From assembly GCA_032622095.1 (NCBI GenBank), contig CP136067.1, positions 135,659,990 through 135,723,989 of the forward strand: 64,000 bases of DNA, in the 5' to 3' direction. Positions within the stretch are counted from its first letter, which is position 1; every line of letters begins with the position of its first letter. Both the position numbers and the translations under genes were made by a program. This DNA is from Siphonodentalium dalli. Lineage: Eukaryota; Mollusca; Scaphopoda; Gadilida; Siphonodentaliidae. A model generated the notes under the pieces. That model had not been told where the DNA came from. It saw nothing but the letters and a program-made list of their open reading frames with translations, and did no database searches. Shown one piece after another: positions 1 to 64,000 of this stretch.

Positions 1-1440
1 AGCCATCGCCGGAATGGGCCTCCCTCTAGTGTTTTGTCCATTATTGCAGGTCGTTCCGACGCTAGGGCAGAGAGCGACATGCTATCCTTACACCCCAAGG
101 CGTCTGAGGCTTTCGATGACGACCCGTCTGCGCACAATACGTCAGACTGTGGGTCTTTTCGGTCGTCACAGTCTGGCATCGGTAAGGCAGAAGCTGCGGA
201 TCGTGATTTCCTATCCACGGATTATCTCATCTATATGCTTCTTCCTACTGAACTATGTACTCTCAAGCTCGCCTGGCTCGCCCTGCGCACTCGTACCACC
301 GTCTTCAAAATGCATCGAGAACACGATCTATCTTACCTGTGATATACATTTCATAGGTAAGTGACACGACCCGCGACTGACACACTGGTCAATAGACTTC
401 ACACATGAATGAAGCACATTTACATGGAAAGCATTTCTCTTGTCACGTGCCACAACGACCCTGCCAATGGCCTGGCCGACAGTACATCTCATGGCTCTTC
501 ATACTACTATTACCAATATCAATTTGATTATCTGGCACATGGTAATAAAATTAACAGGGCACTGCACGCCTATAGACAATAGACAATAACGCGGGCAAAG
601 ACGTTTGCACTGTCCATCTCAGCTTTCTAGGAAGCTCATTGACTAGCGTTATAGACCTTTCTTTGCAGGCAGGGGACCACCCAGTCCGAGTGGATCCCAA
701 CCCCATGGCACCCGATCATACGGGCCTGAAACCATGCTGCCAACTCTGCGCGCTTCGGTATATGCCGGAATTGTCCTATCAACATTCGACAATAAAAACA
801 GGCAAAGACGTTTGCGCTGTCCAGCTCAGCTTTCGAGGAAGCTCTTTGACTAGCCATCAAACCTTTCCTTGCAGGCAGGGACCAACCCATATGAGGGGAT
901 CCCAACCACATGGCACCAGCCGCCCAATCATAAGGGCCTGAGATCATGCTGACAACTCTGCTCGCTTCGGTCTATGCTGGATTTGTCCTATTTTCCTTAA
1001 ACATGCCTTCAACAGGACCACTTAGGTCGGGGGGGAGCTCCTCTCCATCATGGCTCTTAAAATTCAATAAGTAACAACATTATAAAGGGATGTGTGTCCT
1101 TTACTAGGAGGATAAAATTTTTCATTTGTTTCCTTAATCAGCGAGCCTTTTTGGAGGGGGTCTTCCCCTAGTTTGCTGCATGCCTCACACTAACATATCA
1201 CACACCTAGGTCGTTCTGCTGCATGTTTGGGGGGGAAAGTGACATGATGTTCTGGGCAGAGGCTCCGAACTGAATATTCCGCATGGTGACAATTTACCCG
1301 TGGTTATCATCTGATTACATTGTACATCATTTGAACTGATTTCAGTTGTCAAAGAGCCAAAGGGCCTTCTGCAATGATCTCATTGTGACTTATAGATCAC
1401 CTTGATATATAATTTTTATATCATTTTTATATATTTATAT
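1..1440. repeat. Degenerate repeat region with duplications
   Basis: No convincing gene. Two features are visible. Bases 1-90 (gccatcg...gggcctcc...gcaggtcgtt) are repeated in diverged form at 2021-2085. A block of about 195 bp at 589-780 recurs in tandem at 792-995; shared landmarks are gcaaagacgtttgc, ggaagctc and gggcctga. Short open frames in both orientations across the duplicated block are shadows of each other. Probably remains of an old mobile element, class unknown. Confidence 0.45.
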
Positions 1441-1798
1441 CAGTCCTTCCCAGGAGACGGGAGTGATTGCTCTCGAACCCGTATGCACTCGTAATTTTCA
1501 ATTCACGTGTGCTAAAATTCGCACCCGTCCTTCTTCACAAAATACTAATGGAGACTGTAATTGTTGGTTCAATATTGAACTATTTTAAGGTTTATTTAGA
1601 TGCTTTACCATCTCAGTGCAACTATGGCATATTAAAGTGTAACTAGACATAGGTCTATTCCACAATGACTTTTGGTTTGAGCAAAAACCAAACTTACATG
1701 TACAATTATGGTATCGTATGGGTGCCATATTACACCCGTCTTCTGCATTACGGGAGCAAATAAATGCTCTCGGTGTGTTTTCCTCATGGGAAGGACTG
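1441..1798. mobile_element. Non-autonomous TIR element, 358 bp
   Basis: Left end CAGTCCTTCCCAGGAG, right end reverse-complement CAGTCCTTCCCATGAG. TTTATAT is repeated on both sides (1434-1440 and 1799-1805). CAG...CTG termini with a 7-8 bp target duplication fit the hAT superfamily. No coding sequence inside. Confidence 0.6.
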
Positions 1799-1805
1799 TT
1801 TATAT

Positions 1806-2436
1806 ACTCGTAAGATTTGTATCACAGGATTTCTGTCGGATATCCTGTGATGCATAGGTACCTCAGAGAGGGCTCCCGCTGTTCAGATGGCTTGACTCCA
1901 TTATCGTTGTACAACCTGTTTGGCCTAATGGGTTCTCAACTCAATCCCTGTGCCACAAATTTGGCATCGGGTTCTCTGGCTTTTTCTTTGGCGAATAGCA
2001 GTTAGTTAACTTAGGTTGTCTCGCCATCGATGGAGTGGGCCTCCGTCTGCAGGTCGTTCTGTCGCTAAGGCGGAGAGTGAGTTAGTCTCCTTCCTTCATG
2101 ATCCTGCATCATGGGACCTTGACGGATGGGACCTTAGAACAGACAGCTGAAGAAGACGACACAGAGAGGAACGAAGAGTTTCTTCTAACGTTATACGGTT
2201 CGCTCGCAACTATGCATTGGATGGCACCTCATGGGATGTTTGTTTCAAAACAAGGGGGGGCGGTACACATTTGAGCAATATAGCACTCTAACTATATGAG
2301 TTATTTCACGTAAATAATCCTAACAGATTCATTAAAGTGTTCATATATGGTACAATCTGTTTTAGAAGAGTACCTTTACTCAAAATTTGGCTATTAACTT
2401 TATTGCTCGTGCCTCCTCCTGGGCTTGCATTCTAAT
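1806..2436. other. Unassigned region
   Basis: No gene seen. Contains the diverged second copy of the window's first 90 bases (about 2021-2085) and otherwise low-information intronic sequence. Confidence 0.3.
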
Positions 2437-2819
2437 CCATATAGTTCAGTGTGAGGGCTTCCTTTGGCGGAAATATGATATTTTTAAAAATATAATATAT
2501 ATTTCCTTAAAGAAAGCCTGAACACTGAACTATCATAGGGCCCTCCCATGGCGGTGCCATTCCCAACCCCGCGACTCGCCAATCTTCTGATTGAGTTGAA
2601 AATAAACTGGCTAATTCAATCTGTACAGTGAATTATATTGGGACTGCGCATGCGTGACTGATACCGAGGCAAGCCACTGACCATTAGTTACCGTAGGCGA
2701 CCGACCAAAAAGTTAACCCTTTTCTGCTATGGTTTACAAACGCAGGACATCTATCCATATAGTTCAGTGTTCAGGCTTTCTTTAAGGAAATATATATTAT
2801 ATTTTTAAAAATATCATTT
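2437..2819. repeat. Inverted repeat pair with hairpin arm
   Basis: A 59-bp segment at 2759-2817 (starting atagttcagtgttcaggc) is the reverse complement of 2476-2534. The left arm is itself part of a larger imperfect hairpin, because 2440-2475 carries a third related copy (atagttcagtgtgagggc). The spacer 2535-2758 is GC-richer and has no gene. Probably a foldback element or its remains. Confidence 0.5.
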
Positions 2820-2879
2820 CTACAGGCTTGGATACTTCTTGACATGCAGGTTTAGGATTTCACAATTAAAAAGCTTTTG

Positions 2880-3067
2880 GCTTTGTCCATTAGGAAACAA
2901 AAGCGAGCAGCTGTTGTGACCAGACGGAACAGTGGTGGCTACACGTGTGAATGACGAGTTCCCTCAAGTGTTATCAGTGCATTGTATTGCACACCGTTTA
3001 TCACTAGCCAGTTGCAATGCAGCAGATCAAATTCCTTATTTGGTCAAATACCAACGTGTTCACAATA
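2880..3067 (+). pseudogene. hAT transposase relic, 5' part
   Basis: After one frameshift the + strand reads AAVVTRRNSG, then ATRVNDEFPQVLSVHCIAHR and LSLASCNAADQIPYLVKYQ. The H-C-I/V-A-H-R-L-x-L-A motif followed by AAD-x-I-PYL-K is characteristic of the hAT-type transposases behind ZNF862/C17orf113-like proteins. The frame is broken by at least one indel, and at 3068 another hAT element is inserted. It continues at 4403. Identification is by motif only; no function is expected. Confidence 0.65.
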
Positions 3068-3075
3068 GTGTACAC

Positions 3076-4394
3076 TAGGGCCCTGCGAACCTTATAATTT
3101 AGGGCGAACCGAACCTTCAAACCGAATCATCGTCTTGGTTTCGAATCGAACCGAATCTCGAACCTCGAACCCAATTACCGACCGTGTCATTGAAGAGAGT
3201 CCAAGCGACGTACTCATAATACTAGTAGCCAGTTAGAACGTATGTGGATCATTATAATAGTACAATCAACGTGTTATATACAAATTTATCGTATACGATA
3301 TAAGATAATTACATGTTGAAAAATTATTTTATATTGGAGATGAATGACAATCCGATAAAACGTTGATTTTATGTTCCGTTTATGTCCATACATTATATTA
3401 CATAACCCCGATTAAAACAAATATCCGATTATCATTCTCCGTATATACCCGCGTCCGCTCACTGAGCATCACTCATGAAAAATCATAACTTATGACTAAT
3501 TCTAACAGTAAGTGAGACAGATGTCTGATTGAATCATCGGTCAAGCTTCCAATAGTAAATATATGTACAATGGAAACAACGCGATAAACGACGCATTGAA
3601 CTCCTAACACACTGACAGCATGAACGCGCCACGTGGCATAACTCGGTAACTATTAACAGACTCGTCAATCTGTAACTGCGACAACACATGACAAAGATCA
3701 AAGCGTGCCGACGTCGCGTTGTAGCAATTAAGTGTCACAAGACAAAGCACATCGGGTTACATAATCATGTCAATCATTTATGCTGATAAACAATGGCCAC
3801 ACCTTCTCCTCACTGTGATTAGTTGACTCCAATTGTTAACACGGAAGGCTGCCGGAAATACCTATTCACTTTCAGCCAGTTTACGGAATTCAAAAAAGCT
3901 TGTTCGATCTGTATTCATCAATAATAATAACTTATTGTTTCGTTTGTTGGTATAATTATGTCTATTAGTAAAGTTATATGGAGAATAAAACAAACTTTGA
4001 CGAGGTAGAACTTTGACTGAGATAGAAATGTTATAGTTTTACTAATTAATTATTACGAATTTGACATGTCCGACTGGACCGTTTAGCGGGAGCGGAATAA
4101 AGTTATGCCAAAAGACCCGTTCAATGAAATATCACCCAGTTACACCGCCCGAGTAATGATCAAAGTAATTATGTCCAATGTAAACATAAAATCATAGTAT
4201 CACACAGTTGTATGTAAACCAATTAATATACGGTATATAATCAATAAACAATTCCCAGTACGCAAAATTTGCCCATTTTGCGGGACTAAAGAAAAGGTTC
4301 GATATAAACGAATCCCGTCTAAGGTTTCGAACCGGACCGAATCATCACAGCGGTTTCGAACCGAACCGAACCTCGAACGGTTCGCAGGGCCCTA
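3076..4394. mobile_element. Non-autonomous hAT element, 1319 bp
   Basis: TIRs TAGGGCCCTGCGAACC and GGTTCGCAGGGCCCTA are perfect inverted repeats. An exact 8-bp target duplication GTGTACAC lies at 3068-3075 and 4395-4402. Subterminal GAACCGAACCT-type motifs lie in both orientations near the ends, as expected for transposase-binding repeats. No transposase frame inside. Inserted within an older hAT transposase relic. Confidence 0.85.
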
Positions 4395-4402
4395 GTGTAC
4401 AC

Positions 4403-4475
4403 ATACTTCAGTTGTTCGCCAAAACATCAAATCGCAGTTCAAAAGTTCTATAACCTTAAATCAATGGCCCAAGAC
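4403..4475 (+). pseudogene. hAT transposase relic, 3' continuation
   Basis: Directly after the right target duplication the + strand reads YTYFSCSPKHQIAVQKFYN. This is the expected continuation (L-Y-x-Y-F-x-x-S-P-K) of the transposase fragment that breaks off at 3067. The two halves are one frame apart even after removing the insertion, so the gene was probably already decayed. Confidence 0.6.
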
Positions 4476-4554
4476 TATTTAAAATGGCCCGAAAAATATT
4501 TTGAATGTCCCGAGTGTTGGCCCAACAATTTTCTGACCATCGCCAACACTGATT

Positions 4555-4753
4555 ATCGCAAAATTTCAGGAAGCTCCAGTCATGGAAGTGTTAAGATTTA
4601 TATATATACTAGTATATGTCTTGACATTGTAAGCCAGTGCATTCTCTTATATATGCGAGGCTCCCTATGGTAGACTCGCATATATAAGAGGATGCACTGG
4701 CACATGATATTTAATGCTGCACTATAGCGCAGCTCCTGTCATTAAAGGGTTAA
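4555..4753. mobile_element. Palindromic TTAA-type MITE fragment
   Basis: Contains one copy of the hairpin cassette (4632-4702, AGTGCATTCTCTTATATATG and its complement). The typical right end GCAGCTCC...AAAGGGTTAA finishes at 4753. The left part (4555-4594) is an end of the same family in the opposite orientation. Confidence 0.6.
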
Positions 4754-4939
4754 TATAAAGTTGAAATTAATAATGTATTATCTGCAGACAGATTTGTGTT
4801 GTGATATGCGATATATATTTACATGTACACCCACAATCATACAGTTTGCAAAAATAGGGCACATACACATGCCTATGGATTATTAGCTTTGGTTCATATA
4901 TTAGTGAAATTACTTTTAGATCATCAATGTAATTTTCAG

Positions 4940-5165
4940 GGAATTTCAAGATCTGTCGATAGGGATTCTACAAGCTCTGTTTACAGCCAACATAGAGAGA
5001 ACCCACGATATTCTGATACGAGAGCTGAGGGACTGGGGACACACGACTGCTCTCTCGATAGCATTCCAGGCGGATAACAAAAAGTTTATCTCAAATGTCG
5101 CTAGTCAGCATCTGTTGACTCATATCTGGAATGGGAAGCTTACTGCATCCAATAGTGCATTAATG
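4940..5165 (+). CDS. TRPM2: TRPM2-like exon 1 in window (end of MHR4, pre-S1)
   Basis: First recognisable exon of the channel gene. The AG acceptor (AATTTTCAG) ends at 4939 and the donor GTATGT starts at 5166. One leading base completes a codon from an upstream exon outside the window, then 75 codons follow in frame. The peptide has an ankyrin-like helical look and contains DILIRELRDWGHTTALSIA and LLTHIWNGKL. This corresponds to the RWGNTSCLQLA... LTKVWWGQL stretch that precedes the membrane domain in vertebrate TRPM2. It ends in phase 0, matching the next exon. The start codon and MHR1-3 must lie left of position 1; I saw no earlier exon in 1-4939. Confidence 0.85.
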
Positions 5166-5312
5166 GTATGTTACTGGGATTCAGGCACCATCCTAGAGGG
5201 AGATATCGATCTTTTCTCTAAAATAATCCACTTCTCCGTATTTTTGTGCCAAGGAGATGTGACTTCTCTCTCATATGCATATGTCCTATCAGAATATTTC
5301 AAGTGTATTTAC

Positions 5313-5621
5313 AGGGGCTTCGGTGGCTCAATCGGTTAGGGGTACCACTCCAAGCCGTTTCGCCCTCCAGCGCTGGCGATAAGGGTTCAAATCTACATGT
5401 TTCCATCGTGGACTTTGTAACTCGAAATCGTTATCTGATGGAGTTGCCAGTTACTCGCCGATGGCCGGTGGTTTGCCGCACATGGTTGACGAGTCTATCA
5501 GCCATTGAAATCACTGTTAGATTAGTCGCAAGTGTGCGGATTTCCTCCACCACTAAAACTGGCAATGTCGTGATATGGCCTTAGTTGCTAAAGCGACAAT
5601 AAACCCCAATCAATCAATCAA
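5313..5621 (+). mobile_element. tRNA-derived SINE with 14-bp target duplication
   Basis: The head is tRNA-like: an A-box-like TGGCTCAATCGGTTAGG about 10 bp in, and a B-box-like GGTTCAAATC 50 bp further. An unrelated body of about 200 bp follows, ending ...GCGACAATAAACCCC(AATC)n. The 14-bp direct repeat TCAAGTGTATTTAC flanks it at 5299-5312 and 5622-5635, showing insertion by target-primed reverse transcription. The short repeated tail AATC, in place of poly(A), points to a partner LINE with a matching 3' end. Confidence 0.85.
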
Positions 5622-5659
5622 TCAAGTGTATTTACTGATTATGATGATTTCATACTCAC

Positions 5660-6490
5660 TATACTGTAAAATCCTTTTTATTCGTGGGGGTTCATTATTC
5701 GTTGATTTCGTGGTTCAACCCAACCACGAAATCTAAACCCAACGAAATAATTGACTCAGAGTAAATCCGAGAAAATCTCAATACATGAAATCGAATGAAT
5801 ATCGGGCATGAAGTTTGTTTTCGATATGTCGTAAAATGGGTTGACAAAAAACACGGAAGACGAGATGAAACGTAATTTTCGCCACCGTAATGTGAATGCT
5901 CGCCATGCTTTAATTTTTTTGATGGTCGCGGTGATAATTTGCCAACAATCGTGTCGACGGCATCGTTCATGACTTGCATTGCTGCAGTATGTTGTGCATC
6001 ACTGATAATTTTTGGATCGGGAAGACCAGCAGTGTTTGGAGATCGAGTTTCGACTTATCCATATTTAAAACACGAAGTGATAGACATAAAATTTTGTTAG
6101 TGTCCTATTCATAATTGTTTGTTTGTATAATACAGTCTGCTCCCTGCTATAATAATTTGTATAAACAATGCATACTGAATTGATCTCTTAATAAAGGCTA
6201 ATGGTTTCATCACGCGCAGGTTACATAAAACAATAAATGACTATACCTCACTAGCGTGTGAAATGAAGCCGATAGCTATTAGCACATTGATTGCGTGATA
6301 CCCTTTCGGCACCGAATATCTGGTGGCCCGATATCTCAATAATGTCCACTCTCAATGATGTCAGAAACCTGCTATTGTATGAGCAGTTGATGAAGATAAA
6401 TATGACACCTGATCCACAAATTCATGTCCCCACGAAATAGCCTTTTTATAACAAACCACGAAAATTGAGGCCGACCAAATTAAAGCCAAT
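5660..6490. repeat. TTCGTGGGG-type dispersed repeat
   Basis: The left part has ATTCGTGGGGGTTC and TTCGTGGTT. The right part (6420-6470) has the complement, CCCCACGAAATAG and AACCACGAAAAT. This inverted arrangement suggests a non-autonomous TIR-like element of a kind common in mollusc genomes. I could not define exact ends or a target duplication. No gene inside. Confidence 0.4.
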
Positions 6491-6511
6491 CACTGTAATA
6501 GTTTTATATAT

Positions 6512-6962
6512 GTGAACCGCCATATCAAATCCAGTCGGAAGTCGGGATTTTTTTACCCTGTGCCAATGCATTCTCTTATATATGCGAGTCGACCATAGGT
6601 CGCCTCGCATATATAAGAGAATGCATTGGCCTAACATTTTTTACAATTTTAATAATTTGTTCTTGTATTCTTTAACAATTTTATAATTTCACCCATACAG
6701 AGCCCCAGACAAACATGAGCAGACAACACTCTTCTATGTGCTTCTATATATGTGTGGGGCTCCCTGCAGGGTAATGGATGTTTTTTTATTTTATGTCCTA
6801 AAAATTGTAAGAAACATTTATTTAAAAAACATGATAAAAAATTGTTAAGCCAATGCATTCTCTTATATATGCGAGGTGACCTATGGTCGACTCGCATATA
6901 TAAGAGAATGCATTGGCACAGGGTAAACAAATCCCGACAATTTGATATGGCGGGTCATATAT
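6512..6962. mobile_element. Double-hairpin MITE, CGCCATATCAAAT termini
   Basis: Inverted termini share CGCCATATCAAAT, GTCGGGATTT and TTTACCCTGTGCCAATGC. Each terminal arm contains the roughly 70-bp hairpin cassette (6561-6630 and 6852-6917), the second being the reverse complement of the first. The centre holds AT-rich spacer and a small extra hairpin (GAGCCCC...GGGGCTC). Confidence 0.65.
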
Positions 6963-7009
6963 GTGCTCTTATGTTGTATAACACTTATCAGATCTTAGAA
7001 GGGTGATGT

Positions 7010-7135
7010 TGGGGTATAAATTGAACTTCAGCCAATGTAACTTCTCCCTGATACCAGTTCACTTCTCCCTAATAACCAAACAGGGAGAAGTGACTTCTCT
7101 CAATTTGAAACATCTAGGCTGGTCCTTGCTGCGAT
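7010..7135. repeat. GGGAGAAGTGAC-type repeat, hAT-MITE fragment
   Basis: Carries ACTTCTCCCT, AGGGAGAAGTGACTTCTC and ends in AGGCTGGTCCTTG, the same vocabulary as the complete element at 57302-57781. A (GATAACTTTAATAAA...TTTGGTAT) repeat like those at 40115 and 51230 follows at 7210-7350. Confidence 0.5.
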
Positions 7136-7419
7136 TCCATCCAAGCTATCCTGCATGGGGAACTTCAATCTGATCCCATTTTTGTTGGAAATTGCACTAA
7201 ATTTTCATTTCAGGGTGATAACTTTAATAAATCGGAACTAAATGGAATGAAATTTGGTATTTGAGTTTACTTGCCAAAATATAGGTCAAGTTTAAATTGG
7301 GTTCCACCTGCCAATTTTCACCAGAGTTATGGCCCTTTGTTGAAATTACAATACAATGGGTGTATTTTGCCACCCCTAACGATGCTCTTGTTTAAGATGA
7401 TGCTGGATATACAGTAATG

Positions 7420-7554
7420 CCCTTTTAAAGTAATCAACTCTTTAACTACAGCAGAATTATGGGTAACTTTTCAGGATTTAGTCGGAAATATGGCTTGTTG
7501 CCATTCATCGGAAAGCTCTCAGCGAGTCGATTACTTTAAAAGGGCATTACTGTA
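7420..7554. mobile_element. TA-flanked foldback MITE, half-deleted
   Basis: Starts TACAGTAATGCCC and ends GGGCATTACTGTA. Contains one arm (CAGCAGAATTATGGGTAACT, GGATTTAGTCGGAAATATGG, TTGCCATTCATCGGAAAGC); most of the opposite arm is lost. TA flanks and CAGT termini fit Tc1/mariner-type MITEs. Confidence 0.7.
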
Positions 7555-7604
7555 TTTGTCACTTGATATTCTTTTTGTTCTATTTTGCCCAGCTGATGCT
7601 GATT

Positions 7605-7712
7605 GAAAGCTTTCCGATGAATGGCAACAAGTCATATTTCCGACTAAATCCTGAAAAGTTACCCATAATTCTGCTGTGGTTAAGGAGTTGATTATTTAGG
7701 GCATTACTATAT
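7605..7712. mobile_element. TA-flanked foldback MITE, right arm only
   Basis: GAAAGCTTTCCGATGAATGG through AGGGCATTACTATA: a single right arm of the foldback family, 50 bp from the previous copy. It lies 40 bp upstream of exon 2. Confidence 0.65.
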
Positions 7713-7754
7713 TATCTCCCCTCTAATAAGTGTTCTATATGTTGTTTATTTCAG

Positions 7755-7874
7755 TTGATGTTGAGCATATTCTTCCCGCCTCTAATATTTTTCTTTGTGG
7801 CGTTTATTGATGATCCCGAAGAAGAGGAAACAGAATTAGCTCATAATCCAGTGTATATTAAAAGGGCATTAAAG
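7755..7874 (+). CDS. TRPM2: TRPM2-like exon 2 (hydrophobic pre-S1 segment)
   Basis: 40 codons, phase 0 to 0, acceptor TATTTCAG and donor GTAGGT. The peptide opens with a hydrophobic stretch, LMLSIFFPPLIFFFVAFI, then a run of acidic residues (DDPEEEE). It matches the pre-S1 hydrophobic element that follows the WWGQL region in TRPM2/TRPM8-type channels. The order relative to exons 1 and 3 and the phases are consistent. Confidence 0.85.
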
Positions 7875-8267
7875 GTAGGTACCAGTTTGTACCTACATTT
7901 ATTCAGGGTGTGAAATGTTATGAAAACCATCATAACTTCGTTGGTTCAAAGTTGAATCAAATTCAACAAATATCGAGGTTAAATTGAATAACAAAGCAAA
8001 TATTCGCAGTGGCCTAAACGGAAGTCTCTGTCTGTACATGTTAATTTGTTCAAGAATTTAAACTAGCTATAGTCAAACCATAAGAAGCAGTGTTCCTTGG
8101 ACAGTTTAATTTTTGGTCTGGTATTATTTTGCGACTCCTGAGAAAATTTGGTAAAATATCAATTCATTTGGTAAAACTTTGGCAGAAGTCAATTTTGGTC
8201 CAGCGCAGATGCTGATCATGATATCTGAAAAATGAAATTGTTCATAGAAGATGTGTTTTTCTTGCAG

Positions 8268-8299
8268 AGAAAAAATACACAGCCACAGCTTGATGTTGA
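8268..8299 (+). CDS. TRPM2: TRPM2-like exon 3 (32-nt micro-exon)
   Basis: A short 32-nt exon flanked by TTGCAG and GTAAGT. It encodes RKNTQPQLDV plus two bases, and its phase 2 end is completed exactly by the first base of exon 4 (GA+A gives Glu). It lies in the linker between the pre-S1 helix and S1, a loop of variable length in TRPM channels. Evidence is splice sites and phase only, since the loop itself is not conserved. Confidence 0.7.
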
Positions 8300-8644
8300 G
8301 TAAGTTCAGATTAATTTAGTGTTCTCACTTTTCCATAGTTTCCTAGATTTAGTTTTTTCTTTGTTTTTAAAATATGATAAATTTAAATAACCCTGTTTCA
8401 GTATAAAAAATGAGCTGAACAATGATTTCCCAAATTTTAATTTTTTTTGGCATTTTATACCAATATCTCACTATGAAAAAATTTATCTTTTCTGGGATTG
8501 TGCCCACTGCCTTTGGTTTATTGCTTCTGTTGGCCATGGATCTCCCTCCTAATTTCTTCCCTACTTTCAAATCTGAAAAGTAACTTGATATTCAATATTG
8601 AGATTACAATGTATATTGTAAATATATCTGTGCCATGACATTAA

Positions 8645-8955
8645 ATGGGGACTGTACACTAAATCCAGCCATTTACCGGACCATCTCCTTTTATACTAAT
8701 TATAAACAGAATATATGCTACAAATTAATGAATTTGAGCCATGGATGAGTGCAAAATACACTCATGTGCTCTATAAGCAATGTAAACAACATGGTAATTA
8801 TAATGGAAATGAGTTAATGACTCCACCTATAAACTCATTTTCAGTATAATTGCCATGTTGTTTACATTGTAAATGAGTGTATTTGTGGCATATATTCTGT
8901 TGAGTATAATAGGTGATGGTCCCTTAAATGGCAGGATTTGGTGTACAGTCCCCCT
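8645..8955. mobile_element. TTAA-flanked MITE, 311 bp
   Basis: Flanked by TTAA at 8641-8644 and 8956-8959. Termini ATGGGGACTGTACAC and the complement GTGTACAGTCCCCCT pair over most of 40 bp (ATCCAGCCATTTACCG...). TTAA targets suggest piggyBac-like mobilisation. Confidence 0.65.
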
Positions 8956-8965
8956 TTAATTTTAA

Positions 8966-9410
8966 AGGTACTCCATCCGATTCGATGGTCCCCATATCAT
9001 CAGATTCCAACAACAAAAACATATCTTTTTTGAAATGCCACTTCAGTTATCAGAATCAATTAATTGCCCAAAAATAATGCTAACCACATACAACTATTCT
9101 ATAAAATTGCCCAAAACCCTGCAAAACCTATTATTTATCAACATTTTGTCCAACGAATTTGCCGGTTTGTCTGACACAAAAGCCTCTTGATTTTAGAGTT
9201 ATCCATCTTCATCTGTAATTTGGTCGACTTTTCACTGGGCCACTAAAAAATGATCAGTGGTGAAAAATAATGGATTTCAAAAATTGATATCTGATCACTC
9301 TGAGCTTTGATGGCCGCGTTCCTGGACTTGAATCAAATATTTTTACCCCCCCCATCCCCCCGAAGCCAAGGAAATAGTAATTTGTGAGCGTTAATTCAGA
9401 TTATGCATCT
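8966..9410. mobile_element. TTAA-flanked MITE, CCGATTCGATGG family
   Basis: TTAA at 8962-8965 and 9411-9414. The body contains ATCCGATTCGATGGTCCCC, AATTTGGTCGACTTTTC and GAAGCCAAGGAAATAGTAAT. Other copies lie at 15889 (truncated), 57922-58388 and 59545-60003 (reverse). Its left TTAA is only 2 bp from the right TTAA of the preceding MITE. Confidence 0.6.
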
Positions 9411-9672
9411 TTAATACCTTCACACACAGATGCTTCTATTTTTATTATACAGCAGACATTTATTTACATAATTATTGCTGGAAATTATTGCCGCCACTGG
9501 TATTTAATAATAATATCTATTTGTCATATTATGACATGTATACAAATTACATACATTTGTCAACAGGATTGAGGCCCGTGAGCTCCTGAAGTTAATAGTG
9601 TCTGACAGTGGGGAAAGTATATCATATTTGTGTTCAGGATAATAATTTCTGCTATGCTATTTAACTTGACAG

Positions 9673-9769
9673 AATGGCAGAGAAAAAGGCTAAATCAAAG
9701 AAAGACGGACCATTGAAGAAGTTGGCTTCATTTTATAGTGCTCCTGTTAATATCTTCATCACAAATTTG
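9673..9769 (+). CDS. TRPM2: TRPM2-like exon 4 (start of S1)
   Basis: 97 nt, phase 2 to 0, acceptor TTGACAG, donor GTGAGT. Encodes a Lys-rich linker (EKKAKSKKDGPLKK) and then FYSAPVNIFITNL. The latter corresponds to the FFTAPVVVFHLN motif at the start of S1 in human TRPM2. Confidence 0.88.
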
Positions 9770-9944
9770 GTGAGTAAATGAAACTCATTGAATTCATGCA
9801 TTAAATTCTTAAGTGATGTGCGTTGCTGATGATATCGCATATCAGTGACAAGAAATTAAAAGTAGAGATCAATTAAAAATAGAAAAAGTCAGTTGACAAA
9901 AGAGTAATCTTCTATTTTCTATGAGCTAGTTACTCAAGTCTGGT

Positions 9945-10490
9945 TATAGTGTGTCTGATATTTTCAGAATGAGACCCCCGGATGGTGAATTTAGTGATGC
10001 TATATATCCCGCACGTTCGGCTAGTATCACCAAATTCACCCTCTGGGGACCTCCTTCTCTAAATTTTCGCTCTGTGGACCTTGATTCTGCAAATGACAGA
10101 CACACTATATCCATTAATGTCAGTCATGGAATCTCATGCTTGCATCCATATTAAAACTGGGTTATTTTGAAATTTTTTATTCCATCATTTTATTTCAGGG
10201 GAGAGCTTTCCGATGAATGGCAACAAGCCATATTTCCGACTAAATCCTGAAAAATTACCCATAATTCTTCTGTGGTTTATGGTCGATTACTTAGGGCATT
10301 ACTGTATCCTGCACGTTCGGCTAGAATCACCAAATTCACCCTCTGGGGATATCATTCTCAAAATTTTCCCTCTGTGGACCTCATTCTGCAAATGACAGAC
10401 ACACAGAATGTCTGTTATGGAATCTCATGCTTGCATCCATGTCAAAACTGGGTTATTTTGAAATTTTTTATTCCATCATTTTATTTCAGT
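9945..10490. repeat. Duplicated hAT-MITE segment with foldback arm
   Basis: A segment of the AATTCACCCTCTGGGG hAT-MITE family plus its downstream flank (GCTTGCATCCAT... TTTTATTCCATCATTTTATT) occurs at 10003-10198 and again at 10304-10490. Between them sits one right arm of the TA-flanked foldback family (10203-10308). This looks like a tandem duplication later hit by the foldback element, or brought about by it. Confidence 0.55.
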
Positions 10491-10564
10491 GTTTCCAGAG
10501 ATCTACTGACTATCATTAGGGTGTATTTGATGGTTACCACTGCTATAGAGCTATCTGTAGTAAC

Positions 10565-10789
10565 CAAGCCTTGAAATAGTGTGTCTGTCATTTGCAGAAT
10601 GAGGTCCCCAGAGGGTGCTAGCATCACCAAATTCACCCTCTGGGGACCTCATTCTGCTTACACCTCAGCAGAATGAGGTCCCCAGAGGGTGAATTTGGTG
10701 ATGCTAGTCCACTATGCAGGGTAGCATCACTAAATTCACCCTCTGGGGACCTCATTCTGCAAATGACAGACACACCATTTCAAGGCTTG
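10565..10789. mobile_element. hAT-type MITE, 225 bp, TSD GTAGTAAC
   Basis: Termini CAAGCCTTGAAATAG and CATTTCAAGGCTTG, then TGTCTGTCATTTGCAGAATG on the left and its complement on the right. An exact 8-bp target duplication GTAGTAAC lies at 10557-10564 and 10790-10797. Confidence 0.85.
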
Positions 10790-10797
10790 GTAGTAAC

Positions 10798-11640
10798 TAC
10801 TTACCTGTAATTAAACACTTTTGTCCCATGAATGTTGGCTGAGAATAAAGCATCTCATGCTGTATTCATGTACAACAATGTAACATTCAGGTTATAAACA
10901 TAATCTGTTGAGTTGGATATTCGGAGATTTGAGCATGAACACAGTTTATGAACGACATGCTTTCCGGCGAGTTCACAAATTGCGTTCATGCTCGAGTCCC
11001 CGAATATCCAACAAAATATCCTACATTTATCTCCATTGTAATTCAATCCACCAAAACATTTAAAATAAACTGAAGGAAAAATATGTTTTATCAACCTTAC
11101 ATGCTATGAAGTGAGAATTTGTTTTCGCGGTGATCATATCTATGGATACGTTCCATGGTGTTACTCGTAACAGTGCCAGAATAACTTCTTGTTAACCATA
11201 TCATTTGAAAACAACGTTACGGTTGACTCGCGAATCCTGGTAGTGCAGTGACAAATTTTATGCGCATTGCCAAAAACACCATATCTCCATTCAAAATTTG
11301 TCTTCCTAATCAGCGATCGATTCTGGTGAATCATAAACTAAAGTTATCAGCACTCGACCAATCAGGATTCAGAGACAAATATTCAACTTGAATTACAATG
11401 AATTATTAATGTCATAAACTGAAACAAAAATAAGAATTTTGAACTAAACCTAAGCATTTGCTCACCATATGTTGAATAAATCTACTTAGTCTTAGTGTTT
11501 TTTATCTCTTTATTCTATTCTTTGGTGATTCAATACTTGCGGATGAGTAGATTCCTAAGGGAATAGACAAATAATAAGTTCAACAAATGGCCTGATCAAA
11601 ATATTCCCTACAAACGACTCAATTATTATCATCTTTTCAG
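10798..11640. other. Intron 4, right part
   Basis: No gene. Contains an imperfect inverted repeat of about 100 bp (10908-11010: GTTGGATATTCGG ... CCGAATATCCAAC, with GAGCATGAAC / GTTCATGCTC inside). Otherwise unique-looking AT-rich intron. Confidence 0.4.
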
Positions 11641-11772
11641 ATATCATATGCCATCTTCTTGATCCTATACAGTTACGTCTTGATCAGTGTCATGGAACAG
11701 GGATCCATTGCTGTTGTGGAGATAATTCTCATCATCTGGGTGGCTTCCCTGTTTCTGGAAGAAACAAGACAG
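11641..11772 (+). CDS. TRPM2: TRPM2-like exon 5 (S1-S2)
   Basis: 44 codons, phase 0 to 0, acceptor TCTTTTCAG. The donor is GTTTAA, a weak match to consensus. Encodes ISYAIFLILYSYVLI (S1) and VEIILIIWVASLFLEETRQ (S2). The Glu and Gln of EETRQ align with the S2 pair that coordinates the activating Ca2+ ion in TRPM2/4/8 channels (EEMRQ in human TRPM2). Confidence 0.92.
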
Positions 11773-12321
11773 GTTTAAAACAAATTTAATTTTATTAAAG
11801 ATACAGATGGCCTTTGCAATGGGTATTGCTGTTTAAAAAGTAACATCCGTTAAAACTGCCATAAACAGAAATAACGATCATAAATATCACATAAATATCA
11901 TGTTATTGTCAAGATCGTACACCTTGTTAGTAAACAAACTCCATGTTATGATACAGTACAGTGAGTAAAGAGTGTATGATATGCAAAACACCCAAGGCAG
12001 GGGAGACCCCGCTATGAAAACTTTGGTTAAGATTGACACCATATTGTTTATAACATACCGATATAGCGCTGGCTAATCTTAGCCACTCAAGATTTTGGTG
12101 TCGCATGGTCACCGTAATCACTCTCCCAAAAACTTGCCATGGTGTTGAGTGTTTTTATTATCGCACACTCATTACATGCTGTGTATAAACAATGCAAATG
12201 CTCAGTTCACACAAAGTGTGTTTTGTGGGTAATATCGCATTCATACTATCATTAAACTGTACTAATAGTATGTTAATGAGGAAATTCATAATTTGGTAAC
12301 TTTTGTTTCTAAATTATAACA

Positions 12322-12538
12322 TACAGTAATGTCCAAAGTAATTGACCACTTAACCACAGCAGAATTATGGGTAATTTTTCAGGATTTAGTCGGAAATATG
12401 GCTTGTTGCCATTCATCGGAAAGCTCTCGCCGAGAGGTTTCCGATGAATGGCAACAAGCCATATTTCCGACTAAATCCTGAAAAATTACCCATAATTCTG
12501 CTGTGGTTAAGTGGTCAATTACTTTGGGCATTACTGTA
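12322..12538. mobile_element. TA-flanked foldback MITE, full length (217 bp)
   Basis: Near-perfect palindrome from TACAGTAATGTCC to GGGCATTACTGTA. Each arm of about 105 bp carries CAGCAGAATTATGGGTAA, GGATTTAGTCGGAAATATGG and TTGCCATTCATCGGAAAG. The loop is only CTCGCCGAGAG. TA on both sides. Confidence 0.85.
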
Positions 12539-12886
12539 CAACCAAGGCCATCCATGTCTTTAACCCTTCCATGAATGCAACTTACTGAAATTTTCCCGCA
12601 GGGTCCCGCATATAATACATTGGCACAGGTTTTTTATGAATGTCTAGATTGCTTCTCTGCCTGTCATCGGCTTAAAGTATTTAAATATTTAATACCATTA
12701 ATAATAATAAATACCATATCTATTAGGGCTGCAACGATTCAGACCTTCACGAGGCGATGTGAATTTTACTATCATGATGTCATGCGCATCATGATGCAAA
12801 TTTTTATCAACTGACGGCTATGAAAATATATGAACCACTTAATCATTTTCAGTATGTATATTGTCATCAGTGTTCTCTCATTACAG

Positions 12887-13141
12887 GTGTTCGAGACGCG
12901 GAGTATTTCCCTGAAAATAACTATTCTCCAGTATGTGAAAAACTACTGGAACATTCTCGACATTTTCTGCATGTTCATGTTTGTTATAGGGTACGCTATG
13001 CGCACATCGGACATGTTTGAAGTGTACGTTGCTGGACGATTTATTCTCGCAGTCAACCTTATGATGTTCTTTCTGAGACTGCTTAATGTGTTCTATGTTC
13101 ACAAAGAACTCGGGCCAAAACTGTTAATGATTGCTCGCATG
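12887..13141 (+). CDS. TRPM2: TRPM2-like exon 6 (S3, S4, S4-S5 linker)
   Basis: 85 codons, phase 0 to 0, acceptor CATTACAG, donor GTAAGT. Encodes NYWNILDIFCMFMFVIGYAM (S3), AGRFILAVNLMMFFLRLLNV (S4) and KELGPKLLMIARM (S4-S5 linker, compare SKTLGPKIIIVKRM). The Asn and Asp of YWNILD match the S3 Ca2+ ligands of TRPM2, so with exon 5 all four S2-S3 ligands are present. S4 has a single Arg after the RFIL segment, typical of a non-voltage-driven TRPM. Confidence 0.95.
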
Positions 13142-13372
13142 GTAAGTTGAAATATCTACTAGTATGTCAGGATATCAAATTAATGATTCATAACCACTAT
13201 CACTACCAATAAATATTAGCCATGTTTAGATAAAAGAACATCCATCTTCAAACGTCAGTCACTAAAGCAATTTTTTATTCTAAATTGTTGCATGATATTT
13301 CTGCACGAATGCTACAAATTGGGCAGTAGACTGGATGTGCTGAGATACCTCATTGACATTGACTTGAATGTT

Positions 13373-13642
13373 TTAACCCTTTCTATCCTAAATGGACTCT
13401 CCCAGTCAGTTAAAAAGTGTACATCGGAATGGTCTATTATTGATTAGGAGGGATGTTATGGAACTTAAGGTGGTAAAAGCAGACGACAGATAAATAAATG
13501 TGCAGAAGTAGCCCTATTTATTGAGGGAAATGTTCTGATAATAAGTTCAGCAAATGACCGATGGTCGTTTGTTGAACCTATTACCTGAACATTTCCTATG
13601 TGATAACTACTCATCAATGATGCTTTAGTATAGAAGGGTTAA
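13373..13642. mobile_element. TTAA-flanked MITE, CCCTTTCTATCCTAAA family
   Basis: TTAACCCTTTCTATCC at the left and CTTTAGTATAGAAGGGTTAA at the right. An internal hairpin (AATGTTCTGATAATAAGTTC ... GAACCTATTACCTGAACATT) is visible. Other copies: 28618-28898 and 52210-52461. Fragments sit at 30420, 41539 and 44860. Its right end also seeds the tandem arrays at 41021 and 52459. Confidence 0.7.
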
Positions 13643-13900
13643 TGTCTTTCCATTTCCTTATTGCTGCATCTGTTTTTTTTATTAAGAATAATTCTTCCAA
13701 TGCCACCAGTCAAAATTAACTCCATGTGCCTTTTGATTTCAGTTGACAGAATAAAATTCTGTCCAACACTTTGCAGGATATACACAGAAAAATTGGATAG
13801 CAGGCTACAAACATCAATTATTTATGCTTGTGACAAATTTGAAAATCTAATTTATTGACTCTAAATCATTTTGACTCAAGTACATTTGGAACTCTAGTGA

Positions 13901-14170
13901 ATCAGCTGAGCATCACGCTGGCTAATAGCGATAGAAGTTAGAAATTATCAGCTGAGCATCACGCTGGCTAATGGCGATAGAAGTTAGAAGTTATCAGCTG
14001 AGCATCACGCTGGTTAATATCGATAGAAGTTATCAGCTGATCTTCGCGCTGGTTAATAGTGATATAATTTAGAAGTTATCAGCTGAGCATCGCGCTGGTT
14101 AATAGAGATCGATATAAGTTAGGAGTTATCAGCTGAGCATTGCACTGGCTAATAATGATAGAAGTTTTCA
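13901..14170. repeat. Minisatellite, about 47-bp unit, 6 copies
   Basis: The unit TCAGCTGAGCATCACGCTGG + CTAATAGCGATAGAAGTTAG is repeated about six times with drift (GCATCGCGCTGG, GCATTGCACTGG). Lies directly upstream of the duplicated start of exon 7. Confidence 0.75.
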
Positions 14171-14218
14171 GATATAGACCAGCTATCATCAAGATACTAT
14201 ATATTTAAATTATATTAA

Positions 14219-14320
14219 CAATCCTATTTGTATTCCTGACTATGGTTATCTTTTACAGATGACAGATCTGTTTAAAATTATAATGATTTGTTTTACTTTA
14301 TGATGATCCTATTAAAATTT
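14219..14320. repeat. Duplicated acceptor/start of exon 7
   Basis: ATCCTATTTGTATTC (14222) resembles interior exon 7 sequence. TTTTACAGATGACAGATCTG (14251) is a second copy of the acceptor plus first codons. TTTTACTTTATGATGATCCT (14290) repeats codons 5-11. These precede the true acceptor at 14325 and come from local tandem duplication of the exon edge. Confidence 0.75.
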
Positions 14321-14325
14321 TACAG

Positions 14326-14506
14326 ATGAAAGATCTGTTTTACTTTATGATGATCCTGTTTGTATTCATGGCCGCCTACTCCGTGGGATCTCAAGCTATC
14401 CTGAATCATGAGCCACAAAGCTTCACGGCTCATTTCTTCTTCATGGAGCTCTTCAAGAGGGCTTACTACCATATCTATGGAGATCTACAACTCACCAGCT
14501 ACACAG
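14326..14506 (+). CDS. TRPM2: TRPM2-like exon 7 (S5 and pore helix/filter)
   Basis: 60 codons plus one base, acceptor TTTTACAG, donor GTATGT. Encodes MKDLFYFMMILFVFMAAYSV (S5), GSQAILNHEPQ, then the pore helix ELFKRAYYHIYGDLQLTSYT. YGD occupies the place of the FGQ or YGE selectivity-filter triplet of other TRPMs. Both edges of this exon are duplicated in the flanking intron: the acceptor and start just upstream (14219-14320), and the end plus donor six more times downstream (14507-15155). The first donor is taken as real because exon 8 fits its phase. Confidence 0.9.
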
Positions 14507-15155
14507 GTATGTGTAATAGCAAATATCAGTATCTCACTTCATATCTACGGAGATCTACAACTCACCAGCTACACAGGTATGTGTAATAGCAAATATCAGT
14601 ATCTCACTTCATATCTACAGAGATGCAATTCACCAGCTACACAGGTAGGTGTAATAGCAAATATCAGTATCTCACTTCCGTCCCCTATAGAGGGCTGCAT
14701 TATCTCATTATCTCGCTTCCGCCACCAGTATCTCGCTTCATATCTACGGAGATCTACAATTCACCAGCTATACAGGTAGCTAGGTTTAATAGCAAATATC
14801 AGTATCTCGCTTCCGCCCCCTATAGAGGGCTGCCTTACATCGCTTCTGCCCCCAGTATCTCACTTCAAACCCCTATAGAGGGTTTACTACCACATCTACA
14901 GAGATCTACAATTCACCAGCTATACAGGTAGGTGTAATAGCAAATATCAGTATCTCGCTTCCGCCCCCTATAGAGGGCTACATTACCTCATTATCTCACT
15001 TCCGCCACCAGTATCTCGCTTCATATCTACGGAGATCTACAATTTATCAGCTATACAGGTAGGTGTAATAGCAAATATCAGTATCTCGCTTCCGCCCCCT
15101 ATAGAGGTCATACTAACATATCTATGGAGATCTACAACTCAACAGCTATACAGGT
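14507..15155. repeat. Tandem array of exon 7 end plus 5' splice site
   Basis: The last ~35 nt of exon 7 (ATATCTACGGAGATCTACAA ... CACCAGCTACACAG) with the GT donor recur six times. GT dinucleotides fall at 14577, 14645, 14776, 14928, 15059 and 15154, besides the real one at 14507. Spacer units GTAATAGCAAATATCAGTAT and CTTCCGCCCCCTATAGAGGG fill the array. The first two units are about 70 bp, later ones 95-152 bp. Copies retain AG|GTA(G/T)G, so several look like competent donors. Confidence 0.85.
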
Positions 15156-15170
15156 AGCCCCATTTATAAA

Positions 15171-15381
15171 CAGGACTTGAAATAGTTTTTGTCTGTCATT
15201 TGCAGAATGAGGTCCCCATAGGGTGCAATGACGATATCCTGCACAGTAGGTTAGCATCACCAAAGTCACCTTTGGGGACTTCATGCTGCTTAGGCCCCAT
15301 CTTCCAAGCGGGAAAGCATCACTAAATTCACCCTCTGGGGACCTCATTCTGCAAATGACAGACACACTATTTCAAGGTTTG
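15171..15381. mobile_element. hAT-type MITE, 211 bp, TSD TTTATAAA
   Basis: Same family as 10565-10789: termini CAGGACTTGAAATAG and CTATTTCAAGGTTTG, with an exact 8-bp duplication TTTATAAA at 15163-15170 and 15382-15389. Lies between the exon 7 array and exon 8. Confidence 0.8.
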
Positions 15382-15589
15382 TTTATAAATTACACTGGTT
15401 GTAGTGAAGTACAGAGTGATTGCAATTTACAAGTGTAATTAAAGGTTACAGATTGTGCGCTCATTGGATCCCATCATTCACAATACATCAATAAACTGTT
15501 CAATCCAAGCCTGCAAATTAGGGGATATAGAAACTTCCCAGAAGGGGAAAAGTAAATACAACTTAATTTGAGACTATAGAAACTTCCCA

Positions 15590-15680
15590 GAAAATGAGGC
15601 CTGATCTGTGTGGGGTAGCATCACTAAATTCACCCTCTGGTGACCTCGTTCTGCAAATGGCAGACGCACTATTTCACGAC
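15590..15680. mobile_element. hAT-MITE fragment
   Basis: Right half only of the CACCCTCTGG... CAAATGGCAGACGCACTATT family, within intron 7 about 55 bp before exon 8. Confidence 0.55.
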
Positions 15681-15735
15681 TTGTCTGCTAGCATATTATC
15701 ATGGCATGTTATAAATCCCAGTGTCTTTGTTGTAG

Positions 15736-15835
15736 CATCTACTGAGTTTGGCGGCTACGTTGTGATGTACACTCTCGGAGCCTACATGATCATTTGCAAT
15801 ATCCTGCTCTTAAACCTCCTCATCGCAATTTTCAG
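15736..15835 (+). CDS. TRPM2: TRPM2-like exon 8 (S6)
   Basis: 100 nt, phase 1 to 2, acceptor TTGTTGTAG, donor GTAAGT. Encodes STEFGGYVVMYTLGAYMII and CNILLLNLLIAIF. The latter is the highly conserved S6 lower half (TNILLLNLLIAMF in human). Joined directly to exon 7 it leaves only about 10 residues between filter and S6, much shorter than the 40-50 residue loop of vertebrate TRPM2. Either the loop is short here or a phase 1-1 exon was missed. Confidence 0.93.
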
Positions 15836-15888
15836 GTAAGTGCTCCTTGGGTAGTAGGTGCTGTGACAGAAGGCTACAAATTATGAAA

Positions 15889-16060
15889 TTAAAGTTGCAC
15901 AATCCGATTCAATGGTCCCCGTATCATCCGATTCCAACAACAACAGCATTTCTTCAAAAGATGATATCGGTTATCAGAATTAATTAATTAATTAATTTCC
16001 AAAAAATATTGCTAACACTGGGCAAAATGGCCAACAAAATATTCAGTGGAGATTTGGCTA
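15889..16060. mobile_element. Truncated TTAA MITE, CCGATTCGATGG family
   Basis: TTAAAGTTGCACAATCCGAT, then the family body (ATGGTCCCCGTATCATCCGA), with an (AATT)n expansion. The right end is missing. The rest of intron 8 (16061-16780) shows no gene; short open frames at 16222-16633 have no recognisable product. Confidence 0.5.
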
Positions 16061-16780
16061 TTATATTACATATATCTAGTAGCAACCACCAGGTGGTTGT
16101 TTATACCTTAGGCGCAGGTGAATGACGTCATATATTTTTTTCTATATCCATCAGTGATTTTTCAAAGATTGTGGGTATGGATTTTGGAGAAATTGTCAGG
16201 TGACTTCCGGTTAGCAACCGTGTGGAGATTGCAAAAAACATGGAATTGGGAATGAATCATCGCAATAAAAATGATATTAACTACTTCAGAACTTACGAAG
16301 AATTCATGTGTGATTTAGGTCTATTAATATCATTTAGACCAATTTCGTTAGTTAGCTTTATAACGAAAATTGAAGAAGTCATGACGAGAATCCAGACAAG
16401 ATTTTACAATCCACGACACGTACGTCTTGTCAAGTTGGCAGGTCGTCTCCGTCGTGACCATGCACTGCATGATGTTACATAAATTATTCTTAGCCTTATG
16501 TTGCCGAAAAAAGGCAAATTTGAGGCACATCATGTGTGGTTGCTCCACTACGTGTCACGTACAATTCATATTATTTCAATTCAGACTCTTTGTACTATAT
16601 ATAGTAGTCATTCATCTCTGTGTTTGGGAGTAAAAAAAATATAATCCTCCCTCTTGCTCAGATCTGGAAAAAAATTGCCTGAGAAACAATTAATTAATTT
16701 TGGATAAAGTTAGTTACAGCAATGCCCTACATTAATGGCCTACAGTAATGTCCTTCATTACTGTATTATTTATATTTCAG

Positions 16781-16977
16781 CACGACTTACCAGAACATAC
16801 AGGACCAGACTGATGAGTTTTGGAACTTTCAGCGATACAGCCTCATTCTTGACTACTACTCGAAGCCCACCCTCCCTCCTCCGTTCGTTATCATAAACCA
16901 TGTTTATCTCCTTGTGCAATTCATATTGAGTCGGTTTGGGAAATGTATGACATCAGAAAACTACGATGGAGGATTTG
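16781..16977 (+). CDS. TRPM2: TRPM2-like exon 9 (TRP helix)
   Basis: 197 nt, phase 2 to 1, acceptor ATATTTCAG, donor GTGAGT. Encodes TTYQNIQDQTDEFWNFQRY followed by the TRP helix continuation, then PTLPPPFVIINHVYLLVQF. This is the canonical post-S6 TRPM signature (compare TFQQVQEHTDQIWKFQR and APPPFILLSHLQLF). The acceptor lies about 30 nt downstream of a degenerate repeat containing CAGTAATG motifs. Confidence 0.95.
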
Positions 16978-17199
16978 GTGAGTATATATAGTCTAGGTGT
17001 TGCTGGGTGGTATGCGTCACACATCAGTGAAAATTTAATTGGTGCGGCCATCATTTTTTTTATTGAAAAATTAGTCTAGTTTTAGAACTCAGATGGGGTG
17101 GAACCGAGCAGGTGACAAAATCATCGATTGTCGCTATATTTCATATTGTACCATACCAAAAATATTCCCATATTTTCAGTGATTTAAAGAGACCCAAAG

Positions 17200-17415
17200 C
17201 ACAAAACTTGCAAATAGTGTGTCTGTCATTTGCAGAATGAGGTTCCCAGAGGGTGAATTTATCCCGCATCACTATAGCATCTATAAATTCACCCTCTGCG
17301 AATCTCATTCTACTGAGGCCTCATAGGTCTATGGGAGAATTATGATCAGAATGAGGTGAATTAACCCTCTGGGGACCTCATACTTCAGATGACGGACACA
17401 CTATTTCAAGGCTCA
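17200..17415. mobile_element. hAT-type MITE copy, diverged
   Basis: AATAGTGTGTCTGTCATTTG to GGACACACTATTTCAAGGC with AATTCACCCTCTG inside: the family of 10565-10789. A clean target duplication is not visible. Confidence 0.6.
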
Positions 17416-17845
17416 TATTGGGGTAAATATGAAAAATATGAAATATGTTAAAATCTCTATAAAAAAACATCACCACTAAGAGTAACATGGAGATATGGCT
17501 AAACATGTAGTAACTTAAAATATTTTAGTCTGAATATGATTTTCAGAATAATTTTTTATGGACCTTGTTACTGGAGGAAATAACTGAACAAGATAATGCG
17601 ATATGGACTCCATTTTTCTAAAAAAAACATTCAAGCAGAAATGGAGTCAAACCAAATAAGGTGGACGACAATCCACCTCCAATAACAAAACATGATAACA
17701 TATTCAATGCGCATGCGTGAGATCCATGGCGGTCATGTTGTTATTGTTGTCATGAAATTTTCTTAATTATTCGCTCTAATGGATGTATAATGGACTGTTA
17801 AATCGTTCAAATAATGTAAGTTGATCCTGTTATAACCATAGAACC

Positions 17846-19570
17846 ATGTCAGATTTACCTGATAAGGAAGCAGATACTTTGTCGCGAGATATGACAGTTT
17901 CTTTTGACAAGCAAACATTCGGCCGACTGAATGGAAAAGATGTCCTCGTCGCTTTGGAACGAGTAATAAACACTGAAGATATAGCCGCAGTACAATTGAC
18001 CGATGATCAATGTCTCATCACATTTCACACATCTAGAGCAAAGGCACATTTAATGGACAGAGGTTTTAGATTGTTTCGCCAAACGGTACGACCGATAGAT
18101 GTTGAAAATCCATACGAACTTGGTGACAATGTGATTATCTCTTGTCTGTCAAAGTATGGAAATGTTGTACCACTCAGTTTGAGAAGAGCTACGTATGACG
18201 GCTCGTTTGTTGAAAATGGAGTGCGTTATATAGAGATGGAACAGGACTGTATGGAAATTCCCCCAACACTTTGCATCGGAAAATATGTGATCAAAATATA
18301 TTCTCCGAAAACCAAAATATTCTGTAAACATTGCAGTGACCTACATTTGCCGTCGATCGTGTGCGACGAAGCAAAGGAGGCTCGAAATAGATGTGGGCGG
18401 TGCTTCAGTAAATTTCACAAAACATGGAAATGTGATAGTGATGTTGTGTGTAGAGTCTGTCTGAGATCTGGTCACCGTGCATTCGACTCGGAGTGTGAAG
18501 GACGAGCCACTCACCAAAAGAAAGACACACCCGATTGGATGAACAGAAATACCGGTAAGCCACCGATATCACTCAGACCCGACACCACTCAACCGCCACG
18601 TACGACCAATCATCCCATGAATGGTGTGGGCGGAGATAGTGACAGTCAACATTGTGATAGGATACTATCTAATCACCCGCTTGATGGAAATCTTGATCGA
18701 CAGCTTGACCCACGCGTGGAATCAGAATTTTGTCAACAAACACAGGTGCCAGTAGGTGACCTCATTAACTTAACTAATGACGTGGAAATGGAGACAGATA
18801 TTAAGAAAGTGAATGACCCAAAAGACTTCGAACAGAAGACTGGTGATACAGTTGAGAAAATCACCGAAAGGGAAAACGATGCTGAAGCAAGCATCAATGA
18901 CAACAACAAAACAGAGGAAGATGCTACAAAAGATGGTGACGATGAGAAGTGCAGTGCCACAAAAGATGATGAAGATGGAAATGAATATGTCAAAAGTGAT
19001 GATGAAGATGTTGCCAAAGATGAAATTAGTGATGAGCACTGGACTGTGAAGAGTATCATACTTGGTGCAAGTAACTGTAGAGGATTGAAGATAGGCAGAC
19101 AGGATGTGAAAATATATCAATATTCTGGTGCTAAATATGCCGAAATTAAATCCCTTATACAGGAAGTAAAAGCAGATAAGGAAGTGAGCCGCTTTCCAGT
19201 TAAAAAGGTGACAATTCACCTAGGAACGAATGACATCTATGACAACCCAATTGACTGTGAAGAAATTCAATTAAACATCAGTGAGGGTATTCGGGATGTT
19301 GAAGAATTCTTCCCATTCGCCGAGATAAACGTGTGTAGTGTTCCCCCGAGGAAGGGGGCCGGTAGAAAAATGAAGGAACATAATGCTATGGCGCTTAAGA
19401 TAAACAATTATCTGCAGCGGATCGCAAAGCGAAAACAACACATTCACTACACTGACCTACCGATGTTCCGAACCAAGGATGGAAACGCTGTAAATCCATG
19501 TTCAAGGACGAACTGTCTGGACTTCATTTTAATGATGTCGGACGAAAAAGTCTTGTGGAAGTACTCTTAA
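17846..19570 (+). CDS. LINE ORF1: zinc knuckles and SGNH-like domain
   Basis: 574-residue frame starting at an ATG in context GAACCATGTC. Residues ~20-150 look like an RRM-type fold. Three zinc-knuckle-like Cys/His groups follow at ~160-220 (CGRCFSKFHKTWKC is CX2CX4HX4C; CRVCLRSGHRAFDSEC). Then a long acidic, low-complexity linker (~300-395). From ~405 an SGNH/GDSL-esterase-like domain starts: ILGASN (block I), HLGTND (block III, ~460). The expected His block, LHFNDVGRK, is present but in another frame at about 19520-19550. So the last ~20 residues of this frame are out of register because of an indel near 19510. Such domains are known in ORF1 of CR1-type LINEs. Likely an RNA-binding chaperone of the retrotransposition particle. 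Confidence 0.75.
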   Translation: MSDLPDKEADTLSRDMTVSFDKQTFGRLNGKDVLVALERVINTEDIAAVQLTDDQCLITFHTSRAKAHLMDRGFRLFRQTVRPIDVENPYELGDNVIISCLSKYGNVVPLSLRRATYDGSFVENGVRYIEMEQDCMEIPPTLCIGKYVIKIYSPKTKIFCKHCSDLHLPSIVCDEAKEARNRCGRCFSKFHKTWKCDSDVVCRVCLRSGHRAFDSECEGRATHQKKDTPDWMNRNTGKPPISLRPDTTQPPRTTNHPMNGVGGDSDSQHCDRILSNHPLDGNLDRQLDPRVESEFCQQTQVPVGDLINLTNDVEMETDIKKVNDPKDFEQKTGDTVEKITERENDAEASINDNNKTEEDATKDGDDEKCSATKDDEDGNEYVKSDDEDVAKDEISDEHWTVKSIILGASNCRGLKIGRQDVKIYQYSGAKYAEIKSLIQEVKADKEVSRFPVKKVTIHLGTNDIYDNPIDCEEIQLNISEGIRDVEEFFPFAEINVCSVPPRKGAGRKMKEHNAMALKINNYLQRIAKRKQHIHYTDLPMFRTKDGNAVNPCSRTNCLDFILMMSDEKVLWKYS

Positions 19571-19671
19571 TATGCTCTGACTACAAATGTGTATACAAAC
19601 GTGGGAGGCAAAGTATGACACCAACACCCGAGAAACGGAAAAATCAGAAAATAGACTGCTGATATAATGCT

Positions 19672-21390
19672 ATGATGTTTGATAATATTGATATTGATAA
19701 TGATGATAACGTATGTTTATTATGTAATCAAGATCATACATGTATACAATGTTATATGCCTTCAAAAAACGTGCATTTACGACTGAGTCAATCCGAAAAC
19801 CCCATAAAGATGAATATTGCTCATCCGATTGAGATAAATTTAGATAAAATTAGTTGCAGGGATAGTTCTGATGTAAAATGTGTACATCAATGTTGTTTTG
19901 ATGGGTCCTTACACTCTGAACATCACGTGGTGAGTCAACTTAATTATTCACAAGAGGCTAATTCAAGCCACAGTAAACCAGGCCCAGATTGTATGTCAAA
20001 TTATAGCGAACATGGGCGTGACTCACAATCCGAAAATAAGAAGCATGTAGACTTTAAATTACCACATGAGTCATGTTTGATGGGAAATGATGCATTATTG
20101 CCCCGGAACGCTAAGTCACATAAATGCTCCGAAGCATCAAATTCTACAGATTTATGTACCCTTAAGCACGTCAGAGAATTGCTGCATAAAGATTGTATAC
20201 ATGTGCATGATTACCATACTTATAGTGACCCAACTAATGTTTCTAGTACTGATCGAACACCAGCCACCGAAGTAGATTTCGTTAATCATAATACTCCGTT
20301 AAATGACCATAGCATTGTACCAAGCGATTGTTTTGACGGGTCTTTGGCTAGACATCACATGACCAACCCTACTCATGTTGATTACAGAACAATGCTCATG
20401 CGAAGTCCAATGAAACGCGACAATACAATGAGCTGTTTTGACGGGACACTGTCTAGACATCACATGACCTATAATATGGCCCAAGCTGAACACAGTCCGG
20501 TCATTGAAGCGATAAATATTTATTGCCGGGAACCACACAACAACCCCCGCGTGACAAGCAATAACCATACTCTGAATTTTAACAGCCATGACCCAAGCGT
20601 ATTTTATCCGCTATGTTGTGACGATGGATCACTCACAGGTGACTTAATCGAGGATGACCCAAACCATAACGAACCGAACAGAATGATTAGCAATCACTTG
20701 CCCATTGGAGATAAACCACTTGCACTAAATTTCAGGGAGAATAGATCTGATTTAGAACTGTCAAATACCTTACGAGAGGCCCACTCGGTAATACATGACA
20801 ATGTAAACATGACACATACCGTTAACGAGATCAGTGAAAATTGTATTAATAGTCCATGTTTGTTGAATCATTATGTTAATGAATTTGATTGTGTTTTTAA
20901 TTTATGTGATAGTACTAGTACGATTAATAAATCGAACAATGCTGACGACTTTAAAATGAAAAATTATGGTGCTATGGGTGAGGCGCTTTTTAAAAGAAAT
21001 GATGTCCCATGTGAAGACAAAAATGAGCTAACATGCAAATTAATGAGTTCGCGACATACATGCATAAATTATGACATCGTTGTGGATAAAACATTAATCG
21101 GTGAACCATTGGTATTAAACCACAACACAGACGCATGTCATGAAAGAAAAAATGGAACAGAAAATATTCTCCATGATATCTCACGGTTAACCCACTCTGC
21201 TTGTGCTAAAGTACCAACTGACAAACATACTGTTGATAATAGTTATGATCATAAATATGAATACAATATTATTCATGAACGAATTTTGAATTATGATGTC
21301 CAAAATAAGATTGAAATAACAAATCTCAAACCATGCAATCCAATTGTTAGAAGAAATATCAAGTGTGGATGCTATTTCAAATATAACTGA
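19672..21390 (+). CDS. LINE middle ORF, Cys/His-rich, unknown role
   Basis: 572 codons with no stop, rich in Asn, His, Cys and Asp. I do not recognise it. The N-terminus has CLLCNQDHTCIQC (residues 15-27), which could bind one zinc. A short motif C-F/D-D-G-S/T-L occurs four times (residues ~75, 220, 255, 316), twice continued as L-x-R-HHMT. The rest is low in hydrophobic residues and probably disordered. It starts about 12 nt after the stop of the in-register ORF1 frame. It overlaps the endonuclease frame by 46 nt (-1/+1), so it is either a separate ORF or an N-terminal extension of ORF2 split by one indel. Length without stops argues it was under selection. Confidence 0.6.
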   Translation: MMFDNIDIDNDDNVCLLCNQDHTCIQCYMPSKNVHLRLSQSENPIKMNIAHPIEINLDKISCRDSSDVKCVHQCCFDGSLHSEHHVVSQLNYSQEANSSHSKPGPDCMSNYSEHGRDSQSENKKHVDFKLPHESCLMGNDALLPRNAKSHKCSEASNSTDLCTLKHVRELLHKDCIHVHDYHTYSDPTNVSSTDRTPATEVDFVNHNTPLNDHSIVPSDCFDGSLARHHMTNPTHVDYRTMLMRSPMKRDNTMSCFDGTLSRHHMTYNMAQAEHSPVIEAINIYCREPHNNPRVTSNNHTLNFNSHDPSVFYPLCCDDGSLTGDLIEDDPNHNEPNRMISNHLPIGDKPLALNFRENRSDLELSNTLREAHSVIHDNVNMTHTVNEISENCINSPCLLNHYVNEFDCVFNLCDSTSTINKSNNADDFKMKNYGAMGEALFKRNDVPCEDKNELTCKLMSSRHTCINYDIVVDKTLIGEPLVLNHNTDACHERKNGTENILHDISRLTHSACAKVPTDKHTVDNSYDHKYEYNIIHERILNYDVQNKIEITNLKPCNPIVRRNIKCGCYFKYN

Positions 21391-23806
21391 ATCAAGCGGT
21401 AAAATTGTCCATGAACTGGATCAGCAAATTCTTTCAGATATCCTAAAAGACACCCAGGAAATATTGAATGACATTTGCACGACTGATATTAATTCCACTA
21501 ATGCTATTACTAACAATGTACATTGTGATGATATTGATGATACACACATACACACAAATGTTATTACTAGTGGTGATATCAGTGGGGCTGATGTTAAGGG
21601 TGAGTTCAGTTTTCTGACATTAAATGTATGTGGTCTTCGAAACAAATTAGAATACCCAGAATTCCAAGAACTGTGTTCAAAACATGATGTTCTCTGCTTT
21701 ATGGAAACAAAGACTGATGACTGTGATCAGTTAAATCATAGTGGGTACACACTATACATGAAAAATAGACAAAAGCTATCACGAATACGGTCCGGTGGGA
21801 TAGTGATCGGAATTAAGGACGAACTAGTCCCTTTCTCGAAAATTATTGAAACAAATTCTAAATTTGTACAATGGATTGAGATTAAGAAATGTGTGGCGCA
21901 GCACAAAATTCACATCATTATAGGTGCAGTATACATACCTCCAGAAGGAAGTAGTTACACTTCAAAAGACGCATTCATCGAAATTGAAAGTGACTACTGC
22001 ACTTTAGCTAATCGCACAAATAACATTTTCCTAACAGGCGACTTCAATGCGCGTACAGCATGTTCCACTGATATCAACATTATTGATGAAAATTTCGAAG
22101 AGTTCCAATGCACCCCTGATTCCTTCCTGTTTTCAGAGCAGCTGTTTTATCTGAATATGACTTGTATGCCTGTACATAGACAAAGTCAAGATCTATCCAA
22201 AAACGTATATGGGACCCTACTGCTAGATTTGTGTCGACATAATGAATTTGTTATCTTGAATGGTAGAGCAGGAAGTGATAGTGGTTACGGCGCATTGACA
22301 AGCCGAGCGGCGTCCCTTATTGACTATAGCATATGCCATGCTGCAGCACTGCCTTATATATCAGACTTCCGGGTACTTCCTTTTAATCCACTGACTTCAG
22401 ATATTCATTGTGGCATTATAACTACCTTAAAATTTAACGATATCCGCACATGCGAGAATTTTGAAGATCTATCGTCTAGCTGCGAAAATAGTGTAAAAAG
22501 ATGGGACCCAGAAAAACGCTTAGAATTTATCGCAAATATTAACTACCACGACATTGCTGGAATATGGCACTTGTTAGATGTGATCAATGTAGAAGATATT
22601 AGCCCAGGCACGATAAACGAACTGACTAGTTCAATCGCCAATGTTATGACAACAGCCGCTGTGGAGACTTTAGGTGTATATAATAAAAAGTCACGACCAC
22701 GCGCGTCAATCAAGACCAAACCATGGTTCAATGATGCGTGTCGTAATGCACGCAAGTTATACCGCAAAGCTACAAGGGAGAACCATAGATTGCGGTCAGC
22801 CAGTTCCGACCGAGAAATGAAAGCCGCTGCACGCTCTTATAAATCAGAGATGGATAAAGCAATTAAATCGCACCGTGATCTTGTGACTTATGAAATGACG
22901 TCCATGCAGCGAAGTAATCCAAAACAATTTTGGAAAAGGCTCAGGGACAGTAACTCTAATCGTATTGGTGTTAATTTAGATGACTTAGCTAATTATTTTC
23001 GCGATGTCAACGCTATTAGACACGATGATAACCCTGTTGTAGAGAGAACTATAAAGGCACACTTTAGCATTGATGCTAACCCTGAACTAAACATGCCAAT
23101 TACCGAGTTCGAAATACAACAGTCGATTAATACTTTGAAAAACAATAAATCATCCGGCCACGACCGCATTGTCAATGAGTATATCATTGCCTCATCCGAA
23201 GTCTTTGTCAGCATATACCGTAAGTTATTTAATATCATACTGGATACTGGTCTCATACCCGAAGACTGGGTAACTGGAACGATTGTCCCTCTCTATAAAA
23301 ACAAAGGAAATTTAAGTGACCCAGGTAATTATAGGCCGATAACGATCTTGAGTTGTTTTGGTAAGTTATTTACAAAGATATTGTCAAATAGGCTCACACA
23401 ATATGTCGAAAAATATGAAATACTCTCAGAAAACCAGACTGGTTTCAGAAAAAATTATTCAACCCTCGACAATATATTTGTGCTACATTTGTTGTTCGAA
23501 ATTAGTAGAAAATTGAAAAAGAAACTAATATGTGCGTTTGTTGACTTCCAGAAAGCCTTTGATACCGTGTGGAGACAGGGGCTCTGGTCCAAACTTGTAA
23601 AAAGTGGAATCAATGGTAAATTGTTTAGGGTCATCGTCAACATGTATAACCATGTGAAATCATGTGTCCGTGTAAATGGCGAGCTATCAGCTTATTTTCC
23701 ATGTTATGCGGGGGTTCGCCAAGGTGAGAACTTATCCCCACTGTTGTTTTCCTTGTATTTGAATGATTTGGAAGAATTTTCCTTGAAAACTGCACAGTGG
23801 GACTGA
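21344..23806 (+). CDS. LINE ORF2: APE endonuclease and RT (main part)
   Basis: 820-codon frame. From ~residue 87 an AP-endonuclease-like domain: FLTLNVCGLRNK, FMETKTD, AVYIPPEGSSY, FLTGDFNAR (~230), SLIDYSIC and TSDIHCG (~350). Reverse transcriptase follows: GHDRIVNEYI, GTIVPLYKNKG, NYRPITILSCFGKLFTKIL, ENQTGFRKNYST, AFVDFQKAFDTVW (motif A, ~731) and AGVRQGENLSPLLFSLYLND (motif B, ~789). The frame ends early: the catalytic YADD box is in the next frame, so a single indel near 23790 broke the protein. The expected product is the nicking and cDNA-synthesis enzyme of LINE transposition. Confidence 0.92.
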   Translation: MLEEISSVDAISNITESSGKIVHELDQQILSDILKDTQEILNDICTTDINSTNAITNNVHCDDIDDTHIHTNVITSGDISGADVKGEFSFLTLNVCGLRNKLEYPEFQELCSKHDVLCFMETKTDDCDQLNHSGYTLYMKNRQKLSRIRSGGIVIGIKDELVPFSKIIETNSKFVQWIEIKKCVAQHKIHIIIGAVYIPPEGSSYTSKDAFIEIESDYCTLANRTNNIFLTGDFNARTACSTDINIIDENFEEFQCTPDSFLFSEQLFYLNMTCMPVHRQSQDLSKNVYGTLLLDLCRHNEFVILNGRAGSDSGYGALTSRAASLIDYSICHAAALPYISDFRVLPFNPLTSDIHCGIITTLKFNDIRTCENFEDLSSSCENSVKRWDPEKRLEFIANINYHDIAGIWHLLDVINVEDISPGTINELTSSIANVMTTAAVETLGVYNKKSRPRASIKTKPWFNDACRNARKLYRKATRENHRLRSASSDREMKAAARSYKSEMDKAIKSHRDLVTYEMTSMQRSNPKQFWKRLRDSNSNRIGVNLDDLANYFRDVNAIRHDDNPVVERTIKAHFSIDANPELNMPITEFEIQQSINTLKNNKSSGHDRIVNEYIIASSEVFVSIYRKLFNIILDTGLIPEDWVTGTIVPLYKNKGNLSDPGNYRPITILSCFGKLFTKILSNRLTQYVEKYEILSENQTGFRKNYSTLDNIFVLHLLFEISRKLKKKLICAFVDFQKAFDTVWRQGLWSKLVKSGINGKLFRVIVNMYNHVKSCVRVNGELSAYFPCYAGVRQGENLSPLLFSLYLNDLEEFSLKTAQWD

Positions 23807-24038
23807 AAACTGTAGACGCGGAGATAGGTGACAAATTGAACTACTATTTGAAGATATTCATGATTCTTTACGCCGACGATACAGTTATTATGGCGGAAAC
23901 ACCTAAAGGGTTACAGCAACAACTCGATATTTTTGAAAAATATTGTAGTCAATGGAAATTAACAGTCAATGTGGATAAAACAAAAATATTAAATTTATCT
24001 AAAGCGAGTCTATGCAAGAAAGTCTCGTTTCTGTTTAA
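23797..24038 (+). pseudogene. LINE RT, YADD segment after frameshift
   Basis: GLKTVDAEIGDKLNYYLKIF then MILYADDTVIMAETPKGLQQ (motif C with the two catalytic Asp) and KLTVNVDKTKILNLS. This continues ORF2 in the third frame. It is cut at KVSFLFKG by a TTAA-inserted MITE; coding resumes in the same frame at 24537. Confidence 0.88.
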
Positions 24039-24532
24039 AGGTACGGTTGGCCTTGGTGGTGGGTATCCTGTGAAAATATTTCCACCCGTCAAAAACCGTC
24101 ACAAACAGAAAGAACATCAAAATGTAGACAGACTTTTTCCGTATACAAATAAGAAATATCGCATAAACAGTATGTTATTGTCATATGTTGACCATTGTTA
24201 TGTAAACAAAAGCATAAAAAAGTTACTTTTCTGGTGTTTGTTTATATTATGATGGTAAACATAAAGAGCGTTCTTTGTTGGTGAATTCCTGATATGGAAC
24301 TAATAAAGAGCGTTTATGCCATTTGTGTGTGATTAGCCAGTAGCATTGTGCTGTCTTCTGTAACACAATCAGGCTCTTGCTTAGGTAAAATATAGTAGGT
24401 CTTTGTGATAACATGTTGTTTACGCGATGGTCATGGTAAATATGAACGAAACTGTATGCGTTTTAATGATTTTCTGTTTACGGTGATTGGAACAAATATG
24501 AATATTTTCGACAACTAAGGCCTCACGTGCCT
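24039..24532. mobile_element. TTAA-flanked MITE inside the RT gene, 494 bp
   Basis: TTAA at 24035-24038 and 24533-24536. Termini AGGTACGGTTGGCCTT and the complement of AAGGCCTCACGTGCCT match at 12 of 16 positions. Removing the insert plus one TTAA restores the reading frame across FLFKG-KKIDTVNNFNYLGI, proving a secondary insertion. The open frame that runs to 24252 is read-through into the MITE. Confidence 0.8.
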
Positions 24533-25554
24533 TTAAAGGGAAGAAAATTGATACCGTTAACAATTTTAATTACCTTGGCATAATATTTTGTAAATCCGGC
24601 TCCTTTACGATGGCGAAAAAAACATTGGTAGAAAAAGCCACTCGTGCCATGTACTCCTTAATCGGGAAATCACGCAAACACTGCCTTTCTGTTAAAAATC
24701 AACTGGACTTGTTCGATTTGCATGTTACCCCGATATTGCTATATGGTTGTGAAGTATGGGGGTTTGGCAACAATGATGTTCTGGAAAAAGTCCACCGTAC
24801 ATTTCTTAAACACGTCCTTAAACTTAGGCCATCAACCCCAAATTATATGGTGTACGGGGAATGTGGAAGACTACCATTGCAGATACAGATATATACAAGA
24901 ATGATGAAGTTCTGGAGTAAGATCATGAACAGTAACGGCGGTAGATATCAAAAGCTAATTTTCAAACTAGCACATTCGATGTTCGATATAAACGACGACA
25001 GATTCCCCTGGTTACATAAAGTTTATAATATATTAGAAGACAACGGACAAATACTCTATTGGCACATGGAACAGATACCGGATAGCAACCAACTTATCTC
25101 ATACATGAAATGTAGTTTAATATCCCAGTTTAGAAAATCATGGGAAACGGACTTAAACAACTCGAGCCGAGGCCGCATATATAGAATTTTCAAGCACGAT
25201 TTGTCATTCGAAAATTATCTTGTAACACTCAACATAGCAAATCGTTTCATCTTGTGTAAATTTAGAACAAGCAATCATCGACTCCCGATTGAAATAGGCC
25301 GTTGGAGAAACTCCGAACAATCCGATCGTGTATGCCAACTCTGCAAATCCGGTAAAATTGGAGACGAGTTCCACTACCTTCTCGAGTGCGAAAGCTTATA
25401 TAAAGCCAGGCGTCGTTTATTAACAACGCTAACGGACAAACGCCCCAATACAATCACTATGAGCGAACTACTTAATCAGAAAAATCCAACAAGCCTACGA
25501 CGACTATGTGATTTTATTAAAATTGTTAACCGCGAACTATCGAATATTGAATGA
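24533..25554 (+). pseudogene. LINE RT thumb and C-terminal zinc knuckle
   Basis: Continues IDTVNNFNYLGIIFCKSG, then VTPILLYGCEVWGFGN (RT C-terminal conserved block) and VCQLCKSGKIGDEFHYLLEC. The last is a C-X2-C-X9-H-X4-C zinc knuckle typical of LINE ORF2 C-termini. Ends at TGA 25552. In frame with the upstream YADD segment once the MITE is excised. Confidence 0.88.
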
Positions 25555-25935
25555 TTATAATATATAATATTGAAGCGATTGTAATACTCCATATGGTATT
25601 ATAAAGATAACTTGAATATGTAGTATTGATACACTGATAACTAACTCTGTGTGTGTATGTGTGCACAAAATGTATATGTTCACTTCTAGATATATTATTA
25701 CTATTAATGAATAATGTTATATATATAGCAATGACAGTGCTATTATATTTATTTATAATGTGTTTATTGGTATTTATTTATAATGTGTTTATTTATATTT
25801 ATTTATAATAATGTGTATAATATGCTTATATATGTACCATGATATATGTAAATAGTGTACAAATGTTATCTCGATACCTATGTATTATAGGTCATGAGAA
25901 TAAAGAATTGAATTGAGTGTGAACTGGAAGTAGCC
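25555..25935 (+). other. LINE 3' UTR
   Basis: AT-rich, with repeated TTTATTTATAATGTG units, ending at AATAAAGAATTGAATTGAG (~25915). No gene. Confidence 0.55.
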
Positions 25936-27688
25936 CCCCTTACCGAAATCATTAGCCATCTGTTAGCCATTCTTTAGCACTCAGAAGAGAAGGAATGATG
26001 GCTTACTGATGGCTAGTAGTTTTCAGAGGATATGGATGGCTAATGCAAAATTTAGCCATCGAGGCTAGGTGATGGCTAGATGATGGCTTATTAGCCATCG
26101 CTTAGCCCTCCTATAGGCCGAAATATTTAAATGAGCTAAGCCATCGCTTAGCCCTCGATGGATGGATGGCTAGTAGGCCGATGGCTAGTAGGCCGATGGC
26201 TAGTACACTACTGATGGCTTGTAAGCTGATGGCTAGTAGGCCGATGGCTAGTAAGCCGATGGCTAGTAGGCCGATGGCTAGTAGGCTGATGGCTAGTAAG
26301 CCGATGGCTAGTAGGCCGATGGCTAGTAGACCAATGGCTAGTTAGCCCTGGACATTTAGTGATGGCTATGTTATATAACTTGCTTCAGGAGGAATAACTC
26401 TTTGGCATCATCTATTTGAGAATGAATTATCTTTAAAATAATATGTTATATCATAAAAATAATTTTTAACAACATATTTAACAATGTCCATTATTTTTGT
26501 TATCTTTTGCCAAGTTTTCATCATAAATACAGTGGAAACGATTTGCAATTGTATCACTGGACACCCGGACTGCATGCTATATGGAATCATGCAACATCTT
26601 CACATTAGGCTGGGCCAGCCAAAGATTTCTGCAGATTTTTGTCAAAATTCAAAAGAAAATAGTCTGGTCAACTTCAAGATAAATCTTTAACCCTTCCAAT
26701 ATGAGAACTATATATGCTGGTGCAGCATTAAAGAACCTGGTTCCAGCTGAATTCTCTTATATATGCGAGTTTGCCATCTATAGGGATCAAGCCTTATATA
26801 AGAGAATTTACTGGCTAGCTGGAGAATTGCATTGGTACAGGATTTTCAAAAATTTTTAAGAAGCTCCCATTGGAATGGTTAAATATGAATATGTTTTTTT
26901 CAAGATGTTTAATGTGTCATATCATGCCCAATAAATTAGAAAATATAGTGCTGAGGATTGTACTTACCAATTTCCAGATTAATTTGTATATACATGTATC
27001 TTAGTGGCAGCAGGATATTTTCTCAGAATCTCAGGCAGAATGTTTGATAAACATGCGGATTTCTGAGAGTTATTTCACAACTTTTAAAATTAGCAGGCTC
27101 AGCTATCTTGAAGCCATTACAGTTCTAGTCCAATGAATCTCAACTAAAGAAATCACAAGTTTACTAAGACTGCTAAGAACATAAGTATAAACAATACTGG
27201 AACAACAAACTTGAGAGCAGTGAATATAGACTAGCAGTTACAATTCAAATGTTGTTGAGTAAAATATCCCAGGATGCATTTATGCAGCCTCTATCTGGTT
27301 GGACCAACATATGGCAGCCATATGTCAGGTCTATGGCAGCTAGTCTCAGGAGAGAAGGTCTCCTAACCATTAATATGACTTTGGTGAAGGCTAATAACAT
27401 TTGAATGTTAAAATTTCTCCAGTCTGATGGTTATGGAATAAATTATTAACCACCAGTAATGATGGCTAGTGAATATAATTCCATGTTGTTAGCCATCGAC
27501 TAACCATCACCTTAGCCATCACCAGAAATTCTTCCTGATTGGATGGCTACCTAAGCCATCACACCCCTTCTTATTCTTCATGAGTGCTAATATAACTATA
27601 GTGATGGTTTATCTTAGCCATCATTGGTCTCTGGTGGCTAAGCGAGGGCTTAGGGATGGCTTAATAAGCCATTCTGTTCGGTAAGGGG
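25936..27688. mobile_element. 1.75-kb TIR element with subterminal AGCCATC repeats
   Basis: Left end CCCCTTACCGAA, right end TTCGGTAAGGGG, perfect inverted 12-mers. Numerous TTAGCCATC / GATGGCTAA motifs fill both subterminal regions in opposite orientations. The left one is expanded to a minisatellite (26150-26345). The interior has unique sequence and a decayed hairpin MITE (about 26740-26840). No transposase seen and no clear target duplication. Confidence 0.65.
26150..26345. repeat. 15-bp minisatellite GATGGCTAGTAGGCC
   Basis: About 13 head-to-tail copies of GATGGCTAGTAGGCC with small changes (AAGCC, AGGCT). It derives from the AGCCATC subterminal motif of the surrounding TIR element. Confidence 0.85.
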
Positions 27689-28617
27689 CCGGCCAGTAAC
27701 AGAATGGAATAGAAGTGAGCGATATGAGCACGCTACTAACTCCCCTAAAAGATGAAAAATATGTATGACAACAGAAACCTGGAGTTAGCGGTAAATAGCC
27801 AAAGAAAATTCATGTTTGAATATTAAACTTGTGTATTCTAAATTTGCTGTAGATGGCGGTGGAGGGGTGGAGGAGGGTGAAAAGTATTTGAAGAATTAAT
27901 TGTTTTTCAAGCCAACCAAATTTAACAAGCTACCTTGTTGGTAAACTGCAGATGAATAATTAATTAGACAGATCACGGATGAATAATTAATTAGACAGAT
28001 CACGCTTTGCTCCCAAAATGACCTCCTCAATGAAAAGTAGTTTGTTTATGTTTCAGATGAAAGCTGTTATGATAAAATTGACTAGGGAAGGTGAATGATT
28101 CTATCACCTATGTATTTTCTAACAGATCATTCATTTAAATGTTTCAGATATTTACTATATAACAACTACACTGATAATACAATTAAAAACACAGAAAATA
28201 CCTGGATATAAATGCGCCTAATACCAACAGGTAACCGGTAACCCGATCCATAAACCGGTAATGGAGCTTTCTTCATTACCGGCATCAATGCATTGACATT
28301 TTCCAATGTTTACTTTCAAGTTTTGATTAAACTTTGGTATCCTATTGGACTAATTAGGCTTTTTTATCGGTTATACCACTGTAACAGTAATGTTTACAAT
28401 GGTTTAGACATTTGATATCTTATTATCGGAGAGTTATTAATAATGAAAATAACAATAAATTTAATCTATTTTTTCATGTACTTGTTGATGATAGTTGCTT
28501 TACAGATTTTAATATTATTTCGCATGAGTCCTTGAATGTGAGTTTTCACTTTTCTGAATGCTTATGCTAGATATTTTGAAAATAGTAGTGAAAATACATT
28601 AATAACTTCAAATGAAG
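27689..28617. other. Intron 9, unassigned
   Basis: No gene. A duplicated ATGAATAATTAATTAGACAG (27950-28005) and a short GGTAACCGGTAACCCG repeat (28230) are the only structure seen. Confidence 0.35.
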
Positions 28618-28898
28618 TTAACCCTTTCTGTACTTGATGGATTCTCCCATCCATTCGGTTATAAAAGTATATACATTTGAATGGCCTATTATTCATCTGG
28701 AGGGATGTTCAGGTAGTTTAAGCAGACGACAGGCAACCAAAGAGATAATACAAGTGCAGAAGAATTTCTGTTCATAGGTGGGAAATGTTCAGATAATGAG
28801 TTCAACAAATGACCTATAGTCATTGATTGAACTTATTATCTGAACATTTCCTGAGGGATAACTACTCATCAATGAGCATTTAGTAAAGAAATGGTTAA
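28618..28898. mobile_element. TTAA-flanked MITE, CCCTTTCTATCCTAAA family
   Basis: TTAACCCTTTCTGTACTTGA to AGTAAAGAAATGGTTAA, with an internal hairpin around AATGTTCAGATAATGAGTTC / GAACTTATTATCTGAACATT. Same family as 13373-13642. Confidence 0.65.
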
Positions 28899-28914
28899 TG
28901 AAACCTTTATTTCA

Positions 28915-29209
28915 TACAGTAATGCCCTAAATAATCGACTCATTGAACACAGCAGAATTATGGGTAACTTTTCAGGATTTAGTCGGAAATATGGCTTGTT
29001 GCAATTCATTGGAAAGCTCTCAGTGAGAGTTTTCCAATGAATGGCAACAAGCCTTATTTCCGACTAAATCCTGAAAAGTTACCCATAATTCTGCTGTGGT
29101 TTGAGAGCTTTCCAATGAATGGCAACAAGCCATATTTCCGACTAAATCCTGAAAAGTTACCAATAATTCTTCTGTGGTTAAGGAGTCGATTATTTAGGGC
29201 ATTACTGTA
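28915..29209. mobile_element. TA-flanked foldback MITE with extra arm
   Basis: TACAGTAATGCCC to GGGCATTACTGTA. The right arm is partly duplicated (AGAGCTTTCCAATGAATGGC appears twice), giving 295 bp instead of ~215. Its end is 21 nt from the 3' splice site of exon 10. Confidence 0.8.
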
Positions 29210-29230
29210 CCTGGCAATAATCTGTTTCAG

Positions 29231-29366
29231 TTAAGAAATTTAAAAATAAGTTAGAAGAGAAACAGCTGGTTGAGTGGCAGGGTGTCATCGTGCAGCAGTA
29301 TCTACAGAAACTCAACTTCAGTGAATCACACACAATCGATGAAATTGTCAAGAGCAACACAGAGAA
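29231..29366 (+). CDS. TRPM2: TRPM2-like exon 10 (connecting helix)
   Basis: 136 nt, phase 1 to 2, acceptor CTGTTTCAG, donor GTATGA. Begins by completing a Val codon and encodes KKFKNKLEEKQLVEWQGVI and QQYLQKLNFSESHTIDEIV. These correspond to the KQLKNKLEKNEEAALLSWE helix of human TRPM2. It is separated from exon 9 by about 12 kb of transposable elements. A foldback MITE ends 21 nt before it and a TTAA-flanked MITE starts 20 nt after it. The weak donor (AA|GTATGA) was chosen because it gives the phase that exon 11 needs; reading through would enter the MITE. Confidence 0.85.
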
Positions 29367-29386
29367 GTATGAAAAGATTAATCACC

Positions 29387-29785
29387 TTAACCCTTTACCC
29401 AACAGAACGGCCCTGTGCCAATGCATTCTCTTATATATGCGAGTCGACCATAGGTCGCCTCGCATATATAAGAGAATGCATTGGCTTAACACATTAAAAA
29501 TTATAAAATTGTTAAAGAATGTAAGAAAAAATGGTAAAAAGTGTTAAAAAAAGATTTTTTTTAGGCCAATGCATTCTCTTATATATGCGAGGCGACCTAT
29601 GGTCGACTCGCATATATAAGAGAATGCATTGGCACAGGGCTAACTGTAACTATCACAATGTGGTCAAGGAGCCGGTTCCAATGATATCCATATTTGTATG
29701 GTTCTATTGAGACAGACCGAAGATATTTTAGGCTGTTGAAGCTGTATTTGGCCGGTTTTGGCCGGTTTGTTGGGTAAAGGGTTAA
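29387..29785. mobile_element. Double-hairpin MITE, TTAA + CCCTTTACCCAACA termini
   Basis: TTAACCCTTTACCCAACA at the left and TGTTGGGTAAAGGGTTAA at the right are exact inverted termini. Two hairpin cassettes, at 29416-29486 and 29565-29637, are reverse complements of each other. The left TTAA is 20 nt past the exon 10 donor. A second copy lies at 56763-57133. Confidence 0.85.
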
Positions 29786-30253
29786 AAGCCCACTTAATTT
29801 TCGAGCCACCAGATCACATTATATAAAATATATGCCATATTATATACCATTTGAATGAGAAAGCTCCAAAACATTGTTTTATCAACTTATCCGGTGTAAT
29901 AATCTGTGAACATGTTGTTTTTGTTGAGTTACCAACATGTTTTTGTCATCCAGGATATGTTGCAAATTTTTTTATTATTTTCAATGGAGGGGGAATAACT
30001 CTATATCTTGAAGATAGATAATAGATTTATTCTCCTTCCAATGAAAATACATCTTTGGTTTGAATTATGTTGCATTCTGGGAGCCGAAACAGGGGGGAAT
30101 CTTTCTATGATTTCAGCTGTTTTCTATTTCTTTATAGGCCTCTTCGTGATGAATTATAGTATTTTAATAATATTTTATGGAATATATTGTTATTAAAATG
30201 TATATCAAGTCACTATAAAAAAATAATCGGTGACTAGAAAATTAAGTGGGTCT
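29786..30253. mobile_element. TTAA-flanked MITE, AAGCCCACTTAATTTTC family
   Basis: Termini AAGCCCACTTAATTTTC and GAAAATTAAGTGGGTCT, with TTAA at 29782-29785 (shared with the previous MITE) and 30254-30257. Other copies: 55020-55463, 60461-60854, and a partial one at 61963. Confidence 0.75.
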
Positions 30254-30257
30254 TTAA

Positions 30258-31000
30258 TGCAAAAGCGCATCCATCTCCTATGTTAAAGGTGGAGACTTTT
30301 TTTCCCTGCATTGTTTATTTATGAGGGTAATAAATAATAATCGGAATGACACGTACTAGCCAGTCAACAAAAGCCTTTGTCTCTAGAGATGGGATATCAT
30401 TTTTAACTGACTGGGAGAATATATTTAGTATAGAAAGAGTTAATCTCTAAAACACATGGGTGGTGCAACCTCATTTTGATTAGGTCTGAGTAGAGTTTGA
30501 GTAAGTAAAATGTGTTGGTATTACCGTATTACTTATATAATGCATGAGTGTTTGAATAAATGAGAGACTGTACAGTCCATTTCAATTAATTGCATATCGC
30601 TTAAATGCATAATTCAAATATTTGCATAAAGATTGCCTGCACCAACCCATTGTAAAAAGACTATTGCATAATCTTCTGTTTTATTGCATACAAACATTGC
30701 CGAAAATATCCTAAAACAAGTTAAAAACCCAACCAAATGGGGAAGCATTGGTTGATTTTTCAATTACCAATGTTCACAGAGCAAATACATTACTGTTAAT
30801 GCATGGTTTAGGTCATACCGGCTAACTTCTGGCAGGCCAATTTCGGGAGATTGAACTTCAGAATTCCTGAAATCTAGATTAAATTCGGGAGATTTTTCTT
30901 ACGACTGTATCTTCAAGTAGGCAATCTTGTATCATGGCATCTGTGGCCGATATTCCATTTATTTCCATTTAGTTATTCATCAAATGTGTTGAATTTGCAG
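30258..31000. other. Intron 10, right part
   Basis: No gene. A degenerate end of the CCCTTTCTATACTAAA TTAA family (30395-30442) and an AT-rich stretch with several TTGCATA motifs (30590-30700). Confidence 0.35.
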
Positions 31001-31148
31001 ACTGGATAAGTTAGTGAGCATCGTTGAGGAGACTCAGGATCAAACACAGGGCATGGAGATGACAGATGACAGTTCATCTCCCGTAAAAAATAATTCCAAC
31101 GATATCAACAAGAGACTTGACGCACTTGACAAAAAACTTGAGGAGCAG
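31001..31148 (+). CDS. TRPM2: TRPM2-like exon 11 (coiled coil, first part)
   Basis: 148 nt, phase 2 to 0, acceptor AATTTGCAG, donor GTATGT. Encodes LDKLVSIVEETQDQ, an acidic/serine linker (TDDSSSPVKNNSN) and DINKRLDALDKKLEEQ. The last has heptad spacing of Leu and matches MEQRLASLEEQ at the start of the TRPM2 tetramerising coiled coil. Confidence 0.9.
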
Positions 31149-33024
31149 GTATGTAGGGTTCATCTGGTACTGGGATTCAGTCCTAAGTTGTTCATGGCCT
31201 GGAACCTATGTCATAATTTTCTCAAAAAATATATGCCTCAGGCAAATTCAGCATTATTTTTTTTTTCTATATTTTCAAAAAATCAGAGGCTCTGCTGAAT
31301 CTAATAGATGCCAAATCCCCCGAGCGGACATAAAGAGTTTAAGCGACAATATTAGCTGCATATTTTATTTATCCATCGTACAAAACATGGCTTTTGTGAG
31401 CTAAATTTTCCTCAGTTTTACATTTGTTACTTTGATGATGCCCTTACATTTATTAGGTCAAGGTAACTAATTAGCATTCGTGACGTGGAAAAACCAGAGT
31501 GCAGCTTAGAGCAAAATAGTTTAGCGGTGAATTATGGACAATAAAAACATTCCAAAATCACAATGACATCATTTTATAGGTCGATTGATGTCCCTAGTTA
31601 CCTGCGCAATCTGCATATGCAATTATGTCATGAAGGTCACCGTAGTACTAACCTAATAAATCTACATTGACATAATAAACATTTATTAGGCAGGTTTATG
31701 TAGGCAATAGAGGTAGTGAGCAGTTGATAAATAGAGGATATCTTGTGTTTTTGAGTGGATACCGAAATATATGTCATGAGTGAGCGAGACAAATGTTTAT
31801 TTAATAAACATTTGTCGCGGTCACGAATGACATATTTTTCGGTATCCATTCAAGAAACACTAGCTATTCTTTGTAAAGAAATTCACCATTTACGACGTTA
31901 AATGATCTCACAATCGTCTTCAATCGATGCATCACTTTTGAAGCCATCAGCTGATCGATGCATGTTCACCCAATGCTACTTCACCATCCGCAGAATATAA
32001 AAATATAGTTCCCATATTCTTCCCTTATTTCCCCCATAAATATGTCGAATTTCAACATAAAATAGATTTGAATTATAACTGTAATATCAGTAAATATAAC
32101 ATAAATTAGAATATATCACAATGGGTTCTTTCTCGTTGTCCTTCTTCAACAGTACAAACCGGAAACAGTATTGGTACACGTAAGTGAATCGGTCGCACGT
32201 GCGAGCTAGTGTGAAAGTATTTTCTTCTATATCCCCGTCTGGGTGATATCGATGTTTATATAAATGCATTTTTTTCTATAATTCACTGTTGAGTATATAA
32301 TAAAGCAAGTTATTAGACTAATGAGCAATCCCAACTACTCATCTCGGATACTGAAAAAAACCCAGCTTTTTAAGGAGATTATGGCATTCAAATTTAACAA
32401 CTTCCAAAGATGGTGATAAAGAGGGTAAATATAGTAATGCTATCCCGCATAGCATTACCAAATTCATCCTCTGGGGACCTCATTCTGCTTTGGCCTCAAT
32501 GTTATGGGAGACCTAGGATCAGATTAAAGTTCCCCAGTTGAAGTTGGTGATCGATGTTCTCCCATTAGTCACCTAGATTATACACTGTGCAGGATAGCGT
32601 CACTAAATTCACCCTCTGGTGGTCCACATTCTGCAAATGTTAGACACACTATTTCAGGCTTGCATTTTGTTTAATAGTAGACAACAGTTTTAAATAGTTT
32701 AAAATGCATGCATCTCTCCTTTCCAGTACCTTTTATAATTATCTTCCTGACAGAAATTCCTATAAGTCTAAAGGGGAATCCTAATCAAAATATTACAAAG
32801 AATGCATTATAAGTAATTTTGGTGGATTAATTGATGGTAACATTGTATGGCATTGACAGCTTGGAGTTTATGTTCAACCGAGTCGTGGTTGCATGAACCT
32901 AGGTTCCAAGCCATCAATGTCACACCATGTGTCAATCCACCACAATAACGTTTATTTTTTATGACAGTCCTGATAAATCATAGCAATTTGACATTTATTC
33001 CGAAGAATGATCAACGAAATGTCA
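31149..33024. other. Intron 11, left part
   Basis: No gene. An inverted repeat at about 31750-31850 (GGATACCGAAATATATGTCA / TGACATATTTTTCGGTATCC around AAATGTTTATTTAATAAACATTT). A diverged hAT-MITE copy of the CACCCTCTGG family lies at about 32440-32665. Confidence 0.4.
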
Positions 33025-33033
33025 AAATCTCCT

Positions 33034-33563
33034 GGGTCCGTGAAGTTAGCACAACATTCAACATTCGTTCAACTTTCGCGTGAAGTTGGCACAACATTCA
33101 ACATTCGTTCAACATTCGAATTTTCTTGTACATAAGTTTTTTTTAACGTGAATGGATTAAGTGGGTCGTATATATAGCACTCCTATCAAAATTAGAGTAT
33201 TCGATACTTCGATGCTCATTTTTGAGCAATTTTAACATTCGATTTTTCTTGTACATAAATTGTTTTAATGTGAATGGATTTAGTGGGTCGTATATATAGC
33301 ACTCCTATCAAAATGAGTATTGGATATTTCGATGCTCATTTTTGAGCAATTTCAATTCCGGGGGAGAGAGGGGGCACATCATATACGCATGATCGGATCG
33401 GGCCCATATATGCAGCCATTGTACCCTGATGGTACTTTAATTCTCCATAGGGCCCACGCCTATCATGTGTGGTTTTCGCTGGCGAATGTTGAATGTTGTG
33501 CCAACTTCACGCGAATGTTGAACGAATGTTGAATGTTGAATGTTGTGCTAACTTCACGGACCC
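33034..33563. mobile_element. Long-TIR element with 9-bp TSD (Mutator-like), 530 bp
   Basis: Terminal inverted repeats of roughly 75 bp begin GGGTCCGTGAAGTTAGCACA and contain repeated AACATTCAACATTCG. A 9-bp target duplication AAATCTCCT lies at 33025-33033 and 33564-33572. Inside, a unit of about 116 bp (TGAATGGATTAAGTGGGTCG...) occurs twice in tandem. Long TIRs plus a 9-bp duplication fit Mutator-like elements. Confidence 0.75.
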
Positions 33564-34091
33564 AAATCTCCTATCTGTTTCTCCATAATGTTGTTCAACG
33601 TAAATGACATCATGAAAAAAGCAGACCAGCGAGAGACAATAAAACAGGTGTCTTGGTTTCCCTTATGTTGATGGCTCCAGACATAAACATGTTATATGTT
33701 GCATGCTCTCTGACCAATCAAAGTCACTGTTTCTTGCTGGAGGTGGAACATTATATTTTGATTTATGTTATCATTTATGAGTGAGTTGAGAACTTTTGGC
33801 AGGCCAATTCTAAAATTCCGATAGAAATGTTAATGGAAGTCGATGTGCCAAAAAAAAAAATGAATCCGAAATTCTTCTAGACTGCGTTTCATACTATCTG
33901 TGCTTTTTATAATATCCAGAGCCAAATCTGAAAATTCAAAGTTCCACGTGTAATTTTAGGTGATAAATTCCCCTCTACTTTATTTACACATATACACTAG
34001 ACTAACATCATCAGAATAAAATTTTGGAAAAATATGGTCTAAAACCATAAGGAGCTTTAAATTTACATGAATTTTTTTTTATACTTTTTAG

Positions 34092-34209
34092 ATGATGTCA
34101 ACTTATCAAGCTTTCACCTGGATCATTGCATCAATACAAGAAAATAAAATGTCTACAACACGAGTAGAATTACCAAAGATGCGAGACATCAAAAGAGAGA
34201 AAGAACAAA
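34092..34209 (+). CDS. TRPM2: TRPM2-like exon 12 (coiled coil, second part)
   Basis: 118 nt, phase 0 to 1, acceptor CTTTTTAG, donor GTGAGT. MMSTYQAFTWIIASIQENK continues the coiled coil directly from ...KKLEEQ (human: VAQTAQALHWIVRTLRASG). A basic linker follows (MRDIKREKEQ). Confidence 0.88.
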
Positions 34210-34283
34210 GTGAGTTTCTTCCAAATTGGCTTCAAAGTCAACTTCAGTCAGTCATAGCGTTCGCACATTCATTATACTAATAT

Positions 34284-34373
34284 ACAGTAATGCCCTAAAT
34301 AATCGACTCCTTAACCACAGCAGAATTATGGTTAAGGAGTCGATTATTTAGGGCATTACGGTATAGCCTTCAA
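34284..34373. mobile_element. Minimal 90-bp TA foldback hairpin
   Basis: TACAGTAATGCCCTAAATAA ... CCTTAACCACAGCAGAATTATGG then directly back through GGTTAAGGAGTCGATTATTT to GCATTACGGTA. It keeps only the outer ~38 bp of each arm of the foldback family. Confidence 0.8.
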
Positions 34374-34393
34374 AATGAATGTTTTGATATGAT

Positions 34394-35491
34394 CAGTGTC
34401 CGCCCTGGCCCGAAATTCTTTGTAGCCATTTTTTAAGTCACTTGTGCAATTTTGTTAGCCACTTTTGAAAAAGTTTCGCCACATATACTGTGGGATAAAT
34501 TAGCACAAGATGCAATACGATATAAACATATATTTACACAAATTTATTAGCACTTATAAGTCATAACAATATACAACATCAACATTAAAATATGCCGCAG
34601 CAGTATATTTCGTTGCTTCGTTTTAATAAGATTCTGGGTAGAAAACGCTTGTTCGCAATCTACAGTTGACACTGGTACACAATACTGAATTGCCGCTGGT
34701 CACAAACGGAACATAATTGTCTATATATCGTCCATGTGCCTTTTGATCCTACACACTTTCCTGATTCCCTTCTTCCTCGTTAATGTTATCATCGCGCATC
34801 GTTTCACACAATCCACCAAACGCTTGGAATGCTTTATGATAATATGCTTATCACATTAACGGCTCAAACAGTTTGGTCAATCTAGGGAGGATCTCCAAGT
34901 CCTCGTCATCAGCGAATCTACTCTTCAAATTATCAACCAGAACAGACGCAAACTTCCTGCAGGCTGACACTGCATCTTGTCTAAGTTTAGTTCCATCTTT
35001 AATTTCGTGTCTGCGAGTCTCATGGTCCCATTCAACACTGTCAACTCCATTAACGTCAATGAAATGTGAGAAGCTATTGAATTGAGCGTATATATGACTT
35101 CACTATTTTGCAATCAGTTTAATACGCCGTAAAATAAAGCCCTTTTGTTACACAAGAAGCCATTTCATAAATCTATGTTTACTCAATTGTGATAGCGTCT
35201 AAAGAATCGACCTTTAAACGACCATTAACTAATTGCCCAGGGCGTGAAACCCTATAGTATAGATAATCGAAAACATCCGCAATATCGTCCTTTTTCGTCA
35301 GCTCTCGCGATTAACGTTAAGTCGTCTTGTGCTGAGCCGGTTAATTTCTTTTGTTTACAATAAATTGTCGTTCAGCCCGCGGACACAAAAAATGCCTGTA
35401 GCCATATTTTTAGCCACCAGCATATTTATTTTAGCCACTTTGTATTTTTTTTTGCAATTTGCTAAAATGGCTAAAGGCAGGGCGAACACTG
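34394..35491. mobile_element. hAT element with transposase remnant, 1098 bp
   Basis: Termini CAGTGTCCGCCCTG and CAGGGCGAACACTG, with an exact 8-bp target duplication GATATGAT at 34386-34393 and 35492-35499. The interior contains minus-strand transposase fragments. Confidence 0.85.
34745..35095 (-). pseudogene. hAT transposase remnant
   Basis: Minus strand reads FSHFIDVNGVDSVEWDHET, DGTKLRQDAVSACRKFASVL and LKSRFADDEDLEILPRLTKL, then a stop. After a frame change come YHKAFQAFGGLCETMRDD and NINEEEGNQESV. The R-F-x-D-D-x-x-L-x-x-L pattern before a 'FEP' segment is familiar from ZNF862/DUF4371-type hAT transposases. Broken, with most of the protein missing. Confidence 0.6.
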
Positions 35492-35688
35492 GATATGATC
35501 CAAACATGCATACCACGACCATGAACATCAATTCAATGGCAACAGTAGGATTTGCTTGATTCAATCTTTTTATTGTATGCTTATCAAATAATTATCGACA
35601 GGTCTGAGTTGATGTAAACATATTTTATTCCAATCCTAATTAAAACATGTAACATATAAGAACATTTAACAAAAGTTTTGACAATATA

Positions 35689-35791
35689 CAGTAATGCCCT
35701 AATTAATCGACTTCTTAACCACAGCAGAATTATGGGTAACTTTTCAGGATTTAGTTGGAAATATGGCTTGTTGCCATTCATCGGAAAGCTC
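35689..35791. mobile_element. TA foldback MITE, left arm only
   Basis: TACAGTAATGCCC to GCCATTCATCGGAAAGCTC. A single arm, immediately upstream of the nested MITE at 35804. Confidence 0.7.
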
Positions 35792-35930
35792 AATGATGAA
35801 CTGTTAACCCTTCCATGACTGGAGCTTCCTGAAATTTTGCGAACACCCTGTGCCAATGCATTCTCTTGTACATGTATATATATATATAAGAGAATACATT
35901 GGCCTAACAATATTCACCTTCACCTTGTAA

Positions 35931-36714
35931 GGGTATATTCATACGCTGGCAAGTTTGCACGGTATGTTTTTGCGGGCATTTCGTCATAGAAAACCACATG
36001 GTGCCAGAATAAGAACGAAAACATCCACATAACATGCATTTTTATCAAAGCTAATGACAGGAGAAGTAAAATTTATGTAGTTCCACTTGTAACGTGCTAC
36101 TGTCATTTGCCTTCACATACCTGTATGATTGATTCTTATGAGATAATTGCATGCTATTTACAGGCAAATTCCAGTAGCATGGCTACAGGTGGAACTACAG
36201 AGATTTTACTTCGCTCGTAGTTAGCTGTGGTACAGTTGCATCTTACAGGGGCGCCGGAAGAGGGGGCAGCTGACCCCCCTGCCCTTGACCAAGTGGGGCG
36301 AGCGGGGGCAGGACTTGCCCTTTTTCTGGAGACAGAAAATGCTTTTTGTGTGTTTAATCTCGTATTTTTATTGCAAAATGTGACTTTTTTGGTCCAAATA
36401 CCACCAATTTCACAAGGAATATTATTTTTTTGTCAATTTTATCACAAAACGGCCATAAAAACCGACAAATACCATTAAAATAGGGATTTTTGCCACAATG
36501 AATTTATGGTTATTTTCCCGAGTTTGCGGAGAAAATGCCCTTTTTTGCAGAAAAGTGCCCTTTTTGTAGGATCTGCCCCCCTGCCCTTGGATGCTTCCGG
36601 CGCCCCTGGCATCTTATATGCTTGTTTCCGTTCATATTCTTGCACCATATCGTTTTATACGACAAAATGCCTGCAACCCATACCGTGCAAACTTGCCAGT
36701 GTATGAACGTACCC
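35931..36714. mobile_element. PIF/Harbinger-like MITE with TAA duplication
   Basis: TIRs GGGTATATTCATACGCTGGC and the complement of GCCAGTGTATGAACGTACCC extend over about 36 bp (including AAGTTTGCACGGTATG). TAA is duplicated at 35928-35930 and 36715-36717. A 3-bp TAA target fits PIF/Harbinger. The short open frames reported here are not genes. Confidence 0.75.
36246..36608. mobile_element. hAT MITE, 363 bp, third nesting level
   Basis: Perfect termini CAGGGGCGCCGGAAG and CTTCCGGCGCCCCTG. Exact 8-bp target duplication GCATCTTA at 36238-36245 and 36609-36616. Sits inside the Harbinger-like MITE. Confidence 0.9.
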
Positions 36715-36812
36715 TAAACCAGTGTATTTATTCTCTTATATATGCGAGGAGAATGCACTAGCACAGGATCTTTAATGCTGCACCAGTGCAGCTTCCATCA
36801 TGAAAGGGTTAA

Positions 36813-37449
36813 AATGATTTTTCTCCTTGAGTGATAATGTAGGATTATATTCACGAGGTCAATTTCACATTTCTCAGGCCAATATTTTGAAAAGCATGCG
36901 CACGTTATTTAAATTAAATTTTTATTTCTGGGGCAAACACTTACAAAGCATTCCACCTCTGTATCAGCTATCTCTGGGTTTAATAATAAAAATAATTTCA
37001 GTTTTTCAATAAAACTTAGTTGATAGATTCCATGTATTTATTTTGTCACAAATCACCCAATACACAAATTATTTGACTGAATTTGCAGATGCATAATAAC
37101 ACATGTTAAACACTTGAATCAACATAGTTACCCATTACAGTAACGATTTAGAAATTTGAATCATGGAAACGGGTCTGTTTGATCTCACTTGTATAAAAAA
37201 ATGTACCACAATTATTTTGAACCAATTAATAATTTTCCCAACAGATTGATCGCGAATAAAAAACATTGCATGCGCGGGTCACGGGACCATGCGCGCAGGT
37301 CTGAGAAATCGGAAATTGTCTTTGTGTAGCCTTATCCTCTATTTTTTTCTTTCATACTGCTAAGATGAGCATTGGTTCATTTATTCTTCATGTAAAATTG
37401 TCTTAAAAATATGTTCCTGTTACAAAAATAATTTATTCAATTCCTGCAG
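36813..37449. other. Intron 12, right part
   Basis: No gene or recognisable repeat; AT-rich with one GC-rich spot near 37270 (GCATGCGCGGGTCACGGG). Confidence 0.35.
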
Positions 37450-37607
37450 AAAGGCTGAAAAAGCTTGAAAAAGAACAAAGGGAAAGAGAACTGGTGCAAA
37501 TGTTGATCGAAAAAAGAATAGAACTGCATGCTTCTTCAAGATCATCACCTTATCATCTGTCGACAGCCATTAGATTCCCTGTACCTGATGACAAGGTTCC
37601 ATGGGAG
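37450..37607 (+). CDS. TRPM2: TRPM2-like exon 13 (linker into NUDT9-H)
   Basis: 158 nt, phase 1 to 0, acceptor TCCTGCAG, donor GTAACA. A charged helix (RLKKLEKEQREREL) leads into SPYHLSTAIRFPVPDDKVPWE. That is the conserved entry to the NUDT9-homology domain (VTRFPVPNEKVPWE in human TRPM2). The exon boundary right after VPWE is kept in phase 0. Confidence 0.93.
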
Positions 37608-37888
37608 GTAACATTTTATTTAGGAATAGTGAACCCTCAGTGAAGGGCTTAATAGAAATAATACAACATTATAAAAACATTGATGAGGTACCATTGAAAC
37701 GCTTCTCCACTATGAAGGAAAAAACTTTCTTTGAAAGATGGACACTTTTAAATTCTCTATTCACAACAAGTCACACTGTTCTGGTGCTTAGTCGAGGTAG
37801 TGACTCTACACTGCTCAGATGCTTCCCTTAGACTAAATCAAATTTATATGAAGTTCTCATTTCTATTTTTTGTTATTGAAATGTGTAG

Positions 37889-37999
37889 AAAGAAACTGCT
37901 CGCACGTTGGTAAGTGGTTACAGGAGCTGGTCACATCCAGTCTCATTTGTAACAAAAGAGACATGGCCAATACAGAATCTTGTCCCCATTGAAGAAAAG
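37889..37999 (+). CDS. TRPM2: TRPM2-like exon 14 (NUDT9-H N-terminal lobe)
   Basis: 37 codons, phase 0 to 0, acceptor AATGTGTAG, donor GTACGC. Encodes KETARTLVSGYRSWSHPVSF and ETWPIQNLVPIEEK. In the corresponding place human TRPM2 has the short WETEFLIYDPPFYTA segment; longer forms are normal in invertebrate NUDT9-like domains. Supported mainly by open phase, splice sites and its position between two certain exons. Confidence 0.8.
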
Positions 38000-38476
38000 G
38001 TACGCAGTTTTCTACACTCATAAACTAAATAGATAAAGCCCACAAAGCGAATAATTGAAACTGACCTTTTAATTATAAATCTTTTCAATTTTTGTAACTT
38101 TTGCAAAATATTTTTAATTTTGTATGATAAGACATGTCCATAATTTCTTTTTGCCAAATTGTTTCAAGTGTAGCCAATGATCACCAAATATAAAGTGAAT
38201 TGACCATGACCTCTTTGAAAATTTTCTGGCAATATACCATACTTAAGATCTCTTTTAACACGTATTTATTTTTCATTGTCTGATTATTGTATAACGTGAC
38301 CTATACACAATGGGATTGTGCAAATAAATATCACACACCATTTATCGCTAATTCAGCCTGATTTAGCCACCAATGTCATGAGCCAAGGATAAGCTCACAA
38401 TAGTCATCCAAATTGGTTTAGATATAAATTTTTAGATGGATTAAGATGAAGATATTTTTAATTTTCTGCATTTCAG
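38000..38476. other. Intron 14
   Basis: No gene or repeat recognised between exons 14 and 15. Confidence 0.4.
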
Positions 38477-38571
38477 ATAAGTTACCCTGAGTATGAGCCA
38501 ATCAGGTATACAGATCCCGCAATTCTGACAGAGAAGGCCAGTTATATTGACGAAATTGATATTATTAAACT
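38477..38571 (+). CDS. TRPM2: TRPM2-like exon 15 (NUDT9-H)
   Basis: 95 nt, phase 0 to 2, acceptor ATTTCAG, donor GTAAGT. Encodes ISYPEYEPIRYTDPAILTEK and ASYIDEIDIIKL. The hydrophobic and aromatic pattern resembles the Y-x-P-x-x-Y-T-x-P element of NUDT9 proteins. The last two bases plus the first base of exon 16 complete a Leu codon. Confidence 0.82.
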
Positions 38572-38635
38572 GTAAGTTTATGTAGAACTATAAAAATCAG
38601 ATTTCTTGTGCAATTTTGCCATCTTATATATTATT

Positions 38636-40000
38636 AGCTCAACTTACTTTGTAAGTTTGAGCTATTGCCATGGGTTGGCGTCCGTCATCCGTGTGTCTGT
38701 GTGTCCGTCAACAATTTCCTTTGGCGCGGGCTACAGGTCGTACCTTTGGTCTGATCTTTATGAAATTTGTCATGAATGTTGACATTGACATGTAGATGGG
38801 AACGAGTCATTTTGAGGTCATTGGGCCAAAAAACATGGCCGCCAGCAGCCATCTTAGATTTTACTCTTTGCATGACTAAATCATTTGGCACAGGCTACAG
38901 GTCGTACCTTTGGTCAGATCATTATGAGATCTGTCATGGCTGTTGACATGTAGATGGGAACGAATCATTTTGGGGTCATTCGGCCAAAAAACATGGCCGC
39001 TGGCGGACATCATGGATTTCAAAATTAAATCCATTGGCGCGGGCCACAGGTCGTACTATTCGTCTGATCATCATGAAATTTGTCATGGATGTTAATATTG
39101 ACATATAGATGGGAACGAGTCATTTTGGGGTCGTTCAGCCAAAAAACATGGCCGCCAGCAGCCATATTGGATTTTACTCTTTGCATGACTAAATCCTTTG
39201 GCACAGGCTACAGGTCGTACCTTTGGTCAGATCATTATGAGATCTGTCATGGCTGTTGACATTGACATGTAGATGGGAACGTGTCATTTTGGGGTGATTT
39301 GGCCAAAAAACATGGCCGCTGGCGGACATCTTGGATTTCACAATTAAATCCATTGCGCGGGCTACAGGTCGTAGCTTTGGTCGGATCTTCATGAAATTTG
39401 TCATGGATGTTAACAATGACATGTAGATGGGAACGAGTCCTTTTGGGGTCATTCCGCCAAAAAACATGGCCACTGGTGGCTATCTTGGATTTCAAAATTA
39501 AATCCATTGGCGCGGGCTACAGGTCATACTATTCGTCTGATCATCATGAAATTTGTCATGGATGTTAATATTGACATGTAGATGGGAACGAGTCATTTTG
39601 GGGTCGTTCGGCCAAAAAACATGGCCGCCAGCTGCCATATTGGATTTTACTCTTTGCATGACTAAATCCTTTGGCGCGGGCTACAGGTCGTAGCTTTGGT
39701 CGGATCTTCATGAAATTTGTCATGGATGTTAACAATGACATGTAGATGGGAACGAGTCCTTTTGGGGTAATTCGGCCAAAAAACATGGCCGCCAGCAGCC
39801 ATTTTAGAATTTACTCTTTGCATCACTAAATCCTTTGGCACACCATACTCACCACATCCCTGATCCGATCATCATGGAACTTGTCATGAATGTTGATATT
39901 GACATGTTCATCTTGTCTTACTTAGACATTTCAATTAACACCTTTCCTATTCCTCCATTTACTGTCAACCATTCAATTATTCCCCTACATAAGTTGAGCT
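38636..40000. mobile_element. TIR element filled with ~165-bp tandem units
   Basis: Bounded by perfect 11-bp inverted termini AGCTCAACTTA / TAAGTTGAGCT. Internal units repeat GCGCGGGCTACAGGTCGTAC, GACATGTAGATGGGAACGAG and GGCCAAAAAACATGGCCGCC. Units come in two alternating flavours (CCATTGGCGCGG versus CCTTTGGCGCGG). A second independent copy lies at 49823-51106. No gene; the minus-strand frames are repeat artefacts. Confidence 0.7.
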
Positions 40001-40054
40001 ACAGTGTCATTGACACTTTCATTGTCCACCGACCCAACGGGTTCGGAGGACTAT

Positions 40055-40580
40055 TATAATCAGCCTGTGCGTGCGTGCGTCCGTCCGTCCGTCCATCCGT
40101 CCGTGCATCTGAGGTTTCCGGATGATAACTTTAGTTAGAGTGAACCAAATTAAATTAAATTTGGTATGTGGGTTTACTAGCAGAGAAGACAGGTCAAGTT
40201 CGAATTCTGGTTCCGTCCGCCAATTTTCACCAGAGTTATGCCCCTTTTTTGACTTAGAATTTGACCGTCTGTTAACATTTTTGGTTTCCGACCGATAACT
40301 TCAGTTTGGATTATTTGATCTGAACCAAAGTTGGTATGTGTCTTTCTCCCAGCAAAACACAGGTCAAGTTCGAATTCGGGTTCTGCCCGCCAATTTTCAC
40401 CGTAGTTATGTCCCTTTTTGACTTAGAATTTTTGCCAATTTGAGGTTTCGGGATGATAACTTTAGTAAATGTGTACTGAATGAAATTAAATTTGGTATGT
40501 AGGTTTACTAGCACTAAAGACAGGTTTTTATGCGCAAACAACGGTCGTATCAAGCCGATGCTTAGAGGCGGACATGAGGT
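40055..40580. repeat. (GTCC)n-linked GATAACTTTAG repeat
   Basis: A CGTCCGTCCGTCCGTCC microsatellite followed by three diverged units of GGATGATAACTTTAGT ... AATTTGGTATGTG ... CCAATTTTCACCAGAGTTAT. Related fragments at 7210-7350 and 51190-51345. Confidence 0.6.
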
Positions 40581-41020
40581 CTACGGACCTTTTATTTATT
40601 TTTCCTTTTACATGCATGTAATATCTATATCATATTTAGCCACATCAGATTTATTTATATCAACCAATAATCATGTATGCAGAGTTATCAATAGTCACAA
40701 ATACAAACTTTTCCACTCAAAACTTTTCATCAGGGCAAAACTGGGGACTGTATTAGTTATTATAGTCTACTTGTAAAACCTGGCCATGCATTTTGGTCAT
40801 TTTAGTTAGGTCTTGTAATTTACTTCAATGAATATGCTGAGGTGAAGACTGATGAGAATATACATACCAAAAATGATTAAGTGATTCATCTAGTTTACAC
40901 AGCCGTCAGTTGCCAAAAATTTGCATCACGATACATCGCATCGTGATAGTAAAATTATGATTTGCATCATGAAGGTTTGAATCATTGCAGCCCTACATAT
41001 TATCTGAACATTTTCAATGG
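40581..41020. other. Intron 15, unassigned stretch
   Basis: No gene. 40905-40995 contains a hairpin-like AAATTTGCATCACGATACAT / ATGATTTGCATCATGAAGG piece similar to sequence near 12725-12815. Confidence 0.3.
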
Positions 41021-41380
41021 GATGACTACTCATCAATGATGCTTTAGTATAGAGAGAGTTAATAAGATGACTACTCATCAATGATGCTTTAGTATAGAGA
41101 GAGTTAATAAGATGACTACTCATCAATGATGCTTTAGTATAGAGAGAGTTAATAAAATAACTACTCATCAATGATGCTTTAGTATAGAGAGAGTTAATAA
41201 TATAACTACTCATCAATGATGCTTTAGTATAGAGAGAGTTAATAAGATGACTACTCATCAATGATGGTTTAGTATAGAGAGAGTTAATAAGATGACTACT
41301 CATCAATGATGCTTTAGTATAGAGAGAGTTAATAAGATGACTACTCATCAATGATGCTTTAGTATATAAAGGGTTAATGG
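41021..41380. repeat. 45-bp tandem repeat, 8 copies
   Basis: The unit GATGACTACTCATCAATGAT + GCTTTAGTATAGAGAGAGTTAATAA recurs at exactly 45 bp (41021, 41066, 41111, 41156, 41201, 41246, 41291, 41336). It is the right end of the CCCTTTCTATACTAAA TTAA MITE amplified in tandem, and ends in a good TAAAGGGTTAA. Because 45 is divisible by 3, a 152-codon minus-strand frame appears; it is an artefact. Confidence 0.9.
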
Positions 41381-41849
41381 CCAAATACGATGTCTTGAAA
41401 AACAGCAGTGTTTGTTGACAATTTTCACTGCGCTGTTACAGTAAATGTTTATAAACAATGGTTTCAAAATGCGGAATCTCAACAAATATGGTGACTTGAT
41501 TGTGTATGTTGTTGTAACTGTAAAATAAAAATTGTATATTAATCCTTTCTATTCCAAATGGATTCTCCCACTAAAAGTAAAAGTATTCATTGGATTGGAA
41601 TGGTCCATTATTCATCTGGAGGGGTTTTTAGTTAATAAACAGATGACAGATAATAACAGACAGAAGGAGTCCTATTTATGGGAGGGATATGTCAACCCTT
41701 TCATGACTGGAGCTTCCTGAATTTTTGCAAAAACCCTGTGCCTATGCATTCTCTTATATATGCAAGTTGACCATAGGTTGCCTCGCATATATAAGAGAAT
41801 GCTTTGGCCCAACAAATTTTATGTTAATTTTTATAATTGTTAAAATAAT

Positions 41850-42275
41850 TAAGAATTTTTTTTTTAAATGATAAAAAATTATTAAAGAATGTAAGAAATA
41901 ATGATAAAATTGTTACAGAATGTAAGAAAAAATGATAAAAATTGATAAAGAATGTAAGTAAAAAATGATAAAATTGTTAAAGAATATAAGAAAAAATGAT
42001 AAAAATAAATGATAAGATTGGTAAAGAATATAAGAAAAAATGATAAAAATTGTTATAGAATGTAAGAAACAATTATAAAAAATGATTACAAATTTTTAAA
42101 GAATGTAAGAAATAATTCTAAAATTGTTACAGAATGTAAGAAAAAATGATAAAAAATTTATAAAGAATGTAAGAAAAAAATGATAAAAAATGATAAATTG
42201 TTAAAGAATATAAGAAAAAATGAGAAAAATTGTTAAAGAATGTAAGAAAAACTTGATAAAAATTGTTAGGTCAAG
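41850..42275. repeat. AT-rich tandem array in MITE spacer
   Basis: About a dozen imperfect copies of AATGATAAAATTGTTAAAGA + ATGTAAGAAAA. The same sequence occurs as a single copy in the spacer of sister MITEs (for example 29500-29545). Confidence 0.8.
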
Positions 42276-42292
42276 AATTCTCTTATATATGC

Positions 42293-44290
42293 CACTAGCC
42301 GATGAGCCCGACGTTGTCCGGGCTATTCAAAAACCAAATTTCAAGTCGATAGCTCCACCCGTTTCCGAGATCTGGTCTGCGCATGCGCGAAGCTGGCGTC
42401 GCACGGGCTCTGCGACCCGATAAAATTCGTATCCGTTGTCCGGGATATTCAAACACCAAATTTCAAGTCGATAGCTCCACCCGTTTCCGAGATCTGGTCT
42501 GCGCATGCACGTAGCTGGCGTCGCACGGGCTCTGCGACCCGATAAAATTCGTATCCGGGGCAAGATACATTCACATAGCAAATTTCAAGTCGATAGCTCC
42601 ACCCGTTTCCGAGATCTTGTCTGCGCATGCGCGAAGCTGGCGTCGCAAGGGCTCGGCGATCCGATAAAATTCGTATCCGGGGCAAGATAAATTCACATAG
42701 CAAATTTCAAGTCGATAGCTCCACCCGTTTCCGAGATCTCGTCTGCGCATGCGCGAAGCGGGCGCCGCACGGGCTCGCCAATACGACAACGTCGACCGCC
42801 TGGTCAAACTACACACAAGTACCAAGTTTCGTCCCGATCGGTCGAGAATTGTAGATTTGTATTAATGACAGACAGACAGACAAACAAACAAACAGACAGA
42901 CAGAGGTCTTCAAAATATATATGAGACTAGCCGATGAGCCCGACGTTGTCCGGGCGACGTTGTCCGGGCTATTCAAAAACCAAATTTCAAGTCGATAGCT
43001 CCACCCGTTTCCGAGATCTAGTCTGCGCATGCGCGAAGCTGGCGTCGCACGGGCTCGGCGACCCGATAAAATTTGTATCCGGGGCAAGATAGATTCACAT
43101 ACCAAATTTCAAGTCGATAGCTCTACCCGTTTTCGAGATCTCGTCTGCGCATGCGCGAAGCTGGCGTCGCACGGGCTCGGCGACCCGATAAAATTCGTAT
43201 CCGGGGCAAGATACATTCACATAGCAAATTTCAAGTCGATAGCTCCACCCGTTCCCGAGATCTCGTCTGCGCATGCGCGAAGCGGGCGCCGCACGGGCTC
43301 GCCAATACGACAACGACGACCGCCTGGTCAAACTACACACACGTACCAAGTTTCGTTCCGATCGGTCGAGAATCGTAGATTTGTATTAATGACAGACAGA
43401 CAAACAAACAGACAGACAGACAGACAGAGGTCTTCAAAATATATATGAGACTAGCCGATGAGCCCGACGTTGTCCGGGCTATTCAAAAACCAAATTTCAA
43501 GTCGATAGCTCTACCCAGCCCGACGTTGTCCGGGCTATTCAACAACCAAATTTCAAGTCGATAGCTCTACCCGTTTCCGAGATCTGGTCTGCGCATGCGC
43601 GAAGCTGGCGTCGCACGGGCCCGACGACCCGATAAAATTCGTATCCGGGGCAAGATACATTCACATACCAAATTTCAAGTCGATAGCTCCACCCGTTTCC
43701 GAGATCTGGTCGATAGCTCCACCAGTTTCCGAGATCTGGTCTGCGCATGCACGAAGCTGGCGTCGCATGGGCTCGGCGACCCGATAAAATTCGTATCCGT
43801 TGTCCGGGATATTCAAAAACCAAATTTCAAGTCGATAGCTCCACCCGTTTCCGAGATCTGGTCTGCGCATGCGCGAAGCTGGCGTCACACGGGCTCTGCG
43901 ACCCGATAAAATTTGTATCCGGGGCAAGATACATTCACATAGCAAATTTCAAGTCGATAGCTCCACCCGTTTCCGAGATCTCGTCTGCGCATGTGCGAAG
44001 CTGGCGTCGCACGGGCTCGGCGACCCGATAAAATTTGTATCCGAGGCAAGATACATTCACATAGCAAATTTCAAGTCGATAGCTCCACCCGTTTCCGAGA
44101 TCTCGTCTGCGCATGCGCGAAGCGGGCGCCGCACGGGCTCGCCAATACGACAACGTCGACCGCCTGGTCAAACTACACACAAGTACCAAGTTTCGTCCCG
44201 ATCGGTCGAGAATTGTAGATTTGTATTAATGACAGACAGACAGACAAACAAACAAACAGACAGACAGAGGTCTTCAAAATATATATGAGA
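42293..44290. repeat. GC-rich higher-order tandem array, ~2.0 kb
   Basis: A basic unit of about 122-125 bp carries AAATTTCAAGTCGATAGCTC, CACCCGTTTCCGAGATCT, GCGCATGCGCGAAGCTGGCG and CCCGATAAAATTCGTATCCG. Three times it closes with a terminal block (CAATACGACAACG, GACCGCCTGGTCAAACTACA, a GACAGACAGACA microsatellite, TCTTCAAAATATATATGAGA). That gives a higher-order period of several hundred bases. All open frames here, on both strands, come from the repeat. Confidence 0.85.
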
Positions 44291-44429
44291 TAATGCTAGT
44301 CAACCTATGGTCGACTCGCATATATAAGCGAATGCATTGGCACAGGGTCTTTAATGTTGTGCCAGCACAGCTCCCATCATGAAAGAGTTAAGGGTCGTTT
44401 GTTGAACTTATTATCTGATACATTTCCTA

Positions 44430-44881
44430 AGTACTCGCCAATGCAGGGAGCAGCATACATACTTCAAATTGGGAGAAGTCACTTATTTCCAATTTTCAGA
44501 TTTTGTGATGTCACCGAGTCCCGATAACTCGATTCGACTCCAAAATGACTTTCGGGAGTCCAATATGACTTTTTCCCAGATTATCATGTGACAGCTTTTG
44601 CCCAATCAGAAATAGTGTTAGTTAAGGGATGGATAATAATATACAAGACAAGAGCCCTTATATAATACCATTATGATTATAAATATACCATTATAATGAT
44701 TAAGTATACTATTATAATTGGTAAGTACCCTTATGATATGCTGTCTTGAAATATGCATACTGGTACATGGGAGAGAAATCACTTCTTCCTAGGACAAAAA
44801 TAGGGAGAAGTGGCACTTTTTAGGGAGAAGATGTCTCCCAAGTCGCCCTCTAGGCTGAGTATTTAGTAAAGAAAGAGTTAA
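44430..44881. repeat. Mixed MITE remnants before exon 16
   Basis: GGGAGAAGTCACTT / AGGGAGAAGATGTCTCCC elements of the hAT-MITE family seen complete at 57302. The right end of the CCCTTTCTATACTAAA TTAA family (TTTAGTAAAGAAAGAGTTAA) ends at 44881, 11 nt from exon 16. Confidence 0.55.
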
Positions 44882-44892
44882 ATTTATTTCAG

Positions 44893-45093
44893 AGACAAAT
44901 CACTTAGAAAGCCTCTGTTGTATCCATTCAATGAGTATGACGAAAAGAATAACTGCGACCGGAGGAGTCATGTCAGGTCATACAAAATCAAAAGGGGGCT
45001 GCCGCTGAATCCCAGAGGTCGGACTGGAATGACGGGTCGAGGACGGCTTGGACACTGGGGTCCTAATCATGCTGCAGATCCCATTATCACAAG
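44893..45093 (+). CDS. TRPM2: TRPM2-like exon 16 (NUDT9-H, GRTG motif)
   Basis: 201 nt, phase 1 to 2, acceptor TTATTTCAG, donor GTAGGA. Encodes [35 protein letters not shown] and [18 protein letters not shown]. This is an unmistakable match to [33 protein letters not shown] of TRPM2/NUDT9, part of the ADP-ribose-binding lobe. The exon starts only 11 nt after the TTAA end of a degenerate MITE, so its branch point must lie in transposon sequence. Confidence 0.96.
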
Positions 45094-45947
45094 GTAGGAA
45101 AAGTTGACAGGTTAAAACATAACAGGCATAAGTCTTCCCTGTGTAACATATAACAATACATATTGCACAAAACAAGACAGACATCCTCGTGAAAACAGTC
45201 CAATTTGTGAAAAATGTCACACTCAAGCATGACAGTTCATTTTGTGATTAAAACATATGGCAGTCCACATTGTACAAAACAAGACAGACAAAAAAATGTC
45301 ATTTTGTGGACAAAAATGATAGTTCATCAATTGTAAAATATTAAACACCTATTTTGCTAAATATGCAAGTTCACTTTATGCAAGGGAAACTCTTATCACG
45401 TTGCAGTTTTACATTAATAATATTGAATTTCGCACCTATTTTTGTAAGACCTATATATAGATAGGATACAAGCACATCTAAATCAAGAATCTTTTATTGA
45501 GCGAAATTTATTTAACTATGCGCCGTCCACAACAAGTTCGATAAAAGATTTGAGATTATGATGCAAGTTGTGTTCTGTATTTATTCTACACCATTTTGTC
45601 AGATAAGTTCAATCCATGACTGTCACCACCTTTGATACTGTATATACCTTTATTGTGATTTAAGCAGATAGTTGACGAAATGTACTTCTTAATCTTTCTT
45701 GGTGACAATGCAACAAGAATAGTTCTGGCTTGTATTCCACTAGATCGAGGTATACAATAATATGTATTCAATGGCTGGGTTTCCGTTGAATACATGTGCC
45801 TCACGTCAATGGGTGTGAAATAATATTCAATATATCCAATATTAAATATAATTAATATTCAATTATCTCACATGTCAGATTAGAACTACTTTGAGCTGAA
45901 TTCGATGTAAACTTTAAGCGTGACCATGAATGTGAATTACACCATTT
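45094..45947. other. Intron 16, left part
   Basis: No gene; two related CAAAACAAGACAGACA stretches (45165-45185 and 45275-45295) suggest a small local duplication. Confidence 0.35.
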
Positions 45948-46199
45948 TTAACCCATTCATGATGGTGCAGCATTAAATATCCTGTGCCGATACATTATCT
46001 TATATATGATAGTCTCCCATAGGGAGCCTCACATAAAATAAGAGAATGCACTGGCTTACAAGATCAAAGTAAATATTGTTAGGCCAATGTATTCTCTTAT
46101 ATATACAAGGCTCCATATGGGAGACTCACATATATAAGAGAATGCATTGGCACAGGGTTTTTGCAAAATTTCAGGAAGCTCCAGTCATGTAAGGGTTAA
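45948..46199. mobile_element. Double-hairpin TTAA MITE
   Basis: TTAACCCATTCATGATGGTG to CCAGTCATGTAAGGGTTAA. Hairpins 45985-46070 and 46083-46156. Opposite orientation to 46445-46706. Confidence 0.8.
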
Positions 46200-46444
46200 A
46201 TGTTGGCTGATGTTGGACTAAATGATGGCTTTACATCATAATTAAATCACCAGATGTTACAAATATATGTGTGAAGCTCATAAATTCAAGGGTGTGGTAT
46301 AAATACAAAACCTGACATGCAGCAGAATCTCAAATCTTCCATCAAACTTGTTGGTGTATATTCTCATTTCCTTATGTGTCATCTGCGACTTACTTGATAG
46401 AAACTTCTTGATTCAGATCCCACGTCCCCTTTGCCAAGAAGGCA

Positions 46445-46706
46445 TTAACCCTTCCATGACTGGAGCTTCCTAAAATTTTTTGCAAAACCATGTGCCAATG
46501 CATTCTCTTATATATGCGAGTCTCCCACAGGGAGCCTCGCATATATAAGAGAATGCATTGGCCTAACAATATTTACCTTGAACTTGTAAGCCAGTTCATT
46601 CTCTTATATATGTGAGCCTCCCTATGGGAGACTCACATATAAGAGAATGCACTGACACAGGAGCATTAATGCTGCACCAGCCCAGCTCCCATCATGAAAG
46701 GGTTAA
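46445..46706. mobile_element. Double-hairpin TTAA MITE, best complete copy
   Basis: TTAACCCTTCCATGACTGGA to CATCATGAAAGGGTTAA, 262 bp including the TTAA sites. Hairpin 1 at 46495-46563, spacer CTAACAATATTTACCTTG, hairpin 2 at 46594-46658. Ends 40 nt before exon 17. Confidence 0.85.
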
Positions 46707-46745
46707 CTATATAACAGGTTAATTATTTGACTTATTTTCCAACAG

Positions 46746-46851
46746 GTGGAAGAGGGACCAGACAGGTAATATAATACAGGAGAATGGGAAGAAGGTGCTG
46801 GAGGTTGTTACTGTACAGAGGACGGACACAGTACAGTGGGCTCTCCCTGGG
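46746..46851 (+). CDS. TRPM2: TRPM2-like exon 17 (NUDT9-H core up to WALPG)
   Basis: 106 nt, phase 2 to 0, acceptor TCCAACAG, donor GTAAGT. Encodes WKRDQTGNIIQENGKKVLEV and RTDTVQWALPG. The WALPG motif marks the strand just before the Nudix box in NUDT9 and TRPM2. A complete TTAA-flanked double-hairpin MITE ends about 40 nt upstream. Confidence 0.96.
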
Positions 46852-46928
46852 GTAAGTACTCCTATAAAGAGAATCCTGGAGTTTATAATGAATAGTCCTA
46901 GCCTTGATATGATCAGCATTATTCAGGC

Positions 46929-47145
46929 TACAGTAATTCCCTAAATAATCGACTCCTTAACCACAGCAGAATTATGGGTAACTTTTCAGGATTTAGTCAG
47001 AAATATGGCTTGTTGCCATTCATTGGAAAGCTCTCACTGAGAGCTTTCCAATGAATGGCAACAAGCCATATTTCCATCTAAATCCTGAAAAGTTACCCAT
47101 AATTCTGCTGTGGTAAAGCAGTCAATTATTTAGGGCATTACTGTA
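46929..47145. mobile_element. TA foldback MITE, full length
   Basis: TACAGTAATTCCC to GGGCATTACTGTA, both ~105-bp arms present, loop CTCACTGAGAG. Confidence 0.85.
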
Positions 47146-47191
47146 CACTTGAATATTGATTGCATGTGAATCAAGACATATATGTTGAAGG

Positions 47192-47515
47192 GACCAGCCA
47201 AGAGAGCGACTTGGGAGACATCTTCTCCCTATTCATGTCCCAGGGGAAGTGATTTCTCTTCCATATACCAGTGTACATATGCCCCAACATCATATATAAA
47301 GTATATTTACTGACTATATTGGTGTTCTTACAAAGCACTCAGTTTACTGGTAATTTGGCTCTTTTGTTGCATATTACTTGTTGGATCATAGATTGGTGAT
47401 GTTGGGGGGTGTAAATTGAATTTCACCCATTGTTACTTATACATGATAACAGTACACTTCTCCCTGATAACTAAACAGGGATTTGCAAAAATTGAAACCT
47501 CTAGACTGATCCCTG
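47192..47515. mobile_element. GGGACCAGCC hAT-MITE copy
   Basis: GGGACCAGCCAAGAGAGCGA, then GGGAGACATCTTCTCCCT, to CCTCTAGACTGATCCCT. A diverged copy of the element at 57302-57781. Confidence 0.55.
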
Positions 47516-47586
47516 ATATGTTGTGGGCTTGATTACAATCACATATAGGAACAAAGTCGACACACAAAAAATAGCAACAAGGAATA

Positions 47587-47798
47587 TACAGTAATGCCCT
47601 AAATAATCGACTCCTTAACCACAGCAAAATTATGGGTAACTTTTCAGGATTTAGTCAGAAATGCCATTCATCGGAAAGATCTCCGTGAGAGCTTTCCGAT
47701 GAATGGGAACAATTCAAGCCATATTTCCGACTAAATCCTGAAAAGTTACCCATAATTCTGCTGTGGTTAAGGAGTCAATTATTTAGGGCATTACTGTA
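47587..47798. mobile_element. TA foldback MITE, full length
   Basis: TACAGTAATGCCC to GGGCATTACTGTA; one arm has lost about 10 bp. Confidence 0.85.
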
Positions 47799-47847
47799 GC
47801 ACATGCTGCTGACTGGGACCAGCCTAGAGATTTTAAATTGGGAGAAG

Positions 47848-48015
47848 TTAACCACAGCAGAATTATGGGTAATTTTTCAGGATTTAGTCGGAAATATGGC
47901 TTGTTGCCATTCATCGGAAAGCTCTCACCAGCAAGCCATATTTCCAACTAAATCCTGAAAAATTCCCATAATTCTGCTGTGGTTTAGGGGTCGGTTATTT
48001 AGGACATTATTGTAC
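47848..48015. mobile_element. TA foldback MITE, left end lost
   Basis: TTAACCACAGCAGAATTATG to GGACATTATTGTA. It appears to sit in another GGGACCAGCC repeat (47818). Confidence 0.7.
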
Positions 48016-48139
48016 TTGGACCAGTGCAGTTCCCATCATGAAAGGTTTAACTAATGTATTGTGACCCCGGTTGAGTACCTTTAATATGACCTGATAACTT
48101 TCATCCTAATTATGAGTGTATGTGTGATCCTTGATGAGT

Positions 48140-48787
48140 ACCTTTAAATATAAAATAGTACTGCCTCGAGGAGTAGCTTTAAATATGGCTGATACATTAT
48201 ATTTTTGATACATTATATTCTTTTAACCAGTGTATGTGTGACCCCAGTAGTTCTGCCTCGAGGAGTAGCTTTAAATATGGCTGATACATTATATTTTTGA
48301 TACATTATATTCTTTTAACCAGTGTATGTGTGACCCCAGTAGTTCTGCCTCGAGGAGTAGCTTTAAATATGGCTGATACATTATATTTTTGATACATTAT
48401 ATTCTTTTAACCAGTGTATGTGTGACCCCGGTAGTTCTGCCTCGAGGAGTAGCTTTAAATATGGCTGATACATTATATTTTTTATACCTTCTATTCTTTT
48501 AACCAGTGTAGGTGTGACCCCGGCAGTACTGCCTCGAGGAGTAGCTTTAAATATGGCTGATACATTATATTTTTTATACCTTATATTCTTTTAACCAGTG
48601 TATGTGTGATCCCGGAAGTACTGCCTCGAGGAGTAGCTTTAAATATGGCTGATACATTATACTATTGATACATTATATTCTTTTAACCAGTGTATGTGTG
48701 ACCCCGGCAGTACTGACTCGAGGAGTAGCTTTAAATATGACATGACTGATACATTATATTATTGATACCTTATATTCTTTTAACCAG
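48140..48787. repeat. 92-bp tandem array carrying the exon 18 acceptor
   Basis: Units begin after AACCAG at 48231, 48323, 48415, 48507, 48599 and 48691, then the real exon at 48788 (spacings 92 x5, then 97). Each contains the pyrimidine tract and acceptor (TTCTTTTAACCAG) and ~50 nt copied from the exon (TGTATGTGTGACCCCGG...GAGGAGTAGCTTTAAATA), then GGCTGATACATTATAT. Copies read CTCGAGG where the exon reads CTGGAGA, and run into TGA after 17 codons. Confidence 0.92.
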
Positions 48788-48928
48788 TGTATGTGTGACC
48801 CCGGCAGTACTGCCTGGAGAAGTAGCTTTAAATACGACTTCATCAAAGAAAAGAAGGATTTACTGAAAGAATATGAAAAAGAGAACTTAAACCATGAGAT
48901 GGAGGAATTGTTCAGCAATGGTGAAGAG
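48788..48928 (+). CDS. TRPM2: TRPM2-like exon 18 (degenerate Nudix box)
   Basis: 47 codons, phase 0 to 0, acceptor TTTTAACCAG, donor GTGGGT. Begins CMCDPGSTAWRSSFKYDF then IKEKKDLLKEYEKENLN and EELFSNGEE. Aligned with NUDT9 (GGMVDPGE...REFGEEA), DPG is kept. The Glu after it is Ser, and REFGEE reads roughly YDFIKE, so the GX5EX7REUXEEXGU signature is lost. Vertebrate TRPM2 is also degenerate here (RILRQE). The first ~50 nt and the acceptor are repeated seven times upstream at 92-nt period, and the donor is repeated downstream. The real copy is the only one that stays open. Confidence 0.92.
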
Positions 48929-49075
48929 GTGGGTAATGTTCATTTAATAATTATAAGGTGGGTAATGTTCATAGAATAATGGTGAAGATGTGGGTAATGT
49001 TGATAGAATAATTATAAGGTGGGTAATGTTCATAGAATAATGGTGAAGAGGTTGGCAATGTTCATTTAATAATTA
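48929..49075. repeat. Tandem copies of exon 18 end and donor
   Basis: AATGGTGAAGAGGTGGGTAA (real exon end and donor, 48917) recurs as AATGGTGAAGATGTGGGTAA (48981) and AATGGTGAAGAGGTTGGCAA (49038). Each is followed by TGTTCAT...ATAATTATAA spacer. Confidence 0.8.
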
Positions 49076-49437
49076 TAAAACCTCCCAACATAGCTCTTTT
49101 GAAATCCACTATATTCTGCTTTCTTGATACCAACTCTGATTATAAGCCTTTGTCAAGGTTAAATTCCTGAAAAAATTTGAAATACCCTTGTCGATTGAGT
49201 TTGTGTAAGACAATATGACTGATGTGTGTTTTCCCCTGATATAAGTAGATTTAGTTATTAATCAAGGCATGACACATTGAGACATCAATAATTTAGCTTT
49301 TCAACAAATTCATTAACATATTCTACATCAAAATTTTACTAATTCTATCCCAATTCTCCAGAATCAACCTCCTCAAAATTATGTTTTGAGATTTAATAAC
49401 AGGTCTGGTCATTCTCAGTATAGGCACAGTTGCCAGG

Positions 49438-49635
49438 TACAGTAATGCCCTAAATAATCGACCTCTTAATCACAGAAGAATTATGGGTAACTTTTCAGCA
49501 TTTAGTCGGAAATATGGCTTGTTGCCATTCATTGGAAAGCTCTCCCTGAGTGATGAATGGCAACAAGCCATATTTCCGACTAAATCCTGAAAAATTACCC
49601 ATAATTCTTCTGTGGTTATTTAGGGCATTACTGTA
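49438..49635. mobile_element. TA foldback MITE
   Basis: Starts TACAGTAATGCCC (at 49438) and ends GGGCATTACTGTA; right arm shortened near the tip (TCTGTGGTTATTTAGGGC). Confidence 0.8.
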
Positions 49636-49822
49636 TCATGTCACGGCAGAGATCCATGGTCTCAAAATTTTATTATATTTCAGTCTTCAAATTAAGACAT
49701 TTCTGGATAAACAAGAGGGAACCTTTATTCAGTGGCATAGGGGCCTGCGTCAAAAATTTAAAATAAGAAAAAGTTTAATTAAATTTTTTTTTTTAGATTG
49801 AACTCCTTGCTCAGTTTTTTTT

Positions 49823-51106
49823 AGCTCAACTTACTTTGTAAGTTTGAGCTATTGCCATGGGTTGGCATCCGTCATCCGTGTGTCTGTGTGTCCGTCAACA
49901 ATTTCCTTTGGCACGGGCTACAGGTCGTACCTTTGATCTGATCTTTATGAAATTTGACATGAATGTTGACATTGACATGTAGATGGGAACGAGTCATTTT
50001 GGGGTCATTTGGCCAAAAAACATGGCCGCTGGTGGCCATCTTGGATTTCAAAATTAAATCCATTGGCGCGGGCTACAGGTCGTACTGTTCGTCTGATCAT
50101 CATGAAATTTGTCTTGGATGTTAATATTGACATGTAGATGGGAACGAGTGATTTTGGGGTCGTTCGGCCAAAAAACATGGCCGCCAGAAGCCATCTTGGA
50201 TTTTACTCTATGCATGACTAAATCCTTTGGCGCGGCCTACAGGTCGTAGCTTTGGTCGGATCTTCATGAAATTTGTCATGGATGTTAACAATGACATGTA
50301 GATGGGAACGAGTCATTTTGGGGTCGTTCGGCCAAAAAACATGGCCGCCAGCAGCCATCTTGGATTTTAATCTTTGCATCACTAAATCCTTTGGCGCGGG
50401 CTACAGATCATACCTTAGTTCTGATCTTATGAAATTTATCATGAATGTTGACATTGACATGTAGATGGGAACGAGTCGTTTTGGGGTCATTCGGTCAAAA
50501 AACATGGCCGCTGGTGGCCATCTTGGATTTCAAAATTAAATCCATTGGCGCGGGCTACAGGTTGTACTGTTCGTCTGATCGTCATGAAATTTGTCCTGGA
50601 TGTTAACAATGACATGTAGATGGGAACGAGTCATTTTGGGGGTATTCGGCCAAAAAACATGGCCGCTAGCAGCCATCTTGGATCTTACTCTTTGCATGAC
50701 TAAATCCTTTGGCGCGGGCTACAGGTCGTAAAGGTCATTGAGCCAAACAACATGACCACCAGCAGCCATCTTGGATTTTACTCTTTGCATGACTGAATCC
50801 TTTGGCGCAGGTTACAGGTCGTAGCTTTGGTTGGATCTTCATGAAATTTGTCATGGATGTTAACAACGAGTCATTTTGGGGTTATTCGGAAAAAAACATG
50901 GCTGCCGGTGGCCATTTTAGAATTTATTCTTTGCATCACTAAATCCTTTGGCACACCATACTCACCACATCCCTGATCTGATCATTATGAAACTTGTCAT
51001 GAATGTTGATATTGACATGTACATCTTGTCTTACTTAAACATTTCACCTTTCCTATTCCTCCATTTACTGTCAACCATTAAATTATTCCCCTACCTAAGT
51101 TGAGCT
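49823..51106. mobile_element. Second AGCTCAACTTA element with ~165-bp units
   Basis: Termini AGCTCAACTTA / TAAGTTGAGCT as in 38636-40000. Unit starts (TTGGCGCGGGCTACAGGT) lie near 50060, 50227, 50392, 50545 and 50711. The two elements share both end modules (GTAAGTTTGAGCTATTGCC; CACACCATACTCACCACATC) but differ in unit number. Confidence 0.7.
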
Positions 51107-51189
51107 GCAGTGTCATTGACACTTTCATTTATGTGTACCCATACCATAGTATGGTACACATAGTGTTGACGTCTAAATTAACCACTCGT

Positions 51190-51385
51190 GATTCATCTCT
51201 CTATCCTATCCGTCTGTCCGTCCGATCAGAACCAAATTTGGTATATGAGTTTCTCAGCACAAAATACAGATTGAGTTCGAATATGAGTTTGATTTTTGGT
51301 TGAAATCGTTCCAGGGGTTGGTAGAAAAATTGCAAACAGACGGACAGATAGATCCTGCTCTTTATATATATATATATAGATTTGG
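51190..51385. repeat. GTCCGTCC / AACCAAATTTGGTAT repeat and (TA)n
   Basis: Fragment of the repeat at 40055, closing with GACGGACAGATAGATCC and TATATATATATATATA. Confidence 0.5.
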
Positions 51386-51527
51386 TGATATAAGCTTCTG
51401 AGAATTCCCAATTGTTTTGACCTACTTGATTTCAGTATTATGATAATCCAATGATAATTTTCTTGATCATTTTGACCTAATCCATAATTATAATCAGGCT
51501 TGCTTGACACACATTCTTACTTTTCAG

Positions 51528-51641
51528 ATCTATCGTGGTTATGCCGATGATGCTAGAAATACAGATAATTCCTGGGTGGAAACCATAGCAACAAACTACC
51601 ATGATGAAGACGGAGCATTGCTAGCAAATTTCTCTTTGCGG
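51528..51641 (+). CDS. TRPM2: TRPM2-like exon 19 (NUDT9-H, DxRNTDNxW)
   Basis: 38 codons, phase 0 to 0, acceptor CTTTTCAG, donor GTAAGT. Encodes [19 protein letters not shown] and [19 protein letters not shown]. Matches VYKGYMDDPRNTDNAWIET of human TRPM2 and the NYHDE of NUDT9. This is one of the best conserved stretches of the ADP-ribose-binding cleft. Confidence 0.97.
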
Positions 51642-51774
51642 GTAAGTTAATTAGAAACCCCAGTTACATTTGCTTGAAATAATTTGGAGGACGATAGAAA
51701 CTAGAGGAAATCGGGATGTCCTGAAGATAACTTTAGTAAATATTTGGCGGAAATTCGTGAAATTTAATTTGTGA

Positions 51775-52137
51775 TTAACCCTTTTATGACGTGAGCTGCG
51801 CTGGTGCAGCATTAAAGACCTTATGCCAAGCATTCTCTTACAGTAATTCCCTAAATAATGGACTCCTTAATCACAGCAGAATAATGGATAATTTTTCAGG
51901 ATTTAGTCGGAAATATGGCTTGTTGCTATTCATCGGAAAGCTCTCAGTGAGAGCTTTCCATTAAATGGCAACAAGCCATATTTCCGACTAAATCCTGAAA
52001 AATTACCCATAATTCAGCTGTGGTTAAGGAGTCAATTATTTAGGGCATTACTTTATATATGCGAGTCTCCCATAGGGAGAATGTATTGGCACAGGGTTTT
52101 GCAAAATTTCAAGAAGCTCCAGTCATGGAAAGGTTAA
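51775..52137. mobile_element. Double-hairpin TTAA MITE split by a foldback
   Basis: TTAACCCTTTTATGACGTGA to CATGGAAAGGTTAA. Within the hairpin arm (GCATTCTCT|TA) a TA foldback element is inserted. Confidence 0.75.
51839..52055. mobile_element. TA foldback MITE nested in a TTAA MITE
   Basis: TACAGTAATTCCC to GGGCATTACTTTA, both arms present. Host hairpin sequence TCTCTTATATATGCGAG is interrupted exactly at a TA, giving direct evidence for TA target choice. Confidence 0.8.
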
Positions 52138-52209
52138 GGTGTGATGTTGCAAATCAAGTTTTAATCACAATCCAATCTAACGACTTTGATATTACGCCCC
52201 AATTTTACT

Positions 52210-52461
52210 TTAACCCTTTCTACACTAAATGGATTCTTCCATTCAGTTAAAAAAGTTTTCATAGGAATGGTCTATAAATCATATGGATAGATGTTAAGTT
52301 GATAAAAGCAGACAACAGATAAATAAAAGTGCAGAAGAAGCCCCATTTATTGAGGGAAATGTTTAGATAATAAGCATAATGGTCGTTTGTTGAACTTATT
52401 ATCTGATTATTTCCTATGGGATAACTACTCATCAATGATGCTTTAGTATATAAAGGGTTAA
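52210..52461. mobile_element. TTAA MITE, CCCTTTCTATACTAAA family
   Basis: TTAACCCTTTCTACACTAAA to TTTAGTATATAAAGGGTTAA. Confidence 0.7.
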
Positions 52462-53205
52462 ACTTATTATTTGAACATTTACTATGAGATAACTACTCAT
52501 CAATGATGCTTTAGTATATAAAGGGTTAAACTTATTATCTGACCATTTACTATGAGATAACTACTCATCAATGATGCTTTAGTATATAAAGGGTTAAACT
52601 TATTATCTGAACATTTACTATGAGATAACTACTCATCAATGATAAGATTAAAGTTTAGCAAGGGAAGCCTAACTGTCTTAGTATAGCGTTTGTCTAGTTG
52701 AGTTATCGTAAGTAAATTGCTTGTTAAGTATGATAACTTAGGTAATAAGTATTTGGTATACTTCACTATGTTTATAGTTTAGTGGGTTTACTGATTTCGC
52801 TTGGGTTAAGCTCTTCAGGTGTTTGTCACTGAAGGCCAGGACCCATCACCTATCTTTTTAAACTCTTACAACAAGAATCCAACAACACATTGGGGATATA
52901 TCAAATGCTCACTAAAGCTAGCCAGTAAATAAACACATCTACACTCACATCATGTCACATGTCTCAAACACTGACTCAGACATCGAGCACAATACTCGAC
53001 GTCGGCGAAACATAATATAAAACTGGATTTTCCAACTAAGGACCAAAATCCAGAGGGCATGAACAGGTCAACCACCTTTTGGTGAATAATATTAATCTAC
53101 TCATCTGATGCTTTAGTATATAAAGGGTTAAACTTATTATCTGAACATTTACTATGGGATTACTACTCATCAATGATGCTGTAGTATAGAAAAGGTTAAA
53201 CAGAC
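52459..53205. repeat. 68-bp tandem array from MITE right end, interrupted
   Basis: Units ACTTATTATCTGAACATTTA + GATAACTACTCATCAATGAT + GCTTTAGTATATAAAGGG repeat at about 68 bp from 52459 to 52640, and again at 53096-53205. Between them lies about 450 bp of foreign sequence (52641-53095, containing GACGTCGGCGAAACATAATA), presumably an insertion of another element. Confidence 0.75.
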
Positions 53206-53268
53206 ATGGCTCATTCTAACCCCAAAATATTTATTCATAATTTGGTAAGAGGTACAAGTACAGTAATG

Positions 53269-53475
53269 CTCTAAGTAATCGACTTCTTAACCATAGCAGA
53301 ATTATGGGTAACTTTTCAGGATTTAGTCGGAAATATGGCTTGTTGCCATTCATCGGAAAGCTCTCGGGGAGAGCTTTCCGATGAATGGCAACAAGCCATA
53401 TTTCCGACTAAATCCTGAAAAGTTATCCATAATTCTGCTGTGGTTAAGAAGTCGATTACTTAGAGCATTACTGTA
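53269..53475. mobile_element. TA foldback MITE, full length
   Basis: TACAGTAATGCTC to GAGCATTACTGTA; both arms share the T-to-C change at position 11, so the arms have been kept identical. Loop CTCGGGGAGAG. Confidence 0.85.
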
Positions 53476-54403
53476 TCTCAAAACATACACATGTGGAAGA
53501 TTTCCAAACAAATTTGTTGATCAAGCACTGAAAATACGTGTTATGTTTCATATATTTTTAGGTAACTTTGAGATTGTTTCGTTTGTGCTGGTTCAAATAT
53601 GTTAATAAGTGGTCACGTAAAATATTCACCTGTATAAAATGGGAAGTAAATGTAGAGCTGCATCGCTCTGAAACATGTATGATACTACTAGTACATAATT
53701 TTGATGATTAAATTGAAGAGTAAGCAGTGCATGCACTTTTAAAATAGCTTTATGTTAAGAAAACACAATACGCCTTTTTCCAGACAGTCGCATGTTATTC
53801 AATTTTCGATTCCAGAAATTCAATGAATACAAATGGCGCAGTATTTGCTCGGGTCCGATTTTTGTGTTGGAAGTTGCAGGCCTTAAGATTCGATGAGAAT
53901 CACCGAATCAATTCTCGTAATGATTCTCGCAAGACTTTTCAATATTCAGTGCTTTATGACTAACTTGATTCAGCATTTGATTCTCGCAAATTTAAATGTA
54001 TTTTGAGCCCTGAACTTGTATTTTTTATGGGACGTATAATGCTTATAAAAAGTTCAGGTATTTACCAAACTAAATCGATACCCGGAATTTTTTTAAAGCA
54101 AATATTATTTGGTGTATTTTGGAGTGCAAACCGCCATGTGGCTTTGTATATGCAGTTTTTGACATGTTTTATTGAAACCTTCATCCAAAATACGCATGAT
54201 ACCAGGAAAATATTTTCAAATTGTTATATGTTCAGTCCTCAGAATTAGCCACAGCAATAAGCAATGCCGTGACAACATGTGGAATCTATAATGACACAGC
54301 ATTAAAGTTGCTGTGGGATATTTTTCCTAATTTCGAGGGATGTATGTTAGGATTTATCTTGTCTCATCTAGTTTCATTTCATCTCATATCTTCTAATTTC
54401 CAG
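53476..54403. other. Intron 19, right part
   Basis: No gene or repeat recognised. Several ATTCTCGCAA motifs at 53900-53995; otherwise plain AT-rich intron. Confidence 0.35.
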
Positions 54404-54520
54404 GCTGGAGAGGTGGTTGATGCTGCGTCCTGGCATGAGGTTACATCAGAGATGCCATTGTTTGGTTGCCATACCTTCCTTCTCAAGCTGACTGCAGAGA
54501 AAAGGGATGCAAACTTCTGA
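54404..54520 (+). CDS. TRPM2: TRPM2-like final exon 20 with stop
   Basis: 38 codons plus TGA at 54518, acceptor AATTTCCAG, phase 0. Encodes AGEVVDAASWHEVTSEMPLF and GCHTFLLKLTAEKRDANF. Corresponds to the human C-terminus (GASIRWQVVDRRIPLYANHKTLL...). SWHEV and PLFGCH preserve the W and the hydrophobic/His pattern. Together the 20 exons give 2785 nt, about 927 residues, all in phase. Confidence 0.93.
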   Translation, partial: AGEVVDAASWHEVTSEMPLFGCHTFLLKLTAEKRDANF

Positions 54521-54810
54521 AATCTCAATTATATGACATTCAATGTTATTATCCCCCGGCAAATGAAGTTGTGGTGCGGAGCACTTGTTGATAGCACTGA
54601 AATCTCTGAATTCAATTACAGCGTTATCAGTCACCGCTGCTGATGATGTTACATGTATATGAAAGTCAATCGACATGCTTAGATTGAAGATTGTCAAACT
54701 TCGCTTATCAAGCATTCAGGGACTATAACATGCTGTATGTGGCAAGAAAATGCGTCCAATGGTAGCTGAACTATAAGCTGTCAATAAATCTTGCATAACT
54801 CCAGAGGTGA
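54521..54810 (+). promoter_or_regulatory. TRPM2-like 3' UTR and poly(A) signal
   Basis: Non-coding sequence after the TGA stop, with a canonical AATAAA at 54783-54788. This is the only close downstream poly(A) signal before the repeats resume. The cleavage site was not located; an end near 54805 is expected. Confidence 0.55.
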
Positions 54811-55019
54811 ATTGTATTAAATGAGTTGTTATTGTCTATAATACAGACTATAATATGATATGTTTCATGTCACACTGCCGTGTAAAGAAATGGGTGAGAA
54901 TTGTTCCACATAATTTGTTTGGAAATCAAGCATAGCCATAATAGTAATACTGTCAATGCTAGAAGTGCGAGATTTGAGATTATCAAATCTGAATATCACA
55001 AATTCTGGAGTCTCTTTAA

Positions 55020-55463
55020 AGGCCCACTTAATTTTCGAACCCCCAGATCACATTATATAAAATATATGCCATATAATATACCATTTGAATGAGGAAGCTC
55101 CAAAACATTGTATTATCAACTTATTTGATGTAATACACTGTGACCATGTTGTTTTTGTTGAGAAACCAACATTTGTTCTGTGCTGAAGTTTTACACAAAG
55201 TCTATTATTTTCAATGGAAGGGGAATAACTCTATATATTTAGATATAGAGTTATTCCCATTCCATTGAAAATTAAATTTTGTTTGAATTCTGGGAGCCAT
55301 AACGGGTGATTCGATTTTATGATTTCTCTTACTCAATGGGCACCTTCTGAGACACAGATGTTCCAAATGTTTTAGCATGTTAATCATATTTTATGGCATT
55401 AATTGTTATTAAAACCTTATATCAAGGCACTATAAATTGGCGACAAGAAAATTATGTGGGCCT
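55020..55463. mobile_element. TTAA MITE, AGGCCCACTTAATTTTC family
   Basis: TTAA at 55016-55019, AGGCCCACTTAATTTTCGAA to GAAAATTATGTGGGCCT, right site TTAT (55464). Confidence 0.7.
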
Positions 55464-56004
55464 TTATAGATATTGATTATGTTCAGGAAATCTTCTTTCC
55501 ATATGACTCAACTACTCATACTATTAATTTATTAAAATATAAAACAAAGATATTGTCTATTTTGACGGACTACATGTTGTTAATTTATATATAATCTCAG
55601 GATTAGGAAAATAAGTTGGAGGATTTTGTCGCAATATACTGGTCAGGCACATTCTGAATTAAACTAATATAGTGATATTTAACTATTTTATTTGAATTTG
55701 ACAGTGCCAAATCCACTATTTCCCTAGCTAGCTGTTTTTGTGAAAACGTGATGATCCTGCAATCCAGTGCACAGCCAAATTTTACTCCAAACAATATATC
55801 GCAGCGAATGAACAGTCTCCCGATAACATTTGTTTTGCAACCTTTGCGCCTGCTTTTGTATTCAAAATTGTTTCAAGAATGCCTTTCTAGTGGCCATAAC
55901 AAGGCAAGGCAATTGCTCCCTCTTAATAATATTTAGACTAATTGAATGCTAATTGAGTGCCTTAATTGTCCTGTGTCATAATTAATCATTCTCGTGGATA
56001 GGAA
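55464..56004. other. Unassigned intergenic sequence
   Basis: No gene supported; short frames at 55603-55936 on both strands have no recognisable product. Confidence 0.35.
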
Positions 56005-56209
56005 TACAGTAATGCTCTAATTAATCGACTTCTTAACCACAGCAGAATTATGGGTAACTTTTCAGGATTTAGTCGGAAATATGGCTTGTTGCCATTCATT
56101 GGAAAGCTTTCCGCTAAATTGGCAACAAGCCATATTTCCGACTAAATCCTGAAAAGTTACCAATAATTCTTCTGTGGTTAAGAAGTCGATTACTGAGAGC
56201 ATTACTGTA
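56005..56209. mobile_element. TA foldback MITE
   Basis: TACAGTAATGCTC to GAGCATTACTGTA, as in 53269-53475 (same subfamily). Confidence 0.8.
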
Positions 56210-56355
56210 TGTTATTTCATCACAAAAATAAACATCTGATACCAAATTATTGGGACACTGATTTTGAATATTTTTTGTGAAATATGGATTTTCCCTGTTT
56301 TATTGAATTCACAAAACTGCAATATCCACATCCAACTATTATAGCTAAATATAAC

Positions 56356-56541
56356 TACAGTAATGCCCTAAATAATCGACTTCTTTCAGGATTTAGTCAG
56401 AAATACGGCTTGTTGCCATTCATCGGAAAGCTCTCAGAGGTTTCCGATGAATTGCAACAATCCATATTTCTGACTAAATCCTGAAAAGTTACCCATAATT
56501 CTTCTGTGGTTAAGATGTCAATTATTTAGGGCATTACTGTA
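56356..56541. mobile_element. TA foldback MITE, left arm shortened
   Basis: TACAGTAATGCCC to GGGCATTACTGTA; the CACAGCAGAATTATGGG part is missing from the left arm. Confidence 0.8.
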
Positions 56542-56762
56542 TAGTTGAATTCAGGACATGCCTGACCTGATATATGTGATACTAATTCTCATGCTCTTAT
56601 GTGTCTCCACTTTTTGATAGATATATACTGTTATTGATTCTGTGATATTTATATAGTTCAAGTTTTACAAATTTTGGAATAAATTTTATTTTGCAATCTT
56701 TCCTGTTTAAATGTTCCCAGACACATATTGTGGTAGTCTATATTTATGGGCTTGACATGACC

Positions 56763-57133
56763 TTAACCCTTTACCCAACAGAACGGCCCTGTGCCAATGC
56801 ATTCTCTTATATATGCGAGTCGACCATAGGTCGCCTCGCATATATAAGAGAATGCATTGGCTTAACACATTAAAAATTATAAAATTGTTAAAGAATGTAA
56901 GAAAAAATGGTAAAAAGATTATTTTTAGGCCAATGCATTCTCTTATATATGCGAGGCGACCTATGGTCGACTCGCATATATAAGAGAATGTATTGGCACA
57001 GGGCATAACTGTAACTATCACAATGTGGTCAAGTAGCCGGTTCCTATGATATCCATATTTGTATGGTTCTATTGAGACAGACCGAAGATATTTTAGGCTG
57101 TTGAAGCTTTATTTGGCCGGTTTGTAGGGTTAA
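56763..57133. mobile_element. Double-hairpin MITE, CCCTTTACCCAACA termini
   Basis: Near-identical to 29387-29785 (same CAGAACGGCCCTGTGCC, same spacer, same right-hand GGTCAAG...GCCGGTTCC). Right end GTAGGGTTAA has lost a few bases. Confidence 0.85.
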
Positions 57134-57301
57134 GCCTTCTCCCACAGTTTATATTATACACATATATTTCATTTGTAAGGGAGGGCTCGAAAACATAGGT
57201 ATTTCTAAATTTATAGATTAAATCACAAGATAATTGAGCTTTAAAGTTGATTGACAGTGATACCTGGTTAAACCGCACTGAGGTGTTCAGAATGGAATAA
57301 C

Positions 57302-57781
57302 CAGGGACCAGTTTAGAGGCTTCAAATTTGGGAGAAATCGCTTCTCCCTATTTGATTATTAGGGAGAAGTGGACTGTTATCAAGGAGAAGTCATAATGGC
57401 TCAAGTTCAATTTAGATCCCAACATCACCATTATACAATGTATGATCTTATTATGCAGTACAATAGCCCAATTGTAAAATAATTATAAGAGTAAGGACCC
57501 CAGTATGATAAAAAATAGTTTAAATATGCTGCAGGGACATACAGTAATGCCCTAAATAATCGACTCCTTAACCACAGCAGAATTATGGGCCATATTTCCG
57601 ACTATATCCTGAAAAGTTACCCATAATTCTGCTGTGGTTTAAGGAGTCGATTATTTAGGGCATTACTGTAGGCATACTGGTATATGAGAGAGAAGTCACT
57701 TCTCCCTAGGAAAAAATTAGGGAGAAGTGACACAATTTAGGGAGAAGATATCTCCCAAGTCGCCCTGTAGGCTGGTCCCTG
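57302..57781. mobile_element. hAT-type MITE GGGACCAG family with nested foldback
   Basis: CAGGGACCAGTTTAGAGGC to CAGGCTGGTCCCTG-type ends. Flanks GGAATAAC (57294-57301) and AGAATAAC (57782-57789) form an 8-bp duplication with one mismatch. A TA foldback (57540-57670) is inserted inside. An uninterrupted paralogue of the flanking sequence is at 58415-58560. Confidence 0.75.
57540..57670. mobile_element. TA foldback MITE, shortened (131 bp)
   Basis: TACAGTAATGCCC to GGGCATTACTGTA; the tips of both arms are lost at GGGCCATATTTCC. Confidence 0.8.
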
Positions 57782-57921
57782 AGAATAACAAAGACTCATG
57801 CCAAAGTAAGTTATTTTCATAAATTTGGTATCAAAATAGGCAGAAAATAGCGCCATTGTTATAAACGAAGTACATGCAGTGACTATTGTTAGTGGAATCA
57901 TTTCCATCATGTTTATGCCCA

Positions 57922-58388
57922 TTAAAGATTCATATTTGGAATTTACTCTCCCGAATTACTATTGCCTTGGCTTCGGGGTAAAAGATTTTTTATTAGAGTC
58001 GAGGAACCCACCCATCAAAGCTCAGAGTGATCAGATATTGATTTTTGAAATTGTTTAATTCTCGAGATATGTACTTATTTGTGGCCTGGAAAAAATTGGT
58101 CAAGGCGATGGTCTTGGACAAAATTGTGGATGAAGATGGATAGCTCTAAAATCAAGTGGTAATAGGGCCAAATTTTGTGATAATCAAGTGATAATACGGC
58201 CATATTTCATTGGAACAACATGTCGTTGAATAACACGTTTTGAGAAATTTAATACCATAGTTGACTGTGGTTAGCATTATTTCATTGTAATTAATCGATT
58301 CTGATATTAACTAAAGCGTATTTTGAAGAAATGTTGTTGTTGTAACTAGATGATATGGGGACCGCCTGATCGGATTGAGTACCTTTAA
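57922..58388 (-). mobile_element. TTAA MITE, CCGATTCGATGG family
   Basis: TTAA at 57922 and 58385. Reverse orientation relative to 8966-9410 (GCCTTGGCTTCGGGGTAAAA ... CCTGATCGGATTGAGTACC). Confidence 0.65.
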
Positions 58389-58952
58389 ACCTTTTATAGT
58401 GATGTGAAACACTTCACTGAGGTATTCAGTACGGAATAAAAAAGAATCATGCCAAAATAAGTCATTTTCATAAATTTGTTTTCAAAATAGGCGGAAAAAC
58501 AGCTTCATTGTTATAAACGAATTACATGTAGTCACTGTTGTTAGCGGAATCATTGCCGTTATGTTCATGCACATTAATTCCACCTGAACAAAGCAGTAAA
58601 TATTTACATATGTGCATAGAAATGATGTTGTGTTATTTCAAATTGCACTGTAGTTTGGGATGGAATTTTCGATAATCATAATTAATTGCAATGAAGATAG
58701 TGTTTGGATGCTATAACTTATCAGTTTTATTCAGAAGTAAGTCCATAATATGTCTTTACTCATAAGCAGTCCCATATGTTTTGTGGAAAATCGTGGAAAA
58801 AAAAATAAAAAAAAATATGAATGTAAATCTGGTTGCCAGAGTTTGAGATGTGCTCTGTTACACGCTGTATAATTCCAAAAGTTGAGGTTGGATCTTTGGA
58901 CACATCCCCACCAAACCCCCTGCTTCCACATCCCTGCAAGTTAGATTTGTCC
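58389..58952. repeat. Paralogue of 57255-57920 flank (empty site)
   Basis: CACTGAGGTATTCAGTACGG and AATCATGCCAAAATAAG... GTTATAAACGAATTACATGT repeat the sequence around the hAT-MITE at 57302, but without it. 58570-58952 is plain sequence with a long A run near 58800. Confidence 0.6.
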
Positions 58953-59175
58953 TTAACCATTCCATGACTAGAGCTTCCTGAAATTTTGCGAAAACCCTGT
59001 GCCAATGCATTCGTATGTATATGTGAGTCTCCCATATATAAGAGAATACATTGTAAGCCAGTGCTTTCTCTTATATTTACGAGGCTCCATATGGGAGGCT
59101 CGCATATATAAATGAATGTACTGGTGCAGGGTATTTAATGCTGCACCAGCTCAGTTCCCATCATGAAAGGGTTAA
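58953..59175. mobile_element. Double-hairpin TTAA MITE, diverged
   Basis: TTAACCATTCCATGACTAGA to CATCATGAAAGGGTTAA; hairpins at 59000-59050 (damaged) and 59055-59130. Confidence 0.75.
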
Positions 59176-59544
59176 ACTCATAGTTTTCCACACATATAGT
59201 TATTCTTGGAGACAATATAAGGGTGAATGTACTGGCTGGGTGAAAAGCCATATGTCACTGGAAAAATGTGATTAAATTAACCTGATTAAACTGCATGAGT
59301 CTGCTTGCAAAGTTACAACCCATTAGGTGTTTATTGAATAAAGTTAATCATTTCCAATGCATTGGTCATATGTAACACCTGTCGCCACAGATTGTGTGCT
59401 AAAAAAAATGTGGCACGGAATATAGAAAAGTCCCATATATTGAATATTAAAGGTGGTCTATCTCTCCTAAACACGTTTTATATAGTTTCCGGGGTATAAA
59501 ATAATTATGAGTCAATGACACCTGTCCGGAAATGCTTCTATCAA

Positions 59545-60003
59545 TTAAAGATCCATAATCCTAATTAACGCTCTCAAATTACTATCTCCTTGGCTTTGGG
59601 AGTAAAAAATGTTTGATTCGAGTTGAGGAACCCACCCATCAAAGCTCAAGAGTGATCAGATATCGATTTTTGAAATCTATTATTGTTCACCACCGATAAT
59701 ATTTTAGTGGCACAGTAAACAGTCGACGAGAAGACAGTATTGGACCAAATTGCGGATGAAGATGGATAATTCTAAAATCAAGTGGCTTTTTTTGTGTCAG
59801 ATATTTGACAATCCGGCAAAAATTTCGTTGAACAAAATGTTGATAAATAACGCAGTTTTGGCAATTTTATACTACAGTTGACTGGAAAGCATTATTTTTG
59901 GGCAATTACTCGATACTGTTAACTGAAGCGGCATTTCAAAAAATGTTGTTGTTGTTGGAATCTGATGATATGAGGACCATCGAATTGGATTGTTTACCTT
60001 TAA
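59545..60003 (-). mobile_element. TTAA MITE, CCGATTCGATGG family
   Basis: TTAA at 59545-59548 and 60000-60003; same body as 57922-58388. No gene in it. Confidence 0.65.
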
Positions 60004-60296
60004 TATTGATTTTATATCAAATTCTCTGGAATAATACATACAATCAATTTAGGAAATTTTACGTCTCTCAAAGCTTAACAAGCATGGTAACTATCTCTAT
60101 CTGAGATCGCCTGCTGGTCTATTCTAAAAATAGTAAAAACCAAAAAATGTCCCAATTGATTATCAAATTATATAAGAAGATATTGATATAAAATAAATAT
60201 TAATTGATAGCGGAGTTCTGTGTTGGAAGTCATAGGTCGATGAATGCTATTGGATATTTAGAAATCCCAGAGTTTCGGGGTATATTATTGAACTGG

Positions 60297-60460
60297 TTAA
60301 CGTTATTGTACGAATTTGTTGTGACATTACTAATGAAAATGAGAGCAAAGTAGGTCTATTTTTACATGTATGTTTAATGTCAGTTGTACAAACGTTTATA
60401 AAAAATATGTTATTACGCATGAAGCCATGAATCAACATTCAATGCATTGAAAACCTTTAA
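60297..60460. repeat. 165-bp direct repeat, left copy
   Basis: TTAACGTTATTGTACGA to GCATTGAAAACCTTTAA. About 90% identical to 60855-61020. Both begin and end in TTAA. Confidence 0.8.
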
Positions 60461-60854
60461 AGGCCCACTTAATTTTCGAGTCATCAATTAGTATTTTTAT
60501 AGCGCATTGATATACAGTTATAATAACAATATATGGCATAAAATATGATTAAAATACTATAATTCATCACCATTTAAAACATCTGTGTCTCAGAAGATGC
60601 CCATAGAATGACTTAATTCCCCCCCCCCCCCCTTTGGATCCCAGAATGCAACAGAATTCAAACTTTTTCTAGATGACAAATTGTGTTGGCAACTCAACAA
60701 AAACAACATGTCCTCGGTTTATTACACCGGATACGTTGATAATACAATGGTTTGGAGCTTCCTCTTTCAAATGGTGTATAATACAGTGTATAATATTGCA
60801 TATATTTTATATAATGTAATCTGGGGGTTGAAGGTTAGAAAATTAAGTGGGCCT
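60461..60854. mobile_element. TTAA MITE between two direct repeats
   Basis: AGGCCCACTTAATTTTCGAG to GAAAATTAAGTGGGCCT, TTAA at 60457-60460 and 60855-60858. Contains a (C)n run near 60620. The open frame at 60681-60911 is not a gene. Confidence 0.75.
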
Positions 60855-61020
60855 TTAACGTTATTGTACGAGTTTGTCGTGACCTTACTTATGAAAATGA
60901 GAACAAAGTAGGTCTATTTTTACATGTATGTTTAATGTCAGTTGTACAAACATTTATTTTAAAATATGTTATTACGCATGAAGCCATGAACCCACATCCA
61001 AATGCATTGAAATCCTTTAA
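60855..61020. repeat. 165-bp direct repeat, right copy
   Basis: TTAACGTTATTGTACGA to GCATTGAAATCCTTTAA. See left copy. Confidence 0.8.
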
Positions 61021-61958
61021 AGAACCCATGGAACCGTGTGATGGGAATTAAACTATTTTGACCCTCTAAATCTAAAATCAATTTTTAAAAAGGATTAAAG
61101 CGAATTATTCATTTTTAAGTAAAGAAATGTAACATTTGTTGATTGTGTGACTGTATCACCTGGCAGTAGGATTAGTCAACCACCATAATTGTGAGTAACG
61201 CCTGGAAATTATAATGATCTTTTCTAAGGTTATATTGAAATACTCGTCACTTATACTATCGGATCTTATACTGTGGTGAGTATTCAATATTTTGTCCTCC
61301 CTAATTTTGGGTTATAACTGTATTTGCTATAAAAGAAAGGGGAATTTCCGGTTCCAATGACAGAGATAGTTAAAAATTGGACCAAGCATTCATTGCAGAG
61401 ACCGCTCATAATTATGTGATGTATATTGTATAACAATAATGGCTACCAATAACCTCCACCATAACTAAAATATACACATGTATTATACCCCATTTGGAAG
61501 AGTGGCTACATATCGCAAACCCAATGTATATCAAAGTGCAGAGTACCCAAGGTATATCAAAGTGGGATGTTTGTGGGCGATGATAGAATGAGCTCTTTGC
61601 CAGTTTTGATACAAATGGTGCGTGGATTTCGGGCGCGAATGTCGATCGCGACTTCTGTGAATATAATTCTAAATCCTATAATTAATTTTGATATACTGTA
61701 CTAAACTTTCGTTTGTTTAAATGTGTATTCAGGGTTCCAGACCTCCAGCTAGCTACAACAAAAACAACAACAACCACAACAAAAACATACACATCTAATT
61801 TAACATTGTTTCTGCTTTGTTCTCTTGAAAAAACTGTTGAAAATCAAATATGACATACAATCTAGATCTAAAAATACCGAAGATGATCATTTTGTTATAT
61901 ACATATTAACAAAATAATTGATCATATGCCACGAATCTTCACTCTGGACTGTCTCTGG
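61021..61958. other. Unassigned intergenic sequence
   Basis: No gene or family repeat recognised; a short (ACAAAAACAACAACAACC) microsatellite near 61760. Confidence 0.35.
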
Positions 61959-61962
61959 TTAA

Positions 61963-62160
61963 AATCCCACTTAATTTTCGAACTCCCAAATCATATTATA
62001 TAAAATTTACCCATAATTATGCTGTGGTTAATCAGTCGATTAATTAGGGCATTACTGTATACCATTTGAAAAAGAGGAAGCTCCAGAGACATTGTATTAT
62101 TAACTTATCCGGTGTAATAAATTTTGAACATGTTGTTTGTTGAGGCACCAACGTGTTTTC
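61963..62160. mobile_element. TTAA MITE fragment with foldback fragment inside
   Basis: TTAA at 61959, then AATCCCACTTAATTTTCGAA. At 62009-62060 a short right end of the TA foldback (ACCCATAATTATGCTGTGG... GGGCATTACTGTA) interrupts it. The right end was not found. Confidence 0.55.
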
Positions 62161-62880
62161 GGTGCTTAAGTTTCATCTGGATTGTACTGCAAGTAATAAT
62201 TCAAAAGAGACCACCCTACACATCTTTGAATGTACAGTCTCAAAATCGGTTTTGCTTCAATTTCAACATATACTCCATGAAAAATGTTCTCTTAACTTTG
62301 AAATTACACCTCAATATATCATTCTTGGGTTAAACCCCCAACCCCCCCCCCCCCCCCGGAAATGTCACAAAACAATTCTTTTGATATATGTGTACTGTTG
62401 TATAAGAAGTATATATACTCTTGCAAATTTAAGAATATTGACCCTACAATTTCTGGTCTAATTGAATGCATTAAAAACTACAAATTTACTGAAAAAAAAA
62501 CAGACATAATTATATTCTCGCCCACATGCTTCAGTATGTCAAACTCCCACAGAAAAAAGAATAAAATATAAATAAATTATAGTATTCTAGAATGGTAAGA
62601 TGTGTTACAACTTGTATCCAAATGCCTTACATGGACAAAGGTTGCCTTCACCTTCCATTTAATGGGCTGAGATGGGAATGGCATTCGCATCTGGTCCAGT
62701 GTGGGTGGGTTGGATGCAGGACCGGGGCAGGTGATTGTAATATCGTTTGTCCCAATACCAATTATGTTGAACTTATTATATACATGTATGTTGAACCTAT
62801 TAACTTTGTTATAACTATATATATTTGAGATCAAATAGAAACATTTATAAAAAAAAAAAAAATAATTCATCTGGATAGTA
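62161..62880. other. Unassigned intergenic sequence
   Basis: No supported gene. A run of about 18 C at 62341-62358 and an A run near 62850. Confidence 0.35.
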
Positions 62881-63352
62881 CGGTAACGTGGACCGCCACC
62901 TCCTCTTTTGTTACTAACTTGTTTAATCACGTTACTAACTTGTGTAAACAAGTTAGCTAACTTGTTTAAACAAGTTACTAAATTGTTTAAACAAGTTAGC
63001 TAACTTAGTTAAACTTGTTTAAACTAACTTGTTTAAACAAGTTAACTAACTTGTGTAAACAAGTTAGTAACAGAAGAGGAGGTGGTGTCTCTACGCTGTC
63101 GTAGAAAATGGCATGAGTGATTGGCCAGATGCTAACTTGTTTAATCAAGTTAGCTAAATTGTTTAAACAAGTTAGTACCTTGTTTAAACAAGTTAGTTAA
63201 CTTGTTTAAACAAGTTAGTTAACTTGTTAGTAACTTGTTTAAACACAAGTTAGTTAACTTGTTTAAACAAATTGGTAACGTGTTTACACAAGTTATTTAA
63301 CTTGTTTAAGTTAATAACAAAAGAGGAGGTGTCGGTTCTACGCTACCTTAAG
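62881..63352. mobile_element. TIR element filled with palindromic 18-mers
   Basis: Inverted ends GGTAACGTGGACCGCCACCT / complement of AGGTGTCGGTTCTACGCTAC, each followed by CCTCTTTTGTTA. The interior is mostly repeats of the perfect palindrome AACTTGTTTAAACAAGTT joined by AGCT/AG linkers. A third inverted-end-like block (AGAGGAGGTGGTGTCTCTAC) lies in the middle (63075-63105). No target duplication seen. Confidence 0.7.
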
Positions 63353-63842
63353 TTTGTTACATTTATATTTTTATATTTCATTGCCAATAAAATAATCAAA
63401 TCAAAATCCAAATTTATAAAGAATTAACATGATATATACAAAAAAGTATATAATCGCATATATGTATAACATTTTGTAAATCCATTATTAATTCGTTCGG
63501 ATGATTAAATCAATCAATATGGAATACATAGAAATCACACTACTATGCTACGTTTAACACCTATTTTCAACATGTCAAGAGATATGAGACCGACTTTTAA
63601 AAAATGATATTGGACCTGCGACTGAACTGATGAAAACCCGTTAATCAATATGATGTTAGTCCCAATGATGACTTTAGTTATTCATAATCATAATAATGAC
63701 TAAGACGAAACATAGCTCATAATGACCGGTGATATGTTAGTCATAACGACTAAGAAATTTTGATTGGGTTATTAGACTTGAATTGCATGTGTCAGTCAAA
63801 ATGACTATGATTGCAACATAATTAATGACTAACTTTTCTTAG
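63353..63842. other. Unassigned sequence before putative exon
   Basis: No gene. Degenerate ATGACTAA / TTAGTCAT motifs recur between 63630 and 63835 (about eight times in both orientations), a possible old short repeat. Confidence 0.35.
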
Positions 63843-63945
63843 TACTGGGAAGGTGAAAATGAAAATTGGTGGACATTTTTACAAACAATTCCAATACGCA
63901 ACCAGATGATATATCATATATCCAGACTTCGAGACCGAGTAGAAA
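63843..63945 (+). CDS. Putative exon of a downstream gene
   Basis: Acceptor AACTTTTCTTAG, donor AGTAAGT, both strong. Open in one frame: YWEGENENWWTFLQTIPIRN then QMIYHISRLRDRVE. Amino-acid composition looks protein-like (Trp, Arg-rich helix), but I do not recognise the family. It is 9.3 kb past the TRPM2-like stop, so it belongs to another transcription unit. Confidence 0.45.
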
Positions 63946-64000
63946 GTAAGTCACGCTATCAATCAATTCTCTAAAACACAGCCAGAGGCTGGTCTGTTGA

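Follow-up and report, generated by a model that had tools for sequence, protein, structure and literature searches.

The tandem array that precedes exon 18 of a TRPM2-like channel gene is very probably a mirage, a boundary-spanning minisatellite that would be a tolerated mutational accident, with its decoy acceptors ignored by splicing. The array lies in the window, the whole stretch of 64,000 nucleotides that we analyzed, which is one stretch of a genome of 2.23 Gb in nine contigs, and it is known from one individual and one assembly. Its 92-bp unit is within the 10 to 160 bp published for mirages and spans the intron/exon boundary, including the splice site. Positions below are those of the window, and the gene, its exons, and their arrays are on the forward strand.

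The TRPM2-like gene and the array before exon 18

Joined exon pieces from the window were compared with TRPM2 chains in the PDB. The best match was 6co7 (E 1.3e-103), from the sea anemone, and 6mix also matched (1.2e-82). The window thus carries a TRPM2-like channel gene, of which it contains the C-terminal half. Exon 18 (48788 to 48928; CMCDPGSTAW...NGEE; 141 nt, phase 0-0) is a predicted exon, placed by homology and by a paralogue exon of equal length. Its upstream splicing partner is exon 17 (46746 to 46851; WKRDQTG...WALPG), which was placed by a match with NUDT9 and TRPM2 chains, and its downstream partner is exon 19 (51528 to 51641), where edge duplication was looked for and not found. 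The start, length, and phase of exon 18 match those of L001:8672-8812, the best-matching paralogue exon (141 nt, in frame). This paralogue, L001, is on the same contig, and its counterpart of exon 18 encodes TMCEPGTEPWKNSLKYEF....

Exon 18 belongs to the NUDT9-H region, and its product begins CMCDPGSTAWRSSFKYDFIKEKK.... In alignments, the exon pairs with the Nudix-motif stretch of NUDT9 (GMVDPGE...REFGEEA) and also with that of TRPM2 chains, but the REUXEE residues of the Nudix box are not kept, and the original label of a Nudix-box exon fits the alignment and not the residues. A Pfam search with exons 17 and 18 gave no family. The box is gone both in the window gene (KYDFIKEK) and in the closest paralogue, L001 (KYEFTTDV), and is kept in three other paralogues (REFLEE in L002 and L003 and REFGEE in L004). 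If the host is an invertebrate, the loss here would be separate from that treated in the part of the TRPM2 literature represented by PMC6461439. We also observed inverted-repeat elements in the two introns flanking exon 18 (46929 to 47145, 47587 to 47798, 47848 to 47984, and 49438 to 49647), and a similar element directly follows exon 18 of L001. A long intron of the channel gene holds reverse-transcriptase-like open frames (23767 to 25551; YADDTVI...), probably of a LINE, as judged from the motif.

TRF reported the array at 48156 to 48834 as 7.3 copies of 92 bp with 95% matches. Six tandem decoy units occupy 48186 to 48787, each consisting of the 3' end of the intron, CAG, and about 46 to 52 nt of exon-18-like sequence, after which the unit breaks into intron sequence. 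The copies of the exon start are at 48231, 48323, 48415, 48507, 48599, and 48691, and the true start is at 48788, with the first ~52 nt of the true exon forming the last copy of the array. The copies follow one another at steps of 92 bp; an addition of 5 nt in the sixth unit, where ATGAC is doubled, lengthens the last step, from 48691 to the true exon, to 97 bp. Upstream, TRF and repeat comparison placed a partial unit 0, with the exon-like part only, at 48156 to 48185, and older, decayed, truncated units occupy 48046 to 48155. The alignment score of the stretch reaching ~48046 was 29.5, against a mean of 10.5 and a maximum of 19.5 in 300 shuffles. The TRF result and the copy positions confirm the original prediction of a tandem amplification of the acceptor and exon start, for which minisatellite, not satellite, is the right term; the spacing of exactly 92 bp applies among the six copies and fails at the last interval. 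A dispersed-repeat origin of the unit was also considered and rejected, as a DNA search of the genome itself returned this place only, which is no proof because the search skips very common words.

The copies differ unevenly from each other. Over an alignment of 94 columns, unit 1 was identical to unit 2 and unit 3 showed one difference, units 4 to 6 showed 4 to 7 differences among themselves, and the true copy showed 7 to 9 differences from all units (7 to 8 from units 4 to 6). Near-identity is limited to units 1 to 3, and the homogenization expected of a mirage is therefore partial. The same numbers bear on the earlier claim of homogenization that excludes the true exon, which agrees with units 1 to 3 and the distinct true copy and does not agree with units 4 to 6. 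The motif CTCGAGG is present in all six copies and in the partial unit (at 48157), compared with CTGGAGA in the true exon, as had been noted. Within it, the copies have TCG where the true exon has TGG, and because the array-free paralogue L001 keeps Trp at this codon, the TCG of the copies looks derived, so that one mutated founder copy suffices for their agreement. One mutated founder copy and recent expansion would account for the pattern; exclusion of the true exon by gene conversion is possible but not needed. Among five informative sites one pair was incompatible, so an exchange or a parallel change must have occurred at least once. Constraint on the decoy acceptors was considered separately and rejected, since a run as long as the 19 invariant columns around the junction gave simulated p values of 0.12 across the junction and 0.36 anywhere.

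Splice signals and alternative explanations

Acceptors were scored with a small position weight matrix built from 11 other acceptors of the window gene, and donors were scored with ten training sites. The six decoy acceptors scored 1.2, 1.2, 1.2, -0.3, 0.8, and 1.2, and the true exon-18 site scored 0.8, which bears out the original expectation of near-equal decoys. The training acceptors scored 9.0 to 15.1, a range that is partly circular because these sites trained the matrix, but the S5 acceptor, which was left out of training, scored 9.2, so that the exon-18 acceptor is weak. Because the decoys score like the true acceptor, site strength cannot decide which of the seven is used.

In the frame of the exon, five of the six decoy copies stop at codon 18 and the copy at 48691 runs on to codon 25; the earlier statement that a stop follows each copy applies closely to the five and loosely to the last. 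An exon running from a decoy acceptor to the true donor would be 238 to 698 nt long and would contain an early stop in each case, in line with the original prediction. Skipping of exon 18 keeps the frame (141 nt, phase 0-0). If exon 18 undergoes some alternative splicing, its weak acceptor and its in-frame length are what argue for it most strongly. The weakness of the acceptor, which would ease skipping or misuse, also counts against the mirage reading. The junction is CAG/TGT in the six decoys and in the true site, and recursive or dual-specific splicing was rejected because there is no AG/GT junction.

These properties would suit a splice-control device, in which the decoys compete with the true acceptor and lower or time TRPM2 output via premature-stop transcripts, or promote in-frame skipping of exon 18 to give a channel lacking the Nudix-motif segment. 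The decoys score like a true acceptor that is itself weak, a stop is reached from all six, and the length of the exon is a multiple of three. However, the closest paralogue, L001, the one checked among the paralogues, has no array at exon 18, and no conservation between related genes of the kind expected for a poison exon was seen there. None of the GTs in the array could serve as the donor of a real exon, and we found no cassette with its own donor, as the best GT in the array (donor score, 5.4 to 5.6; next best, 4.4) is 1 nt after each decoy acceptor; the ten training donors scored 4.9 to 12.5 and the true exon-18 donor scored 7.8. In addition, unrelated exons of the same genome show the same anatomy, and published mirages are reported as normally spliced (PMC3087553, PMC3902484). 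Splice control by the array is therefore very improbable, and the splice-timing or poison-exon role put forward by the original prediction appears unlikely on the same grounds.

An assembly artefact, with inflated copy number or wrong order, has a still smaller chance of being the explanation. Tandem arrays are hard to assemble, and no difference separates units 1 and 2 over the 94 compared columns, but units 3 to 6 and the true copy are all mutually different, decayed outer units exist, and similar arrays occur at other loci. The idea that a decoy unit is recruited as an exon, seeding a new intron or exon as PMC3087553 proposes for globin mirages, is scarcely credible here, even with a GT after every decoy acceptor scoring above the weakest training donor, since all decoy frames end in a stop and use of that GT would leave an exon of 1 nt.

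As a mirage, the array would have begun with a tandem duplication across the boundary between intron 17 and exon 18, in which, as the sequence shows, the intron end, AG, and ~52 nt of exon were copied. Slippage or unequal exchange probably then expanded the intronic copies, of which units 1 to 3 are the youngest and the decayed ones lie further upstream. The true copy is the one that continues into the remainder of exon 18, where selection would keep its coding sequence. Splicing most likely ignores the decoys, in that a complete exon, with its donor close by, is defined from the last acceptor only, as exon definition would have it. Any leak to a decoy would yield an early-stop transcript, whose removal by nonsense-mediated decay (NMD) is expected. 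Tandem duplication would arise regardless of exon edges, and copies on the intron side would be tolerated because the splicing machinery would match each donor to whichever acceptor makes the exon complete, a view consistent with exon definition and lancelet cDNA. On this analysis, the array most likely does nothing useful.

Duplicated exon edges in the gene and the genome

Three more edges, which the original prediction does not mention, are duplicated in the window gene, namely, the donor of exon 18 and both the acceptor and the donor of the S5-pore exon. Behind exon 18, TRF and repeat comparison showed an array with a 61-bp unit (48917 to 49078) that includes the last 12 nt of the exon and the donor, with donor-like GTs at 48929 (true), 48958, 48990, 49019, and 49051. 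The part at 48929 to 49078 resembles 31- to 32-bp minisatellites at L005 (C8:175630400-175631400) and L006 (C7:151697300-151698100), with 72 to 75% identity, and the donor-side array and L006 have GGTGGGTAATGTTCA in common. An element like these minisatellites may have supplied the true donor of exon 18.

The S5-pore exon (14326 to 14506; MKDLFYFMMILF...YYHIYGDLQLTSYT) was placed by a TRPM2 chain match. Copy search and acceptor scoring showed one upstream copy of its acceptor and exon start (14251 to 14285; decoy start, 14259), and TRF and donor scoring showed copies of its end on the donor side (14470 to 15158). The true donor is probably at 14507, and six copies of it are at 14577, 14645, 14776, 14928, 15059, and 15154; three of these copies score 12.1, compared with 11.9 for the probable true donor. 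The product of the repeated exon end, YHIYGDLQLTSYT, falls close to the pore/filter region in the alignment with TRPM2, and versions of its codons are therefore present in the donor copies.

Other genes were sampled at 55 loci, the best 30 of 74 Ion_trans matches and the best 25 of 39 Cpn60_TCP1 matches, among which five pairs are near-identical over >1 kb (L014/L015, L025/L026, L039/L040, L050/L051, and L059/L060). Part of the coding match was copied in the flank at 5 of the 55 loci. As read by eye, the copies are on the acceptor side in the Cpn60_TCP1 loci L043 (found by the coding-copy search only) and L058, on the donor side in the Cpn60_TCP1 loci L057 and L061 (ten matching stretches in the latter), and on the acceptor side in the Ion_trans locus L021. 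Among the TRPM2 paralogues, L003 carries two copies of the exon-17 end together with the donor. The occurrence of the same anatomy at a TRPM2 paralogue, four chaperonin loci, and one ion-channel locus indicates that tandem duplication across exon edges recurs in the genome. At L061:1587-2000, the chaperonin exon end with its ATG/GTAAGC donor recurs about 10 times in an array of short period, no less striking than the one at exon 18.

Edges were counted as duplicated when a boundary-spanning direct copy was present within 1.5 kb. In the window gene, where twelve exons and one edge of a thirteenth were covered, 4 of 25 edges were duplicated, compared with 18% of 1500 random positions of the window, showing no enrichment. 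In the other genes, the fraction was 4/80, compared with 77/660 flank positions (Fisher p 0.09), where the 80 edges are heuristic ones from 52 of the 55 loci, the orientation of L054 may be misread, and the edge chosen in L057 and L061 is one of the duplicated donors and not necessarily the true one. When both sets were pooled, 8 of 105 edges were duplicated, compared with the same 77/660 flank positions (p 0.25). Exon edges are perhaps mildly depleted, not enriched, for tandem copies, and special targeting of exon edges was rejected on these counts. Duplicated edges are more frequent in the window gene than in the other sampled genes (4/25 versus 4/80, Fisher p 0.09), which counts against the mirage reading. 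The tolerated accident that the original prediction offered as its other option is supported by the same anatomy at unrelated exons and by the lack of preference for exon edges.

Relation to known mirages and meaning for splicing

The array is a known type of repeat, and its main interest is a host that is probably not a lancelet, with 2.2 Gb in nine contigs. The Branchiostoma genome, in comparison, is of ~0.5 Gb in 18 to 20 chromosomes. Searches for the host markers molluscan haemocyanin (PF14830), GFP (PF01353), and hemerythrin (PF01814) gave no match, with controls responding for hemerythrin alone (7 of 14), and the markers did not place the host. Mirages of lancelets (amphioxus) have been described in Adh3 and the globins BflGb6 and BflGb9, and TnC and PGBD5 were added by PMC3902484 (PMC3087553, PMC3902484). 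They are described there as tandem repeats across intron/exon boundaries, 10 to 160 bp where lengths are given, many with a splice signal, and our arrays are of the same kind. Both 5' and 3' boundaries are affected, and one mirage has 6 and 3 units in two haplotypes (PMC3087553). Inner units are homogenized and cluster edges are excluded from homogenization, RT-PCR suggests regular splicing, and the generating mechanism is called unclear (PMC3087553, PMC3902484). The present arrays differ in being in TRPM2-like and chaperonin genes, and in one gene two exons each have both edges duplicated; the arrays are known from the sequence of one assembly, whereas the lancelet mirages are also known from cDNA and haplotypes. 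Among openly licensed papers we found no mirages outside lancelets, which is not a claim that none has been published.

Tandem repeats that change human gene structures have also been treated (PMC2812944). In dual-specific splice-site arrays, such as those of human UBC and VCX3A, each tandem unit also carries a splice signal, with an AGGT core serving as both donor and acceptor in repeats of coding genes (PMC10809524). Here, in contrast, the junction is not AGGT, and the copies are intronic and contain stops. Genes with duplicated 3' splice sites were engineered in the 1980s. In these constructs, several equivalent acceptors likewise competed before one complete exon; unlike them, the exon-18 array is natural and has seven acceptors.

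The presence of mirages at several genes of a large nine-contig genome suggests a broader mutational process. We lean slightly toward the reading that minisatellites across exon boundaries are, genome-wide in this non-lancelet animal, a common and nearly neutral kind of mutation, that splice-site selection must routinely ignore duplicates of equal strength, and that exon edges are affected at roughly the rate of other positions, sometimes at both edges of one exon. Each array is a pitfall for gene predictors, which may extend the exon falsely. The arrays also amount to constructs made by nature, in which two to seven or more splice sites, nearly identical, stand beside a single complete exon, and ordinary RNA-seq could therefore reveal the rules by which splice sites are chosen. 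If the reading is true, each array would be a natural test of exon definition.
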